This document shows, in pieces, positions 1-64,000 of a stretch of 64,000 bases of DNA (position 1 is its first letter; the number at the start of each line of letters is the position of its first letter). The position numbers and the translations under genes were made by a program. The stretch is from positions 1 through 64,000 of the forward strand of contig CADCVE010000001.1 of NCBI GenBank assembly GCA_902806065.1, read 5' to 3'. The DNA is from an uncultured Rubrobacteraceae bacterium. Its GTDB lineage: Bacteria; Actinomycetota; Rubrobacteria; Rubrobacterales; Rubrobacteraceae. A model generated the notes under the pieces. The model searched no databases and was not told the DNA's origin. It saw nothing but the letters and a program-made list of their open reading frames with translations.

Positions 1-65
1 TCAAAATCCTTACATACTTCGGCCCATTTCCAGTCTTTAGAGTACTTTGGATTACAATAATAAAG

Positions 66-302
66 CTAAGGCACCAGGCAGAGTACGCCTTCGGTGACGC
101 TTTTCTTGAACGTCACTTCTGCCACCCGCTCCTCTTCGTTCGAGGTGAGGACCACACATCTCTCCAGGGTGTGGATCTGGCGGTTGCGGAACTCGCAAAT
201 CTCCGGTAGCTGTCGCATGGCGGCCAGTGTAGCAGGGTGCGGGACGCTAGCTACCGATTTTCGTACCCTGGAGCGGGCGTCCCATTGCACCTTACTCGTC
301 AA
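66..302 (-). CDS. small hypothetical protein
   Basis: A 78-residue frame begins at a TTG that overlaps the last codons of the upstream HTH gene by 11 bp, an arrangement typical of coupled genes here. No domain is recognised. The product is mixed polar with no membrane segment. An internal ATG at 218 would give a 50-residue protein. Existence rests only on the overlap and the open frame, so it may be a chance ORF. Confidence 0.35.
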   Translation of the reverse strand: MTSKVQWDARSRVRKSVASVPHPATLAAMRQLPEICEFRNRQIHTLERCVVLTSNEEERVAEVTFKKSVTEGVLCLVP

Positions 303-1020
303 ACAACCTGCGCCAGAACCCCTTGGTTCTCTTGGTTCTTAGCTCTTCTTCGGTTCGCCTGTCCACCGTGAGTTTCTGCCCCACCTGCGCCCTTTCCCAG
401 TCGGCCCTCTCCTGTTCGCGCTTGAGGCTCTCGCGGAGCGTGGCCTCTGCAGCTTCCGCGAGTTTCAGGCGCTCCCGTAGTTGCCTGGTCTGTTCGGCGG
501 CTGCGACGAGCCGCTCGGCGAGCTCTCGGAGGGTCTCGTTGGAGGCTTCGCCCGAGACCGTCGTTTCCGGGTAGTCTTCGTGGGGCGGTATCTCGGTGGT
601 TGCCGCATCGCTGCTTACCGTGCGTGTGTCCCTTACCAGCACGGCGCCAAGTGGCGGCGTTTCATCGGCTTCCTGGGTGGTTTTTTCCCCGCTGGACAGA
701 TCGGAGCCGGTCGCCGGCGGCTTCCAAAGCGCTTGGTCTGCGGGGAGGAGGATCGTCGCTTCCGTATCCCCAGAACGTGCTTCATTCTGCGCGATGTGGA
801 GTTCCACGTCGTCGTCTTCTTCTTTAGGTGGCCGGTCGGAGGAGGGCTTCAGGTTTCGACGCGCGTGTTCTACGGCACTCACTGGTACAAGCCAGCGGGC
901 CCAGTTGTCCTGATGCCCTTCCAATTCGCCGCGACATAGCATGCCAAAGACCTGCCTGACAGGTAGCCCCAGCACATCCGCGGCCTCTTGCGCACTGTAA
1001 AAATCAGCTTCCTGCACCAT
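292..1020 (-). CDS. excisionase-type HTH protein with coiled coil
   Basis: From the ATG at 1020 the product is 242 residues; a GTG at 1074 would add 18. The N-terminus (about residues 7-55) reads as a MerR/excisionase-type winged HTH: SAQEAADVLGLPVRQVF for helix and turn, followed by a WLVPVSAVEHARR strand-helix. An acidic linker follows. The last ~85 residues are a predicted coiled coil rich in E, R, L and A, ending in a basic-aromatic GFWRRLF motif. By family this is a DNA-binding protein, possibly oligomerised or surface-associated through its coiled coil. It lies 10 nt downstream of the small gene at 1031-1279, so they are probably co-transcribed. The target is unknown. Confidence 0.7.
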   Translation of the reverse strand: MVQEADFYSAQEAADVLGLPVRQVFGMLCRGELEGHQDNWARWLVPVSAVEHARRNLKPSSDRPPKEEDDDVELHIAQNEARSGDTEATILLPADQALWKPPATGSDLSSGEKTTQEADETPPLGAVLVRDTRTVSSDAATTEIPPHEDYPETTVSGEASNETLRELAERLVAAAEQTRQLRERLKLAEAAEATLRESLKREQERADWERAQVGQKLTVDRRTEEELRTKRTKGFWRRLFDE

Positions 1021-1030
1021 AGAAATATTC

Positions 1031-1279
1031 TTACCCTTGGTAAAGGCATCTAACCCTGCTGGGGAGCTCGTCACCTATGCTAGAGTCACCTCGATCCCGG
1101 AAACGTCTTCGGTAAGTAGGACGCTGAACCGCAGTTCCTTTGAAGTCCCGGCTCTCAGCCAAGGGACTCTCGTAGAAGCTCTCCGGTCCCTCGCCAAGGA
1201 TCTCCATAGTCTCTTTCACTTGCCGCCCGTGAGCCTCGTGCCGCACCGTAACGATGATCTTCTCGATTCGCACCGCCAT
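1031..1279 (-). CDS. small hypothetical protein
   Basis: An 82-residue basic protein starting MAVRIEKIIVTVRHEAHGR. The ATG at 1279 is preceded by a good purine-rich ribosome site (GGGATGGGAG), which favours it over the upstream start at 1354. No domain is recognised. It ends 10 nt before the HTH gene and probably forms a two- or three-gene minus-strand unit with it. Confidence 0.45.
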   Translation of the reverse strand: MAVRIEKIIVTVRHEAHGRQVKETMEILGEGPESFYESPLAESRDFKGTAVQRPTYRRRFRDRGDSSIGDELPSRVRCLYQG

Positions 1280-1588
1280 CTCCCATCCCTTCTTCTTCTG
1301 CTCCTCCTCGGTAGCCCGGTTGGGCAGGCGGCCGGAGAGTAGTTGCGGTGCCACTCCGAGGCGTCCCAGAGGGCGTACCTCACGCCGTCAATGCCCTACT
1401 CGCGCATCACCTCCACGAGGCCGGTATGCCGCCACGTTCTATCTCTTCAAGGACTTGGCGGTGCGCGGGCGTGTCCTTAATCGCCCCGTCATTCTACCCG
1501 CGGAAGCTGCTTGGCGATTCAGGGTGAGGCCTCGTAGGTTTGCCCGTCCCCGTCCGCGTCGAGTTGCTGTACAGGGGGAGCATGTGGT
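1280..1588 (-). other. intergenic stretch with possible gene remnant
   Basis: There is no intact gene. The minus strand carries short coding-like pieces (for example GIDGVRYALWDASEWHRN, encoded around 1330-1390) broken by stops, which suggests the worn remains of an older gene. The remnant is not identifiable. Confidence 0.25.
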
Positions 1589-2425
1589 CTAAGGTTCGGC
1601 GGGAGCAGCAACCTGCCCCTCGATACTCTGCGCCTCTCTCATCATCTCGTCGATCTCTCGCTGCGGCGGCCTCTTGCCCTTGTAGCTGCGCCTGTTGGTC
1701 TCCTGCTCCGCAGGCTCGCCCTGTGCCGTGACCGGGGTCTCGTAGTCGATACGCGTCTCGCACGCCTCGAACTCGCCCGAAGTATCCTGTTGCTCTCCGA
1801 GTTCGACCCCGACGCCGCGCTCGCCAGTGGCGGGATCGGCCCCGATGGTCAAGGTCCCCCTGCCCAAGCTGCACTCCGAAGAGGGGTCCGGCACGAGCTC
1901 GTAGGTGCCATCGGCCAGGTCGGGCTCTGTCTCCTGGACCCTCTCAACGTCCTCGCAGTCTTCGGCCGTCTCGTCCAGGGAGTCCGCCACCACGTCGTCG
2001 TTGCCGGCGCCGCAGCCGACGATGTCTCTCGCGGCCGGAAGGTCGAAGGTCAGGGTGGTGTCGTCACCTTCGTTCCCCTCGATGGTGTCCACGTCCGCGT
2101 CGTACGGACCCGCCCGGATGGTGTCGTTGCCCTCCCCGCCGTCGATCTCGTCGGCGCCCGCCAGGCCGTTGATCTCGTCGTTTGCACCCCCGCCATCGAT
2201 GGTGTCGTCGCCTTCGGTGCCGTTTATCGTGTCGTCTTCTTCGGTTCCTTCGATCACATCGGAGCCTTCGGCGCCCTCCGTAGTCTCTTCGGCAGTGGTG
2301 CCTTGGGGCGTGTTGCCCTCTTCGCTTTCTCCACTAGCATTACCGCTGCAACCTGCAATGACGCCGGCAAGAGCTAGCACAGCCACCAGCATCCCGAGAA
2401 GTTTCGTAGTCCCCCGTTCCCTCAC
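1589..2425 (-). CDS. lipoprotein with GD-rich hemolysin-type calcium-binding repeats
   Basis: The chosen start is the GTG at 2425, giving 278 residues; an upstream ATG at 2461 would place 12 extra Cys-containing residues before the signal peptide. The N-terminus is a lipoprotein signal (hydrophobic GMLVAVLALAGVIAGC, lipobox VIAGC, lipidated Cys about 26). Next comes an acidic Gly/Glu/Thr linker and repeated IEGTEEDDTINGTEGDDTI-like units (residues ~60-135) that match the nonapeptide pattern of RTX/hemolysin-type calcium-binding beta rolls, but only a few turns. The C-terminal half has four cysteines and no recognised fold. It is likely an extracytoplasmic, membrane-anchored calcium-binding protein of unknown role. 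Confidence 0.75.
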   Translation of the reverse strand: MRERGTTKLLGMLVAVLALAGVIAGCSGNASGESEEGNTPQGTTAEETTEGAEGSDVIEGTEEDDTINGTEGDDTIDGGGANDEINGLAGADEIDGGEGNDTIRAGPYDADVDTIEGNEGDDTTLTFDLPAARDIVGCGAGNDDVVADSLDETAEDCEDVERVQETEPDLADGTYELVPDPSSECSLGRGTLTIGADPATGERGVGVELGEQQDTSGEFEACETRIDYETPVTAQGEPAEQETNRRSYKGKRPPQREIDEMMREAQSIEGQVAAPAEP

Positions 2426-2653
2426 GCGACAAGCATAGCGCCGGTAACAACCCCGCGCCACAATGGGCAGGAAGGGAAGTTCTTACGACACGCATGCGCC
2501 GCGAGGGCCGATTCGTGCAGGATTGTGGATGAGCTTCCGAAAAGATACCCCTTAGCGGCAAACTATTGAACAGAGGCTTCCCGTCCCTAGCCATCCACAA
2601 GCAGTTTCTTCTTGACAAGAGGCACTTGCAGGGGCACAATACTAAACACCTAT

Positions 2654-2674
2654 GTATACCCCCATAGGGTATAT
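2654..2674 (+). promoter_or_regulatory. CsoR/RcnR-type metal operator
   Basis: This is an inverted repeat with outer A/T-rich arms GTATAC / GTATAT and inner TACCC / GGGTA around a C-rich centre. That layout matches operators of CsoR-family copper sensors. It lies just upstream of genes of the kind found in copper resistance loci, about 12 bp before the first start codon and therefore overlapping the likely promoter. No CsoR gene is in the window. The rest of 2426-2685 shows no gene. Confidence 0.6.
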
Positions 2675-2685
2675 AGGACGCGGTA

Positions 2686-3153
2686 GTGAAAGGTGATGAA
2701 CTGGTCGGGATGGGAAGCGCAAAGAACATTGGGACCGTCCTCGACGGGTGCTCCAGGAGGGCACTCCTGGCGCTACTCCTCGTGGGGGCGCTGCTCTTGT
2801 GCCACGGTGTCTACGGCGTATCGCACCAGGTCTTCGCTACACAACACGCCGAACAGCCTCATCACGCGCACGCGCTTCAGTTGGATCACGCGGACACGCA
2901 TGGGGCGGGGGGAGGCGGGGAGCAGCACTCCACGGAGGGGCAGGGCGGAGACCCAGGGGGCCATCTGGGACACGTCGTCTACGCTACGGTACTCCTGGCG
3001 ATCTCGCTAGGAGCAGCGGTTCGGTGGCTGAGCGGTACTCGAACGTGGACCATAAACGTCTTACCGCCTCTCCCAGAGCGCGTCTTCCCGCCGGTCTTTC
3101 TACGTTCCCCGCGAAGTCCAGACTTGCCTCTACTACAGGTGTTCCGGCTGTAG
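2686..3153 (+). CDS. His-rich small membrane protein (DUF6153-like)
   Basis: The GTG start at 2686 gives 155 residues; an ATG at 2710 is an alternative. Two hydrophobic segments are visible (about residues 26-45, with LLALLLVGALLLCHGVYG, and about 96-115). Between them is a loop with many histidines (HAEQPHHAH, QLDHADTHG, GEQHSTEG) that could bind Cu or Zn. The topology and the LLCHG start resemble the small actinobacterial DUF6153 family, which is found beside copper genes; that assignment is tentative. It is the first gene after the CsoR-like operator and is followed 46 bp later by the DUF305 gene. Confidence 0.6.
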   Translation: MKGDELVGMGSAKNIGTVLDGCSRRALLALLLVGALLLCHGVYGVSHQVFATQHAEQPHHAHALQLDHADTHGAGGGGEQHSTEGQGGDPGGHLGHVVYATVLLAISLGAAVRWLSGTRTWTINVLPPLPERVFPPVFLRSPRSPDLPLLQVFRL

Positions 3154-3199
3154 GGCTCTTCCTTGGCAGCGTAAGTACGATTCTAAGGAAGGAGTAATC

Positions 3200-3841
3200 A
3201 TGCGAAAGTACATAAGGTTCTGGCTACCCGCACTCATGCTCTCGGCGACCCTCGCACTGGCTTCCTGCGCCGGCTCCGGTGGCGGAGACGAGCAGGGGAG
3301 CAGTGGGTCCGAAGACGGCATGCAAGAGATGGACCATGGGTCCGAAAGCACGGAAACATCGGAGATGTTGATGGAGAATGGGGAGTACTCGGACGAACGC
3401 TTCATCGACGCGATGGTCCCGCACCACCAGGGGGCAATAGATATGGCGCAGGTCGCGCTGGAGAGGGCCGAGCACCCGGAGATACTGGCCCTCGCCGAGG
3501 AGATCGTCTCGGCCCAGGAGACCGAGATAGGGCAACTCAAGGCTATAAAGCAGGAGCAGTTCGGTACGTCGGAGGTGACCATGGAGATGAGCGCCGCGGA
3601 GATGGAGGGGATGGGCATGACGATGGACCCGGATGAGTTGGCGAATCAGGAGCCCTTCGACGAGGCGTTCATCGACAACATGATCCCGCACCACGAATCT
3701 GCGATCTCGATGGCGAGTGTGGCTCTTGCGGAGAGCGAAAATCCCGAGATACGGGAGATCGCCGGGGCCATCGTGGAGGCCCAGGAGAGGGAGATCGAGC
3801 AGATGAGAAGCTGGCGAGACGAGTGGTACCCGGAGGGGTAG
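3200..3841 (+). CDS. DUF305 lipoprotein, tandem domains
   Basis: The 213-residue product starts at an ATG with a strong ribosome site (AAGGAGTAATC). A lipoprotein signal ends in LALASC (Cys 23), so it is an outer-face membrane-anchored protein. Two DUF305 (ferritin-like helical) repeats follow, each with the diagnostic motif: FIDAMVPHHQGAIDMA (about 73-88) and FIDNMIPHHESAISMA (about 157-172). The paired histidines and the Met-rich surroundings are typical metal-binding features, and DUF305 proteins commonly sit in copper loci. It is the second gene of the operon. Confidence 0.88.
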   Translation: MRKYIRFWLPALMLSATLALASCAGSGGGDEQGSSGSEDGMQEMDHGSESTETSEMLMENGEYSDERFIDAMVPHHQGAIDMAQVALERAEHPEILALAEEIVSAQETEIGQLKAIKQEQFGTSEVTMEMSAAEMEGMGMTMDPDELANQEPFDEAFIDNMIPHHESAISMASVALAESENPEIREIAGAIVEAQEREIEQMRSWRDEWYPEG

Positions 3842-3867
3842 AAGACCCCAGAAAGGAGCAGAGAACG

Positions 3868-4350
3868 ATGCAAGGTAAAGATACTTCACTGAACAGGACG
3901 GCGTTCAGCGCGACGCTGCACTGCCTAACCGGTTGCGCAATCGGCGAGGTGTTAGGCATGGTTATCGGCACAGCCCTCGGGTGGAGCAACGTCGCAACTA
4001 TCGCCCTCGCCGTGGTGCTGGCGTTCTTCTTCGGCTACTTATTAACGATGATCCCGCTCTTGCGCTCCGGTCTGGCTCTGGCAACCACGCTACCGTTGGC
4101 GTTCGCTGCGGACACGCTCTCGATAACCGTCATGGAGATCGTCGACAATGCAGTAATGCTCGTCGTGCCGGGCGCGATGGAGGCCGGTGTGGTCAGTTTC
4201 CTCTTCTGGGGCAGCCTGGCCTTCGCGCTGGCGGTGGCGTTCGTGGTGGCCTACCCAGTGAACCGCTACCTTATCGCGCGTGGCAGGGGACACGCGGTGG
4301 TTCACGAGTATCATCACAGTGGTCATCAGCACGGGAACCACGAGCAATGA
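3868..4350 (+). CDS. DUF4396 membrane protein
   Basis: The ATG at 3868 follows AAAGGAGCAGAGAACG, so this start is preferred over in-frame codons that overlap the DUF305 gene. The product is 160 residues with about four membrane segments (near 14-33, 36-58, 63-80 and 102-126), beginning TLHCLTGCAIGEVLGMVIG, which is characteristic of DUF4396. The C-terminal tail is His-rich (VVHEYHHSGHQHGNH) and may bind metal. DUF4396 proteins are often encoded with copper and heavy-metal genes. The gene is 26 bp downstream of the DUF305 gene in the same operon. Confidence 0.82.
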   Translation: MQGKDTSLNRTAFSATLHCLTGCAIGEVLGMVIGTALGWSNVATIALAVVLAFFFGYLLTMIPLLRSGLALATTLPLAFAADTLSITVMEIVDNAVMLVVPGAMEAGVVSFLFWGSLAFALAVAFVVAYPVNRYLIARGRGHAVVHEYHHSGHQHGNHEQ

Positions 4351-4399
4351 GTGGCGTAAAAGCCTTTGCGAGCCGGCCCTCCTGCGAGAGGATAAACAC

Positions 4400-5146
4400 A
4401 TGAACGAGATACAACACGGCGAACGGGCTGAGGAACACTTTGGGAGGCACGGCGCGCCGGGCGGGCTATCAATCTCTGTGGCGGGCTTAACGCTGGCCAT
4501 CGGATCGAAGACCTTCGAGGCTAGTCGGAACGAGACGTTCGAGTTTCGGATCCTGGACCAGGCCGGACGTGCCGTGCGCGACTTCGACGAGCAGCACGGA
4601 GAGCGCATGCACCTGATAGTCGTGCGCCGCGACCTGGTCCATTACCAACATCTGCACCCCTCGTTGGGAGCAGATGGGACCTGGGCCACAGCCCTCGTCC
4701 TGCCGGACCCCGGAGTCTACCGGGCATTCGCCGACTTCTCGACGGGAGGAGAGGCGTTGACTCTAGGCGCAGACCTGTGGGTGCCGGGTAACCTCAAGTT
4801 CGCCCAGCTCCCCACCCCGACGGGCGTCGCCCACACCGAGGGCTACGAGGTAGCCCTCGAAACCGGCGCCCTGGCTGCTGGTGCCGAAAGTTCCCTTGCC
4901 TTCCGTATAACCTTGAGGGGCCAGGAAATCGAGCAGCTCGAGCCCTACCTCGGTGCCCTGGGTCATCTGGTAGCCCTGCGCGAGGGTGACCTCGCCTTTT
5001 TACACGTCCATCCCACCGGTGGTGCCGGGGCACAGGTCGCGTTCCACGCCATGTTCCCCAGCATAGGCCGCTACCGGATGTTCCTGCAGTTCGCCCATAC
5101 GGGACGGGTGAGGACAGCGGCCTTCACCGTGGAAGTTTCTCCCTGA
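4400..5146 (+). CDS. copper-locus soluble protein with beta-sandwich character
   Basis: The ATG at 4400 (ribosome site GAGAGG) gives 248 residues without a signal peptide. The fold looks all-beta. The segment FEFRILDQAGRAVRDF, then HGERMHLIVVRRDLVHYQHLHP, then an immunoglobulin-like DPGVYRAFADF, is repeated in a second half containing LHVHPTGG and GRYRMFLQFAHTGRVRTAAF. Such twin HYQHLHP/FLHVHP proteins occur next to copper ATPases and DUF305 genes. The histidine clusters suggest metal binding, but the function is unproven. It is the last gene of the operon. Confidence 0.7.
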   Translation: MNEIQHGERAEEHFGRHGAPGGLSISVAGLTLAIGSKTFEASRNETFEFRILDQAGRAVRDFDEQHGERMHLIVVRRDLVHYQHLHPSLGADGTWATALVLPDPGVYRAFADFSTGGEALTLGADLWVPGNLKFAQLPTPTGVAHTEGYEVALETGALAAGAESSLAFRITLRGQEIEQLEPYLGALGHLVALREGDLAFLHVHPTGGAGAQVAFHAMFPSIGRYRMFLQFAHTGRVRTAAFTVEVSP

Positions 5147-5161
5147 AGACTGCGAGTTCGT

Positions 5162-5190
5162 GAGGGCCGAGGTTTGCAGCCTTGGCCCTC
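5162..5190 (+). terminator. stem-loop terminator of the copper-type operon
   Basis: An 11-bp stem (GAGGGCCGAGG with CCTTGGCCCTC, one G-T wobble) and a 7-nt loop, followed by TCTCTTAT. It lies 15 bp after the last gene of the operon. Confidence 0.7.
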
Positions 5191-5577
5191 TCTCTTATGC
5201 CCAAGTTTCCGAGAAAAGGTAGCTCACCGTCAATTGGGTGGGTGCTGAGTGGACTGGCGGGTATGTCGTCAGCTTCAGCGAATCGTAAAGGGGTGATCGG
5301 CGTCCAATGTCCTCCCAACCCCTACCGGAACGAACGCCCAAGGCGTGCCGCTACTATGACAGGCCTCGAAGCCGCGGCTAGAGAAGGCGCACGACGACGA
5401 TGGCGCCTCTGCAATGAGGATAGGGGGAACAAAGAGTTACTCTGCGGGGGTGTGTTCGTAGCTGCTGGGGAAGTTAGCGTGCTGGTTTTCGTCTTTTTTG
5501 CTGTTTTCTTTTTTCAGTGAGAGGATTGCTGCAAGAGACGAGGAAGCGTCTCTCAGACGAAGCCCCAGTATTCGAGG
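5191..5577 (+). other. gene-poor stretch
   Basis: No convincing gene. The last part (about 5450-5517) encodes a hydrophobic run in the same frame as the next ORF but separated from it by a TGA at 5518-5520. It may be the decayed N-terminal membrane segment of that protein. Confidence 0.35.
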
Positions 5578-5919
5578 GTGGTCGACTTGATCTACTATAA
5601 GAGTTGGGGTAAATCCGATTATGTTACGTACGAGTTTGAAGTGGCAGGGACAGCCTACCAGGGGGAGCGTTCAATCCCTCTGAGTGAAGCTGAAGAAGAC
5701 GAATGCGCCGTGGAAACCGCCCAGTCCGAGGTTCTCGATCCCCAGAAGATTGGCACGTTTTCTATAGTGCGGCCGACCCAACAGACCATTCTCTCCACCC
5801 CGAAAGAGAGTGTGACTAACAAGGACAATCGACACGAAAATGAGGTTCGAGTAGGGATGCCCCTCTCCGAAGCCACAACTATCACCGATGCCCGCACCCT
5901 GTTGCTACCCCGCCCTTGA
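5578..5919 (+). CDS. hypothetical protein, possibly 5'-truncated DUF3592-like
   Basis: A 113-residue frame from a GTG start. The early part (VTYEFEVAGTAYQGERSIPLS) resembles the extracellular strand pattern of DUF3592-type membrane proteins. Upstream in the same frame there is a hydrophobic segment before a stop codon. No clear ribosome site precedes 5578. It may be the remaining 3' half of a broken membrane-protein gene. Confidence 0.35.
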   Translation: MVDLIYYKSWGKSDYVTYEFEVAGTAYQGERSIPLSEAEEDECAVETAQSEVLDPQKIGTFSIVRPTQQTILSTPKESVTNKDNRHENEVRVGMPLSEATTITDARTLLLPRP

Positions 5920-6146
5920 GATCCCCACGGGTAAGCCTAGGCGCCAGCGAGGTGCGCGGACCCAAAGCATGAGAAGGACCGGGTTCCGCTGTGCTTCGGC
6001 ACTTCGGCACAAGCTTCGCGCGAAAATCTCCCCATCGCGCGGCTAGTTGCGAAACAAGTCGAAAATGTAATATATAGTGTAATGAGGTGGATCTCTATGC
6101 TAGTACTATTGTTGGAGGAGAAAACTAAAGATGGAGGACTACCGAG

Positions 6147-6776
6147 ATGACTGAGAGCACACTTCTTCTGGTTGGTCTCTGTATCCTCCTTCTCGCGGCC
6201 ATAGCGATCCTCGTTATTACGGTCGGCGCGCGGAGGGAAGTGCGAAACATCTCCTACGAGCTAGGCCAAAGATACTCGCGAATGGAAAACGAGTTGGATC
6301 TTGCTCGGGTGGAACGCTCAGCTTATGAGCAAGAAGCCCAGCGGGCGAATAAACAGTTGGAAGAGCAACGCCCAGAGAAGCTAACGTGGGAACTTGAGCA
6401 GGCGACGAAAGAGCTTGAGCGACTACGAAACGAGCATTCGGAAAACCTGCGCCTGGCCGGGCTAAAGGAACAGGAGTGGGCACATCGAGACGAGCAGCAA
6501 GAACGTTAGCGCCTGCACCTAGAGCGAGAGTGCCGGAACCTCATGGAAGAGCTTGAGCGGTGGCGCGTAAGGCACACAGAAGTCCAAGAACGGGCCAATT
6601 GGTTGGAGCAGGAACACTCGAAGGCCCAGCAGAAGGTCGAAGAGTTAGCGCAGCTGAGAGGAAGGCTCCTCACGGAGATACAAGAGATCGAAGGGGCAAC
6701 TCCCCTCTCACGTGGCCCCGACCATCAACCTACACCATTAGAGATCCAAGCGAGCCCGTCGCGCACGCGGAGGTAG
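6147..6776 (+). pseudogene. coiled-coil membrane protein interrupted by an in-frame TAG
   Basis: An ATG at 6147 opens a protein with one N-terminal membrane helix (LLLVGLCILLLAAIAILVITV) and then a long Glu/Arg/Gln-rich coiled coil. The frame stops at a TAG (6507-6509) after 120 residues. The same reading frame then continues without interruption to 6776 with identical coiled-coil character (MEELERWRVRHTEVQERANW). A single nonsense change in a gene of about 209 codons is the simplest explanation. The shortened 120-residue product would still carry the anchor and half the coil. Function unknown. Confidence 0.6.
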
Positions 6777-6833
6777 GCCCCAAAAAGGGCCGGGACCAAG
6801 ATAGCCTCGTCCGATAGATATTCTGATACTCGA

Positions 6834-7019
6834 CTATTTGGCTGGTCGCCTCTCGCCGCGCTTCGCTTTCTCCCTCCGATGCTCTTGTTCCTCAGGGGTG
6901 CCCATCTTCCGCTCGTAATCCTCGAGCGCGAATGCCAGTTGCGCCGACGCCGATTCACGCTCGTACTCCAGCACCTCCACTAGCCAGTCGGCCCCGTCCT
7001 CATAGGCGAGTCGCATCAA
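6834..7019 (-). CDS. small charged protein or 3' remnant
   Basis: A 61-residue frame from a TTG, with helical, strongly charged content (DWLVEVLEYERESASAQLAFALEDYERKMG). The open frame extends about 65 nt further upstream with protein-like sequence but no start codon. This suggests the 3' end of a truncated gene. It lies beside the integrase remnant. Confidence 0.35.
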   Translation of the reverse strand: MMRLAYEDGADWLVEVLEYERESASAQLAFALEDYERKMGTPEEQEHRREKAKRGERRPAK

Positions 7020-7157
7020 CTTGCACAGCAGGCGCCAGGCGTTGAATACCTGCGCAGGCGAGACGTGCCGGATGGCCGAGGACGGCCCCTAGCTCTCGAC
7101 TCTCCTCCCTCGCTCCTCTGGCTGGTTTCGGGTGGGGGATGCGGGTAAGATGCGAGT

Positions 7158-7498
7158 ATGGCTGGAAAAGCACATGGCAACGGCGAGGGAACAATCGGAA
7201 GACGCAAGGATGGACGCTGGTACGCCCGTTACCATGCGTTGACCTCGGAGGGCAAAAAGCGAAAGACCGTCTACGACAAGACACGACAAGACGAGGGTCG
7301 AGGCTACCGGACCGGGTGCGCTTCCATGACTTGCGCCACACTGCTGTGACCCTGACCCTGCGGGTCGGTATGCCCGTTTCTGATGTGGCAAAGATACGGG
7401 GTCATGAAGACCCAGCACTCACTTTGAAGCGTTGTTCGCACGTCCTTCCAGATGCGCAGGAGACGCCGGCGCTTGCTATTGATGAGTCCCTCTTTTAA
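7158..7498 (+). pseudogene. tyrosine recombinase (phage-type integrase) remnant
   Basis: Two frames of one gene are visible. From the ATG at 7158, GEGTIGRRKDGRWYARYHAL is the arm-binding N-terminus of a phage-type integrase. Around 7300 the other frame takes over with the catalytic C-terminus: RFHDLRHTAV (the RHR-box His-x-x-Arg), then IRGHEDPALTLKR. The entire middle, about 250 residues, is missing. The active-site tyrosine expected in the YSHVL motif is a cysteine (codon TGT), one transition from TAT. The gene is therefore dead by deletion, frameshift and active-site loss. It marks an old integrated element. Confidence 0.8.
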
Positions 7499-7557
7499 CC
7501 AGCAAAGAGGCAGATTTTTGGTCCACTAGCACACCACTGAGATGAAGGGGTAGGGTT

Positions 7558-8379
7558 TTGAAGATAGTTCAAATGTCCGACATACACGTGGGTTCGGGTC
7601 TTTTCAGGCCCGAACTCCTCTCGGCTACTATAGAGGAGACAAACTCTTTAGAACCCGACCTCGTCGCCGTGGTTGGGGACCTCACGACGGAGGGCTACCG
7701 GTGGGAGTTTGAGGAGGCGAAGGGGTATCTGGACCGCATCGAGTGCGAGAACGTGATCGTGACGATGGGCAACCACGACGCGAAGAGCGTCGGTTACCGG
7801 CACTTCGAGGAGTTATTCGGAATGCGCGAGGGGGCGACGACAATACCGATCCCGGAGGGAGAGGCGAAGGTCGTGGCGCTCGATTCCACCAAGCCGGACC
7901 TGGACGAGGGTGAGATCGGCCGGGAGCACTACGCCTGGCTGGACTCGGAGTTCAGAGACTGGGACAGGGGACCGAAGATTCTCCTGGTCCACCACCACAT
8001 CCTCGCCGTACCCGGCACCGGCCGCGACGTGAACAACCTGCGTGACGCCGGGGACGTGATGGCTATCTTGAGAGAGCTAAGGGTGGATATGGTGCTGTCG
8101 GGGCACCGGCACGTCCCGTACGTTTGGAGCATCTCGGGGGTTCGGATTATTCATTCCGGGACGGTCTCTAGTATGCGGGTGCGAGGGACGATGCCACCCT
8201 CATACAATGTCATTGACCTCGATGAGGATAGCGTAAAGATCACGCTGCACCAGCCCGGCAAGGGGAAGGGAGGCGAGGAGCCACTCGCGAGCTTCTCCCG
8301 CAAGCCCGTCACTACCAGCGAGTTCTACCCGGACTTCAGCCGCTTCGTCCTCTACGATAGACTGCCGTTCTTGAGATGA
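7558..8379 (+). CDS. calcineurin-like metallophosphoesterase
   Basis: 273 residues from a TTG start preceded by AAGGGGTAGGG. All metal-binding motifs are present: D-x-H at residues 8-10 (MSDIHVG), GD at 40-41, GNHD at 71-74, a VHHH segment near 141-144, and SGHRHV near 180-185. This matches the class of cyclic-nucleotide and nucleotide phosphodiesterases (CpdA/Rv0805-like), but the substrate cannot be read from sequence. It is a cytoplasmic protein transcribed alone. Confidence 0.85.
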   Translation: MKIVQMSDIHVGSGLFRPELLSATIEETNSLEPDLVAVVGDLTTEGYRWEFEEAKGYLDRIECENVIVTMGNHDAKSVGYRHFEELFGMREGATTIPIPEGEAKVVALDSTKPDLDEGEIGREHYAWLDSEFRDWDRGPKILLVHHHILAVPGTGRDVNNLRDAGDVMAILRELRVDMVLSGHRHVPYVWSISGVRIIHSGTVSSMRVRGTMPPSYNVIDLDEDSVKITLHQPGKGKGGEEPLASFSRKPVTTSEFYPDFSRFVLYDRLPFLR

Positions 8380-9118
8380 ACCACAGGCGAGTCCTTCGGG
8401 TAGACCGCTGACGGCGACAGGGTAGCGTGCGGAGGTCTCCCCGGCTCTTCTCCAACCCTTTCCCCAGATTCTTCTCCGAATCCCCGTCGGCGCCACCCGC
8501 GGTGGGAAAGAAGCCACGAGGGCAGCGGGCCAAAGGGGCCGTGCCCGGCTCAGTACTGAAGAACAAGAAACTCGCTCCGACCGGTGGATTCCTCGTAGGC
8601 TCGGTAACGTTGGAGGGGGAGGTGTTTTTGGAGTGGACTGCTGGCGCCCTGTGGTATTGGTGAGGAGGCACTAGATCGGGCTGGGGTATCCTTATAGTCA
8701 GGACTCGCTGGACCAAGTCCGCACGACGTTCGACGAGATCCGGCAGGAAACCGACTGGTGGCAAAGGACGCCAGTCGAAACTTCTTTCGAGCATGAGGGC
8801 TGGTGAGGTAGCCGATGCTCGCGCTATTATCTTAACAATCGCTCCTTACAGTTTCGCTCACAGACTCCTGTAGAGTGTGGGTGCGAGGCTGGCGCCCCGG
8901 TCCCATAGGTCCTACGACCGGAGCTTTAATTCGCTAAGTGGCGACGGCCGAACGAGCGGGCCAGGGTGCCCTTCCCGAGAGCCCCCGGTCCCGATTGTGA
9001 TATATTAAGAACGTAGTTGAAGATGTGGGTTTTATGGTGACTAAAGTGCCGCACTCGACAAGAGGGTGGCTTTTTTATTGCGGTATAGCCTCAAGAACAA
9101 GGAAGGTGGGCTCCGATT
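8380..9118 (+). other. long region without an intact gene; cold-shock 5' region
   Basis: No credible gene. A short coding-like stretch without a start (about 8685-8805, ending TSFEHEGW before TGA) may be a 3' gene fragment. The last ~120 bp (from the AT-rich TGATATATTAAG near 8998) probably hold the promoter and the long untranslated leader usual for cold-shock genes. Confidence 0.4.
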
Positions 9119-9322
9119 ATGGCCCAAGGAACAGTTAAGTGGTTCAACGACGATAAAGGCTACGGCTTTATCACCCCGGACGAGGGTGGCGAGGATCTCT
9201 TCGTCCATCACAGTGGGATAGCGGGCAGCGGGTTCAAGTCGCTCGACGAGGGCGCAAAGGTCTCCTACGAGGCGACTCGCGGCCAGAAGGGCATGCAGGC
9301 GGACAACGTCTCCATGGCCTAA
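9119..9322 (+). CDS. cspA: cold-shock protein
   Basis: 67 residues, the standard length. The OB-fold nucleic-acid motifs are intact: [15 protein letters not shown] (RNP1, residues 7-21) and DLFVHHSGI (RNP2, 26-34). By family it is a single-stranded RNA/DNA-binding chaperone that melts mRNA structure. The gene stands alone with a long AT-richer leader and its own terminator, as for cold-inducible csp genes. AAGGAAGGTG lies about 11 nt before the ATG. Confidence 0.97.
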
Positions 9323-9348
9323 TCAACTGGTTACCGTATAGACGGTAC

Positions 9349-9376
9349 GGGCCGGGGTCCTTCGGGGCTCCGGCCC
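9349..9376 (+). terminator. terminator of the cold-shock gene
   Basis: GGGCCGGGGTCC, a TTCG tetraloop, then GGGCTCCGGCCC form a GC-rich hairpin 26 bp after the cspA stop, followed by TTCGCTT. Confidence 0.75.
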
Positions 9377-9399
9377 TTCGCTTATACCGGTCAGACAAA

Positions 9400-9433
9400 C
9401 ATCGTGGCCTTGCTTTTCAGCAGGGCCACGATG
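9400..9433. other. 15-bp stem-loop of unknown role
   Basis: CATCGTGGCCTTGCT and AGCAGGGCCACGATG pair perfectly except for one T-G wobble around a TTTC loop. It lies 24 bp beyond the cspA terminator. On the minus strand it is followed by TTTGTCTG, so it may be a minus-strand terminator, or part of a small RNA. Confidence 0.5.
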
Positions 9434-9784
9434 CCGTTCTACTACTACTATGGTCTCAGGTGTTCCAGCGACGACCCCTCCGCTTCCGGCGGTGCCTCCA
9501 TCTCTGCTCTTGCTTTTAACGCTGACCTTGCCTGGACTGGCCGGGGCTAGCTCCTACGGTTGTGGGAAACGGAGCCGGCCTTTTGCTTTGCCCCGGTCCT
9601 GTGGGTAAGGAGTAGGATATAGCGCCGCTAAAGCTCTTCGCTGATCGTGCCGATAACCATGACGAGGCCCGTGCCCCGACGAAACACAACGCGAAGAGGG
9701 CCGGGGTACTGTACCCCGGCCCTTCTGCCCAACTCTTTATTGACGGGCGAGTTTGCTACCGTCCGCCCTGTAGCTGAGGTGTCT
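9434..9784. other. intergenic region
   Basis: No gene is seen on either strand. It contains the minus-strand terminator at 9698-9722 and otherwise unremarkable sequence. Confidence 0.5.
9698..9722 (-). terminator. perfect hairpin after the Asp/Phe-rich protein gene
   Basis: GGGCCGGGGTAC and GTACCCCGGCCC form an uninterrupted 12-bp stem with a 1-nt centre, 63 bp downstream of the minus-strand stop at 9785. The T-run is weak. Its core sequence resembles the cspA terminator stem. Confidence 0.6.
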
Positions 9785-10264
9785 CTAGCCAGCGGCGGCG
9801 GCCTGGTTGACCTGCTGGTCACACGACACATCGGAGTTGCCGTCAACCGTAAGGTCGGAGCCGATATCATCCTGCTCGAAGTCGTCGATATCCGAGTCGA
9901 ACGAGACGAATCCGGAGACGTCCTGCACGTTGCCGGTGTTGGAGACGCCCTGGACATTCACGCACTGGTTGGCATTGTCGCCGCTGCTGGAGATCTCGAA
10001 CGACTGATCCACGTCGCCGCTCTCGCTATCCTGCTCGAAGGACTGACTTACACCGTCGCCATCGAAGTCGAAGTCGTTGTCGAAGAAGCCGAAGTCATCG
10101 TCGCCGATGAAGAAGAAGAAGGTGCCATCGTCATCGAAGCGGTCGAGGCGGTTCTCCAAGCGATCCTCCAAGCGGTCGATGCGATCCCGCGCCATTGCTG
10201 GGGAGACTGCCATTACCAGTGCCGTTAGTGCCAACATGGTCGCCAGTACCGTCATTTTCCTCAT
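9785..10264 (-). CDS. secreted Asp/Phe-rich protein
   Basis: 159 residues with an excellent ribosome site (AAGGAGGTACAGCA-ATG). A Sec signal peptide ends near AMA (residue 25). The mature part starts with an amphipathic DRIDRLEDRLENRLDRF stretch. It then has a run of acidic and phenylalanine residues (TFFFFIGDDDFGFFDNDFDF) and a Ser/Asp/Gln/Asn-rich half with two cysteines (NQCVNVQG, VSCDQQ) and repeated GDV/GNVQ patterns. No known domain is recognised. The alternating Phe/Asp pattern recurs in the protein starting at 63664. It is probably a cell-surface or matrix protein. Confidence 0.75.
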   Translation of the reverse strand: MRKMTVLATMLALTALVMAVSPAMARDRIDRLEDRLENRLDRFDDDGTFFFFIGDDDFGFFDNDFDFDGDGVSQSFEQDSESGDVDQSFEISSSGDNANQCVNVQGVSNTGNVQDVSGFVSFDSDIDDFEQDDIGSDLTVDGNSDVSCDQQVNQAAAAG

Positions 10265-10347
10265 TGCTGTACCTCCTTGGGTTTGTTGCCTTCCAACAAA
10301 GACTCTGCCCCCGAATAGTAGTTTTGTCTATAGGACATTCGTACCAG

Positions 10348-10375
10348 CGTAGGCGGGACAAACGTCCCGTCTACG
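10348..10375. other. inverted repeat upstream of the Asp/Phe-rich gene
   Basis: CGTAGGCGGGAC and GTCCCGTCTACG (12 bp, one wobble) flank an AAAC loop. It lies 84 bp upstream of the start at 10264 and 155 bp downstream of the minus-strand gene at 10530. It could be the terminator of the latter or an operator of the former. Confidence 0.4.
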
Positions 10376-10529
10376 AGCGCTCTCGGCAACTGCAGAGGTA
10401 AATAATTGGATCAAACCGGGGGTTCATGGGCTCCGGCCTTTTTCTTCATGGCAACTACGGTGAGCGTGAGCGCGGTTGTAGATGGTGTACCGGACGCTTT
10501 GCCGTTGCTCAAAGGTTAGAGGAGCAGGG

Positions 10530-10889
10530 CTATCCGAGGAACCCACCGGCTTCTTCTAGTTGCCCGGTCTTTTCGAGAGCTTGGCGCAGCAAGGCGCGTC
10601 CCTCTTCGCGTTCCTCGGGGGTACGGGCTTTCTCTTCGACGGTTTTGATGCTCTCTTCGATGCTTTTGGGGTCGAAGGCCATGTCCGGGAGGCCGATGAT
10701 GACCTCCCGGATCTGGCGGTAGATAAAGTCCGGCTCGCCTGCGTAGACCCAACTGTGCCTCGCCAGGACCCAGGCCCAGCCCTTCATGCGGATGGTGTTT
10801 TCGATGTCCTCGTCTTCGAGGTCCCACATCTCCACGCGCATGCGGTGCTCGGTTATAAGCTCGGGTCTGATGCGGACGAATGCGGGCAT
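10530..10889 (-). CDS. hypothetical protein at the end of the OpuC operon
   Basis: 119 residues, helical and charged (MWDLEDEDIENTIRMKGWAW, IYRQIREVIIGLPDMAF), without signal or membrane segment. It starts 14 nt after the substrate-binding-protein stop and could be the fifth gene of the transporter operon. No ribosome site is obvious, and no family is recognised. Confidence 0.5.
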   Translation of the reverse strand: MPAFVRIRPELITEHRMRVEMWDLEDEDIENTIRMKGWAWVLARHSWVYAGEPDFIYRQIREVIIGLPDMAFDPKSIEESIKTVEEKARTPEEREEGRALLRQALEKTGQLEEAGGFLG

Positions 10890-10903
10890 TAGGGTATTCT
10901 AGA

Positions 10904-11884
10904 TCACGGCCCGGCCGAGATCAGGCCTTGCTTCCTGAGGAATTCCTCGGCGACGTCCTCGGGATCCTCTTGTTCTATATCCACCCGGCCATTCAACTCG
11001 CGGATGACGTCCACGTTAAGCCGCTCTGTGACGGAGTTCAGGATGCCCTCTATCTCGGGGTTCTCCTCTAGCACCTCGTCACGTACCACGGGGGCTGGAT
11101 AGTAGAACGGCCAGATGGCCTTCTCGTCCGTCAGGATCGTCAGCTCGGGAGAGGTGAGTTGGCCGTCGGTGAGGAAACCGACGCCTACGTCCGCCTCGCC
11201 GTTCTCGACGCCCTGGTACCGCAAGCCGAGGTCGTTCGCGGTGATGGTCTCCTGGAAGCTATCCAGGCCCGGGTAATTCTCGACCATGTTCGGGTAGCCG
11301 TCCGGCCTCTCCTGAAACTCGGAGAACGTCGCGAAGGTCAGCCCGGAGGCGGCGCCGGCCAGGTCGTCGAGGGTTTCGAGTCCTTGCTCCTCGGCTATCT
11401 CGCGCCGGACGAAGATGCCGTAGTTGTTGTTGAAGTCCGCGTACGGCAGCATCGTGGCGGCCGGATCGCGCTCCGCATAGCGGCTCCTTGCCTCTTCGTA
11501 GGTCTCCTCGGGCGACGGCGGATTCTCGCCCTCGTAGCCCAGGAGCGTGGTCAGGGCCGTCCCCGTGTACTCGGGGTAGAAGTCGATCTGGCCGTCCTGC
11601 AGCGCACCGTCGGCGATCTGCTCAGACCCCAGGTTGAGCTGGCGTTCGACCGTGAAGCCGTTCGCCTCCAGCGTCTGGGCGTAGAGCTCGCCCAGAACGA
11701 ACTGCTCGGTGAAGTTCTTGGAGCCTACGGTCACGCTGGGACCGTCGCCGCCACCTTGCCCACCACCGCCACCAGCGTTACCGCATCCCGAGAGCGCCGC
11801 GGCTAGCGCGAGAACGAGCGCGACGAGCATCGCCGCGCGAACGCCTGCGCGGGTGCTTGCGCGGAAGTTTGTCCTGGTCTTCAT
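10904..11884 (-). CDS. opuCC: osmoprotectant ABC transporter substrate-binding lipoprotein
   Basis: 326 residues; ribosome site GAAGGAGAG before ATG 11884. The lipoprotein signal ends LSGC (Cys 34), followed by a Gly-rich linker. The binding domain starts with VTVGSKNFTEQFVLGELYAQ and includes DFYPEYTGTAL and NDLGLRYQGVENGEADV, characteristic of the OpuAC/ProX quaternary-amine family that binds glycine betaine, choline or carnitine. It is anchored outside the membrane and delivers ligand to the two permeases upstream. The exact ligand cannot be told from sequence. Confidence 0.9.
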   Translation of the reverse strand: MKTRTNFRASTRAGVRAAMLVALVLALAAALSGCGNAGGGGGQGGGDGPSVTVGSKNFTEQFVLGELYAQTLEANGFTVERQLNLGSEQIADGALQDGQIDFYPEYTGTALTTLLGYEGENPPSPEETYEEARSRYAERDPAATMLPYADFNNNYGIFVRREIAEEQGLETLDDLAGAASGLTFATFSEFQERPDGYPNMVENYPGLDSFQETITANDLGLRYQGVENGEADVGVGFLTDGQLTSPELTILTDEKAIWPFYYPAPVVRDEVLEENPEIEGILNSVTERLNVDVIRELNGRVDIEQEDPEDVAEEFLRKQGLISAGP

Positions 11885-11915
11885 TCTTCTCTCCTTCTCT
11901 AGCGGGTTTTTCGGA

Positions 11916-12569
11916 CTACTTGCCTCGATGTTTGCGGGCTATGCGCAGGCCCTTCGGGGTGAAGGTTCGCTCCAGAGCCCCAAAGCTGACCTCCGTGATA
12001 ATCGCCAGCATCGCGACGGTTAAAGAACCGCCGATTTGAATGGCCAGGTCGTTGCGCTGGAAGCCGAGGACTATAAGTTCGCCCAGGCCTCCGCCACCGA
12101 TAAACGTCGCCAGGGTTGCGCTCGCCACGACTTGCACCGCCGAGGTGCGGATACCCGCGAAGATCACCGGCGCCGCGATGGGGAGTTTTATGCGGCCCAG
12201 GATCTGGCCATCCGAGAGCCCCATCCCCCTGGCCGCATCTATCACCTGCGGGCTGACCTGCATGAGCCCGGTCGAGGCGTTTATCAAGATCGGCGGTATC
12301 GCGAGCAACACGAGCGCCACCAGCGATGGAGCGAACCCGAACCCCAGGAGCGGGAAGACGAGCGCCAGGATCGCCAGCGACGGTACGGCCCGCCCGGTGT
12401 TGGCAATGTTTATGACTATCGTCGAGGCGAGTGGCGAGCGGCTCACGGCGATGGCCGCCGGCAGTGCTATAGCGACCCCGATCAGCAACGCGACCACCGA
12501 GAGCTCCACGTGTACGACGAGCTGTGAAAGGAAGTCCGGGCGTTGGAAGACTTCGAGTAAGCTGTTCAT
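11916..12569 (-). CDS. opuCB: osmoprotectant ABC transporter permease
   Basis: 217 residues with about five membrane helices. The BPD_transp_1 EAA-type loop is clear: AARGMGLSDGQILGRIKLPIA with GIRTSAVQVVASATLATFIGGGGLG after it. This is the hallmark of OpuC/ProW-type permeases. It starts 6 nt after the previous permease stop, and the lipoprotein gene follows after 31 nt. Assignment as the CB rather than the CD subunit is arbitrary. Confidence 0.9.
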   Translation of the reverse strand: MNSLLEVFQRPDFLSQLVVHVELSVVALLIGVAIALPAAIAVSRSPLASTIVINIANTGRAVPSLAILALVFPLLGFGFAPSLVALVLLAIPPILINASTGLMQVSPQVIDAARGMGLSDGQILGRIKLPIAAPVIFAGIRTSAVQVVASATLATFIGGGGLGELIVLGFQRNDLAIQIGGSLTVAMLAIITEVSFGALERTFTPKGLRIARKHRGK

Positions 12570-12575
12570 GCGTCT

Positions 12576-13277
12576 TTATGCCCTCCTGGTCCTGGCCCAG
12601 GGCCTCAGGTAGCGTTCGACGGCCAGCAGGGTGAGGTCCGCTAGGACCGCGAGCAGCGTGGCGAGGACCGCGCCGACTATGACCCTGGTCGGAAAGTTGC
12701 GGCTGATGCCCGTGAAGATCAACTCTCCCAGGCCGCCGCCGCTGATGTACGCCCCGATAGTCGCTATGCCGATGATGGTTACGGTCGCTATCCTGATGCC
12801 GGCCACGATGACCGGCAGCGCCAGCGGTAGCTCGACCCTGAACAGAATCTGGCGGTTGGTCAATCCCATGCCGCGCGCGGCGTCTCTGGTCTCCTCGGGC
12901 ACCGAGTCTATCCCCGCGACGACGTTGCGGATCAGGACGAGGAGCGAATAGGAGACGAGCGCAATGATGACCGTCGTAGACCCGAGCCCAAGGCCCGGGA
13001 CGCTGACGAGCAGTGCGAAGAGTGCCAGGCTCGGTATGGAGAAGAGTAGCCCGGTGATGAACGTGACGGGTGGGTAGACTTTGCGGTAGCGCGAGACCAG
13101 TATGCCTATGGGCAGTGAGATCAGTAGCGCAATCGCCACCGAGACGAACGACAGATATATATGGCCTATGAGCGCCGGGAGGATCTCGTCGGTAATATTG
13201 TTCGAGACCCAACCCCAGTCAAACATCTTAGGTCCTAAATCCTGGAAGACCATTAGTCCGCTCACGGAGCTACTCAC
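12576..13277 (-). CDS. opuCD: osmoprotectant ABC transporter permease
   Basis: 233 residues from a GTG that overlaps the ATPase stop by 8 bp, implying translational coupling; GTG 13265 and ATG 13253 are alternative starts. About six membrane segments. The EAA loop is AARGMGLTNRQILFRVELPLA, followed by GIRIATVTIIGIATIGAYISGG. It is a paralogue of the other permease and probably forms a heterodimer with it. Confidence 0.9.
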   Translation of the reverse strand: MSSSVSGLMVFQDLGPKMFDWGWVSNNITDEILPALIGHIYLSFVSVAIALLISLPIGILVSRYRKVYPPVTFITGLLFSIPSLALFALLVSVPGLGLGSTTVIIALVSYSLLVLIRNVVAGIDSVPEETRDAARGMGLTNRQILFRVELPLALPVIVAGIRIATVTIIGIATIGAYISGGGLGELIFTGISRNFPTRVIVGAVLATLLAVLADLTLLAVERYLRPWARTRRA

Positions 13278-14235
13278 CGCGGGCTTGCTCGGCCCCGTGG
13301 GAGAGGCGCTGGATGGTCTCTATGCTAAGCGTGCCTCGCACCGCATCCTTGTCCGAGACGACGGACCCGCGCTCGACGCCGGCTCCGATAAGCTCCGAGA
13401 GGGCGTCCTTGAGGTTCATTCGCTCGCTCAGGCGGGGCAGACCGTCCCCGTTTGGCGGACCCAGCTCCACGTCCGAGACGCGCAGTAGTGAGAGCCTCTT
13501 GAGGACCCTGTCGGCGCCGACGAAGGAGGAGACGAACTCCGAGTTCGGGGAGGCGAGGATATTCTCCGGGGTGTCGTACTGGGCCAGGATGCCGCCCTCC
13601 TGAAGGATGGCGATTCTGTCGCCCATCTTTATGGCCTCGTCTATATCGTGGGTAACGAAGATTATGGTTTTCTTGATCTCACCCTGGATGCGCAGGAACT
13701 CGTCCTGCAGCCGGTGGCGGTTGATCGGGTCCACCGCTCCGAATGGCTCGTCCATTAGCATGACCGGCGGGTCCGCCGCCAGAGCGCGCGCCACCCCAAC
13801 CCGCTGCTGCTGCCCACCTGACAGCTCCGCCGGATAACGGTCACGGTACTGGTCCGGGTCCAGCCCGACGAGGTTCAGAAGCTCCTCGACCCGCGCTGAT
13901 ATGCGCCCCTTATCCCACTCCAGGAGCTGCGGTACCGTGGCGATGTTGTCGGCGATGGTCCGGTGCGGGAAGAGACCTATCTGCTGGATCGCGTACCCGA
14001 TGTGCCGCCGGAGCTTCGTGCCGCTCATGGCGGTATTCGGCTCACCGTCGATCAGGATCTCCCCGGCGGACGGCTCGATGAGGCGGTTCACCATTCTCAT
14101 GCTGGTCGTCTTGCCACACCCCGAAGGACCGACCAGAACGCAGATCTCCCCGTCGAACACCTCGAATGAGAGATCGTTGACTACCGGCCTCGATGAGCCA
14201 GGATAAGTCTTGCTTACGCCCCTAAACTCGATCAT
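13270..14235 (-). CDS. opuCA: osmoprotectant ABC transporter ATP-binding protein
   Basis: From ATG 14235 (ribosome site AGGAG) the protein is 321 residues; in-frame sequence up to 14304 is not coding. Walker A is GPSGCGKT (36-43), the ABC signature is LSGGQQQRVGVARAL, Walker B is VMLMDEPFGAVD, and the switch His is in IIFVTHDIDEAI. The ~90 residues after the nucleotide domain would be a regulatory CBS-like extension, though shorter than in OpuA. First gene of the operon. The 14236-14420 leader has two small palindromes (14291-14306 and 14323-14336) that may be control sites. Confidence 0.92.
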   Translation of the reverse strand: MIEFRGVSKTYPGSSRPVVNDLSFEVFDGEICVLVGPSGCGKTTSMRMVNRLIEPSAGEILIDGEPNTAMSGTKLRRHIGYAIQQIGLFPHRTIADNIATVPQLLEWDKGRISARVEELLNLVGLDPDQYRDRYPAELSGGQQQRVGVARALAADPPVMLMDEPFGAVDPINRHRLQDEFLRIQGEIKKTIIFVTHDIDEAIKMGDRIAILQEGGILAQYDTPENILASPNSEFVSSFVGADRVLKRLSLLRVSDVELGPPNGDGLPRLSERMNLKDALSELIGAGVERGSVVSDKDAVRGTLSIETIQRLSHGAEQARGE

Positions 14236-14420
14236 TGCATCTCCTATACGCCCAGGGGTGATACGGATAATAACCTTCCCGTACGGACACGTTTGCCCTA
14301 CCAAACATAGCCACCATTCCTTCTATCCTCAGATAGGTAAGCCGGTGAATTATACGGCATTCTCAAACTTCCCTACCCGAGCCACAGGTCTGGCGCTTTT
14401 CCAGCGTTCCGGACGTGTCG

Positions 14421-14702
14421 TTACCGGCGTCCAATGCCAAGGAGCAAGAAGAGGACGAAGTACAGGCCGGCGGCCGCGAAGCCGATGAAGTAGACGCCGC
14501 TCTCTTCGATGCTCTGGCGCTGCACTTCGGCTGTGGGTAGGGCATCCACCAGGATCTGGGCCGGTATCTCCAGGAGCCTCCCGAGGCTAAAGATGCCGCT
14601 GGTGAGCCCGTTGAGGTTCTCGTCTATCTGTGCGTAGGCAAGCCCCAGATGGGCGAGTATTACGAAGATAATAAACGCGAGTATCGTCCTGAGCAGAGCC
14701 AC
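14421..14702 (-). CDS. small two-helix membrane protein
   Basis: The GTG at 14702 with GGAAAGGGG about 7 nt upstream gives 93 residues; the longer frame to 14849 is not supported. Hydrophobic helices lie at about 4-24 (TILAFIIFVILAHLGLAYA) and 68-89. The middle (IDENLNGLTSGIFSLGRLLEIP) may sit outside the membrane. No family is recognised. Confidence 0.6.
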   Translation of the reverse strand: MALLRTILAFIIFVILAHLGLAYAQIDENLNGLTSGIFSLGRLLEIPAQILVDALPTAEVQRQSIEESGVYFIGFAAAGLYFVLFLLLGIGRR

Positions 14703-14882
14703 CGCAGGTCCCCTTTCCTGAAAACTACAGGCTGTTCGTGCAACGATCTGGTGATTCTCGTAAGGACGACGAGATAGCGTGCCTCGCAACCAGCCCCGAA
14801 CTCGATCCTCCCCACAAAACCTCCTCCGTATACACGAGATGTCTCTCACTCTGATAATTCGTTGCCCGAGGCTCCCGCTGAA

Positions 14883-15260
14883 CTAGGAGAGAGCTTTGCG
14901 ATACTTCTCTACCGTGTCCTTAAGCCGGCGCTTTGCTCTCTCGTGCACGGGGCGTTTCTTCGCTCCCGCGGAGGCTGTCCTCCTGCTCTTGGAATCTCTT
15001 TTGGCGCCACTGCGCTCCACGGCCAGCGCCACACCCGCGACGACAAAGCAGATCACGCCGATAGTGAAGGTTACAGAGTCTCGCATGAGGATGCCGAGTG
15101 AGGCCGCCACTCCGGGGACCCACCAGATCGCGAAGAACACCCCAGCCTCGCGGTTGCGCGGGTCGAGTGCCATAAATATCCCGAACACGACCCCCGCTAG
15201 CGACAGAAGGAGTAGCAGGAGCCCGGCGATCACCAACAAAAGAGTTAGTAAGAGTTCCAC
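14883..15260 (-). CDS. small membrane protein with basic tail
   Basis: 125 residues from a GTG start. Three hydrophobic segments (about 2-30, 40-57, 64-81) are followed by a strongly basic cytoplasmic tail (KRDSKSRRTASAGAKKRP) that ends in a short amphipathic helix. No family is recognised. Confidence 0.6.
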   Translation of the reverse strand: MELLLTLLLVIAGLLLLLLSLAGVVFGIFMALDPRNREAGVFFAIWWVPGVAASLGILMRDSVTFTIGVICFVVAGVALAVERSGAKRDSKSRRTASAGAKKRPVHERAKRRLKDTVEKYRKALS

Positions 15261-15320
15261 CCGTCTATACTACCCGATGCCACCTGCGTAGCACAACGCT
15301 CAATACCCGGTCTCCAATCC

Positions 15321-15698
15321 CTACCGGCGGCTCATCTCCCGGCGGTAAGCTTTCATCGCCTCCAGAAACTCCTCCCAGCCACGCTCCGGGCTCTCCAGAC
15401 GGTTGTTGTACAGGGAGAACTTATGTACGAGCTCGTGAACGGCCGACTCCGTATCCGAGACGCAATGGGGACGGGCGACCAGCAAGACCTCCCAGTCCTC
15501 CTGTTCTTTGATATTCGCGATAGCCTCTTTTATACCCGCGCGGTGGTACAGGAGAAAGCCGGGAGCATCCAGGTCCTCGTAGGAGGCCACGATCTCGTGC
15601 CCCTCACGCGCGGCGTAGGCCTCCAGTACCTCGCGCTGCTCTCGCGCCGAAGGCAACTCACCCTCCGGGTCGGTCCTGATATATATAGCCGCTCGCGC
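15321..15698 (-). CDS. resolvase-N-terminal-like protein
   Basis: The GTG at 15698 gives 126 residues; the longer frame to 15866 runs through the complementary strand of tRNA-Pro and is an artefact. ARAAIYIRTDPEGELPSAREQREVLEAYAAREGHEIV matches the start of the serine-recombinase catalytic domain, and YEDLDAPGF follows. The catalytic Ser expected after the first strand (YxRxS) is replaced (IYIRTDPEG has Thr-Asp), and no DNA-binding recombinase domain follows. It is thus a stand-alone resolvase-fold protein, probably not an active recombinase. Confidence 0.65.
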   Translation of the reverse strand, partial: ARAAIYIRTDPEGELPSAREQREVLEAYAAREGHEIVASYEDLDAPGFLLYHRAGIKEAIANIKEQEDWEVLLVARPHCVSDTESAVHELVHKFSLYNNRLESPERGWEEFLEAMKAYRREMSRR

Positions 15699-15764
15699 CA
15701 CGCAGGCGATGATAGCATGAGGTCCGTCTGGTATGATTTGGATGGCGCGAAAGCGCTTGGGCGT

Positions 15765-15838
15765 CGGGACGTGGCGCAGTCTGGTAGCGCACTCGGCTGG
15801 GGGCCGAGTGGTCGCAGGTTCAAATCCTGCCGTCCCGA
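15765..15838 (+). tRNA. tRNA-Pro (GGG)
   Basis: A full cloverleaf: acceptor CGGGACG/CGTCCCG, D arm with GCGCAGTCTGGTAGCGC, anticodon stem CTCGG/CCGAG around CTGGGGG (anticodon GGG), T loop TTCAAAT. The discriminator is A and CCA is not encoded. Confidence 0.97.
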
Positions 15839-15881
15839 CTTTTTTCTTGCGAATTAGAAGAGGCACGAAAGGTTACAGGTT

Positions 15882-16007
15882 TTGGACACTCTCTATCTCT
15901 TATTAGGCATCGTAGGGTTCTTGGCTGTCCTCGCCGCGTTCTTCTTTGGCGGGTTCGTACTCCTGGACTTCATCTTTAGCCGCACCGGGGGACCCCAGGA
16001 TCGTTAG
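15882..16007 (+). CDS. 41-residue single-helix membrane protein
   Basis: A short frame from a TTG start 44 nt after tRNA-Pro. The product is MDTLYLLLGIVGFLAVLAAF continuing into FFGGFVLLDFIFSRTGGPQDR: one membrane helix and a short polar tail. GAAAGG lies upstream at a somewhat long spacing. Coding is supported only by the protein-like hydrophobicity and composition. Confidence 0.45.
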   Translation: MDTLYLLLGIVGFLAVLAAFFFGGFVLLDFIFSRTGGPQDR

Positions 16008-16052
16008 TCCGCTAGCCCGGGCTCTTATTCTCCGCTTCTCCCTTATACATTT

Positions 16053-16071
16053 GTTCCGCACCACGCGGAAC
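16053..16071. promoter_or_regulatory. perfect 7-bp inverted repeat
   Basis: GTTCCGC-ACCAC-GCGGAAC lies about 100 bp upstream of the VOC gene. It could be an operator or the stem of a small hairpin. There is no further support. Confidence 0.3.
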
Positions 16072-16174
16072 GTGGGAAGCCAGGCGTAGAAAAATAGGGC
16101 GATTGTATACCTGACTCACCAAGTGAATTTCCAATCTCAAGAAATGCCAAGCTAAGATACAAGGAGACACGGAC

Positions 16175-16786
16175 ATGGATATAGATCCCAAGTCGGCGAC
16201 GGCCGACAAGCACGGACGGGGGAAGCCCTGGCCCGAGGTCCTTAGCGGGAGCACGATGTCCAACGGCTTCTTGGGCAACCTGGTCGAGGTGTGCGTCGTC
16301 ACGAGGGACCACCGCCGGACGATGGAGGGGCTCGTACGGCTCGGGATCGGCCCCTGGCGGGTCCACACCTTCACCCCCGAGAACGTCACCGAGCAGACCT
16401 ATGGCGGCAGGCCCGCGGCGTTCTCCCTCAAGGTGTGCTTCGCTGAGGGGAAGAACGTGATCTGGGAGCTTATGGAGCCGCTCGGGGGTCCTAACATCAT
16501 CGAGGACTTCCTCGAAGAGCACGGCGAGGGGATACACCATCTCGCCTTCGACTGCGAGGACATGCCACTGGAGCAGCGCATCGCCGCCTTCGCCGAGCGA
16601 GGCTTCCCGCTCACGCAGTCCGGACGGTGGTTGGACCAGAATGCCTTCGCCTTCTTCGGCACGGAGGAGGCCACCTCGGCCGTCTTCGAGACCTACGTCT
16701 TCCCCGAGGGGTTCGAGTACCCCGAGCCCGAGGAGTGGTTCCCGGCGCCGCCTCCGCCGGCGGCGGAGGCGGACGGTCGAGCGTGA
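16175..16786 (+). CDS. VOC-superfamily protein (glyoxalase/epimerase-like)
   Basis: 203 residues, ATG preceded by ACAAGGAGACACGGAC. The N-terminal ~26 residues are a polar extension. VEVCVVTRDHRRTMEGLVRLGIGPWRVHTF then resembles the first half of a methylmalonyl-CoA-epimerase-like VOC module, and GEGIHHLAFDCEDM with FETY supply typical metal-site positions (His about 121-122, Glu near the end). The C-terminus is Pro/Glu/Ala-rich and likely disordered. Substrate unknown. Confidence 0.75.
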   Translation: MDIDPKSATADKHGRGKPWPEVLSGSTMSNGFLGNLVEVCVVTRDHRRTMEGLVRLGIGPWRVHTFTPENVTEQTYGGRPAAFSLKVCFAEGKNVIWELMEPLGGPNIIEDFLEEHGEGIHHLAFDCEDMPLEQRIAAFAERGFPLTQSGRWLDQNAFAFFGTEEATSAVFETYVFPEGFEYPEPEEWFPAPPPPAAEADGRA

Positions 16787-16818
16787 CGCCGTAAGATTCA
16801 GTAAGGGAGAGGGTTGGG

Positions 16819-17027
16819 ATGGAAGGCAAGGATCCGGCAGGGCTCTCGGGAGCCCTGCCGACGTGGAGCAAGGCGGTCAGGGGCAAGGCGGTCAAGGGGA
16901 GGTGTTGAAGCGGGGCTTCAGCCTGCGGTTGGTGTTCTCGCTCGCGTTCGCGTTCGTCTCGCCCATAGCGGGCATGTACGCCATCTTTGGGATCGCTTTC
17001 ATGATCGCGGGTCCGGCGTTCTGGTGA
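16819..17027 (+). pseudogene. 5' remnant of an APC-type amino-acid permease
   Basis: The frame from about 16902 encodes LKRGFSLRLVFSLAFAFVSP and IAGMYAIFGIAFMIAGPAFW, the typical first helix and half of an APC permease, and then stops at TGA 17025-17027. An ATG at 16819 with a ribosome site opens a different frame that ends at 16909, as expected if a frameshift separates the two pieces. The remaining ~400 residues of a permease are absent. Confidence 0.6.
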
Positions 17028-17142
17028 AGCTTCCCCGTAAGTCTTGCGGGCCAGTTGCTAGAAATAGCTTTGCGGGACGTTTAACATGGATTCAAAACGC
17101 GGGCTTTGTATGCTACATTGCCGTCGTGCAGCAAGGACGTAA

Positions 17143-18501
<1,359 letters not shown>

Positions 18502-18504
18502 AGC

Positions 18505-19797
18505 GTGCGCGTCCTCGTCGTAGGGAGTGGTGGGCGCGAGCACGCGCTGGTCGAGGCCCTGGCTCAGAGCCCGCAGGCCGAGGAGATATTCGCCGCACCC
18601 GGCAACCCCGGTATGGCAGGGCTCGCCGAACTAGTGGACATACCCGCGGACGACATCATTGGCCTGCGCAACTTCGCCAGGGTCGCCAGCATCGACCTTA
18701 CCGTCGTCGGTCCCGAATCTCCGCTGGTCGGCGGTATTGCCGAGGCCTTCTGGGAGGCCGGCCTGAAGGTCTTTGGCCCCTCGCGCGCCGCCGCCCGCAT
18801 AGAAGGCTCCAAGGTCTTCGCCAAGGAGGTGATGCGCCACGCCGGTGTCCCCACGGCACGCTCCGAGGCATTCGACCTGGAGAGAGCCGCGCTCGACTAC
18901 CTCCGCGGGTTCCCGCCGGGAGGCGATGCTTACCCGGTGGTGGTCAAGGTGGACGGCCTGGCGGCGGGCAAGGGCGTCAAGGTCGCGTACTCGTACGAGG
19001 AGGCCGAGGACGCGATACACGCCGCCTTCTCAGGAGCGTTTGGGGCGGCGGGGGAGCGGGTGCTCATCGAGGAGCACATGACGGGCAAGGAGGCCTCGGT
19101 CTTTGCGCTCACCGACGGGAGGAGTATCCTGCCGTTCGTTCCGGCTCAGGATTACAAGCGCATCTACGATGGTGATGAAGGGCCGAATACAGGCGGGATG
19201 GGAGCGTATTCGCCGACCATGTGGATGGATTCCGCCACCTACGCGACGGTACTGGAGGAGATCATCACTCCCACCGTGCACCAGCTCGCCCTTATAGGCG
19301 CGCCGTTTACTGGGCTCCTGTATGCCGGTGTCATGATGACGCTGGAGGGTCCGAAGGCGGTGGAGTTCAACTGCCGCTTCGGAGATCCGGAGACCCAGGC
19401 GCTGCTGCCCCGGATGCGCACCGACCTCCTGGACCTCCTGGCGGCGTGCGCGGAGGAGGACCTCGGAGGGCGTGAGATCTCCTGGTCCGCCGAGAAGGCT
19501 GTGTGTGTGGTCCTCGCCTCGGAGGGCTACCCTGAATCGGCTTCGGAGGGAGACGAGATCCTGGGCCTGGACGAAGTGGCTGGTATGGCGGGTGTCCGCG
19601 TCTACCACGCGGCGACGCGCCAGGAGAACGGCGTCTTCTACACCGCCGGTGGGCGCGTACTCAACATCGTCGGCACGGGTAGTTCGATCATGGAGGCCCG
19701 CGCCCGCGCCTATGCGGCCGTCGAGATCATAGACTTTCCCGGTAAGCAATACCGCTCGGATATAGCCCTGGAGGCTTTGGAAATGGAGGAACTATGA
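18505..19797 (+). CDS. purD: phosphoribosylamine-glycine ligase (GARS)
   Basis: 430 residues from a GTG. VLVVGSGGREHALVEAL is the N-terminal signature. The ATP-grasp core (VVKVDGLAAGKGVKVAY, then EFNCRFGDPETQALLPRM) is intact. It catalyses step 2 of purine synthesis, PRA to GAR. It is stand-alone, not fused to purM or purN. It overlaps purE by 4 bp (ATGA). Confidence 0.97.
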   Translation: MRVLVVGSGGREHALVEALAQSPQAEEIFAAPGNPGMAGLAELVDIPADDIIGLRNFARVASIDLTVVGPESPLVGGIAEAFWEAGLKVFGPSRAAARIEGSKVFAKEVMRHAGVPTARSEAFDLERAALDYLRGFPPGGDAYPVVVKVDGLAAGKGVKVAYSYEEAEDAIHAAFSGAFGAAGERVLIEEHMTGKEASVFALTDGRSILPFVPAQDYKRIYDGDEGPNTGGMGAYSPTMWMDSATYATVLEEIITPTVHQLALIGAPFTGLLYAGVMMTLEGPKAVEFNCRFGDPETQALLPRMRTDLLDLLAACAEEDLGGREISWSAEKAVCVVLASEGYPESASEGDEILGLDEVAGMAGVRVYHAATRQENGVFYTAGGRVLNIVGTGSSIMEARARAYAAVEIIDFPGKQYRSDIALEALEMEEL

Positions 19798-20234
19798 CGC
19801 CCCTGGTAGGGATACTCGTCGGCAGCAAGTCTGACATGCCGATCCTCGAAAAATGCACCGTCCGCCTCGAAGAGCTGGGTATAGAGTATGAGATCGAAGT
19901 CCGCTCCGCCCACCGCGACCCCGAAGGCGTCTCCGAATACGCCGGGACCGCCCGCGACCGCGGCCTGCGGGTAATCATCTGCGCCGCCGGTATGGCCGCC
20001 CACCTCGCCGGAGCCGTCGCCGGCCGCACCGTTCTCCCCGTTATCGGCATCCCCATCGCCGCCGGCCCCCTGAACGGCTTCGACTCCCTGCTCTCCACCG
20101 TCCAGATGCCCTCCGGGGTGCCGGTCGCTACGGTTGCGGTGAACGGCGCGGTCAACGCCGCAGTCCTCGCCGCCCAGATACTCGCGCTCTCGGACCCGGA
20201 GCTACTGGAGAGACTCGAAGGTAGCAGCCCGTGA
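19794..20234 (+). CDS. purE: N5-carboxyaminoimidazole ribonucleotide mutase
   Basis: 146 residues. GILVGSKSDMPILEK (6-20), RSAHRDPEGV, AAGMAAHLAG and LLSTVQMPSGVPVATVAVNG cover the PurE active site. No purK lies in this operon, so either purK is elsewhere or the enzyme uses CO2 directly. Overlaps purD (ATGA) and purB (GTGA) by 4 bp each. Confidence 0.95.
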   Translation: MTPLVGILVGSKSDMPILEKCTVRLEELGIEYEIEVRSAHRDPEGVSEYAGTARDRGLRVIICAAGMAAHLAGAVAGRTVLPVIGIPIAAGPLNGFDSLLSTVQMPSGVPVATVAVNGAVNAAVLAAQILALSDPELLERLEGSSP

Positions 20235-21551
20235 TCGACCGCTACACCCTCCCCGAGATGGCCGCCCTCTGGAACGAAGAGGCGAAGTTCCGCGCCTGGC
20301 TGAAGGTCGAGCTCGCCGTCTGCCGGGCAAGGGCGCGACTGGGTGAGATCCCGCAAGAAGAAGTCGAGGAATTGGCCGCGAAGGCGGACTTTACGGTCGA
20401 GCGCATAAAAGAGGTCGAAGAACAGACAAACCACGACGTTATCGCCTTCGTCACCGCCGTCTCCGAAACGGTCGCCGCGAAGGGAGCCGGAGACGTCGCC
20501 CGCTACTTCCACTTCGGCCTCACCTCCTCGGACGTACTGGATACAGCGGGCGCCCTGCAACTCAAGGAAGCCCTGCGGCTCATCCACGGGGAGGCTAAAT
20601 CTCTCGCGCTTCTTCTCTGCGTGATGGCGCTGGCGCACCGCGATACGGTGATGGTCGGCCGGACGCATGGAGTACACGCCGAGCCCACGACGCTCGGACA
20701 CAAGCTCGCGGTGTGGGCCTTCGAGATGGAGCGAAACCTGGAGCGGCTGAACCACGCCGAAGAGATGGCCTCCGCCGGCAAGATCTCCGGCGCCGTCGGT
20801 ACCTACGCTAACGTGGACCCGAAGGTCGAGGCTCTGACCTGCGAGGAGCTTGGCTTACGACCTGCGCCGGCCTCTACGCAGGTCGTGCAACGCGACCGCC
20901 ACGCCGAAGTCCTCGCCTCTCTAGCCATCCTCGGCTCGACCCTGGAGAAGATAGCCCTGGAGATAAGAGGCGCCCAGCGTACCGAGGTTCGGGAGCTCGC
21001 CGAACCCTTCGGACGCGGCCAGAAGGGCTCCTCCGCCATGCCCCACAAACGCAACCCCATCCTCGCTGAACGCCTCTCGGGCATGGCCCGGCTGCTCCGC
21101 GGCTACGCGGCCGTGGGCTTCGAGGACAACGCCCTGTGGCAAGAGAGAGATATCTCCCACTCCTCCGCCGAAAGAGTAGCCCTCCCGGACTCCACGACCC
21201 TCGCCCATTACATGCTGCGCATCACGAGCCGCATACTGGCAGGCTTGCAGGTAGACGAGGCCCGCATGCGCGAGAACCTGAATTCTGGCGGGGGCATCGT
21301 ATACTCGGGGCGTGTCCTTCTGGCGCTCGTCGAGGCCGGGATGGGACGTGATGAGGCGTACACGGTCGTGCAGGGCGCGGCGATGCGCGCCTGGGAGGGT
21401 GAAGGCGGCTTCCGGGAGTTGCTAGAGGCCGACGTCGAGGTAAAAGACAGGCTCGGTGAGGACCTCGACGGCTTCTTCGATCCGTCGTATGCCCTGCGGA
21501 ACCTGGATGTCGTCTTCGACCGGGTGGAAGAACTGAGAGAGAGGTTACAAA

Positions 21552-21559
<8 letters not shown>
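20231..21559 (+). CDS. purB: adenylosuccinate lyase
   Basis: 442 residues from a GTG. The superfamily signature GSSAMPHKRNP (266-276) and catalytic THGVHAEPTT (145-154) are intact. It acts twice in purine synthesis, on SAICAR and on adenylosuccinate. Overlaps purE by 4 bp and purC by 8 bp. Confidence 0.97.
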
Positions 21560-22253
<694 letters not shown>

Positions 22254-22256
22254 GCT

Positions 22257-22422
22257 ATCGGCAGTCAGCAGTCAGCAGTCAGCAGGACTGCCGGCGGTTC
22301 GTTCCTGAATTTAGATCATGTAGCGTCCTGAGCCGGGGTGTCATCTACAAGGCTTCTCTGGCGTTTCATCGTAGCGCGACGGGTTTTGATCCAACTGCGG
22401 AAGCTAACTGCTGATGGCTGAT
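22257..22422. mobile_element. MITE-like element with terminal inverted repeats
   Basis: The 20-bp ends (22257-22276 and 22403-22422) are inverted copies matching at 16 of 20 positions. The left end continues into four near-copies of CAGCAGT. The ~125-bp interior has no open reading frame of note. The element fills the purC-purS gap, and the purS ATG (22414) lies inside its right arm. No second copy is in the window, so mobility is inferred only from structure. Confidence 0.5.
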
Positions 22423-22650
22423 ACCTTGAAGATCCGGGTTCTCGTCCGGCCCAAGACCGGCATTCTCGACCCGCAGGGCGAGGCCGTACGTCGCGCCCTC
22501 CCCGCTCTCGGCTTCGAAGGGGTAAGGACTGTCCACATCGGGCGGCTGGTGGAGATGGAGGTCGAGTCGGCCGACGAGGTGGAGGGGATGTGCCGCAGGC
22601 TCCTGGCCAACCCCACGATAGAGGAGTATGAGTGGGAGGTGGTGCGATGA
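22414..22650 (+). CDS. purS: FGAM synthase subunit PurS
   Basis: 78 residues. The usual PurS core begins at KIRVLVRPKTGILDPQGEAV, preceded here by MADTL encoded largely by the right arm of the adjacent inverted-repeat element. PurS bridges PurL and PurQ in the three-subunit FGAM synthetase. Overlaps purQ by 4 bp (ATGA). No good ribosome site lies before the ATG; the element has replaced the usual upstream sequence. Confidence 0.95.
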   Translation: MADTLKIRVLVRPKTGILDPQGEAVRRALPALGFEGVRTVHIGRLVEMEVESADEVEGMCRRLLANPTIEEYEWEVVR

Positions 22651-23315
22651 GGATCGGGGTGACGGTCTTCCCGGGCTCCAACTGCGACCGCGACGCCTTG
22701 CACGCCATCGAGCGAGCGGGCGCCACTCCCGTCGAGCTGTGGCACGCCGACGCCAGCCTCAAGGGTGTCGACGCCGTGGTGGTGCCGGGCGGCTTCTCGT
22801 ACGGCGACTATCTCAGGCCCGGCGCTATCGCCCGCTTCGCGAAGGTGATGGGGTCGCTGGAGGAGTTCGCCAACGCTGGCGGTCCCGTCCTCGGGGTGTG
22901 CAACGGCTTCCAGGTACTCACCGAGGCGCACCTTCTCCCCGGCGCGCTCCTCCGCAACGCGCACATGCGCTTTGTTTGCAGCAGGGCTCCCGTACGTTTC
23001 GAATCGGTGGAGACACCCTGGACTTCTCTCTTCGAGTCTGGCGACCAATTGACTCTCCCCGTCGCCCACAACGAGGGGAATTACTTCGCCGACGAGAAGA
23101 CCATCGCCCAGATCGAAGACGAGGGCCGTGTAGTACTGCGGTATTTGGAGAACCCCAACGGCTCGCTGAATGACATAGCGGGTATCTGCAACGAGGGGCG
23201 GAACGTCGTCGGCCTGATGCCGCACCCGGAGCGCGCCTCCGACCCCGCCCTCGGCTCTGGAGAGGGCCTGAAGGTCTTTGAGTCTGTCCTCTCCTTCGCG
23301 GGGATAAAGGCTTGA
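22647..23315 (+). CDS. purQ: FGAM synthase glutaminase subunit PurQ
   Basis: 222 residues from ATG 22647. It is a class-I glutamine amidotransferase with nucleophile Cys85 in GVCNGFQVL and the His/Glu pair in LMPHPERA. It supplies ammonia to PurL. Overlaps purS and purL by 4 bp. Confidence 0.97.
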
Positions 23316-25513
23316 ACATACAGGAGACTTACAGCTCTCTCGGGCTCTCGGACTTCGAGTACGACCGTATCCTGGAGCTGATGGGCCGGGCGCCCAACTA
23401 CCTTGAGCTGTCGCTTTTCTCCGTAATGTGGAGCGAGCATTGTGGCTACAAGAACTCGCGGCCGCTGCTCGGGCGTTTCCCGAACGAGGGGCCGCGAGTG
23501 TTGCAGGGGCCGGGAGAGAATGCCGGGGTAGTGGAGGTTGGGGATGGGTGGGCGCTCGCGTTCAAGATGGAGAGCCACAATCACCCTTCGGCCGTCGAGC
23601 CCTACGAGGGCGCCGCGACCGGCGTCGGTGGCATCATCCGGGACATCCTCGCGATGGGGGCGAGGCCCGTCGCGCTTTTGAACGCGTTGCGGTTCGGTCC
23701 GCTTACCGACGAGCGGAACCGTTACCTCTTCAGGGAGGTCGTGCGGGGTATCGGAGGGTATGGGAACGCGGTTGGGGTCCCGACCGTTGGTGGCGAGGTC
23801 GAGTTTGCTCCCGCTTACTCCGGGAATCCTCTGGTCAACGCGATGTGTGTCGGGCTGGTGCGCTCCGGCGACTTGGTGCGGGCGCGGGCGGTTGGAGAGG
23901 GTAACCTCGTTATTCTTTTCGGGGCCAGGACCGGCAGGGATGGTATTCACGGGGCGACGTTTGCTTCGGATGAGTTGAGTGAGGATTCCGAGGCGAAGCG
24001 GCCCAACGTGCAGGTTGGGGACCCGTTCGCGGAGAAGATGCTTATCGAGAGCTCGCTCCGGTTGTTGGAAGAGGGTTTGCTGGTCTCTCTACAGGACCTT
24101 GGGGCGGCGGGGATCACGTCGTCCGCCTCGGAGATGGCGGCGAAGGGCGGGGTGGGGATCGAGATAGACGCTGCCCTGGTCCCGTTGCGCGAGGAGGGCA
24201 TGGAGCCGTGGGAGATCGTCATCTCCGAGTCCCAGGAGCGCATGCTGGCCGTCGTCGAGCCCGAGAAGGCGGAGGAAGTCCTAAAGGTCGCCGAACGCTA
24301 CGAGCTAGATGCCGCCGTCGTGGGCCGCGTCGCGGGGCATGGAGACCTGCGGATACTGAATAACGGCGAGGTGGTGGGAACCGTCCCCGCGCTCCACCTC
24401 GCCGATGCTCCGGTCTACAAGCGGGAGGTGATAGCTCCCGCTTACCTCGGAGAGGTGAGGAAGCTGGACCTCGAAGAGTTGCCCCAGCCGGAGGACTGTA
24501 ACTCCGCACTTCTCGCGATGCTCGCGCATCCGAATCTGTGCTCCCGGCGTTCGGTGTACGAGCAGTATGACCATCAGGTCGGGACGGACACGGTAGTGCT
24601 TCCCGGCGCGGATGCCGCGGTGATGAGGATCAAAGGTACCTCGTTAGGCTTCGCCATAACTACCGACTGCAGGGGCCGCCACTGCTACCTGGACCCGAAG
24701 GGCGGCGGGGCGGCGGCGGTAGCCGAGGCTTACCGCAACCTCTCGTGCGTGGGTGCCGAGCCGGTGGCCGTCACGGACTGCTTGAATATGGGGAGTCCTG
24801 AGAAGCCCGACACTTATTACCAGTTCGCGTCGTGCATCGAGGGGATGGCGGAGGCGTGCGAGTCTTTAGGTACCCCTGTCGTGAGTGGGAACGTGAGCCT
24901 ATATAACGAGACCGAGTACGGGGCGATCTACCCGACGCCGGCCGTGGGGATGGTGGGCGTCTTCAAGGACGTGAGCCGTCGGGCGACGCCCGGTATAAAG
25001 CGGGAGGGGGACGAGGTCTTGATCGCGGGCAACTTCCAGCCGGTCCTGGGGGGAGCCGAATACCTGGAACTCATCCACGGACGGGTAGCCGGTGCGCCTC
25101 CCGTGCCGGACCTCGCGGTCGAGAAAGCTGTCTCTGACGCGGTGCGGCGGGCGATCTCCGCTGGTCTGGTGGATACCGCGCACGACCTATCGGGGGGAGG
25201 ATTGGCGGTCGCGCTCGCCGAGATGGCCATGTACGGCGGCATCGGGGCCGAGGTGCAAGTCCTGCCGGGCGGAAGGCAGGACGTGACGCTCTTTGGGGAG
25301 GTTGGAGGTTGCGTCTTGCTCGCGGTACCCGGGGAGAAGCTCGGGGAGTTGGAGGAGCATCTGGAGGGTGTGCCTTACTCCCGCATCGGGCGCACGGGCG
25401 GAGAGAGGTTGAGTATCGCCGGACTTATCGACGCAAGGATCGACGAGCTTCGAGCGGCGTACGAGCGGGATCTCTTCGAGCGGTATGCTCCGGAAGGAGG
25501 CCAGATTGGCTAG
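23312..25513 (+). CDS. purL: FGAM synthase, large subunit (small-type PurL)
   Basis: 733 residues from a TTG, the length of PurL that works with separate PurS and PurQ. Motifs: [15 protein letters not shown] (catalytic His), [46 protein letters not shown]. Step 4 of purine synthesis, FGAR to FGAM. Its 3' end overlaps the next gene by 8 bp. Confidence 0.97.
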
Positions 25514-25829
25514 TGGTACCCGGGACGGAGGCAAGGCGATTATCAGCAAGGTAAGTGTTCGAGAGCAGCTCCCATCCTGTGATGAGCACCGGAGGCCCAA
25601 GGTCGTAGACAGGACGAGGGGTCGGTATGTCAGGCCGGTCGAACTTTCAGGGGATTTGCTCCGGCATCACCACGAGGACGTGGTCGTCGAGGAGGGCGAG
25701 TTTACTTCCGTTTCGCACAGGGCGGAGCCCCGGTTCGTTATGGAGGAAGAGGTACGGGAGTTGCTGGCTGAGCCTGTGTTTGCGGTCGGCGCGGCCAACG
25801 AGTCGATTGTGGAGCTGGAGAGGATCTGA
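25506..25829 (+). CDS. unknown protein encoded between purL and purF
   Basis: A TTG at 25506 with a perfect ribosome site inside the purL end (GGAAGGAGGCCAGA) opens 107 residues. It overlaps purL by 8 bp and its TGA overlaps the purF ATG by 1 bp, so it is translationally coupled on both sides. The product is charged and soluble: [20 protein letters not shown], then [18 protein letters not shown], then [14 protein letters not shown]. No known family is recognised. The position suggests a purine-related or PurF-associated role, which is unproven. Confidence 0.75.
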
Positions 25830-27262
25830 TGGACTTGCTAGCGGATGGTAAGCCGAAGGAGGCCTGTGGGGTGTTCGGGTTGTACTCGCGTGAGATCTCA
25901 GGCGAGCTCGCCCAACGTACCTATTTCGGGCTGTATGCGCTGCAGCACAGGGGGCAGGAGTCTGCTGGCATCGCGATCTCCGACGGGGAGCGCACCCTCG
26001 CTATGCGTGACATGGGCCTCGTCTCGCAGGTCTTCGACGAACGCAAGCTCGCCTCGCTCGAAGGGGGACACATAGCTCTAGGGCACGTCCGTTACTCCAC
26101 TACGGGCTCCGCCTCGTGGGAGAACGCCCAGCCCGAGTTCCACGGCCGGGGCGACGTGAACGTCTTCGTGGCTCACAACGGCAACCTCGTCAACGCGGCC
26201 GAGCTAAGGCACGAGTTGGAGGGGGAGGGCTTCGAGTTCGAGTCTACCTCGGATACGGCGGCGATAGCGGCGAGTGCCGTGGGAGAGTTGGAGAAGGGGC
26301 AGACGGTGGCGGAGGCGGTGCTGCGGACGATGCGGAGGCTCTCGGGGGCGTACTCGGTCGCCATGATCTTCCGGGACAAGCTCGTCGCCTTTCGCGATCC
26401 GCACGGCTTCAGACCTCTGTGCATCGGCGAGGTCGAGGGCGGATACGCTGTTTCCAGCGAGACGTGCGGGCTGGACATCATCGGGGCGAAGCTGTTGCGG
26501 GAGATCGAACCGGGCGAGGTCGTGGTGATAGACGACGACGGACTCCAGAGCTACCGCGCCGAGGAGGCGCGCCGCGCCCTGTGCGTCTTCGAGTACGTGT
26601 ACTTCGCCCGCCCCGACTCGCGCTTTGACGGGAAGGAGATAGCGCACGCGAGGCAGCGGATGGGAGAGGTCCTCGCGGACGAATCCCCCGCCGAGGCTGA
26701 CGTGGTCATCCCGGTACCCGACTCGGGGATAATGGCCGCGACCGGATACGCCCAGCAGAGCGGTATCCCGTACGCGGAGGGTCTTATCAAGAACCGCTAC
26801 GTCGGCCGGACTTTTATCCAGCCGGCGGACAGCATGCGCCAGCTCGGGTTGCGCCTGAAGCTGAACCCTCTGCCCTCGATCATAGCGGGCAAGCGCGTCG
26901 TGGTGATAGACGACTCCATCGTACGGGGGAACACGGCTCGCAAGCTCGTGGGGCTGCTGTTCGAGGCGGGCGCCGCCGAGGTCCACTTCCGCGTCTCCTC
27001 GCCACCGGTAACCGGCCCGTGTTACTACGGTATAGACATGGACACGAAAGAGGGGCTCGTGGGCGCCAACTACACGGTCGAAGAGATACGCGACCAGATC
27101 GGGGCTACCTCCCTTGCCTACCTCTCCGTGGAAGGCATGACGAACGCCACCGAGCAAAAAGGCCGCCTGTGCCGCGCCTGCTTCGATGGTGACTACCCGA
27201 TCCCCGGCGCCACGCAGAAGTTCGCCCTGGAGAACGCTGACACGGTCGTGGGGAAGAAGTAG
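25829..27262 (+). CDS. purF: glutamine PRPP amidotransferase
   Basis: 477 residues. The N-terminal Cys13 follows a short propeptide (KPKEACGVFGLY). The glutaminase core includes ALQHRGQESAGIA and HNGNLVNA, and the PRPP loop is VVVIDDSIVRGNT. Cysteines near the C-terminus (GPCYYGID, RLCRACFDGDYP) match the Fe-S type of PurF. Committed step of purine synthesis and normal target of AMP/GMP feedback. Confidence 0.97.
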   Translation: MDLLADGKPKEACGVFGLYSREISGELAQRTYFGLYALQHRGQESAGIAISDGERTLAMRDMGLVSQVFDERKLASLEGGHIALGHVRYSTTGSASWENAQPEFHGRGDVNVFVAHNGNLVNAAELRHELEGEGFEFESTSDTAAIAASAVGELEKGQTVAEAVLRTMRRLSGAYSVAMIFRDKLVAFRDPHGFRPLCIGEVEGGYAVSSETCGLDIIGAKLLREIEPGEVVVIDDDGLQSYRAEEARRALCVFEYVYFARPDSRFDGKEIAHARQRMGEVLADESPAEADVVIPVPDSGIMAATGYAQQSGIPYAEGLIKNRYVGRTFIQPADSMRQLGLRLKLNPLPSIIAGKRVVVIDDSIVRGNTARKLVGLLFEAGAAEVHFRVSSPPVTGPCYYGIDMDTKEGLVGANYTVEEIRDQIGATSLAYLSVEGMTNATEQKGRLCRACFDGDYPIPGATQKFALENADTVVGKK

Positions 27263-27674
27263 GCGTGACCGGAGCTGGCTCCTGACTACCTCCGAAACCT
27301 CCGTCGTTACGAACTGGCACGTAGCCCTGAACAGCGGCGACATCGAACGCCTGGTGTCCCTGTCGCATCCGGACATCGAGATAGAAGGCCCTCGCGGGAC
27401 CGGCCGCGGTACGCAACTACTCCGTGAATGGGCGGGTCGAGCAGGTATCCGTCTCGCCCCCCGGCGCGTCTTCCACCGGGCGGAAAAGGTGGTCGTGGAA
27501 CAGCAGGCGGAGTGGCGCGCCGCTGAAAACGGGGAGACGACCGGCACCCAGACCCTGGCTTCCGCCTTTGTCGTCCGGAACGATCGGGTCGTGAGCGTGT
27601 CACGCTACTCCGACCTCACGGAAGCCCTGAGCGCGGCGGACCTCGATGATTCGCACGAGACGAGGTCTGACTAG
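27186..27674 (+). CDS. NTF2/SnoaL-like protein
   Basis: The domain starts about 27303: VVTNWHVALNSGDIERLVSL, then HPDIEIEGPRGTGRGTQLLREW, and a C-terminal FVVRNDRVVSVSRYSDLTEAL, the pattern of SnoaL-like (NTF2-fold) proteins. The start is unclear: the only usual start codon in frame is the ATG at 27186 (or the GTG next to it), which would overlap purF by 77 bp. A short deletion or frameshift may have removed the original start near 27265, where a GTG sits in another frame. Lies between purF and purM; link to purines unknown. Confidence 0.6.
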   Translation: MVTTRSPAPRRSSPWRTLTRSWGRSRRDRSWLLTTSETSVVTNWHVALNSGDIERLVSLSHPDIEIEGPRGTGRGTQLLREWAGRAGIRLAPRRVFHRAEKVVVEQQAEWRAAENGETTGTQTLASAFVVRNDRVVSVSRYSDLTEALSAADLDDSHETRSD

Positions 27675-27677
27675 CTC

Positions 27678-28724
27678 TTGGGGAAGCACGAGAACACGTC
27701 CCAGGGGGGAACGTCCCGATACGAGGCCGCCGGTGTCTCCATAAATCGGGGCGACGAGGCAGTGGATCTGATGCGTCCGGCCCTCGAAGCCACCCATGGC
27801 CCAGAGGTCGTCTCTTATCCTGGTGGCTTCGCCGGTCTCTACGCCCTTCAGGGCTTCGACGACCCGATCCTCGCATCCTCCATAGACGGTGTTGGTACCA
27901 AGGTCCTCGTCGCCAGAGCACTCGGGCAGTACGGGTCTATAGGCGCGGATATCGTCAACCACTGTGCCAACGACGTCCTCGCTACCGGTGCCCGGCCTCT
28001 CTTCTTCCTCGACTATGTAGCGAGCGGCAAGCTGGAGCCGGGGAGCGTCGCCGGGATTGTCCGGGGAGCTGCGGAGGCGTGCGGGGCTCTAGGCATAGCT
28101 CTGATCGGCGGCGAGACGGCGGAGATGCCGGGGTTGTACGGTGCGGGTGACTTTGACGTGGTCGGGACGTGCGTGGGCGCCTGTGAGAGGGGGGAGGCCG
28201 TTACCGGTGAGAGAGTGGAGGTGGGGGACGCCGTGATCGGGCTTCCCTCCAACGGTCTGCACACTAACGGCTACACCCTGGCCCGTGAGGTGGTCGAAGA
28301 CGCGGGCCTCTCGTATTTCGAGACGCCGGAGGGCTTGGACCGCACGATAGGAGAGGAGTACCTCGTCCCGCACCGGGCGTATGTGAGCGAGATAATGGCC
28401 CTCCGGGAGTCGGTCGACGTGCATGGCATGGCCCACATCACGGGCGGTGGCCTACCCGGCAACCTGCCCCGCGCCCTGGGCGGCCTAGGCACGCGGTTGA
28501 ATTTCGCGTTCTGGGAGGAGCCGCCGGTGTTTGGCTTTATACGCTCCAGGGGCGGGGTGGCGGAAGAGGAGATGCGCCGGGTCTTCAACCTCGGGGTGGG
28601 TTTCTGCGCTGTCGTAAGAGAAGCGGAGTCCGGTAAAGCTCTGGAGGTGCTGCGCAATGTGGGTTGCGAGGCTTGGCGTATTGGGGAGGTCGTGGAGGGA
28701 GGGGACGTGGAGTTTGTCTCCTGA
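27678..28724 (+). CDS. purM: phosphoribosylformylglycinamidine cyclo-ligase (AIR synthetase)
   Basis: 348 residues from a TTG 3 nt after the previous stop. RYEAAGVSINRGDEAVDLM, ILASSIDGVGTKVLVA, GGETAEMPGLYG and HITGGGLPGNLPRAL are standard PurM motifs. Step 5, FGAM to AIR. Overlaps purN by 11 bp. Confidence 0.97.
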   Translation: MGKHENTSQGGTSRYEAAGVSINRGDEAVDLMRPALEATHGPEVVSYPGGFAGLYALQGFDDPILASSIDGVGTKVLVARALGQYGSIGADIVNHCANDVLATGARPLFFLDYVASGKLEPGSVAGIVRGAAEACGALGIALIGGETAEMPGLYGAGDFDVVGTCVGACERGEAVTGERVEVGDAVIGLPSNGLHTNGYTLAREVVEDAGLSYFETPEGLDRTIGEEYLVPHRAYVSEIMALRESVDVHGMAHITGGGLPGNLPRALGGLGTRLNFAFWEEPPVFGFIRSRGGVAEEEMRRVFNLGVGFCAVVREAESGKALEVLRNVGCEAWRIGEVVEGGDVEFVS

Positions 28725-29322
28725 GCGGGCGCCAGAGGCTCCGCCGAAGGCTTTGCCGGAGGGTTCGCGGTTCGCGGTGCTCGTCTCGGGTTCGGGGACG
28801 AACTTGCAGGCGCTGCTCGACGCTTATCCGCGGGAGGTGGTCGTGGTGGCCGGGGATAGGGAGGAGGCGTTCGCGTTCGAGCGGGCGCGGCGGGCGGGAG
28901 TGCCTGTGGAGTACGTGGATCCGGGAGAGTTCGAGACACGCAAGGAGTTCGATGGGGAGCTTGCCGAGAGAGTAGCCCGGCATGATGTGGGGCTCGTAGT
29001 TGGGGCGGGGTACATGCGGGTGTTGACGCCCGCTTTTTTGGAGCGGTTCCCTGCGGTAATAAACGTCCACCCGTCGCTGCTACCGGAGTTCAGAGGATTG
29101 AATGCCGTGAGGAGGGCTTTGGAGGCGGGGGTGAAGGAGACGGGGGTGACGGTGCATTTTATGGTCGAGGAGGTAGACGCGGGGCCGATGATCTCTCAGG
29201 AGGCGGTTCCGGTCTTGCCGGGGGAGACGGAGGAGACGTTGTTGGAGAGGCTGCACCTGGTCGAGCACCGGTTACTCGTGGGGGCAGTCTCGGACTATTT
29301 TAGGGGGAAGGTGAAGCCTTGA
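28714..29322 (+). CDS. purN: phosphoribosylglycinamide formyltransferase
   Basis: The TTG at 28714 has a strong ribosome site (GGAGGGAGGGGACGTGGAG) inside purM and gives 202 residues. VLVSGSGTNLQALLDA (nucleotide loop), NVHPSLLPEF with the catalytic His, and DAGPMISQEAVPV with the catalytic Asp are present. Folate-dependent step 3, GAR to FGAR. Overlaps purH by 4 bp. Confidence 0.95.
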   Translation: MSPERAPEAPPKALPEGSRFAVLVSGSGTNLQALLDAYPREVVVVAGDREEAFAFERARRAGVPVEYVDPGEFETRKEFDGELAERVARHDVGLVVGAGYMRVLTPAFLERFPAVINVHPSLLPEFRGLNAVRRALEAGVKETGVTVHFMVEEVDAGPMISQEAVPVLPGETEETLLERLHLVEHRLLVGAVSDYFRGKVKP

Positions 29323-30902
29323 AGCGCAGGGCGTTGATCTCGGTCTCGGATAAAAAAGGAGTTGCGGCGTTCGCGCGCCAACTGCATAAGCTGGGGTTCG
29401 AGATCATCTCGACCGGTGGGACCGCGAGGGCTCTGGAGGAGGCGCGAATACCCGTCATCCCGGTCTCCAAAGTCACGGGCGCGCCGGAGATGCTCGGCGG
29501 GAGAGTCAAGACGCTGCACCCCAGGATCCACGGCGGCATCCTCGCCGACCTAGAAGACCCGGATCAGGTCACGGAGCTCGTGACCCATGACATAGGCCCG
29601 ATAGATCTCGTGTGCGTGAACCTGTACCCGTTCGAGGAGACGATCACGGGGGAAGCCTCGGAGAAGGAGGCTATCGAGCAGATAGACATAGGCGGCCCCG
29701 CGATGCTCCGGGCCGCGGCGAAGAACTTCAAGAGCGTAACCGTCGTGCCCTCGCCGAAGTTCTACAAAGAAGTCGCCTCCGAACTAGAGCTCGGCCAGGT
29801 CGAGGAAGAGACGAGGAAGAGACTCGCACTCGAAACCTTTCGCAGGACCGCCGAGTACGACGCCGCCATCGCTGTGTGGCTCGCCGGACGAGTCGAAGAA
29901 GAGGCTCCGAACGCGGAGGCCGACGATGTTGCCACACGCGACGCAAGTTTTCCGGAGGTCTTGACGAGGCGCTACGAGCGCCAGCTCTCCTTGCGCTACG
30001 GGGAGAACCCGCACCAGGAGGCCGCTTACTACGCCGAGGCGAACGGGAGCGGGGCTTCTCACTTGCTCTCGGGGGTGGAGCGGGTGCAGGGGCGGGAGTT
30101 GTCGTTCAACAACCTCTACGACGTGGATGCCGCCCGTACCCTGCTCGCGGATCTCGCCGAGTCCGGGGAACTGGCGGCGGCGGTTATCGTGAAGCACGCT
30201 AACCCGTGTGGGGCGGCGGTTGGAGAGAGTCTCGGGGAGGCTTATCGCAAGGCCTTCGCCTCCGACCCGACCTCGGCCTACGGTGGCATCGTGGCTTTGA
30301 GCAGGGTTGTGGATGGGGAGCTAGCGAGAGAGATCGCCGAGATCTTCACAGAGGTGCTTATCGCTCCGGGATTCGATGAGGAGGCCCGCGAGGTCTTTTC
30401 GGGGAAGCCGAACATGATCGTGCTGGAAGCGGGTCTGTTGGAGCGTCCGGAGCTCTCTGCCAAGTACGTGACGGGGGGCCTTCTCGTTCAGGAGACCGAC
30501 CGGGTGGAGGATGACTCCGGGTACGAGCTTGCCACGATAGTGAACCCTTCGCCTCCCCAGCTAGGAGACCTGCTCTTCGCGTGGAAGGTTGCCAGGAGCG
30601 TAAAGAGCAACGCCATCGTGCTCGCGAGAAACGGGGCGACGGTTGGGATCGGGGCGGGGCAGACGAGCCGGGTGGCGTCGGCGGAGATCGCGGTGAAGAA
30701 CGCGGGCGAGAGGGCGACCGGATCCGTGGCGGCAAGCGATGCTTTCTTCCCGTTCGCCGACGGCGTGGAGGCACTGGCGGAGGCGGGAGTGGAGGCCGTC
30801 ATTCAGCCCGGTGGCTCCAAGCGCGACGCAGAGGTCATCCAGGCGGCGAACCGGCGTGGCGTGTCGATGGTTGTCACCAAGCGGCGTCATTTCCTGCATT
30901 GA
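29319..30902 (+). CDS. purH: bifunctional AICAR formyltransferase / IMP cyclohydrolase
   Basis: 527 residues from a TTG. The N-terminal cyclohydrolase (ALISVSDKKGVAAFARQL, ISTGGTARAL, GGRVKTLHPRIHGGIL) and the C-terminal formyltransferase (KHANPCGAAVG, with catalytic KH) are complete. Last two steps to IMP. Its TGA overlaps the next TTG. Confidence 0.97.
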   Translation: MKRRALISVSDKKGVAAFARQLHKLGFEIISTGGTARALEEARIPVIPVSKVTGAPEMLGGRVKTLHPRIHGGILADLEDPDQVTELVTHDIGPIDLVCVNLYPFEETITGEASEKEAIEQIDIGGPAMLRAAAKNFKSVTVVPSPKFYKEVASELELGQVEEETRKRLALETFRRTAEYDAAIAVWLAGRVEEEAPNAEADDVATRDASFPEVLTRRYERQLSLRYGENPHQEAAYYAEANGSGASHLLSGVERVQGRELSFNNLYDVDAARTLLADLAESGELAAAVIVKHANPCGAAVGESLGEAYRKAFASDPTSAYGGIVALSRVVDGELAREIAEIFTEVLIAPGFDEEAREVFSGKPNMIVLEAGLLERPELSAKYVTGGLLVQETDRVEDDSGYELATIVNPSPPQLGDLLFAWKVARSVKSNAIVLARNGATVGIGAGQTSRVASAEIAVKNAGERATGSVAASDAFFPFADGVEALAEAGVEAVIQPGGSKRDAEVIQAANRRGVSMVVTKRRHFLH

Positions 30903-31387
30903 GAGATCGGGGTTCAACGGAAAGCACGAACGAGGAACCCAGAGGCAACCTAAGCCAGGAGCCACGGCTCGCGGATGCCGTGGAATTCGCCGAGCGGATC
31001 GTGTACTACGGCGCGGCGGTCTTCTTGCTTACAACCGTTTGCATGGTCTTCTTCTCGGCGGGGACCAGTCTCTTGAGTGTCAGGGAGCTTGGGGCGCTGG
31101 AGACGGCGTTGGAGGTTCTCGACAAGGTACTTTTGATCTTTATCTTCGCGGAGCTTTTGAGGACCGTTAGCACCATAGTAAGGGAGCACGAGATAGTCGC
31201 CGAGCCGTTCTTGCTCATCGGTATGATAGCGGTCGTCCGGCGAATCCTGGCCGTGACGATCACCATAGAGCAGAACCTCGGCACACCACAGTTCGAGAGC
31301 TTGCTGCTGGAACTCGGGGTGTTGACGGTGCTCGTGATCTCGCTCGCCATCGCCCTCTACTTTACCCGCCGCGCCGGAACCCGCTAG
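30899..31387 (+). CDS. PsiE-like four-helix membrane protein
   Basis: The TTG at 30899 overlaps the purH stop by 4 bp and gives 162 residues. After a polar N-terminus there are four hydrophobic helices; ALETALEVLDKVLLIFIFAELLRTV followed by FLLIGMIAVVRRILAVTI matches the PsiE (phosphate-starvation-inducible E) family. The role of that family is not well defined. It is the last gene of the purine operon. Confidence 0.8.
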   Translation: MRDRGSTESTNEEPRGNLSQEPRLADAVEFAERIVYYGAAVFLLTTVCMVFFSAGTSLLSVRELGALETALEVLDKVLLIFIFAELLRTVSTIVREHEIVAEPFLLIGMIAVVRRILAVTITIEQNLGTPQFESLLLELGVLTVLVISLAIALYFTRRAGTR

Positions 31388-31438
31388 AGTATCGAAGATA
31401 GAGCCCGGCAGCGCGGTCTGATAAAATCCTCCTCGTCT

Positions 31439-31513
31439 GGGCCAGTAGCTCAGTGGTAGAGCAGGGGACTTTTAATCCTCGTGTCGAAGGTTCGATCCCT
31501 TCCTGGCTCACCA
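31439..31513 (+). tRNA. tRNA-Lys (TTT)
   Basis: Acceptor GGGCCAG/CTGGCTC, anticodon loop CTTTTAA (TTT), T loop TTCGATC. CCA is encoded (31511-31513). Confidence 0.97.
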
Positions 31514-31527
31514 GCCGAACAGCTTAT

Positions 31528-31588
31528 GCCCCCGTCGTCTAAAGGCCCGGGACAACGCCCTTTCAAGGCGAGTCGGATGGTGGGGGCA
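31528..31588 (+). pseudogene. tRNA-Glu pseudogene, T arm lost
   Basis: The 61-nt sequence matches the intact tRNA-Glu at 32698 over the acceptor (GCCCCCG/TGGGGGC), the D region (TCGTCTAAAGGCCC) and the anticodon arm (CGCC-CTTTCAA-GGCG). The variable region and T arm are reduced to AGTCGGATGG. The 14 bp before it (GCCGAACAGCTTAT) also match the flank of the intact gene, so this is a diverged duplicate. Confidence 0.8.
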
Positions 31589-31738
31589 TCTTATAGTACC
31601 GAACCCAAACATCAACCGAATAAGCACAACGACGCCTGGAACCAACTATAAGGGTCAGTAGCGGAGGACGTACCCGGAGGTTTTCGAAGTGCTCGATCAG
31701 GATTAGGTTTTACACGACCAACAGCGTTAGGAGCGGGT

Positions 31739-31942
31739 TTGGGCTATACATATATAGAAGAAGCACAAAAGTACCCGGAGTCCGAGCTAAAGATCATCTA
31801 CCTCAAAGACCTGAGAATCTTGAAGGGCAACATGTCCTTGTCGAGGGACGGTTACTACACTCCTGCTGTAGCTCGCTCCATATCCATGCTCAGAAACAAG
31901 TACCCCCTGGACTACGTAGCTTTCGAGGGGGAGTTGAGGTAA
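31739..31942 (+). CDS. small hypothetical protein
   Basis: 67 residues from a TTG with AGGAG 5 nt upstream. Composition is protein-like (LKIIYLKDLRILKGNMSLSR, MLRNKYPLDYVAFEGELR). No family is recognised, and it may be a fragment. The flanking stretches (31589-31738 and 31943-32151) show nothing. Confidence 0.4.
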   Translation: MGYTYIEEAQKYPESELKIIYLKDLRILKGNMSLSRDGYYTPAVARSISMLRNKYPLDYVAFEGELR

Positions 31943-32151
31943 CGAGCCAGCGCACATTGCCTAAGATCAAACTCGATTGCTTTTGGTCATGGAGGCTACC
32001 GAGAGTAGACCTTTATTTCCTCTTCTTCTGTCTCCCGATGTTCGGAATGCCCGCCCAACGTTACCCGGGATGATCCTGTTTGCAGTATCACATTCTTTCA
32101 GACCGTAGCGGATACAATCCGGTCCATCATGGCTTCATCAATCAGGAGAGT

Positions 32152-32570
32152 ATGATGTTCCATCTCACTTACGTAAGCAGTGCGGCGCAAGACTTCTCGA
32201 AGACCGATTTGAATAAGTTGCTGGCGCAGTGCCGCGAAAACAACGCAAAATTGGGTCTAACAGGAATGTTGCTGTATAAAGACGGCAACTTTATGCAGGT
32301 CCTCGAAGGGGAAGAGGGAGTAGTTCGTGAGGTCTACGCAAAGATCAGCACCGATCCACGCACACAGGGGAGATCATCTTGCACCAGGGCCCCCTGGAAG
32401 AGAGGCAATTCCCCGACTGGTCGATGGGTTTGCGCGATCTGGACTCACCGGAGGCTCGTGCCACCCCCGGCTATAGCGAGTTCTTGAACACGCCGTTAAC
32501 CGGACAGGAATTCTCCGGAAAGCCCAACCGCTCCCAGAGGCTGCTACTCACGTTCAAGAAGAGCATGTAA
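32152..32570 (+). pseudogene. BLUF blue-light sensor with a single-base frameshift
   Basis: ATG 32152 (ribosome site CAGGAG) starts MMFHLTYVSSAAQDFSKTDL. The flavin-contact residues of BLUF domains are present: Tyr in LTYVS, Asn in RENNAKLGLTGMLLY, Gln in GNFMQVLEG. Near 32361 one base is missing, and the frame moves to HQGPLEERQFPDWSMGLRDL, which carries the BLUF Trp/Met strand, ending at 32570. Restoring one base gives a normal 139-residue stand-alone BLUF protein. As written, only the first ~70 residues are in frame. Confidence 0.82.
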
Positions 32571-32697
32571 AGTGCGGTGGGGGCAGCGTGGGGGTGAAAG
32601 CTCCTATTAGCCCTCTCCAAGCTGACACGATATACTGTTCATGTGTGCCAGTACTCAGCCTATACACGGGCTCTGGCTCATGAACCGAATGGCTTAT

Positions 32698-32770
32698 GCC
32701 CCCATCGTCTAGAGGCCCAGGACACCGCCCTTTCAAGGCGGCGGCACGGGTTCGAATCCCGTTGGGGGCA
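32698..32770 (+). tRNA. tRNA-Glu (TTC)
   Basis: Acceptor GCCCCCA/TGGGGGC, anticodon arm CGCC-CTTTCAA-GGCG (TTC), T arm ACGGG-TTCGAAT-CCCGT. Intact parent of the pseudogene at 31528. Confidence 0.97.
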
Positions 32771-32793
32771 CGCTCCGGGGGAGACTCCGCGGA

Positions 32794-32865
32794 GGGCGAT
32801 TAGCTCAGGGGTAGAGCGCCTCCCTTACAAGGAGGAGGTCGCTGGTTCGAAACCAGCATCGCCCA
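32794..32865 (+). tRNA. tRNA-Val (TAC)
   Basis: Acceptor GGGCGAT/ATCGCCC, anticodon arm CCTCC-CTTACAA-GGAGG (TAC), T loop TTCGAAA. 23 bp after tRNA-Glu, probably one transcript. Confidence 0.97.
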
Positions 32866-33008
32866 CTTTGAAAGGCTGATAGAAACGCCGTTTTTGATGG
32901 CTCTTGCGTGACCCAGGACAGCAGATAATGGGCGAAACTTAGTATTTCTTGGCGGGACTTAGCCGGGTTAGCGGTCGCAGTTACGGTCAATTTTGAGGAG
33001 GCGAGCCC

Positions 33009-33683
33009 ATGAACGAGATGACCGAACTAGACGCCCCACTGGCCTTGATGCTCCGCACGCCGGACGAGCCCGGTACGCTGCATGCGCTTACGCGTGTGAT
33101 CCTCGAACACCGGGCGAACATTATCCACGTCGATATCGCTGAGCGGCACAAGGATGGATCGACGACCTACTTCGAGCTCGAGAACGTCCCTGCCCCGGAT
33201 GCGCTGATCGCCGACCTCTGCGCGCTGCCGATCGTTAGGGAGGTAGAGCGGGCGCCGTCGTTCGCCAAGGTGTACGGCAAGCGAATCATCGTGGTCGGCG
33301 GCGGGGCGCAGGTAGGCCAGGTGGTGGTAGGCGCGGTCGCCGAGGCTGACCGCCACAACATCCGCGGCGAGAAGATCTCCGTAGACACTATCCCACTTGT
33401 CGGCGAGGAGGATCTGGCCGATGCGGTGCGGGCCGTGGCCCGCCTCCCTCGGGCGGTGGCGCTGGTGCTCGCTGGCGCGCTCATGGGCGGCGATATCGCG
33501 CAGGCCGTCTACGAGATCCGCGAGAAAGGGATCGTCGTGCTCTCGCTGAACATGTCCGGCAGCGTCCCGGACGCCGCCGACCTGGTAGTCAGCGACCCGG
33601 TCCAGTGCGGGGTGATGGCCGTGATGGCTGTCTCCGCTTCGGCCCGCTTCGACATCAACCGCCAGCGAGGCCGCCGCTACTAA
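33009..33683 (+). CDS. ACT-domain protein with DUF5612-like C-terminal domain
   Basis: 224 residues; GAGGAGGCGAGCCC precedes the ATG. Residues ~10-80 are an ACT domain (LMLRTPDEPGTLHALTRVI, then ANIIHVDIAER), a small-molecule, often amino-acid, sensing fold. The rest (KRIIVVGGGAQVGQVVVGAV, then DTIPLVGEEDLADAVRAVARL) resembles the DUF5612-type region found after ACT domains, with Rossmann-like strands. No catalytic motif is evident, so it is probably regulatory. It is not linked to an amino-acid operon here. Confidence 0.7.
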   Translation: MNEMTELDAPLALMLRTPDEPGTLHALTRVILEHRANIIHVDIAERHKDGSTTYFELENVPAPDALIADLCALPIVREVERAPSFAKVYGKRIIVVGGGAQVGQVVVGAVAEADRHNIRGEKISVDTIPLVGEEDLADAVRAVARLPRAVALVLAGALMGGDIAQAVYEIREKGIVVLSLNMSGSVPDAADLVVSDPVQCGVMAVMAVSASARFDINRQRGRRY

Positions 33684-33847
33684 CGCCAGCCTACGCCTGG
33701 AGTAGAGAAGTAAAGACTTCCCAACGAGTCTCCCGATCTAGTGATGGTATGAGCGCGAACGGCGATTACTACCGGTAGTGGTGTGCTTCGTTGGTGGAGA
33801 ACGTTGGCTACAATTAAGTGGAACTTTGCATGAATAAGGGGGAACTG

Positions 33848-34258
33848 TTGAAGAGATTAATGATCCTGGGAGCGTTGCTCGCGATGTTGCTGACGGCATT
33901 CGCGCCGTTGGTCCTGGCGCAGCAGGTGGTGGATCCCATACTCGATGTCTCCGAGGATACTAGTACTAATACTGCCCCGAACGTCGGGCCTGCCGTTGGT
34001 TGCCAGGAGTTGTACGATAGTCCTACTGCCTTCTGCATTCTAGACGAGAACGGTCTTATAACGCTGCCCGATGGCTCGACTGCTCCCGTGGTGGTAGAGC
34101 CTGACGGATCCGCGTTCGTAATCGGCGCAGACGGCAAACTGACGCTTATCGGCGAAGGGGCCTCGTTTATAGTGGAAGACGAGGATACCGGCGACATCCA
34201 GTACGACAACGAGGACGGCGAGTTGTTGGTCCCCACCTCTCTCGAAACCGCTGGGTAG
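33848..34258 (+). CDS. secreted hypothetical protein
   Basis: The TTG at 33848 with GGGGGA upstream gives a compact signal peptide (MKRLMILGALLAMLLTAFAP, cleavage near VLA-QQ) and 136 residues; ATGs at 33818 and 33830 only lengthen the n-region. The mature protein is acidic with repeated G-x-hydrophobic strands (NGLITLPDGSTAPVVVEPDG, GKLTLIGEGASFIVEDED), suggesting a small beta-rich surface protein. No family recognised. Confidence 0.65.
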   Translation: MKRLMILGALLAMLLTAFAPLVLAQQVVDPILDVSEDTSTNTAPNVGPAVGCQELYDSPTAFCILDENGLITLPDGSTAPVVVEPDGSAFVIGADGKLTLIGEGASFIVEDEDTGDIQYDNEDGELLVPTSLETAG

Positions 34259-34373
34259 CAATTGGGGCCCAAGGGAGTCGGTCACCGGGGTGTATGTTCT
34301 TTTGCGAGCATGTAGCGGTAGTGGAGCGCTTTAGCTAGAATGGCGTGGTATTGGAAGACTGCAGGCTGGGGGG

Positions 34374-34733
34374 TTGCGCTTGAGATCTAATGGTTTAGTG
34401 TTGGTAGGGATATTCGCGGCTTTGTTGCTCGCCGCTGGTATCGCGGTATACGCAGTCTGGGAGCCGTTGCCCGCTGCCGAAGCTGCTCAACCCAACCCCA
34501 GCCCTAACCCCAACCCTCAGCCCAAATCTCCGTCGCCTCCTCCACCTGGCGCTACTCCTCCTGGAGCTCCCAAGACCCCGCCACCACCTCCTCCACCACC
34601 TCCTCCTCCCTCACCAAATCCCGGGACGCTTATGAACGCGGGAGGTCCGGCTGACGGTCCCATGCCGCTCATGCCGGACGGAGGATGCCCGGCGGAGTTC
34701 TCCGTGCAGCGTGACGGGGCTTGCTACCGATAA
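34374..34733 (+). CDS. secreted or anchored proline-rich protein
   Basis: 119 residues from a TTG (a second TTG two codons later is possible). One N-terminal hydrophobic segment (GLVLVGIFAALLLAAGIAVYAV) acts as signal or anchor. A Pro/Asn/Ser-rich stalk (PNPSPNPNPQPKSPS, then a run of about 11 prolines) leads to a Gly/Pro end with two cysteines (GGCPAEFSVQRDGACYR) that may pair. Probably wall-spanning. Lies 115 bp after the previous secreted protein. Confidence 0.65.
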   Translation: MRLRSNGLVLVGIFAALLLAAGIAVYAVWEPLPAAEAAQPNPSPNPNPQPKSPSPPPPGATPPGAPKTPPPPPPPPPPPSPNPGTLMNAGGPADGPMPLMPDGGCPAEFSVQRDGACYR

Positions 34734-34766
34734 CTTCCTGGGCTATCCATTACGTGATAACAAGTT

Positions 34767-34793
34767 CGCCCCTCGCGCACCGTGCGGGGGGCG
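34767..34793 (+). terminator. stem-loop after the proline-rich protein
   Basis: CGCCCCTCGC and GCGGGGGGCG (10 bp, one wobble) around GCACCGT, followed by TTTACG. Confidence 0.55.
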
Positions 34794-34888
34794 TTTACGC
34801 TGGTCCCGGCAGAGCCGTATTCGGGTACGCGTGGCGGTGTGGTTAGAAAAGGTGGACCGCGTTTGGTACACTGCTAATGCCCTTTCGC

Positions 34889-34962
<74 letters not shown>

Positions 34963-35067
34963 CCCATCCCCACGGAAACGTCCTCCCAGTCTGGCTTACG
35001 CCACGTCAGGGTAGACTATCGTCGGTATGAGATCCACGGTACCGGCTATGCGGTGTGGAGGTACTGG

Positions 35068-35313
35068 TTGAAGCAGAGAGAACGGGGCAAGAAGGCTGAG
35101 GACATAATAGGGGAGATGGGCCGCGAGAGGGTCGCCTTGCGGGCCAAAAAGACTACCGTCATGCTCCTCGGAGTCTCCGCTTTCGTGTGTTTGATCTCCG
35201 CTCTCCTCAGCTTCGCGGGCTACCTGCCCTTCGCCTTCGGGTCTTCGATAGTCCTGATAGTAGCCTCCGTAGCCGGCTTCGCTATCAGCATCCTCGAATC
35301 CCGGCGCCCTTGA
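35068..35313 (+). CDS. small two-helix membrane protein
   Basis: The TTG at 35068 (ribosome site GGAGG, 6 nt) gives 81 residues; a GTG at 35053 is an alternative. A basic N-terminal helix (KQRERGKKAEDIIGEMGRER) is followed by two membrane helices and a short tail. No family recognised. Confidence 0.6.
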   Translation: MKQRERGKKAEDIIGEMGRERVALRAKKTTVMLLGVSAFVCLISALLSFAGYLPFAFGSSIVLIVASVAGFAISILESRRP

Positions 35314-35375
35314 CCCGAATCATATACTAGGATCCATATACTAAAACAGTAAGTCAAGACAAAGGAGATCACCTG

Positions 35376-35708
35376 ATGGCGCAACCAATAACGGTGACGA
35401 CGAGCACGTTCGAAGAAGAGGTCTTGAACTCGGAGGTCCCTGTTCTGGTGGACTTCTGGGCTTCCTGGTGCGCGCCATGCAAACAGGTCGCTCCGATCTT
35501 GGACGAGATCGCCGGCGAGTACGAGGGGCTAAAGGTCGCCAAGGTAGACGTGGATGCTGAGTCGGAACTGGCCGGGCACTTCGGCATCTCCAGCATCCCG
35601 ACCATCGCCCTCTTCGAGCCCGGTGAGAAGCCAAAGGCCGTAGTCGGCGCCCTGCCCAAGCAGATGCTCGAATCTACCTTCGAACTCGACCGCTTCGCGA
35701 AGAAGTAG
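35376..35708 (+). CDS. trxA: thioredoxin
   Basis: 110 residues. Active site WCAPCK with Cys32 and Cys35 (motif ASWCAPCKQVAP) and the cis-proline in SSIPTIALF. Cytoplasmic disulfide reductase. Transcribed alone; AAGGAGATCACCTG precedes the ATG. Confidence 0.96.
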   Translation: MAQPITVTTSTFEEEVLNSEVPVLVDFWASWCAPCKQVAPILDEIAGEYEGLKVAKVDVDAESELAGHFGISSIPTIALFEPGEKPKAVVGALPKQMLESTFELDRFAKK

Positions 35709-35818
35709 CCAGGCGTACCTTGACGTGCGGTTGTGCGTCTCCTCCCTTGATAGCCCGCGCCTGGTAATCTAGAATCATCGCTGGAGACGTCCTTCTGGGC
35801 GCTTCGTCTACACTTCAC

Positions 35819-35891
35819 GGCGAGATAGCTCAGTTGGTAGAGCACATGACTGAAAATCATGGTGTCCCGGGTTCGAGTCCCGGTCTCGCCA
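35819..35891 (+). tRNA. tRNA-Phe (GAA)
   Basis: Acceptor GGCGAGA/TCTCGCC, anticodon arm CATGA-CTGAAAA-TCATG (GAA), T loop TTCGAGT. Confidence 0.97.
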
Positions 35892-35967
35892 CTCCCGCAG
35901 CACCTCCGTCGTAAGCTGGGCCTGTCAGCAGGCCCGGGATGTGGCATTACCGGTAAGATCGGAGCGC

Positions 35968-37017
35968 ATGGCCGAAACGTGGACTACAAAGAGTCTGCCG
36001 GAGAACGTGGACCTCATGGTTCTCGACGGTTCCGGCGTGCTCCGAACCGACGTTGGGCTTGAGGAGTTACCCTTCCACTTATCGGACCCGGAGGCTTTGA
36101 TCTGGTGTGATATAGCCAGTACGGAGGGGGGACAGGACGGACCTTACGGGCGTCTGCTGCGCGAGGTCTTCGGGTTCGACGGCCTTACTATAGAGGACTG
36201 TTTTACCAGGAACCACTTGCCGAAGGTGGATATCTACGACGAGTACCTCTTTATGGCCCTATTCTCGTTCCACCTCTCCGAAAAGACCCGGAGGGTCCAG
36301 ACCGTGGAACTGGACATATACGTCGGGACCAACTACGTGGTCTGCGTGCATCCGAGGCCGCTCCGGGAGCTTGACAGGGTGAGGCGGCGGATGCTTTCGA
36401 GGAACGAGTTCGTCACCTCCTCTCCGGCCAACGTCGCTCACACCGTCTTCGACGCGGTAGTGGACGAGTACCTGCCGATCATGAACAGGTTGTCCGCGAT
36501 GGTAGACGGCATAGAGGACAGGCTGCTCGACGAGGACCCGGATGGCGATGATACGGCGGTTCTCGACTCTCTTTTTCACCTCAAGCACGAGTTGACCGCG
36601 CTCCGGAGGCTGGCCGTTCCCCTGCGGGACGTCGTAGGCATCCTCATGAGGCCAACTACCAGGCTCGTCCCCGAGGAGAGTGCGGCGTACTACGATGACG
36701 TGCGGGACCATTTGATCCGGGTAGTCGACATGATCGACACCATGCGCGACTATCTCATGGACTCCCTGGACATCTACACCACCCAGCAAACCCGCCGCAA
36801 CGCCGAGCAAACGCAGCGGGTGAACCAGAGCGTCGCGCGCCTCACCGCCGTCTCGACCATCTTCCTGCCGCTGACCTTCATCACCGGAATCTACGGAATG
36901 AACTTCGAGCATATGCCCGAGCTCTCGACTCAGAATGGCTACTTCGTCGTTCTCGGCGTACTCTTCACGCTCGCCCTCTCGATGCTCTTCTACCTGCGTC
37001 GCAAGAAGATCATCTAG
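35968..37017 (+). CDS. corA: CorA-family magnesium/cobalt transporter
   Basis: The ATG at 35968 (GGAGCGC upstream) gives 349 residues; an upstream GTG at 35941 is less likely. A long cytoplasmic funnel domain ends in two C-terminal membrane helices. The pore signature YGMNFEHMPE is present between them. It forms a homopentameric Mg2+ channel in the membrane. Confidence 0.95.
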   Translation: MAETWTTKSLPENVDLMVLDGSGVLRTDVGLEELPFHLSDPEALIWCDIASTEGGQDGPYGRLLREVFGFDGLTIEDCFTRNHLPKVDIYDEYLFMALFSFHLSEKTRRVQTVELDIYVGTNYVVCVHPRPLRELDRVRRRMLSRNEFVTSSPANVAHTVFDAVVDEYLPIMNRLSAMVDGIEDRLLDEDPDGDDTAVLDSLFHLKHELTALRRLAVPLRDVVGILMRPTTRLVPEESAAYYDDVRDHLIRVVDMIDTMRDYLMDSLDIYTTQQTRRNAEQTQRVNQSVARLTAVSTIFLPLTFITGIYGMNFEHMPELSTQNGYFVVLGVLFTLALSMLFYLRRKKII

Positions 37018-37068
37018 ATGTGAATCCGCACGAGCCTGGCGCCAGCATGTAGAGGTACAATCGAGGTC

Positions 37069-38508
37069 ATGAACGGACGAGCGGTAACCGGCGTGTATGA
37101 CGCGGTGGTGGTGGGCTCCGGCCCTAATGGTCTTGCGGCGGCCGTGGAGTTGGCCCGTAACGGGCGCTCCGTGGTCGTGCTGGAGGCTGAAGAGACGATC
37201 GGCGGCGGCACCCGCTCGGCGGAACTCACCCTGCCCGGTTTCATCCATGACGTCGGCTCGGCGATACACCCTCTAGGCTATGCTTCGCCCTTCTTCTCGA
37301 CCCTGCCGCTAGAGGAGCATGGTCTGGAGTGGGTCCATCCATTGGCCCCACTCGCCCACCCCTTCGACGACGGTACCGCTGCTGTACTTGAACGCTCGGT
37401 GGAGGAGACCGGGGAGACTCTTGGCTCCGACGCCGGGGCGTACCGGAGGTTCATGGGACCACTGGCGCGGGACTTCCACAGGATCATCGACTCCCTTCTC
37501 GGCCCGCTGCGACCCCCGCGCCACCCGCTCGCGCTCGCCCGCTTCGGTCTTGGAGCGGTGCGCTCCGCTCGCGGCCTCGCCGAGAGTCTGTTCGAGGGCG
37601 AGAAGGCAAAGGGGCTCTTCGCCGGAAACGCCGCGCACTCTTTTTTGCCGATGGAGCAGGCGCCGAGCGCCGCGTTTGGTCTGGTCCTCGGTACCGTGGG
37701 GCACGCCGCCGGCTGGCCGTTCCCCAGAGGCGGCTCGCAGAAGATAGCCGACGCGCTCGTCTCCTACCTGCGTTCGCTAGGCGGCGAGGTGTATACCGGC
37801 GTCCGCGTCGGCTCCGTCGAGGAGGTGCCCCGGACGCGGGCGGTACTCTTCGACGTAACGCCGTGGCAGTTGCTCGACATCACCGGCCAGCACTTCACCG
37901 AGCGTTACAGGCGCGCCCTCAAAAGCTACCGGTATGGTCCGGGCGTCTTCAAGGTGGACTTCGCGCTTGACGGCCCGATCCCCTGGACGGCCGAGTCATG
38001 CAAGCGCGCCGGTACCGTCCACGTTGGCGGCACGCTCGATGAGATCTCCCAGGGAGAGGCCGCCGTATCGCGGGGTGGCCATCCCGAGAAGCCTTTCGTG
38101 CTGCTCGCGCAGCAGAGCCTCTTTGACGATACGCGGGCGCCCGAGGGCAAGCACACCGTATGGGCCTACTGCCACGTCCCCAATGGCTCTAGCGTTGACA
38201 TGACCGAGCGTATAGAGGCGCAGATCGAACGTTTCGCCCCCGGCTTCAGGGATCGTATCCTCGCGAAGAGCACTATGGGTCCCGCCGACCTCCAGCGCAT
38301 CAACGCCAACCATATCGGGGGCGACATCAACGGAGGTTTGCTGGATTTCCGCCAGCTCTTCACCCGGCCGGCCGTGCGGATCACGCCGTACTCCACCCCC
38401 GCCAAAGGGCTTTACCTATGCTCCTCCTCGACGCCACCGGGTGGCGGCGTCCACGGCATGTGTGGGTACTTCGCGGCACGCGCCGCGCTTGCGACCACGC
38501 TGCGCTGA
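37069..38508 (+). CDS. FAD-dependent oxidoreductase, phytoene-dehydrogenase-like
   Basis: 479 residues. The N-terminal dinucleotide-binding motif YDAVVVGSGPNGLAAAVELARNG, then VVVLEAEETIGGGTRS, is of the amine-oxidase/CrtI type. The C-terminal FAD motif is GLYLCSSSTPPGGGVHGMCG. Members of this 'NAD(P)/FAD-dependent' clade are not proven carotenoid desaturases, and no carotenoid genes lie nearby. Transcribed alone. Confidence 0.85.
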   Translation: MNGRAVTGVYDAVVVGSGPNGLAAAVELARNGRSVVVLEAEETIGGGTRSAELTLPGFIHDVGSAIHPLGYASPFFSTLPLEEHGLEWVHPLAPLAHPFDDGTAAVLERSVEETGETLGSDAGAYRRFMGPLARDFHRIIDSLLGPLRPPRHPLALARFGLGAVRSARGLAESLFEGEKAKGLFAGNAAHSFLPMEQAPSAAFGLVLGTVGHAAGWPFPRGGSQKIADALVSYLRSLGGEVYTGVRVGSVEEVPRTRAVLFDVTPWQLLDITGQHFTERYRRALKSYRYGPGVFKVDFALDGPIPWTAESCKRAGTVHVGGTLDEISQGEAAVSRGGHPEKPFVLLAQQSLFDDTRAPEGKHTVWAYCHVPNGSSVDMTERIEAQIERFAPGFRDRILAKSTMGPADLQRINANHIGGDINGGLLDFRQLFTRPAVRITPYSTPAKGLYLCSSSTPPGGGVHGMCGYFAARAALATTLR

Positions 38509-38648
38509 AGAAGCTCGAGGTGCGGCGTCTCGGCGCTGTTCAGATACTTGACCCGAGCCGGGTCCCTCGCTACCGTAACCTCTGGGGGCGGCGCCACGAC
38601 GTTTGCGAGGGGTGAGGTTCTATTCCGCGTCCTGAAGGAGGCTATGGG

Positions 38649-39866
38649 ATGAGCGAGGTGGGGGACGATGCGAGCGCCCCGTTAGAGGGTGTCCGCGTGG
38701 TCGAGATGGGGAGCCTGCTCGCGGGTCCCTTCTGCGGCCAGCTACTAGGGGACTTCGGGGCGGAGGTTATAAAGGTCGAGCCGCCCGGCCAGGGCGACCC
38801 CATGCGCGAGTGGGGGCGGCACCGCAAGGAGGGCCGTACCCTGTGGTGGCCGATCATCGCGCGCAACAAGAAGTCCGTTACGCTGAACCTGCGGGAGAAA
38901 GAAGGACAGGAACTTGCCCGCCAACTTATCGCAGGAGCCGACGTGCTGGTCGAGAACTTCCGGCCCGGCACGATGGAACGCTGGGGGCTCGGGTATGAGG
39001 ACCTGAGCGAGACCAACCCCGGTCTGGTAATGGTGCGCGTCTCCGGATACGGGCAGACGGGACCGTACAAGGCGCGGGCGGGGTTCGGGGCCATCGGGGA
39101 GGCGATGGGGGGCATAAGGCACGTGACGGGCTTCCCCGACCGGCCGCCGCCGCGGGTGGGCGTCAGCCTCGGTGACTCGCTCGCGGCGACCTTCGGGGCT
39201 CTCGGGGCGGTAACGGCGCTCTTCGACCGGGAGACGCGCGGCGGCAAGGGACAGGTGGTGGACGTCGGTATCTACGAGGCCGTGCTCGCCCTCATGGAGA
39301 GCACCATCCCGGAGTATGCGTTGACCGGGCACGTTCGGGGCCGTACCGGGGGTATCCTGCCGTTCGTGGCGCCGTCGAATACCTACCCCACCGCCGATGG
39401 CGATTACGTGGTCATCGGGGCTAATGCCGATACTGTCTTCGCGCGTTTCGCACAGGCTGTCGGGCAGCCGGAATGGGCCGAGGACGAGCGGTATGCTACT
39501 CATAACGCTCGGGGAGAGAACCAGGAGGAGTTGGACGACATAATCTCCAACTGGACCGAGAGACATGAGGCGGACGACGTATTGAAGATCATGGAAGAGG
39601 CGGGGGTGCCGGCCGGAAAGCTGTTTACCGCCAGAGATATGGTCGAAGATCCGCACTATGCTGCCAGGGAGAACATCGTCGAGGTCGAGGATCCGGAGAT
39701 CGGGGCCTTTCCGATGCAGAACGTCGTCCCGCGCCTGAGCCGGACGCCCGGGAGAGTCCACCGGACGGGACCGGGGCTCGGGGAGCATAACGATGAGGTG
39801 TACGGGGAGGTTCTGGGGTTGGACGAGCACGAGCGGGACGAGTTGCGCGAACGGGGCATCATCTAA
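38649..39866 (+). CDS. CaiB/BaiF-family CoA transferase (class III)
   Basis: 405 residues; AAGGAGGCTATGGG precedes the ATG. GSLLAGPFCGQLLGDFGAEVIKVEPP, then NKKSVTLNL, ADVLVENFRPG and the catalytic Asp in VSLGDSLAAT identify the formyl-CoA-transferase fold. It moves CoA between carboxylic acids. It overlaps the lyase gene by 1 bp (TAATG), so it probably activates the acid that the lyase then cleaves. Confidence 0.93.
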   Translation: MSEVGDDASAPLEGVRVVEMGSLLAGPFCGQLLGDFGAEVIKVEPPGQGDPMREWGRHRKEGRTLWWPIIARNKKSVTLNLREKEGQELARQLIAGADVLVENFRPGTMERWGLGYEDLSETNPGLVMVRVSGYGQTGPYKARAGFGAIGEAMGGIRHVTGFPDRPPPRVGVSLGDSLAATFGALGAVTALFDRETRGGKGQVVDVGIYEAVLALMESTIPEYALTGHVRGRTGGILPFVAPSNTYPTADGDYVVIGANADTVFARFAQAVGQPEWAEDERYATHNARGENQEELDDIISNWTERHEADDVLKIMEEAGVPAGKLFTARDMVEDPHYAARENIVEVEDPEIGAFPMQNVVPRLSRTPGRVHRTGPGLGEHNDEVYGEVLGLDEHERDELRERGII

Positions 39867-40759
39867 TGCGCGTGGAGGTCGTAGACGTTGGTCCCCGGGA
39901 CGGTCTGCAGAACGAAGACAAGACCCTCTCGCCGCAGACTCGCGCCGAACTGTGTGACAGGCTCGCGGCGGCCGGGCTCCCCAGAATCGAGGCGGCGAGC
40001 TTCGTCAACCCGAAGCGAGTCCCCCAGATGGCTGGCGCCGAGGAGGTAATGGCGAAGATAGAGCGTCGTCCTGGTACGGTCTACGCGGGCCTCGTGCTCA
40101 ACGAGAAGGGTTACGAGCGAGCAGTAGAGGCCGGGGTGGACGAAGTCCGCTACGCGTTTCCGGTCACGGAGACGTTTGCGAAGCGCAACCAGAACACCAC
40201 CGTAGCAGATGCGACCGTATTGGCGGCCCGGCTCGTGGAGCGGGCGCGGCTGGATGGGGTGCGCGTCTCGATCACGCTCTCCACAGTGTTTGGTGATCCG
40301 TTCGAGGGAGGCGTGGAGCCCGGGCACGTGCTGGAGATCGCCGGAAAAGTGGCGGACTCGAACCCGGATGAGATAGTCCTGGCCGACACCATCGGCGTGG
40401 GTGTCCCAACCCAGGTGCGACATCTAGTCGAGTCGGTCGCGACATTTGGCGTGACGGTTGGATGCCACTTTCACGACACGCGCAACACCGGGATCGCGAA
40501 CGCCGTCGCCGCCGTCGAGAGCGGCGCGACGGTGCTCGATGCCTCGGTGGGCGGTACGGGCGGGTGTCCGTTTGCGCCGAAGGCTACCGGCAACATCTCG
40601 ACAGAGGACCTCGTCTACACGCTGCACGGGATGGGACATGAGACGAGTATCGACCTGGGAGAGCTTATCGAGGTGGCGACGTGGCTCTCCGGACAGCTCG
40701 GCAAGGAGTTACCGGGTCAGGTCTACAAGGCCGGTAACTTCGAGCCGGTGGCAGGATAG
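39866..40759 (+). CDS. hydroxymethylglutaryl-CoA lyase
   Basis: 297 residues. DVGPRDGLQNE (residues 7-17, with the metal-binding Asp), HFHDTRNTG (His201, His203) and the catalytic loop GGTGGCPFAPKATGN with Cys234 are all present. Cleaves HMG-CoA to acetoacetate and acetyl-CoA, or a similar 3-hydroxy-acyl-CoA. Coupled to the CoA transferase, it suggests use of HMG, citramalate-type or leucine-derived acids. Confidence 0.92.
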   Translation: MRVEVVDVGPRDGLQNEDKTLSPQTRAELCDRLAAAGLPRIEAASFVNPKRVPQMAGAEEVMAKIERRPGTVYAGLVLNEKGYERAVEAGVDEVRYAFPVTETFAKRNQNTTVADATVLAARLVERARLDGVRVSITLSTVFGDPFEGGVEPGHVLEIAGKVADSNPDEIVLADTIGVGVPTQVRHLVESVATFGVTVGCHFHDTRNTGIANAVAAVESGATVLDASVGGTGGCPFAPKATGNISTEDLVYTLHGMGHETSIDLGELIEVATWLSGQLGKELPGQVYKAGNFEPVAG

Positions 40760-40762
40760 GAG

Positions 40763-41545
40763 GTGTTCAATCTCATCTCCTGGAACGTTGCCGGCAGAGT
40801 CAAGAAGCTACCTATGCAAGCCAACGGTCTAGCGGAGCACGAACCGCACGTCATTGCATTGCAGGAAGTTACGGCTACGACTATTCCCTTGTGGCGGAGC
40901 GAGCTAGAAGCTCGCGAATACCAAATCATCACCAGCTTCGATTTGGCGAGTGATCGTGAAAGCCTAGTGGGAGGACGGAAGTATTGCGTCCTCACGGCGT
41001 CGCGATGGCCCATGGAGGCGCTGCCGCCGACTGACTTCGACTTACCCTGGCCGGAGCGTGTGCTTTCCGTTATCGTGCATAGTCCATGGGGTGAAATCGA
41101 GTGCCACAATGTACACCTCCCAGCGGGGGTCTCGCACGGATGGATAAAAGTCGAGACGTTTGAGGGAATCTACGGGCGACTCGCTGGTGAGAGCAAACTC
41201 CCGCGCATCCTGTGCGGCGACTTTAACTCACCGCGAGCGGAACGAACAGACGGGGTCACTGTCCCGTTCGGCGATCACAAGGAACGCTGGTCGAGTGCCG
41301 AATTGAGCGTGATAACCGGTCTTGCGGAGTACGATCTTGGGGACGTCTACCGCCACCTCCACGGGTTTGGGAAGCAGGACGTAAGCTGGGTGATGTGGCG
41401 CTTGGGCAAGCAGTACAGTCGTCGCTTCGACCATGTTTTCGCTTCGCAGCGTCTAAACCTAAAATCCTGCGGTTATCTACACTCACTCAGGGAGCAAGGT
41501 TTTAGCGACCATTCGCCGATCGAGGCTTGCTTTGCACCGGGGTAA
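40763..41545 (+). CDS. endonuclease/exonuclease/phosphatase-family protein
   Basis: 260 residues from a GTG 3 nt after the lyase stop. LISWNVAGRVKKLPM, HVIALQEVTA (metal-binding Glu), CHNVHLPAGV, ILCGDFNSPR and GFSDHSPIEACF form the full EEP catalytic set. Substrate (DNA, phospholipid or other phosphodiester) cannot be told. No secretion signal. No functional link to the preceding pair is obvious. Confidence 0.85.
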   Translation: MFNLISWNVAGRVKKLPMQANGLAEHEPHVIALQEVTATTIPLWRSELEAREYQIITSFDLASDRESLVGGRKYCVLTASRWPMEALPPTDFDLPWPERVLSVIVHSPWGEIECHNVHLPAGVSHGWIKVETFEGIYGRLAGESKLPRILCGDFNSPRAERTDGVTVPFGDHKERWSSAELSVITGLAEYDLGDVYRHLHGFGKQDVSWVMWRLGKQYSRRFDHVFASQRLNLKSCGYLHSLREQGFSDHSPIEACFAPG

Positions 41546-41691
41546 CGCGTCCAGCAAGGAAAAAAGAGTCTAATGGCATACAACATGCCGCTATCGTCGC
41601 TCGACGAGCAGCGCACAGTCATCGCCGGTACTCCCGGCGGGAGTGCAATGAGTAGCTCTCCAGGGAACTGGCGGCGGAAGGAGATGAGAGT

Positions 41692-42312
41692 ATGAACATT
41701 GGAATCATTGGCGCGGGGAATATCGGTGCGACCGCCGCGAGGCTCTTCGCGGACGCTGGTCACCGGGTGGCGATAAGCAACTCGCGGGGGCCGGAGTCGC
41801 TATCTTCGCTCATCGAGGAGATCGGGCCGAACGCGAGCGCCGTCAGCGTAGAGGAAGCGGCCGGGTTCGGGGAGGTGGTGCTGGTGGCTATACCGTTCGG
41901 GCGCTACGAGACGCTGCCAGCCGCCCAACTCGCGGACAAGGTCGTTATCGACGCCACGAACTACTATCCGGGGTGAGACGGTCAAATAGACTTCGGCGGT
42001 CTGACGTCGAGCGAGGTAATCTCCCAACATCTGCCGGGCGCCCGCCTCGTGAAGGCATTTAACACGATGTACTACGAGACTCTGCGCACTCGTGGGAGCC
42101 AGTCTTATGAGGACCGGCTCGTGCTCTTCGTGGCTGGAGACGACGCGGAGGCGAAGGCTGTGGTTTCGGGGCTTATGGATGAGATCGGCTTTGCCGCCGT
42201 GGACACGGGCTCCTTGAGGGACGGTGGCGGTAAGCAGCAGCCGGGCTCCCCCATCTACAACCAACCGATGTCGGATGAGCGCGCCCGTGAGATCCTCTCC
42301 AGGATAGGCTGA
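41692..42312 (+). pseudogene. NADP-binding F420-reductase-like protein with in-frame TGA
   Basis: ATG 41692 (GAAGGAGATGAGAGT upstream) begins MNIGIIGAGNIGATAARLF, the dinucleotide-binding start of NADPH-dependent F420 reductase-like proteins. After DATNYYPG the frame meets TGA (41974-41976), then continues in the same frame with DGQIDFGGLTSSEVISQHLP, GARLVKAFNTMYYETL and onward to 42312. The family usually has Arg or similar at the stop position, and CGA-to-TGA is one transition. Repaired length is 206 residues. As written the product has only the nucleotide-binding half. Confidence 0.8.
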
Positions 42313-42366
42313 ACCATGCGCTGAGGATATTCCGCCCTTTTCGCTAACTTCTGGCGACGGCGTGGC

Positions 42367-42396
42367 TTGACGCTGAGTGGCGTGGACACGAATATA
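42367..42396 (+). promoter_or_regulatory. likely sigma-A promoter of the formaldehyde operon
   Basis: TTGACG (42367-42372), an 18-bp spacer and AATATA (42391-42396) lie 42 bp upstream of the dehydrogenase start. Near-consensus -35; the -10 could shift by one base. Confidence 0.45.
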
Positions 42397-42437
42397 CGAG
42401 GACAAAGACCGTAGAGGGATGAGGGATAGGAGACGCA

Positions 42438-43547
42438 TTGGATATAAAAGCGGCTGTGGCTTTTGAGGCGGGCGAACCGTTAAAGGTAGAGACGGTGGAG
42501 CTTGCGGGGCCTCAGGAGGGCGAGGTTCTGGTAGAGGTCCGGGCTACCGGCGTGTGTCACACGGACGAGTACACGAGGAGTGGCGCCGATCCCGAGGGGT
42601 TGTTTCCTTCGGTCCTGGGGCACGAGGGGGCCGGGGTCGTGGTGGAGGTTGGTCCGGGGGTGAGGAGCCTGAAGGAGGGGGATCATGTGATCCCGCTGTA
42701 CACCCCGGAGTGCCGGGAGTGCGAGTATTGCGTGAGCCAGAAGACGAACCTTTGCCAGGCGATCCGGGTGACCCAGGGCCAGGGCCTGATGCCCGACGGC
42801 ACGAGTCGCCTCTCTATCAACGGCGAGAAGCTCTACCACTACATGGGCACCTCGACCTTCGCCAGCCATACTGTGGTACCGGAGATCGCGCTGGCGAAGA
42901 TACGCGAGGATGCCCCGTTCGAGAAGGTCTGCTACATCGGCTGCGGTGTCACCACCGGCGTCGGCGCGGTTATCAACACGGCTAAAGTCGAACCCGGCGC
43001 GAACGTCGTCGTCTTCGGCCTCGGCGGCATCGGGCTGAACGTAGTTCAGGGCGCGCGGATGGTTGGCGCGGATAAGATAGTCGGCGTGGACCTCAACCCG
43101 GCGCGTAAACCTCTCGCCGAGAAGTTCGGTATGACACACTTCGTAAACCCCAGTGAGGTCGAGGGCGACCTCGTGCCGTATCTGGTGGACCTGACCGGCG
43201 GTGGCGCTGATTACAGCTTCGAGTGCATCGGTAACGTCGAGGTTATGCGTCAGGCTTTGGAATGTTGCCACAAAGGCTGGGGGGTCTCGGTGATAATCGG
43301 GGTCGCGGCGTCGGGACAGGAGATCTCCACGCGCCCGTTTCAGCTCGTTACCGGCCGGACGTGGAAAGGGACGGCATTTGGCGGGGCGAGAGGACGGACG
43401 GACGTTCCGAGGATCGTGGACTGGTACATGGACGGCAAGATCAACATAGACGATCTCATCACCCACACGATGCCCCTCGAAGACATCAACACCGCCTTCG
43501 ACCTGATGCACGAGGGCGAGTCCATCCGTAGCGTCGTCACGTTCTAG
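42438..43547 (+). CDS. adhC: S-(hydroxymethyl)glutathione dehydrogenase / class III alcohol dehydrogenase
   Basis: 369 residues from a TTG (AGGAGACGCA upstream). Catalytic zinc ligands Cys40 and His62 ([16 protein letters not shown]), structural zinc Cys92/95/98/106, and the NAD motif [10 protein letters not shown] are present; the length and the [11 protein letters not shown] loop fit class III. Oxidises S-hydroxymethylglutathione made from formaldehyde. Pairs with the esterase gene 8 bp downstream. A mycothiol-dependent enzyme is an alternative in actinobacteria, but the partner argues for glutathione. Confidence 0.93.
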
Positions 43548-43555
43548 GAGATACC

Positions 43556-44413
43556 TTGCCCGAAAACCTCACCACCCTCCAAGAGCACGCCTGCTTCGGC
43601 GGTACCGTTGCAGCCTACACCCACCACTCCGAAGCGTGCGACGCCGAGATGCGTTTCGCCGTTTTTACACCGCCACAGGCCGCCGAAGGACGGGTACCGG
43701 TCCTCTACTACCTCGCCGGCCTTACCTCTACCGAGGAGACCTTCATGACCAAAGGCGGCGCCCAGCGGTACGCTGCCGAACATGGTCTTATGCTCGTCGC
43801 TCCGGATACCAGCCCGCGCGGCCTCGGCCTCCCCGGAGAGGATGATGACTACGACTTCGGTAGCGGCGCGGGCTTCTATATCGACGCTACCGTCGAGCCC
43901 TGGGCGAAGCACTACCGGATGCATACCTACGTCACGCGGGAGTTGCCGGCCCTCATTGAGGCCAACTTCCCCGCCCGGCCCGGCGTTCGGGGAATCTTCG
44001 GGCACTCCATGGGTGGGCATGGGGCGCTCACCTTGGCGCTCAAGGACCCGGATCTCTACCGCTCCGTCTCGGCCTTCGCCCCGATCTCCGCGCCAACGCG
44101 TGTCCCCTGGGGGAAGAAGGCCTTCTCCGGCTACCTCGGCCCGGACGAAGAGGTCTGGCGCGAGCACGACGCCACCGAACTAATGCTCCGGAGACCCTTC
44201 CCCGATGGATGCACGATTCTTGTGGACCAGGGCGACGCCGATGAGTTCCTGGAGGAGCAACTCTCTCCCGGAGTCTTTGAAGACGCCTGCCGGGAAGCGG
44301 GACAGCCTCTTACCCTGCGGTGGCGCGAGGGCTACGACCACGGCTACTACTTCATCTCCACGTTCATGGAAGACCACATCCGGCACCACGCCGCGGTCCT
44401 GAACGCCGGATGA
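43556..44413 (+). CDS. fghA: S-formylglutathione hydrolase
   Basis: 285 residues from a TTG (AGGAGATACC upstream). The esterase-D fold is shown by YYLAGLTSTEETFMTKGGAQ and the nucleophile elbow FGHSMGGHGAL with Ser151; catalytic Asp and His lie in LVDQGDADEFL and GYDHGYYF. It releases formate and glutathione from S-formylglutathione, the second step of formaldehyde detoxification after AdhC. Confidence 0.95.
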   Translation: MPENLTTLQEHACFGGTVAAYTHHSEACDAEMRFAVFTPPQAAEGRVPVLYYLAGLTSTEETFMTKGGAQRYAAEHGLMLVAPDTSPRGLGLPGEDDDYDFGSGAGFYIDATVEPWAKHYRMHTYVTRELPALIEANFPARPGVRGIFGHSMGGHGALTLALKDPDLYRSVSAFAPISAPTRVPWGKKAFSGYLGPDEEVWREHDATELMLRRPFPDGCTILVDQGDADEFLEEQLSPGVFEDACREAGQPLTLRWREGYDHGYYFISTFMEDHIRHHAAVLNAG

Positions 44414-44444
44414 CAGGCGCCGTAAAGAGACGGCGATAGCTGCG

Positions 44445-44479
44445 CCCGGCGGCTCCCGCAAGTCTCCGGGAGTCCCGGG
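44445..44479. terminator. shared terminator between convergent genes
   Basis: CCCGG.GGCTCCCG and CGGGAGTCCCGGG fold into a long hairpin between the fghA stop and the minus-strand stop at 44486. TTACTCTACTTTTTC follows on the plus strand. Confidence 0.6.
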
Positions 44480-44485
44480 CTTACT

Positions 44486-45067
44486 CTACTTTTTCTCTTT
44501 GGGGTAGAGCCAGAAGGAGAAGAGGCGGGTCATGCGCGGCATTACTATGTAGGTCATAAGCGTGACCATTACCAGCGTAAAGAAGAGCGTGCGCAGCGCC
44601 ACGGGGGCGCTGCCGAGCAGAGGGTCGAGCACCATAAATACCAGGGTCGCCAGCGGGAAGACCGCCAGCCAGGTTATGGTAGCCATCTTGTAGCGTGGTG
44701 GGGGTGGGGCGCCTTTTTTGGAGGGTAGCGTGAACCACGTCTCCAGACCGGTCAGGATGCGTACCTTGGGCTCTTCATAGATCAGGGGCCGCGCCCGCTC
44801 GTTCCAGCGGCGGCGCTCCTCTGAGTTTTGCCAGGCGCGCAGGTTGCTCGCGTGATCGAAGCTGAAGACGATCTGGTACTCGTCGTCGTCCGAATCACTC
44901 GGACGGAAGTTGTTCGAGCCGAGGTAGCCCGGAAACCCGGACGCCGCCGCCGTAATACCGGAGACCCACTCCTCGAACTCCTTCTCACAACCCGGCTTCA
45001 CCCGCCGCGACGCTACCGCCGTTACCGGAGGATCATTCGCTACATTAGTATTCTCGCGCTCGGTCAT
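44486..45067 (-). CDS. antibiotic-biosynthesis-monooxygenase-fold membrane protein
   Basis: The ATG at 45067 gives 193 residues; the longer frame to 45274 overlaps the divergent spo0M remnant. Residues ~15-100 form an ABM ferredoxin-like domain (AVASRRVKPGCEKEFEEWVS, then GYLGSNNFRPS, and IVFSFDHASNLRAW). Two membrane helices follow (about 125-145 and 155-175). Such ABM-plus-membrane proteins are widespread, and their activity is unknown. Confidence 0.8.
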   Translation of the reverse strand: MTERENTNVANDPPVTAVASRRVKPGCEKEFEEWVSGITAAASGFPGYLGSNNFRPSDSDDDEYQIVFSFDHASNLRAWQNSEERRRWNERARPLIYEEPKVRILTGLETWFTLPSKKGAPPPPRYKMATITWLAVFPLATLVFMVLDPLLGSAPVALRTLFFTLVMVTLMTYIVMPRMTRLFSFWLYPKEKK

Positions 45068-45242
45068 ATCCCTAGACAAACGTACCCTCGTAGGAAAATG
45101 CGTCTCATCCACTCTAACATACCGGTACCCGTACTCCCCAACCAGTCGCCGCTGGCGTACCTCGACCTCTCTATTCCGCAGATGCCTGGAAGTGCCAACA
45201 TGAGAATATAAGGTTGGAAAGTATTCCTGAAAGAGGAGTAGC

Positions 45243-45967
45243 GTGCTCAGGAAGATATTAAGCAGCATCGGCACCGGCGGGGCGAAGGCCGACGCGCCTC
45301 GGCGCCAGTTCGTTCATCCCGGGCTAAATGGTCTCCGGTGAGGTCCGCATCACCGGCGGCGGCGCCCAGGAATTCAACAGGATCTACATCTCCGTAGTCA
45401 CGACCTGCAAACACGACGCCTCGACCCACGAATACACTCTGGCCGGCCAGAACGTCTCCGGTAGTCTCCGCATAGAGACGATCTATCCTCTCCACCGTCA
45501 ACCCGCCCCGGGACACGCCCCTCTCGCTCGGCTGTACGTGTGTCTACGTCAAGACCGGACTCGACGTTCCGAACGCCCTCGACCCGAGCGACCGGAACTA
45601 GATACACGTCGCCCCCGGCGCTATCCGGCAGGCTGTTCTCGACGCCGCCCAGAACTCGGCTTCAGGCCATATCAGGTGGAGAACGAGTACAGCCCCTCCA
45701 AGGGCTACCCGCATCCCTTTGTTCAGGCCCTCTGGTGGCCGCTATGCCGGGCGCGTCGAGGAGCTAGAGTTGATCTTCAAACCGTGCCAGGATGGTCTCG
45801 GCGTTCTCGTCGAACTCGACCGGCGGACCAGCTCTCTCGGTGACTCTCTGGATTTGGCGATGAAGCTCAACGAGTGCTTCGACCGTCTGCAAGTCACCCC
45901 GGCGGAGGCCCGGACCAATGCTGTGGAGGGTATGCTCTCCCACGTAATCGAGACTCACACTCGTTGA
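45243..45967 (+). pseudogene. spo0M-like (arrestin-fold sporulation control) pseudogene
   Basis: A GTG with a good ribosome site (AAGAGGAGTAGC) starts VLRKILSSIGTGGAKADA, the normal SpoOM beginning. A frame change then gives MVSGEVRITGGGAQEFNRIY. Another gives VKTGLDVPNALDPSDRN and a stop, and a last one gives GRYAGRVEELELIFKPCQDG with the C-terminal helix region. At least three frame changes and two stops exist, so the gene is dead. It diverges from the ABM gene. Confidence 0.8.
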
Positions 45968-46139
45968 CTCTCGCCATTGTCCGGGTGCGATTAAAGTATT
46001 TCGACAATACGTCCGATAACTACCCTACGGGGCCCAAATCACCCTACTTCCTCTTACTCACTTACTCCGGGCCCTCATTTATTACCGGCCGCGCGGACTC
46101 ACCCCGCCGGCCGGCTTTCTATTTGTCCGGCCACAAAGA

Positions 46140-46145
46140 TATAAT
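46140..46145 (+). promoter_or_regulatory. -10 box upstream of citrate synthase
   Basis: A perfect TATAAT lies 90 bp upstream of the citrate synthase start. A clear -35 at normal spacing is not seen. A GC hairpin with CCGGCC arms (46085-46117) directly upstream could end transcripts entering from the left. Confidence 0.4.
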
Positions 46146-46235
46146 AGGGTGGTCAGAAGGAGTCGGGGAAAGGGGCTGCCGGTATGCCGGCGGTCTGGGG
46201 CGGAAGCTAGCGAAAGCTACGAAAGGGGTAGCAGG

Positions 46236-47579
<1,344 letters not shown>

Positions 47580-47601
47580 CCCGTTCTTATAGTAAGAAAC
47601 C

Positions 47602-47635
47602 CCGCGCCGCCCGGATGCTCGTCCGGGCGGCGCGG
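47602..47635 (+). terminator. strong terminator after citrate synthase
   Basis: A perfect 14-bp stem, CCGCGCCGCCCGGA with TCCGGGCGGCGCGG, and a 6-nt loop, 22 bp after the stop, followed by CTGTTCG. Confidence 0.8.
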
Positions 47636-47721
47636 CTGTTCGTGTATGGGAACCGCACTTCAGCAATGTCTGTCTTACGCTGTGATCTAGGCCTTGCGCA
47701 TCAGGCATCGTACAGTTTTCG

Positions 47722-48092
47722 CTAGCGTTCCAAAGCTTCTCTATGAATTGCGTGGTGTGAGAGGTTTGCTCCGTAAGTCTTTTCGAGGGATGCTGCGACC
47801 TCTTGGATCTCTTTTCCACCGAGCGCTTCGAGAGCGGGTAGAGCGGCGCCTTTGCTAGAGGCTGCCGGCAACACCGGGTCCAACCTCTCGGGGATGAGTG
47901 CGAAACGGAGCGCGACGGCCTGCATCGCAGGGCGCAATGTATCCGCGAGACTGGTGGTGATCGAGGGTTCCGTGACCTTGCCATTGGCCGTGTCCGCCTA
48001 GCCTGGACCACGCTCCCCGACCAGGAGCGGCAACAACTTGAGTCCGTGCAAACCCGGCTCATCGCCACCAATATCTCCTCCGTCTCCCCGGG
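47722..48092 (-). pseudogene. decayed gene of unknown function
   Basis: Reading from about 48092 on the minus strand, protein-like sequence (GGDIGGDEPGLHGLKLLPLL, then VGERGPG) meets an in-frame TAG (47998-48000) and continues as ADTANGKVTEPSITTSLADT and on to KEIQEVAASLEKTYGANLSH, ending at 47722. The continuous frame on both sides of the stop argues for a dead gene rather than chance. I cannot assign the family. Confidence 0.5.
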
Positions 48093-48630
48093 CTCTGAGA
48101 GGCGCAGCGTCTCGCACAGACATCCCACGAAGGTGCCGCCGGCGAGAGCGCCCGCCCGCGATGATCCTCTTAGCGTCTGATTGGTAGCATCACAGCATCT
48201 CGGCCACCCACATGCAGTCCGCCTTCCACAGTACCCTCATCGCCCCACTCGTCCCGACCATCAGCGCGAGCCTCCCGGACTCTGTGCAGCCGCTCCCGAT
48301 ATTCGAGTCGGCACCGTCCACGACCGCTGGAAACGTTGGCACTTCCGCGAGCGCCGGCTACCGTCGCGACACTCTGCGCGCAGGCCCCGCGAAGGCTCGT
48401 CGGAGATGGGAGAGTTGATCTTCTCCGGTAGGCAGGGTGACAAAATACTCTCGTACCAGGTCTTTTTATTCTGCCCCGAGAGGCTGGTACTGGCGGCCGT
48501 TGAGGTGCCTACGTGCTCCTCGGTGAAGGGTCTCGAATGGAGGTACTCGCCGGACGGTTCGGCACCTTTGGAGAGAGCTTTACTCGCTGCCCGCCCTTCT
48601 GCTGATTGTGTTTAGCAATCGGCGATAGCG
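48093..48630 (+). other. gene-free stretch before the PRC-barrel array
   Basis: No convincing gene on either strand. A plus-strand frame (about 48400-48615; MGELIFSGRQGDKILSYQVF) has partly protein-like sequence but no start or ribosome site and may be a remnant. Confidence 0.4.
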
Positions 48631-48680
48631 GGGTAACCTTCCAGGGACGTGGGAGCAATTGTGGCAAGGAGGAGTGTTTA
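48631..48680 (+). promoter_or_regulatory. leader duplicated upstream of two PRC-barrel genes
   Basis: The 50 bp before the GTG of the first PRC-barrel gene share GGGTAACC, GTGGGAGCAA and AAGGAGGAGTGT with the 49 bp before the fourth (51793-51841). This indicates duplication of gene plus leader and possibly shared control. The last block is the ribosome site. Confidence 0.55.
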
Positions 48681-49532
48681 GTGGCTAATGACGAGCAGTT
48701 GAGCAAGTTGGAAGAGAAGTACGACGGTTACACGGTCAACGACCGCGACGGCGACAAAATAGGCAAGGTCGATGAGTTATTCGTAGACGAGACAGATCGC
48801 GAGGAGTACATCGGGGTCAAGATGGGTCTTTTGGGGCTCTCGGGGACGACTATGATACCGATGGAGATTGCTCGTATCGACGAGCAGGATCGCGTTATAG
48901 AGGTCTCGGAGTCCAAGGAGCGTGTAAAGGACGCCCCCACCTATAGCAACGATTATGAGGTCAACGACGAGTTCGAGGACAGAATTCGCAGCTACTTCGG
49001 CCTTGGAGCGCAGGGTTCCTCCGGGGAGCGCGGTTCCTATGGTACGAGCGCGGGCGGCGGTTCGGCTTCGGGTGCCGGTGCTCAGGGTGAGGATGATCGC
49101 GAGGGGCGCGGAGACCGCGGATACGACCGAGAAGGAAGAGAAGGGGCGAGCATGGAGCGTGGGGAGCGCGAGGGCCGGGAAGACCGCGGGGACCACGCGG
49201 ACCGGAGGGAGGATGATAGAGAAGAGGGGTTCATGGAACGCGTGACACCGGAGTCTCGCGGTGGGGAATCCCGTGGTGGGGAACACCGAGGCGAGGAGTC
49301 CCGAGGCGAGGAGTCCCGAGGCGAGGAGTCCCGAGGTGAGGAGCCCCGGGGCGGGGATTCTCGCAATTTGGAGCCTGGAGGCGAGAGGGAGAGCCGGGAG
49401 CCAGTATCCGGGCGTTCGGATGAAGAGTCCGGTCAGGGAGAGGGCGAGCGCACGATGGTGCGCCGTCGCAGCCGTCGTGAAGAGAGTTCCTTCTTCGAGC
49501 AGGAAGAGGAAGAGGAGCATTTCAACAGGTAA
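48681..49532 (+). CDS. PRC-barrel protein with charged repeat tail (array copy 1)
   Basis: The GTG at 48681 follows AAGGAGGAGTGTTTA; 283 residues. The PRC-barrel (about 8-100) has YDGYTVNDRDGDKIGKVDEL and REEYIGVKMGLLG, a small beta-barrel known from photosynthetic reaction-centre H subunits and RimM and often stress-linked in actinobacteria. The tail is Gly/Ser then Arg/Glu-rich, with a SRGEE repeat, and ends in VRRRSRREESSFFEQEEEEE. No signal or membrane segment, so it is probably a cytoplasmic disordered-tail protein. First of four paralogues. Confidence 0.85.
   Translation: MANDEQLSKLEEKYDGYTVNDRDGDKIGKVDELFVDETDREEYIGVKMGLLGLSGTTMIPMEIARIDEQDRVIEVSESKERVKDAPTYSNDYEVNDEFEDRIRSYFGLGAQGSSGERGSYGTSAGGGSASGAGAQGEDDREGRGDRGYDREGREGASMERGEREGREDRGDHADRREDDREEGFMERVTPESRGGESRGGEHRGEESRGEESRGEESRGEEPRGGDSRNLEPGGERESREPVSGRSDEESGQGEGERTMVRRRSRREESSFFEQEEEEEHFNR
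49287..49346 (+). repeat. 15-bp tandem repeat in PRC copy 1
   Basis: Four units of CGAGGCGAGGAGTCC (three exact, the last with two changes), each coding for RGEES/RGEEP. A typical unit for slippage-driven length change. Confidence 0.9.
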
Positions 49533-49600
49533 GTAACTGAACACCCGGGTTCTTCCGGGACTCTAGCAGGATTCGGGAACCTCCAAGGATGGTGGAGATG

Positions 49601-49636
49601 CCGGGGCGGACGTCGCAGCCGAGACGCCCGCCCCGG
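49601..49636 (+). terminator. hairpin between PRC copies 1 and 2
   Basis: CCGGGGCGG and CCGCCCCGG plus inner CGTC/GACG form a 13-bp stem with one mismatch, followed by TGGCGTGTTTG. Confidence 0.55.
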
Positions 49637-49775
49637 TGGCGTGTTTGAGATCCAGGACTCTGGTAGGGCGTGCGATGTCGGGCCGCGCTCCATACCACTA
49701 CCCTACATGTTTGTTCCTTGGCGTCAGTAGGGTATCCGGTCTCATAAGAGCAAGCGTTACGAAGAGGAGAACACC

Positions 49776-50918
49776 GTGGTCAGCGACGACCGGCTGGGAG
49801 AGATCCAGGAGAAGTACAAAGGCTACAAGATCTATGACCGCGACGGCGAGGAGCTAGGAACAGTATCCGATGTCTCGGTGAAAGAGACCGACCTCGAAGA
49901 ATATATAGGTGTCAAGATGGGCTTCTTCGGGTTGAGGTCTACCCTGATCCCCCTGGAGATCGTGAGCGTCAACGAGCGCGAGCGTGCCATAGAGATTGCG
50001 GAGTCCAGAGAGCGCATCGAGAACGCCCCCACCCACGATGACGACGAGGATCTCACACCCGATTTCGAGAGCGTGATACGGCGTTACTTCAGCCTCGAAA
50101 CCACGGAGTATCCAACCGGGCGCGGCTCCAGCGGCCAGCAACCCGGAGGCATCGACGAACCTGACCCGGACGCTACCTCCTCCGAAGACGACGCGCCCAG
50201 CAGTGACGATACACAAGCGGAGCGACATACCGCCCTCTCCCGGAAGCGAGAGCCTGTAGGGCAGCAGGAGTATCGGGACCGCGAAGACGGCCAGCGAGCA
50301 CGCTCCACGGGTCGCGGAGATCCTGGCGTTGGTTCTGCCGAGACTAGCCACGAGGAGGCTGGCTACCAGGAGACAGAGACCGAAGCCCGCGCGCGAGGTG
50401 GTGAACCGGAGGCCAGAGACGCCGTGGGAGAGGATCTGGTGGGGCGCGAGGGAGGACACGAGTACAGAGAGTTCGAGGACATGCAAGACCAGCAGAGCAC
50501 TACGACCGGATTCCCGCTGGAACGTCGAGGAGGTCCCGGCGAATCGGTCGCGGGTGATCCGCAGGTAGAGCAGACGGATCGGCGTGGTGGTAGGGAGGAT
50601 GTGGGCAGTTCGGGTGGGGTTGATGAGGCTGGGCGGTATGCTGATGCGCCAGCGGGCGGTTCGGATAGCCGGAAGCATGGGGACCTTGCAAGCATGCAGG
50701 ACGTCGATAAGGAGAGAGGCGGCTCGACGAGTTATTCCTCGGAGTCCGAGGAGTCCTACGGCGGAGGGGAGACTGAGGAGACGTTCGAGCGTCCTCTGGA
50801 CAAAGTAACGGGTATGTGGGGAGAGGAGAGTGGGCGGGCCAAAGTACGCCGCCGCGTCCGTCGCACGGAGAGCAACAAGTCAACCAGGGAAGAGTCGGAG
50901 TACCGTAGCGATTGGTAA
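49776..50918 (+). CDS. PRC-barrel protein with long charged tail (array copy 2)
   Basis: 380 residues from a GTG (AGAGGAGAACACC upstream). The PRC-barrel occupies about 5-105: YKGYKIYDRDGEELGTVSDV, then EEYIGVKMGFFGLRSTLIPL. The tail of ~275 residues is acidic with many Gln, Gly, Ser and Asp. It contains a block YREFEDMQDQQSTTTGFPL (about 229-247) that recurs in copy 4, and ends near KVRRRVRRTES. Soluble; no catalytic motif. Confidence 0.85.
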   Translation: MVSDDRLGEIQEKYKGYKIYDRDGEELGTVSDVSVKETDLEEYIGVKMGFFGLRSTLIPLEIVSVNERERAIEIAESRERIENAPTHDDDEDLTPDFESVIRRYFSLETTEYPTGRGSSGQQPGGIDEPDPDATSSEDDAPSSDDTQAERHTALSRKREPVGQQEYRDREDGQRARSTGRGDPGVGSAETSHEEAGYQETETEARARGGEPEARDAVGEDLVGREGGHEYREFEDMQDQQSTTTGFPLERRGGPGESVAGDPQVEQTDRRGGREDVGSSGGVDEAGRYADAPAGGSDSRKHGDLASMQDVDKERGGSTSYSSESEESYGGGETEETFERPLDKVTGMWGEESGRAKVRRRVRRTESNKSTREESEYRSDW

Positions 50919-51085
50919 CGCCTCCGCTGGGTTTGGGGAGTTGGGAGTCACGATACCCAAACGAGGTTTGAGAGGCTGGGGCTGCTTCACTACTTTGCGG
51001 CCAGTTGTTGTGTGTCGTGTGGTCGGGCTCCGGGGAAGTATGGGAAAGGTTCGTTATCGTTGCGAGGATTGCGAGGAGGCGCGGC

Positions 51086-51634
51086 ATGGCTGGCGAGGGC
51101 AGGCTCAGGGAGTCCGAGGAGAAGTACGAGGGGTACACGGTCTACGACAATGCGGGTGAGAAGGTCGGTAAGGTAGATGAGTTGCTCGTCGATGAGGCCG
51201 AGCGTGAGGAATATATAGGGGTAAAGACGGGTTTACTTGGGACGAAGTCTGTTTTGATTCCCATGGACCTCGTGCGGGCGAACGAGCGGGATCGCGCCAT
51301 GGAGGTAGCGGAGTCTAGAGACCATATCAGAGAAGCCCCAACCTACGAAGGCAATGATGACGTCACAGAGGAGTATGAGGACAGGATCCGGCGCCACTTC
51401 GGCTTAGAAAGCCCGAGGTCTTCTGCAGGGCGTGCCTCTTCGGCTGCCTCCGCCATGGATCCGAAACCCACGAAGTCCGGCGGCGAGGATGGTTCGGGGA
51501 TGGCTGACGACGCGGACGAAGAGCCCGGTGCGCAAGGCCAGGGAGGCAGACGTTCGAGGGTGCGACGCAGGGTCACGCGCGAAGAGACGGAGATCCTCGA
51601 GGAAGAAGAGGACATGGAGCGCCGCGACCCGTAA
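51086..51634 (+). CDS. PRC-barrel protein, short tail (array copy 3)
   Basis: The ATG at 51086 (GAGGAGGCGCGGC upstream) gives 182 residues. The PRC-barrel spans about 8-105 (YEGYTVYDNAGEKVGKVDEL, REEYIGVKTGLLGTKSVLIP). A short Ser/Gly/Glu tail ends in SRVRRRVTREETEILEEEED. This compact version defines the minimal architecture of the family: barrel, spacer, basic motif, acidic end. Confidence 0.85.
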   Translation: MAGEGRLRESEEKYEGYTVYDNAGEKVGKVDELLVDEAEREEYIGVKTGLLGTKSVLIPMDLVRANERDRAMEVAESRDHIREAPTYEGNDDVTEEYEDRIRRHFGLESPRSSAGRASSAASAMDPKPTKSGGEDGSGMADDADEEPGAQGQGGRRSRVRRRVTREETEILEEEEDMERRDP

Positions 51635-51841
51635 TCGAGAAAGCGCGGCCGGAGATCAGGAGGCCCGGACTACTGCTCGATGAGAGATCAGAGCGGTTCG
51701 ACTGTCTCGGAGCCGGTAACGGCCTCTTCGGTATTCCTTTTCGGACGGCTTAATGGTGCCTTGCAGCGTATGTTTATCTCTGGGCTGGGGAAGGGTAACC
51801 CTAAGGCATGTGGGAGCAAACGTATCAAGGAGGAGTGTATC

Positions 51842-53359
51842 GTGGCTAACGACGAGCGGTTGAGGGAGCTCGAGGAGAAATACGAAGGTTTCTCAGTCTA
51901 TGATCGCGACGGTGAGAAGATAGGTAAGGTGGATGACCTGTTCGTGGATGATGCCGATCGCGAGGAGTATATTGGTGTCAAGATGGGCCTCTTCGGACTC
52001 TCGGGTACTACTTTGATCCCGATAGAGATGGCTCGTGTCGATGAGCGGGAGCGTAGGATTGAAGTCTCCGATACCAAGGAACACGTCAAGGATGCCCCCA
52101 ACTACAGTGACGATGACGAGGTCACCGCGGACTTCGAAGAGAGGATCCTTCGCCACTTCGGCATGGGGAGCGGACAATCCTCCGGGGGCCAAGAGCCTTA
52201 TGACCGGGATGCGGATCGTGCCGCCGGTGGGGCTGTAGGCGGGGTCACCGCGGGCGCGGCCCCTACTAGAGATGACTCGGCCAGGCACGACCAAGACGAC
52301 GACAGGTACTCTGGCGCGGCAATGGGCGGCGCCCAAAACGTAGACCACACAGATCAGGACCGGATAGACCGGGACCGGATTGAGCAAGATCGGGAACGCG
52401 ATGACAGGCACTCTGGTGCGCCGATGGGCGGGACCGAGGATAGAGATCGCGTGGACCGGGATCGCATAGATCAGGATCTCGACCGCGACGATAGATACTC
52501 CGGTGCGTCGACAGGTGGTGTGGATGATAGAGACCGTATGGACCAGGGTCGTATGGACCAGGGTCATATGGACCGGGACCGGATTGAGCAGGATCGCGAC
52601 CGCGACGACAGGTACTCCGAAGCGCCAATAGGTGGGACCGAGGATAGAGACCAGATGGATCGGGATCGCGTGTCGCAGGAGGGGTACCGGAACCGCGAGG
52701 ACATGGGCTCCGAGTCGGCGATGGGTGCGGCGGGAGCCGGTCGCGCGGCCCCTTCCGGAGGGATGCCGGATCTGGAGACAGGCGAGAGAGGCCGAGCCTC
52801 TGATCGCGGAGATCTCGACCGGGGTGCCAGTGAAGATGCAGGCAGCATGACCCGAGGCCACCGCGAGGAGCCCGGTGAACAGGGCTACCGGGACCGTGAA
52901 ACGTCCGGGGGGCGCGGAGGAAGTGACGCGGGCGAGTATCTTGGGACGCCCTCGGGAGGGTCCGACGACAGGCAGTTCGAAGACATGCAGGACCGGCAGA
53001 GCGCTACCACTAGTTACTACCGGCCAGTTCGCGGGGGCTCCAGGCCCTCCTCGGGCGACGATATCGGCGGCGGTAGGGACGAAGGGATGGTCGAAGGGTC
53101 CCGAGGCGCGGAGCCCACTAACCAGGGCCGCGAGACTTATGACAGAACACGCGCCGAGGACCTGCCCGTGGGAGATCTTCCCATGTCCTCCCCCGAAGAG
53201 GTGGAACGCAGGATACCGGGAGACCGCCAATCCGGAGCCACGGAAGAGGCCGGACGTGGAGAACGCGAGGGCCAGAGGCCGGAGGACCGTCGGCAAGAAG
53301 AGCCGCAGGGAGAGGAGACCGGGATGACGAGAGTTTGGCGGCGTATTAGCCAGCGCTAA
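51842..53359 (+). CDS. PRC-barrel protein with expanded Asp/Arg repeats (array copy 4)
   Basis: The GTG at 51842 after AAGGAGGAGTGTATC gives 505 residues. The PRC-barrel (about 8-100; YEGFSVYDRDGEKIGKVDDL, REEYIGVKMGLFGLSGTTLI) is closest to copy 1, with which it shares the leader. Residues ~150-280 are four imperfect units built on DDRYSGAPMGGTEDRDRVDRD. Then come REDMGSE, the shared RQFEDMQDRQSATTSYY block, and a terminal TRVWRRISQR. The 490-residue frame on the opposite strand is a shadow of the GAC/CGG-rich repeats. Confidence 0.85.
   Translation: MANDERLRELEEKYEGFSVYDRDGEKIGKVDDLFVDDADREEYIGVKMGLFGLSGTTLIPIEMARVDERERRIEVSDTKEHVKDAPNYSDDDEVTADFEERILRHFGMGSGQSSGGQEPYDRDADRAAGGAVGGVTAGAAPTRDDSARHDQDDDRYSGAAMGGAQNVDHTDQDRIDRDRIEQDRERDDRHSGAPMGGTEDRDRVDRDRIDQDLDRDDRYSGASTGGVDDRDRMDQGRMDQGHMDRDRIEQDRDRDDRYSEAPIGGTEDRDQMDRDRVSQEGYRNREDMGSESAMGAAGAGRAAPSGGMPDLETGERGRASDRGDLDRGASEDAGSMTRGHREEPGEQGYRDRETSGGRGGSDAGEYLGTPSGGSDDRQFEDMQDRQSATTSYYRPVRGGSRPSSGDDIGGGRDEGMVEGSRGAEPTNQGRETYDRTRAEDLPVGDLPMSSPEEVERRIPGDRQSGATEEAGRGEREGQRPEDRRQEEPQGEETGMTRVWRRISQR
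52291..52680 (+). repeat. imperfect Asp/Arg coding repeats in PRC copy 4
   Basis: Four degenerate units of roughly 29-39 codons, each beginning GACGACAGGTACTC-like (DDRYSGA) and continuing with variable numbers of GACCGGGACCGG-type codons. Unit lengths differ, showing repeated internal gains and losses. Confidence 0.8.
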
Positions 53360-53387
53360 GAACACAACTCCACCCGGCTACCAAAGA

Positions 53388-53418
53388 ACGGAGGATCCGC
53401 GCGGCGCGGGTTCTCCGT
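53388..53418 (+). terminator. terminator after the PRC array
   Basis: ACGGAGGATCCGCG and CGCGGGTTCTCCGT (14 bp, two wobbles) around CGG, followed by TTGTTCGTCCTT. Confidence 0.7.
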
Positions 53419-53569
53419 TTGTTCGTCCTTGTCCTCATCCTGGTGGTTCGCGGCGTTTGACTCGGGCCATGCGGGTCATTATGGTGTCGTCAGGTGCGGT
53501 GGGGAGTATCTGGCTCTGCTCCAAACTCTATGAAGCACCTCCAAAACGATGCAAGGACAGGAGAACCGT

Positions 53570-55111
53570 ATGGTGAAGCTTCCTACCCCCCGGCAGTTGC
53601 GGGAGATCTCGGCCTCCTACAACCTCGACCTCTCGGACGCGGACGTAGACTCATACCTTGCTCTCATGCAGGGTGTGATGGCTTCTTACGACCGCCTGGA
53701 CCAGCTCGTCGAGCCCGCCCCAGAGATTCGTTACCCCCGCTCGGGCGGTCGCCGCCCCGAACCCGAAGAGAACCCCCTGAACGCCTGGTACTACAGATGC
53801 TCCATCAAAGGCGCACCCGAGGGTCTCCTCTCCGGCAAGAAGGTAGCCATAAAAGACAACGTCTGCGTTGCAGGCCTCCCGATGATGAACGGTACCGCTG
53901 TGCTCGAAGGTTACGTCCCCGAGACTGACGCGACTATCGTCACCCGCATCCTGGACGCGGCCGGGGAGGTCTGCGGCAAGGCCGTCTGCGAGTCCCTGTG
54001 TTTCTCCGGTGGTAGCCACACCTCCGACACCGGTCCCGTCCTCAACCCGCACGACCGTTCCCGCTCGGCGGGCGGCTCCTCCAGTGGGAGCGCCGCACTC
54101 GTCGCAAGCGGCGAGTGCGAAATGGCTATCGGTGGTGACCAGGGTGGCTCCATACGCATACCCGCCTCCTGGTGCGGCGTCTATGGCCTCAAAGGTACCC
54201 ACGGCCTCGTTCCATACACTGGTATCTTCCCTATAGAGCTAACGCTGGACCACACTGGACCCATAGCCGCGAGCGTAGAGGACGTCGCTCTACTGCTCTC
54301 GGCCATCGCGGGGGAAGACGGCCTCGACCCGCGCCAGAATAGTGTGCAGACCGCTGATTACCTCCAGGACCTCGACGGCGGCGTGGAGGGGATGAAGGTC
54401 GGGGTCCTCAGCGAAGGCTTCGGCTGGCCCGGGCTCTCTGAAGAGGACGTGGACGAAGTAGTGCGCGAGGCATCGCGTAAGTTCGGAGAGCTTGGCGCCG
54501 AAGTCTCGGAGGTCTCCGTACCGCTGCACCGCGACGGTATTCACATCTGGAACGGTATCGCCATCGAGGGGGCGACCGCGCTCATGGTTGACGGTAACGC
54601 CATGGGCACCAACTGGAAGGGTCACTACACGACCTCGCTCCTCGACGCCTACGCTCGCGGCAGGACTACCCGCGCCAACGACCTCTCCGAGACCGTGAAG
54701 CTCACCATGCTTACCGGCCGCTACATGAGGGACCGCTACCACGGCCGCTACTACGCAAAGGCCCAAAACCTCGCCCGTAAGCTAGCCGCTGCCTACGACG
54801 CGACGCTCGAAGATTACGATCTCCTGCTCCTCCCGACCGTACCGATGAAGGCGACTCCCTTACCGGATCCGGACGCGCCACGCGAAGAGGTCGTGCGGCG
54901 GGCGCTGGAGATGATCCACAATACCTGTCCGTTCGATGTCGTCGGCTATCCTTCGATGAGCGTTCCCTGCGGCCTCTCCGAAGACTTGCCCGTCGGTGCG
55001 ATGCTCGTCGGTGGAAGTTGGGAAGAGGCGAAGATCCTGCGGGCCGCCCGCGCCTTCGAGGGCACGAAGACATACACTGCTCGTCCCGAGGGCGCAAAGA
55101 GTGCCGGATAG
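53570..55111 (+). CDS. amidase (amidase-signature family)
   Basis: The ATG at 53570 (ACAGGAGAACCGT upstream) gives 513 residues. The Ser-cisSer-Lys triad is visible: Lys95 in VAIKDNVCV, cis-Ser about 171 in [13 protein letters not shown], and nucleophile Ser194 in [13 protein letters not shown]. The helical N-terminus ([20 protein letters not shown]) resembles nitrile-hydratase-linked and mandelamide-type amidases. Hydrolyses an amide to acid and ammonia. Overlaps the M20 gene by 11 bp. Confidence 0.93.
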
Positions 55112-56348
55112 CCCCGCTGGAATAGACCAGGAACGTCTCTGGTCCCGTCTCTCGGAACTCTCGAAGATCGGGAAGTCCGAAGGCGCCGGCGTCACTCGCC
55201 TCTCCTTCACACGAGAGGAACGAGCCGCGAAAGACCTCGTCGCCTCTTACATGCGCGAGGCGGGCCTGGAGGTGCGCGAGGACGCGATCGGCAACCTCAT
55301 TGGCCGCCGCGAGGGCCGAGATCGGGACGCCCCCATCGTCCTTGCCGGGTCGCACGTGGACTCCGTCCGCAACGGTGGTGACTTCGACGGACCTCTAGGG
55401 GTCCTTGGGGCTGTCGAGGCGCTGCACACCATGAGTGAGCGAGAATTAGAGACGGAGCGACCCTTGGAGGTCGTGGCTTTTACAGACGAGGAAGGGGCGC
55501 GTTTCTCCTCCGGAATGATCGGGAGCCGGGCGCTCGCCGGCACCTTGAAACCCGAAGACCTGCAGGCAAAAGACCGGGACGGCGTCTCCATAGCAGAGGC
55601 CATGCGCGCCTGTGGCCTCGACCCGGAGAGAATAGGCGAGGCTGCACGCGCCGCGGGCTCTGTTCATTCCTACGTCGAGTTGCACATCGAGCAGGGTGGA
55701 ATTCTGGAGAGCAGGGCCCTCCCTGTCGGTATCGTTACCGGCATTGCTGGCCCCGCGTGGCTCCGGTTGACTCTTACCGGCGAGGCGGCTCATGCGGGCA
55801 CTACTCCGATGGGCCTGCGGCGTGACGCACTGGCGGCGGCTGCGGCGGTGATGGGCAGGATCGAGAGGGAGGCCATGAGGACCGGCACGAGCGTCGGTAC
55901 CGTCGGTCAGCTCGAACTCTCGCCCGGTGGCATCAATATCGTGCCGGGGCACGTCTCCTTCTCGCTGGACCTGCGCGATATCGACGAAGATATACGCAAC
56001 GATGTGGAGGCGCGCATTATGCACGAGGCGATGCTCCTGTGCGAAAAACGCGGCGTCAGCCTGGGAACGAAGACCTTGCAGAGGCTCCCGCCCGCGCCCT
56101 GCTCGAAGCTCGTCCAGGAGGCCGCACGGGCGGCTTGCAGAGAGCAAGGCTTCGAGCCCTTTGAGCTTGCTAGCGGGGCCGGACACGACGGGATGCACCT
56201 CACGGAGCTGTGCCCTATAGGTATGATCTTCGTTCGCTCCAAACGCGGCATTAGCCACAACCCCGCCGAATACAGCTCGAAAGAGGACTGCGCCGCCGGA
56301 GCAGCCGTCCTCTACCGGACACTCCTCGGGCTGGCGAGAGAGATTTAG
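55101..56348 (+). CDS. M20-family allantoate/N-carbamoyl-amino-acid hydrolase
   Basis: The GTG at 55101 lies inside the amidase end; 415 residues. Metal ligands: His85 (GSHVDSV), Asp96 (GGDFDGPLG) and the DEEGARF glutamates; LELHIEQG-type [12 protein letters not shown] and a late GHDGMHL His complete the hydantoinase/carbamylase set. With the amidase it suggests ureide or amide nitrogen salvage; allantoate amidohydrolase and N-carbamoylase cannot be separated by eye. Confidence 0.9.
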
Positions 56349-56360
56349 TCAGCGGGACGA

Positions 56361-56903
56361 TTGCGCCGCCGCCGGGAGCAGCCTATATTTATAGTTCACA
56401 GGCCTGTCGGCGGGACACGGCCGGAGAAGGGGGCAGGGACCATCGAGACCGCAACGATCAGCAACCTCGTCCAGGACATCAGGTACGAAGTGACAAGGTG
56501 GCGCCATCCCTTGCACCGGAATCCCGAGCTATCTTTCGAGGAGGAAACCTTACGGTTAGTCTACGAGGCGCTCGAACCCTTTGGCTGCCTGAAACCCTCG
56601 CGTCCCAGGCCTCCAAGCATGGTCACGCGCCTGGCTGGTGGGGAGCCAGGGCGTGTGGTCACGCTGTGGACGGACATGGACACGCTACCTATTACCGAGG
56701 GTAACGACTTCGAGTTCATCTGCAATAGCAATGGTCTCACGCCCGCCCGCAGCCACGACGGGCACACTGCAGTGTGCCCCGGGAAGGCGAAGGTGCTCTC
56801 GGGGATGGAGGAGGATATTCAGGGTGAGGTCTGCTTTCTGTTCCGGCATACTGAAAAGTTGTACCCATTGATGGTCGTCAGTGAAGCCGGGGAGCGCGCA
56901 TGA
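56361..56903 (+). pseudogene. truncated and degraded M20 amidohydrolase
   Basis: WRHPLHRNPELSFEEETLRL, then VTLWTDMDTLPITEGNDFEF and SHDGHTAVCPGKAKVLSGME, is the first third of a hippurate-hydrolase-type enzyme. The metal-binding Cys of the usual CGHDGH is gone (RSHDGH), the catalytic EE is TE, and the remaining ~250 residues are absent. The start is uncertain. It ends overlapping the next gene by 4 bp. Confidence 0.7.
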
Positions 56904-57346
56904 ACAAGCGACTGAATGAGATGGATGACCTCCGCGACATGGGCCGCTTCCCCGTGTCCGTTCACGCCGGCGCTACCGCTAACATCCTCCTGACTATCGC
57001 AATGACCTACCTCGTGCGGGGCCGTTACCCGCGGCCCCTCGCCCTACCGCTCTGGGCGGGGAGCATCATCTCCCTGAACTTGCTACCCGTGATCCTGCTC
57101 CGCTCCGGGATGGACGAGAACACATACTATCCACCGATTGAGGAGATGGGCTTTTTCGGAGACCAGCACAAGTTCGCGAGCTGGGTCTACGCTGTGGCGT
57201 CCGCCAACATGCTTGTCTGGATAGTCCTTGCCTGGACTCTCTTCTCCTACCGCCGCGACAGAAAAGCGCTCGCCGGGATGCTCTTCGTGGCGTTTTTGTG
57301 TACCTTCTTCCCAGCGTGGGCGCGTCTCTTCAAACGCTCCGGCTGA
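56900..57346 (+). CDS. hypothetical four-helix membrane protein
   Basis: 148 residues, ATG overlapping the preceding TGA (ATGA). Hydrophobic helices lie at about 21-40, 48-66, 92-114 and 124-142; the loop between helices 2 and 3 is MDENTYYPPIEEMGFFGDQH. No family is recognised. Coupling to a dead M20 gene implies it was once part of that operon. Confidence 0.65.
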   Translation: MNKRLNEMDDLRDMGRFPVSVHAGATANILLTIAMTYLVRGRYPRPLALPLWAGSIISLNLLPVILLRSGMDENTYYPPIEEMGFFGDQHKFASWVYAVASANMLVWIVLAWTLFSYRRDRKALAGMLFVAFLCTFFPAWARLFKRSG

Positions 57347-57360
57347 CCCAGCCGTCCTCG

Positions 57361-57825
57361 CTACGGGGGCCAGCGTCCGCCGGGTAAGTAAACCCCGCTC
57401 CCCGATTCAACAGCGTAAGCCCAAACCAAAGCGCTCGCACCGGTTTGCATGAGCGTCACCGGGACGAGGACACGCGTGTAAAAGCTCTCCGCCCGAGGAT
57501 GGAAACCCTCCAGGCCGTCGAGGGCGGGGAGACGCTCAACGGGGTCGTCGAAGGACAGAAGCTCGCCGTGAACGGTGTCCCAGCCGGGCAAGGATGTCGT
57601 CGGGCCGGGAGGAGCGCGGTGTTGTTTCTCTGTGTCGGCAAGATAATCCGTGGTGCCGGTAGCTATGACGTCCTTCTGCGGTACGACGAGGGCTGGGTAG
57701 CCGAAGGGGAGGTCGTAGAGGTGGCCGCGAAGTGTGGCGATTTGGATCTCTTTTACGCTCTTGCAGAAGCGTTGGTTGTTGCGCTGGCCGCGTTTGAGGG
57801 TGCCGTAGACGAAGACCTGAAGCAT
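57361..57825 (-). CDS. gamma-glutamylcyclotransferase-like protein
   Basis: The ATG at 57825 gives 154 residues. VFVYGTLKRGQRNNQRF is the diagnostic GGCT/AIG2 glycine motif, and FDDPVERLPALDGLEGFHP contains the region with the catalytic Glu. Members open gamma-glutamyl amines or form 5-oxoproline; the exact substrate is unknown. Starts 17 nt after the dehalogenase stop, so likely co-transcribed. Confidence 0.85.
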   Translation of the reverse strand: MLQVFVYGTLKRGQRNNQRFCKSVKEIQIATLRGHLYDLPFGYPALVVPQKDVIATGTTDYLADTEKQHRAPPGPTTSLPGWDTVHGELLSFDDPVERLPALDGLEGFHPRAESFYTRVLVPVTLMQTGASALVWAYAVESGSGVYLPGGRWPP

Positions 57826-57842
57826 CACGGTTCGAAGATTAC

Positions 57843-58511
57843 CTACAGTCTCTCCGCGAGCTGTTGCAGATCCTCGACGACGAGGTCGGGTTCTATCTCC
57901 CAGGGATCGAATCGGGCGTTGGGGTTGCGTTGGACCCAGGCTGACTTCAGGCCAGTGGCCTTGGCCCCGATCACGTCGAACGGATTGCTGGAGATGAGCC
58001 ACGTCTGCGAGGGTTGCGTGCCGAGTCGGCGGGCCAGATACTCATAGACTTGCGGGTCCGGCTTGAAGGTCTTGAGATCATCCACGCTGATCACCTCTTC
58101 GAGGTGAGGGAGGACTCCGGCTCGATCCAGCAACGTCCGGGCCGTCGCCTCGACCCCGTTGGAGAAGGCTACGAGCCTGTGGCCCCCGGACTTCAGCGCC
58201 TCAAGGCCGGGGATTACATCAGGAAACGGCCTCAAGTTCTGATACTCCTCCATGAGCCGCTCCTGATTCTCCCCGGAGATCTCCGCACCAAGGACATTCG
58301 CGGTGTGCGCTAGCGCCTGGCGGGTGCAGACGCCGAAGTCTTCGTAGCGCTGCATCAGGGCGCGCCGGAAGGTGTACTCGATCTGCTTCTGGCGCCACAG
58401 CTCGGAGAAGTGATCCGCTAACTCCTCCCCGACGATGGGCCGCAGATGCTCGTTCATCTCCAGCGGATCGACCAGCGTGCCATAGATGTCGAAGCCGATT
58501 GCCTCAGACAT
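57843..58511 (-). CDS. haloacid dehalogenase-type HAD hydrolase (class II-like)
   Basis: 222 residues. The nucleophile Asp8 is in GFDIYGTLVDP. Other motifs are LVAFSNGVEAT (Ser/Asn), Lys in LKTFKPDPQVYEYLAR, and ISSNPFDVIGAKATGLKSAWV, the order of (S)-2-haloacid dehalogenases. Actual activity on haloacids needs assay, as many relatives are phosphatases. Confidence 0.88.
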   Translation of the reverse strand: MSEAIGFDIYGTLVDPLEMNEHLRPIVGEELADHFSELWRQKQIEYTFRRALMQRYEDFGVCTRQALAHTANVLGAEISGENQERLMEEYQNLRPFPDVIPGLEALKSGGHRLVAFSNGVEATARTLLDRAGVLPHLEEVISVDDLKTFKPDPQVYEYLARRLGTQPSQTWLISSNPFDVIGAKATGLKSAWVQRNPNARFDPWEIEPDLVVEDLQQLAERL

Positions 58512-58672
58512 GAGCTACCTCCTCCAGTATCTCCGTTACTCGGGAGAAGTTTATGGTATCGCCGGACTCCGAGCCGGTACCAAACGCCAGAGGTGCCTTT
58601 GAACCTCGGCGGTCCTTTGCAATTCTCGCGTCTACTACCTTCTGCTAGTTCAAGTCGTGCCTTTTAGGAAGG

Positions 58673-59482
58673 CTACCCGGCCACCACCGGACGGCACACC
58701 TTGCAAGGCCTGAAGCCAGCATTTATCGCTGCCTTCGCCGAGCGAAAGCGTCGATGGTTCTCGGGCTTTATTCTTCTGGCATTGCGGCAGGTGGCGTGGC
58801 AGAAGATCCCCGTGGTCGGCGTGGCGAGGTACGGTGCGTCTGCCAACTCCCCGACCGGCACGCCCTCTCCTTCGAGCAACCCGACCTTCTCTTCCGCGCC
58901 GAAGGCGTAGCTGCCAGTGGTGCCATCGTTCCTGACTACCCGGTGGCAGGGGACGAGAAGGGGCACCGGGTTGGTCGCCATCACTGTCCCCACGGCGCGG
59001 GAAGCCTTCGGCGAACCGGCCTCGCGTGCCACCCAGGCATAGGGTCTGACCTCGCCGCGAGGAATCCCCTTTACTACCTCCAAAACCTGCCGCTGGAAGG
59101 TTGTCGTCCCCGAGAGGTCCATCGGGACTTCGATCTTCTCACCGGCGAGCGCCCCGGCAACCCTTTGGGCGAGCCTGCGCGTATGTTCGTCCTCGCCCCA
59201 CGAAAGGATGCGGCCGAAGCGCTCTCTATAGCGTCGGGCGAACCTCTTGGGTGAGGCGTCCTTCCCCACCACGCGTACACCCCTCTCGCTCACCCCGACG
59301 TAGACCTCGCCCAGAGGCGAATCACAGGAGAAGAGGCGGTCGGTCCCGCGCGCGAGCATGCGCTCTACCGGTTCGTCCGAAGCCCCCCTGAGCCTCAGGC
59401 GTGAGGCAGCATTCCCTAGCAACCCGGCCATACGCTCTTCGCTTCCCTCTTCGCTCAACCTTCGCGACTCCTCGTATTTCAT
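58673..59482 (-). CDS. O6-alkylguanine alkyltransferase fused to a C-terminal Ada zinc domain
   Basis: 269 residues. The alkyltransferase module (about 50-215) has the acceptor Cys179 in LLVPCHRVVRNDG, the RAVGTVMATNPV helix and the Tyr/Trp of VRPYAWVAREAG. After it comes a complete Ada-type zinc domain (about 225-265) with Cys228, Cys232, Cys260 and Cys263 (FCHATCRN, FRPCKVCRP). In E. coli Ada the zinc domain comes first. The ~48-residue N-terminal extension is of unknown role. The gene abuts the sigma factor stop exactly (TAGATG). Confidence 0.92.
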   Translation of the reverse strand: MKYEESRRLSEEGSEERMAGLLGNAASRLRLRGASDEPVERMLARGTDRLFSCDSPLGEVYVGVSERGVRVVGKDASPKRFARRYRERFGRILSWGEDEHTRRLAQRVAGALAGEKIEVPMDLSGTTTFQRQVLEVVKGIPRGEVRPYAWVAREAGSPKASRAVGTVMATNPVPLLVPCHRVVRNDGTTGSYAFGAEEKVGLLEGEGVPVGELADAPYLATPTTGIFCHATCRNARRIKPENHRRFRSAKAAINAGFRPCKVCRPVVAG

Positions 59483-60085
59483 CTAGCGGCCTCCTTTTTC
59501 CTCTGATTCGTCTAACAGTGCGCCCAGCCGTCTTAGACCCCGGCGTACCAGGGTTTTGCATGTGTTCTCCGGCCAGCCGGTCACCTCCGAGATCCCGGCG
59601 TAAGGCAGGTCTCCCAGGTAGCGGAGCGACACGGCCACCCGCTGTCGTTCGGACAACCGCCTCAGCGCCTCCAGTGTGTCCAGCCAGGCTTCCCTGTTCG
59701 AGCCGGAAGTAGTACTCGACCCCGCCCCGAAACGCTCGTCGGGCTCCGGTGGCTCCGCCACGGATAACTCCCGGCGACTATCTCGCCAGACGTTGCGCAC
59801 CACGTTCAGGACGATACGGTATAGCCAGGGGCGTAAAGAGAGGGTTCCGATGCGTTCCTTCGGATATTTACCCAGAGCGACGAAGGCTCTCTCGAAGGCT
59901 TCCTGCACCGCGTCCTCGGCGGCCGGCGCATCGCATAGCAAGCCCAGAGCATACCGGTGGAGTTCGGCGTGATGCCGCTCCACCAGCTCCCGAGGTGCAC
60001 CGGGGTCTCCTTCCGCCAGGCGCTCTGCCAGCGGTTCCAGACTTCCTACACCATTCTCATTACCGATTTCGCTCTCCATACTCAT
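59483..60085 (-). CDS. ECF-type RNA polymerase sigma factor
   Basis: The ATG at 60085 gives 200 residues; no strong ribosome site, and ATG 60079 is possible. Region 2 is GAPRELVERHHAELHRYALGLL with EDAVQEAFERAFVAL and LRPWLYRIVLNVVRNVWRD; region 4 is LSERQRVAVSLRYLGDLPYA with GISEVTGWPENTCKTLVRRG. Its TAG is followed directly by the ATG of the alkyltransferase gene, so the two are one transcript. No classic anti-sigma gene is adjacent. Confidence 0.92.
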   Translation of the reverse strand: MSMESEIGNENGVGSLEPLAERLAEGDPGAPRELVERHHAELHRYALGLLCDAPAAEDAVQEAFERAFVALGKYPKERIGTLSLRPWLYRIVLNVVRNVWRDSRRELSVAEPPEPDERFGAGSSTTSGSNREAWLDTLEALRRLSERQRVAVSLRYLGDLPYAGISEVTGWPENTCKTLVRRGLRRLGALLDESEEKGGR

Positions 60086-60398
60086 ACAACACCGTAGTAG
60101 TCCAAAGAGTTTCACACTGCCCAAAGAAAATCCGCATCACCGCCGCGTAACCGGCTTGCATGTCCCCAACTACGTCCCGTACGTACGCCTCGACGAGCCA
60201 GACCTGGCCGACCTCGATCCCTAAGAGGTCGAGGTTACAACAGCCCTCAGGGTAGCTGGGTAAGTCCAGGAAGGAGTTTGTAACGAGCTTGCTTCGCTGC
60301 TACACTAACTATAGCAACGAATAATTCTATACAGCCCCTGCTTTCCAGGCGGAGCCATCCGACTTTGGGAAGCCACACTAGACCGGAGGAGGCAAGCG
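60086..60398 (+). other. divergent intergenic region with ribosomal-operon promoter
   Basis: No gene. It holds upstream regions for the sigma factor (minus) and the rpsF operon (plus), including the likely promoter at 60278-60306. Confidence 0.5.
60278..60306 (+). promoter_or_regulatory. likely promoter of rpsF-rpsR-rplI
   Basis: TTGTAA, a 17-bp spacer and TACACT, about 90 bp before the rpsF start. Each box matches consensus at four of six positions. Confidence 0.45.
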
Positions 60399-60749
60399 AT
60401 AGACACTTACGAAGTTATGCTCATAGTAATACCCGAACTCGACGAGGAACAGGTCGAGAGCACAGTTGGGCGGTTTAAGACCGTCATACAGCGCACGGGT
60501 GGCGAGGTTGGGGGCGTGAACAACTGGGGCCGGCGTAAGCTCGCATACCAGATCGACCACCGCGCCGATGGCTTTTATTACGTGATGGAGTTTACGGTCG
60601 GTGAGCGGACACTACTCGAGTTGAAGCGCATTTTGCGCGTCTCGGACGACGTCTTGCGTCACATCATCGTGAAGCTCCCGCCGACGTACGCTCACCAGCC
60701 GCTCCCCGAGGAGGCCTTCGAGGAAGAATCGGTCGAGGCGGCGGGTTAG
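60399..60749 (+). CDS. rpsF: 30S ribosomal protein S6
   Basis: The conserved N-terminus DTYEVMLIVIPELDEE is encoded from 60402, directly after an ATA at 60399-60401. The sequence GGAGGAGG ends 6 nt before that ATA, ideal initiation spacing, so the start appears to be ATA. The first ATG (60417) would remove the first beta strand and lacks a ribosome site at normal spacing. The product is 116 residues and includes RRKLAYQIDHRADGFYYVME. First gene of the S6-S18-L9 cluster. Confidence 0.93.
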   Translation: MDTYEVMLIVIPELDEEQVESTVGRFKTVIQRTGGEVGGVNNWGRRKLAYQIDHRADGFYYVMEFTVGERTLLELKRILRVSDDVLRHIIVKLPPTYAHQPLPEEAFEEESVEAAG

Positions 60750-60772
60750 TTTTTGAGAGAGGAGAATAGTTA

Positions 60773-61024
60773 ATGGGTAAGCGTAGAACCAGTCCCTCTC
60801 GCCGGGAGCGTCCGGTCAAGAGCAAGCCGTGCGTGTTCCACAAGGAGAACATCGCGTACGTCGACTACAAGGACTACAACATGTTGCGCAAGTTCATCTC
60901 GGATCGCGGCAAGATCCGCGCACGCCGGGTGACGGGTTTGTGCCCGCAGCACCAGCGCGAGGCGGCGGTGGCTATAAAGCGCGCCCGCGAGATGGCGCTC
61001 TTGCCATACGTCGTCGGACGTTAG
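60773..61024 (+). CDS. rpsR: 30S ribosomal protein S18
   Basis: 83 residues. [20 protein letters not shown] and [20 protein letters not shown] are the S18 core. It binds S6 in the 30S platform. GAGAGGAGAATAGTTA precedes the ATG. The ssb gene usually found between rpsF and rpsR is absent; only 23 bp separate them. Confidence 0.96.
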
Positions 61025-61037
61025 GAGGTACTTGGCT

Positions 61038-61487
61038 ATGCAGGTAATCCTCAAGCAGGATGTAGAGAAGATCGGGCGCCGGGGCGACATTATCGAGGTG
61101 AGCCGCGGCTACGTGCGCAACTTCCTCGTGCCGCGTGGCCTGGCCGAGATGGCCACGCCCTCCAAGCTCGAAGAGGTCCGCCGCGAGATGGAGGAGGCCG
61201 AGGAGCGCGACCAGCGCATGGCCGAGAGGGCCAACGAGATCGCCCAGACCCTCAATAAGAGCGTGATCACGATTGAAGCGCGTACCGGCGAGGATGAGCG
61301 CCTCTTCGGCTCCGTCACCGCCGCGAATATCGCTTCGGCTATCGAAAAGGCCCGCGACGTCCGCATAGACAGGCGCCGCATCAAACTCGAAGAGCCCATC
61401 AAATCCCTCGGTACCCATCAGGTCCCCGTCCAGGTTCACGGCGATATCGAGGCGAGCGTCAAGGTCATCGTAGTTCCGAAGCTGTAG
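61038..61487 (+). CDS. rplI: 50S ribosomal protein L9
   Basis: The ATG at 61038 (GGAGG 9 nt upstream) gives 149 residues, the standard length. MQVILKQDVEKIGRRGDIIE and GYVRNFLVPRGLAEMATPS are the N-domain; the long central helix is rich in Glu/Arg. Ends with a C-domain of normal size. Confidence 0.96.
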   Translation: MQVILKQDVEKIGRRGDIIEVSRGYVRNFLVPRGLAEMATPSKLEEVRREMEEAEERDQRMAERANEIAQTLNKSVITIEARTGEDERLFGSVTAANIASAIEKARDVRIDRRRIKLEEPIKSLGTHQVPVQVHGDIEASVKVIVVPKL

Positions 61488-61537
61488 CAGGACTGTAGCT
61501 GAAGTACAGCTTTATCTGAAGCCTAAATCAGAGCCTC

Positions 61538-61568
61538 AAGGACTCCGTCTTGTAACGGGGTCCTTTTT
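61538..61568 (+). terminator. terminator between rplI and dnaB
   Basis: AAGGACTCCGT and ACGGGGTCCTT (one wobble) followed by TTTTCG, the best T-tract of the terminators seen. It separates dnaB from the ribosomal genes. Confidence 0.8.
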
Positions 61569-61586
61569 CGTTCATGCTGGGAGGTT

Positions 61587-62978
61587 ATGGAGCGTAGGGG
61601 GAGGGTCCGGGGAGTCCCATCGGGGGTGGCTGGCGAGGCTGGCGCCCTCGTACCGCCCCATGACCTGGATGCGGAGCGGGCGGTAATAGGGGCGATGCTC
61701 GTCTCCGAGGCGGCGGTCTCGGTGGTTGGGGAGATGGTCGTCGCGGAGGACTTCTACTCCGAAACGCATCGCGTCCTATATGGGTGCATGATGCGCTTGT
61801 ATTCCAGGGGCGAGCCCATAGACCAGCTTACGCTAACTAACGAACTTCGGAGCGTGGGCGAGTTCGACCGCGTCGGGGGGAGGCAGTACGTCTTCCGGCT
61901 CGTCGAGAGCGTGCCCACGGCCGCCAATGCTGCCCGTTACGCGGAGATAGTGCGCGGCAAAGCGTTACTTCGGGCCGTAATAGACGCTGGAGACCGCATC
62001 CAGCAACAGGCCTTCGCCGAACCCGACGACGTCAGCACGGCGCTCGATGCCGCCGAGCAGTTAATCTACGGTGTCTCAAACCGGCAGATGAAGGAGCATC
62101 TCGCGCCCGTATCCGATCTCGCTCCAAGTGCTCTGGAGATGATTCAACGCCTCTACGAGCAAGAGGGAGAGGTCACCGGCGTCGAGAGCGGGTTCGAAGA
62201 CCTCGATCGCCTTACTACAGGTTTCCACAAAAGCGACCTCGTAATCCTTGCCGCAAGGCCTGCCATGGGCAAGACGGCTCTAGCCCTTAACATTATCTGG
62301 CATGCTGCGGCGGTCAAGGATCTGCCGGTGGCGATCTTCTCCCTGGAGATGAGCAAGGAGCAGCTCGTCCAGCGTCTCATAAGCCAGACCACGCGGATAC
62401 GGACGCAAGACTTGAGGAGCGGCAACGTCAAGGCGGAGGACTGGCCCAAGCTCGTGCGCGGGGTGGCGGAGGTGGCTAAAGCGCCGATCTGGATAGACGA
62501 CTCCGCCGGCATAACCCTTATGGAGATGCGCGCCAAGGTCCGGCGTCTCGCCAGCCGCCTGAATGCCCAAGGCGAGATTCCCCTCTCGCTCGTCGTCGTC
62601 GACTACCTGCAGCTAATGGTGGGGCAGGGGAACCGTTCCGAGAACCGCCAGCAGGAGATATCGGAGATCAGCCGCGGCCTGAAGGTGCTCGCCCGCGACC
62701 TCGACGTCCCTGTACTCGCCATCGCGCAGCTCAGCCGCGCCGTCGAAGCCCGCCATGACAAGCGCCCCATGCTCTCCGACCTTCGAGATTCAGGCGCCAT
62801 AGAGCAGGATGCGGATATGGTGATGTTCCTCTACCGCGACGAGTACTATAACCCCGACTCTGACGACAAGGGCATAGCAGAGGTAATCGTCGGCAAGCAC
62901 CGTAACGGTCCCACCGGCAGAGAGCAATTGGCCTGGCTCGAGCAGTACACCAAATTCGCTTCGCTCGCCCGCAGGTAG
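61587..62978 (+). CDS. dnaB: replicative DNA helicase
   Basis: 463 residues. The N-terminal collar begins HDLDAERAVIGAMLVSEAAV. RecA-like motor: Walker A ARPAMGKT (223-230), FSLEMSKEQLVQRLI, Walker B VVVDYLQLM, and H4-type DLRDSGAIEQDADMVMFLYR. No intein interrupts it. A hexameric 5'-3' helicase of the replisome. GGGAGG lies close to the ATG. Confidence 0.97.
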   Translation: MERRGRVRGVPSGVAGEAGALVPPHDLDAERAVIGAMLVSEAAVSVVGEMVVAEDFYSETHRVLYGCMMRLYSRGEPIDQLTLTNELRSVGEFDRVGGRQYVFRLVESVPTAANAARYAEIVRGKALLRAVIDAGDRIQQQAFAEPDDVSTALDAAEQLIYGVSNRQMKEHLAPVSDLAPSALEMIQRLYEQEGEVTGVESGFEDLDRLTTGFHKSDLVILAARPAMGKTALALNIIWHAAAVKDLPVAIFSLEMSKEQLVQRLISQTTRIRTQDLRSGNVKAEDWPKLVRGVAEVAKAPIWIDDSAGITLMEMRAKVRRLASRLNAQGEIPLSLVVVDYLQLMVGQGNRSENRQQEISEISRGLKVLARDLDVPVLAIAQLSRAVEARHDKRPMLSDLRDSGAIEQDADMVMFLYRDEYYNPDSDDKGIAEVIVGKHRNGPTGREQLAWLEQYTKFASLARR

Positions 62979-63663
62979 GCCCTCTAGTTGGTCCAGAGTT
63001 AATCCTACCCCCGGACCGTGCCACGCTCTCGATCCCACGACGACCCGCGCGATCGCTGGTCGCACACTAACCGCGCAGCGATACCACAAAAACGATTACC
63101 ACCTGTTAATACACATGACCCCTTCGATGGCGACTCATCCCTTGTGTCGAAACATCCCAGGGCGCGCAAACACTATATGCCGGTACAACTTGCACAGAAA
63201 GAACATCGTGAGGAAGTCAGGCAGCCTCGAAGCGGTTGTTCGACACTACCATGCTATAACCGCGGGTCTGCGGTTGATGACTTCTCTTACTATTGTGGTT
63301 ATGGTCGACAATGACCGCAAAGGCGTCGAAGACCCAACGCATGCCGAACCAGACCCGGCTTCGCCCGTTCTCTATGGTCGTATCCCGCAGACCGTCCTTC
63401 GCCGGAAGTGCCATGCTTGCGCTTGCCACCTTGACAGAGGTGCGGAGATGCCATTGCCACGTGCGCTGAGCGCTCTAAGGGGTGTCTTGGCGTTAATACA
63501 TAAACCTTAGAGCAAGCTGTGAGAATCATAAGGATATTCATAGGAAAGCGAGGTTCATACTTTTGGTGGCGTGAAATCAACCTTTCGGAGGATGGTACAT
63601 CGGGGGGTGAGGGGCGATCATCTGAGCAGTCGTTAGCAAGCTCCAACGAGGAGGTAATGAAAG
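62979..63663 (+). other. gene-free region before the Glu/Phe-rich protein
   Basis: No credible gene. Frames such as 63115-63510 and the minus-strand 63217-63429 lack ribosome sites and recognisable content. The GC content is somewhat lower than in the flanks. The end carries the ribosome site GAGGAGGTAATGAAAG of the next gene. Confidence 0.45.
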
Positions 63664-64000
63664 ATGAGGAAGTTTATGATGTTGGGAGCGCTCGTGGCGC
63701 TGGTGGTGGCCGCGCTGGCCCTTCCCGCCCTTGCGCAGGACCGCGGTTTCAGCTTCGAGGATCGCGAGGACTACTACGAGGACCTCTGGAATAGCTACGA
63801 GGACCGCTACGAGGACAGCGCGGGTTGGGACGCCTTCGAGGACCGCTACGAGGACGGCTTCGAGGAGGAAGGATTCCTCGCCTTCGGTAATGACTTCGCG
63901 GACGAGGGCTTCTTCTTCGGTAGGGAAGACTTCGAGGAGGAAGGTTTCTTCTTCGGCGAAGACTTCGAGGACGGGTTCTTCTTCGACGAGGACGATTTCG
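63664..64000 (+). CDS. secreted Glu/Asp/Phe repeat protein (cut by the window end)
   Basis: ATG 63664 (GAGGAGG upstream) starts MRKFMMLGALVALVVAALAL, a Sec signal cleaved near ALA-QD (residue 25). The mature part opens with EDRYED-type repeats (about 33-66) and then GFFFG-EDFEEE repeats, making an almost pure Glu/Asp/Phe/Gly/Tyr protein. At least 112 residues; the 3' end lies outside. No family recognised. The same style (signal, acidic-basic helix, FFF/acidic runs) is seen at 9785-10264. Confidence 0.75.
   Translation, partial: MRKFMMLGALVALVVAALALPALAQDRGFSFEDREDYYEDLWNSYEDRYEDSAGWDAFEDRYEDGFEEEGFLAFGNDFADEGFFFGREDFEEEGFFFGEDFEDGFFFDEDDF

Follow-up and report, generated by a model that had tools for sequence, protein, structure and literature searches.

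The Ada transcription factor is the textbook basis of the bacterial adaptive response to alkylation, and Escherichia coli Ada, once methylated, switches on transcription by acting on RNA polymerase, sigma included. Class I zinc anti-sigma factors with cytoplasmic sensors (RsiW-type domain, ChrR, and RsrA) are among the described systems nearest to the one discussed here. A link between extracytoplasmic function (ECF) sigma factors and alkyltransferases is also on record: a 2022 review reports that 6-O-methylguanine DNA methyltransferases adjoin ECF122 sigma factors, with a reference from Cellulomonas, and lists ECF122 among the groups without a cognate anti-sigma factor, its mechanism yet to be characterized (PMC8999054).

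The window that we analyzed, a stretch of 64,000 nucleotides from an uncultured Rubrobacteraceae bacterium, carries an ECF sigma factor gene followed directly by a gene for an alkyltransferase with a C-terminal Ada zinc domain, here called Ogt-Ada. From sequence comparisons, Ogt-Ada is most likely a derived anti-sigma factor with a suicide alkyltransferase as its sensor, because relatives carry an anti-sigma domain in their N-terminal extension and because the anti-sigma-Ogt form has a basal place in the tree. The features of the locus are as follows.

60085 to 60114, minus strand: predicted autoregulatory ECF promoter, with -35 TGAAAC (60114-60109), a 16-nt spacer, and -10 GTGTTGTA (60092-60085)
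59483 to 60085, minus strand: gene for the ECF sigma factor, with regions 2 and 4; first ATG at 60085, likelier start ATG at 60079, stop TAG at 59485-59483
58673 to 59482, minus strand: Ogt-Ada, a protein of 269 residues and the proposed derivative of an anti-sigma factor
59321 to 59482, minus strand: N-terminal extension, covering residues 1-54 and reaching to the first Ogt strand; two helices, at about 5-30 and 38-46, on predicted secondary structure only
59321 to 59386, minus strand: segment (residues 33-54) that hhalign and an alignment pair with helix 4 of the anti-sigma domain in relatives
58850 to 59326, minus strand: O6-alkylguanine transferase domain, residues 53-211, predicted acceptor Cys179 in PCHR (codon 58946-58948)
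58688 to 58831, minus strand: C-terminal Ada zinc domain, residues 218-265, with Cys228, 232, 260, and 263

Like ECF122, the pair places an alkyltransferase gene in the conserved neighborhood of an ECF sigma gene; unlike the pair, ECF122 is listed without an anti-sigma factor, and the review's description, on which this comparison is based, mentions no Ada zinc domain. Ogt-Ada resembles E. coli Ada in uniting an alkyltransferase and a methylphosphotriester zinc domain in one protein with intact acceptor cysteines, and presumably also in serving as an alkylation sensor, whereas its zinc domain sits at the opposite end, the AraC part is missing, and a dedicated sigma factor is present. With the RsiW-type, ChrR, and RsrA proteins, its family shares an N-terminal anti-sigma domain with another domain behind it, and the pair shares the layout of their operons, with the sigma gene first and probably self-driven. 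It differs from them in that the sensor is a suicide DNA-repair enzyme and in that the window protein has lost the zinc motif, with only what looks like the last helix recognizable.

The sigma protein contains Sigma70_r2 and Sigma70_r4_2 only, both over the curated Pfam cut-offs, and it also exceeds the TIGR02937 sigma70-ECF cut-off and so qualifies as an ECF sigma factor. Its stop codon TAG (59485-59483) abuts the ATG of Ogt-Ada (59482) in the same frame, and the contiguous TAGATG junction described in the original prediction is indeed seen, on the minus strand. That prediction had also described an intact C-terminal Ada zinc domain and a missing AraC-type part, and Pfam agrees on both: DNA_binding_1 is found at residues 129-208 (9e-29) and Ada_Zn_binding at residues 218-265 (8e-12), with all four methyl-acceptor-site zinc cysteines of classical Ada present, while the AraC helix-turn-helix (HTH_18) is absent from Ogt-Ada. 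The window protein therefore does not fit the architecture of the classical Ada regulator, an N-terminal Ada zinc domain followed by an AraC helix-turn-helix. DNA_binding_1 together with the PCHR active site places it among the Ogt/MGMT proteins, for which alkyl transfer is predicted, and both acceptor sites are intact (Cys179; zinc Cys228/232/260/263). Among solved structures it is closest to the E. coli Ada alkyltransferase (1sfe), and its tail to E. coli N-Ada. The sigma start had been placed at ATG 60085; since this codon overlaps the -10-like element, translation more likely begins at the following ATG, 60079, which would make the mRNA leaderless or nearly so.

A haloacid-dehalogenase-like hydrolase gene (window 57843-58511, minus strand) lies 161 nt downstream of the pair in the same direction. 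On the other side, adjoining the operon (60417-62978, plus strand), are genes that read, from their translations judged by eye, as ribosomal proteins S6, S18, and L9 and the replicative helicase DnaB. The ssb gene often sits between those for S6 and S18; the translations in the window, again judged by eye, show none there.

We searched for the pairing with the alkyltransferase alone as the query, both in whole genomes of the same bacterial family and in about 85,000 species genomes. Besides the window's own genome, 15 genomes of the family have full-length homologues, and in all 16 the sigma gene is immediately upstream. The wide scan returned 72 homologous loci (L032-L103), in Actinomycetota (Rubrobacter, Nonomuraea, Thermobifida, Nocardiopsis, and Acidimicrobiia) and in Chloroflexota, Thermomicrobiota, Gemmatimonadota, Latescibacterota, Zixibacteria, Acidobacteriota, and Rokubacteria. 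An ECF sigma gene, recognized by a sigma profile, is directly upstream in 70 of the 72, across about ten phyla, with the remaining two truncated at a contig end; it is upstream of none of the eight classical Ada loci recovered by the same scan and none of 11 ordinary ogt genes of the phylum. The original prediction had named separation of the two genes in relatives as a point against itself, and across genomes they proved to be neighbors. In 84 of 85 pairs the sigma and Ogt genes are -19 to +16 nt apart, and 46 pairs overlap by 4 nt; with spacing this tight, translational coupling between them is very likely. Sigma-first order with overlapping genes is also the arrangement of known sigma/anti-sigma operons.

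The N-terminal extension is longer in relatives from Latescibacterota, Gemmatimonadota, and Zixibacteria and in the Chloroflexota members that lack the Ada domain. Several of these extensions (L039, L058, L097, and L100-L102) contain an H-x3-C-x2-C motif; Pfam's zf-HC2 passes its cut-off of 22.2 bits in L097, at 26.6 bits, and falls below threshold in L039 and L101. When a profile of these long extensions was compared with all PDB sequences, the top match was the anti-sigma-W factor RsiW, at a modest E of 0.0015 and aligned through the last helix, followed by ChrR (E 0.17). Given the motif, the zf-HC2 match in L097, and RsiW as the best PDB match, these long-extension relatives are very probably anti-sigma-alkyltransferase fusions. 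Such a protein is found in 13 of 16 genomes around the group of the Zixibacteria member. Within one clade the zinc motif decays, from HLEVCDAC (L039) through HLERCADI (L040) to QLEACADS (L044).

The last helix of the anti-sigma domain is matched in register, ahead of the Ogt domain, by the reduced extensions, including that of the window protein. Window residues 33-54 match helix 4 with an hhalign probability of 75% (E 2.5e-5 for a single comparison, over a short segment). The window protein itself has no H-x3-C-x2-C, no zf-HC2, and no Pfam anti-sigma match, and about one helix of the domain is recognizable; its extension looks like one that retains the last helix of the anti-sigma domain. Class I anti-sigma domains in known complexes use helix 4 to bind sigma2, and since zinc binding is missing from about 44% of them, the lack of the motif does not disqualify the protein from this class (PMC7406223). 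With the extension profile, no separate anti-sigma gene was detected beside the pair's sigma gene. As a device to model both proteins together, we also ran AlphaFold2 on a single chain of the sigma protein, the TAG read as Q, and Ogt-Ada; the two runs gave no confident interface, at pTM 0.60 (alignment misaligned at the junction) and 0.53 (alignment clean), and are not counted as evidence on binding.

In a maximum-likelihood tree of the alkyltransferase domain, the sigma-linked family separates from unlinked Ogts (95/90). Its first split sets the anti-sigma-Ogt form without Ada against every other member (96/81), and a second anti-sigma-bearing clade is nested inside the family. The simplest history would be an anti-sigma-Ogt ancestor that gained the Ada zinc domain, followed by repeated loss of most of the anti-sigma domain. 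In other actinobacterial families, three loci (L019, L022, and L024) have an ECF sigma gene adjoining an Ogt without the Ada domain. We rejected these as members and left them out of the family counts; their Ogts group with unlinked Ogts in the tree, and their sigma genes are preceded by a different promoter-like element, CTCAC ... CGTT, read by eye. Independent recruitment is possible for them, perhaps of the ECF122 type.

The acceptor residues are strongly conserved. PCHR is present in all 82 distinct sigma-linked alkyltransferases, and the zinc site, C-x3-C ... C-x2-C, in all 74 sigma-linked homologues with a complete Ada tail; poor conservation of the zinc cysteines had been another point named against the original prediction. 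The Ada tail is absent from L100-L102 (Chloroflexota) and L103 (Nocardiopsis), which keep the sigma partner. The original prediction had proposed that alkylation of the zinc-site cysteine frees or activates the sigma factor. Because sigma-linked members can lack the tail, a trigger other than the zinc cysteine has to be possible somewhere in the family, and the Ogt active-site cysteine may be enough in some members. The broader idea of a methylation-sensing sigma/anti-sigma pair has gained strong indirect support from conservation of the pair and of the zinc cysteines, from the autoregulatory form of the promoter, and from the class I anti-sigma domain that relatives carry in place of the window protein's extension.

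Upstream of the sigma start, most lineages share an element consisting of GC or GA followed by AAC, 16 nt, and GTGTT or GGGTT, which often continues with nTA and in the best cases ends a few bases before the start codon. At 42 of 85 loci it has the strict form, where dinucleotide shuffles would give 0.05, and at 55 of 85 a relaxed form (AAC-N16-GTGTT type), where they would give 0.65. The 3.75-Mb genome has a single TGAAACN16GTGTT site, the window's own. Among ten Nonomuraea genomes (10-14 Mb), TGCAACN16GTGTTnTA occurs exactly once, before the genome's own sigma gene, in eight and has no site at this stringency in the other two. Relaxed searches in relatives for a wider regulon returned the self sites plus matches at the level of a reversed-pattern control, except for two local sites in one genome (G003; L005/L034, L122, and L124), before a SnoaL-like gene upstream of the sigma gene and before a second ogt downstream of the pair. 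Because the element is conserved before the sigma gene and nearly unique genome-wide, the operon is probably self-driven and the predicted regulon looks tiny. That the sigma factor recognizes this element is suggested by its position and conservation.

We propose that in undamaged cells the N-terminal anti-sigma remnant of Ogt-Ada, mainly helix 4, holds the ECF sigma factor, a step for which homology argues. Upon damage, alkyl groups would move from DNA to the suicide cysteines, from O6-alkylguanine to Cys179 and from phosphotriesters to Cys228; the alkylated protein would be irreversibly spent and let the sigma factor go. Free sigma with RNA polymerase would then transcribe its own promoter, yielding more sigma and fresh Ogt-Ada, which would repair DNA and re-capture sigma once the damage is gone. 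Release and feedback are suggested by the logic of the circuit and the known chemistry of Ada and Ogt. As a whole, this explanation, a self-contained alkylation-response switch with Ogt-Ada as a derived class I anti-sigma factor, is one we consider reasonably probable. We give somewhat better than even chances to its most specific form, in which the switch reads DNA lesions directly, inhibitor, sensor, and repair enzyme are one suicide protein, and every repair event is registered as one anti-sigma molecule irreversibly lost.

We know of no described system in which one suicide repair protein serves as an anti-sigma reader of lesions. No paper on an alkyltransferase with an anti-sigma role was found in the literature searched, whose scope did not include the main ECF classification paper. 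The association between ECF sigma factors and methyltransferases has in part been described before. Judged by the sources consulted, three points seem to be new: the proposed descent of the partner from an anti-sigma protein, the promoter element shared across lineages, and the way the pair alternates with classical Ada. The pair may be a widely distributed alternative to the Ada response, apparently resting on sigma-factor release, and, if so, a bacterial alkylation response on a different principle from textbook Ada. It would offer a testable mechanism for an association listed without an anti-sigma factor or a mechanism, and its family appears to show an anti-sigma domain decaying to a single helix. 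As a compact, one-promoter alkylation sensor, it also lends itself to work in cultured species, Thermobifida fusca or Nonomuraea for example.

The chief competing explanation is co-activation, in which Ogt-Ada is no inhibitor and its methylated form binds DNA or sigma and aids the holoenzyme, as in E. coli Ada. The Ada zinc domain with all four cysteines and the known action of methylated Ada on RNA polymerase are in keeping with this, as is the distribution of the two systems. The pair is present in 16 of 36 genomes of the bacterial family, with its promoter at a contig end in one more (G030), and another Ada-zinc-domain gene of the classical kind in 14 of 36, the checked example being AdaZn-AraC-AlkA. 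No genome of the 36 contains the two together (hypergeometric p about 3e-6 to 1e-5, without correction for kinship), and the pair and the classical system look like alternatives in this family. The AdaA-AlkA type of these sister species resembles the pair in its presumed adaptive alkylation response and differs in its architecture and in having no sigma factor. Against co-activation, Ogt-Ada has no AraC-type DNA-binding part, the Ada-less relatives L100-L103 keep their sigma partner, and the relatives' anti-sigma domain points to inhibition; we regard it as unlikely. One locus in a relative (G006:C607:15417-16144) is unlike both systems: immediately ahead of an ogt gene lies a frame of about 100 aa with an Ada zinc domain by itself.

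Quite unlikely, in our judgment, is a plain operon in which the sigma factor is controlled otherwise and Ogt-Ada is merely a co-expressed target. Operons often unite a regulator with its targets, and the second ogt in G003 has the same promoter element; yet the partner is always this one Ogt type across about ten phyla, several carry the anti-sigma domain, and no other regulator gene is constantly present. Chance adjacency without a functional link, which nothing favors beyond what a single genome would show, is rejected as virtually impossible given sigma neighbors in essentially all homologous loci (70 of 72). The anti-sigma reading of Ogt-Ada is the one we prefer.

Further genes recur near the pair in some lineages. 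In several relatives from the same family an EamA-type transporter gene directly follows Ogt-Ada: in L009 (2278-3162, no gap), and similarly in L010, L012, L014, L016, and L017. In Nonomuraea, at about 1.3-3.3 kb in loci such as L037, L038, and L045, another sigma gene is conserved some 3 kb upstream of the pair, and the gene after it gives a weak anti-sigma-domain match.
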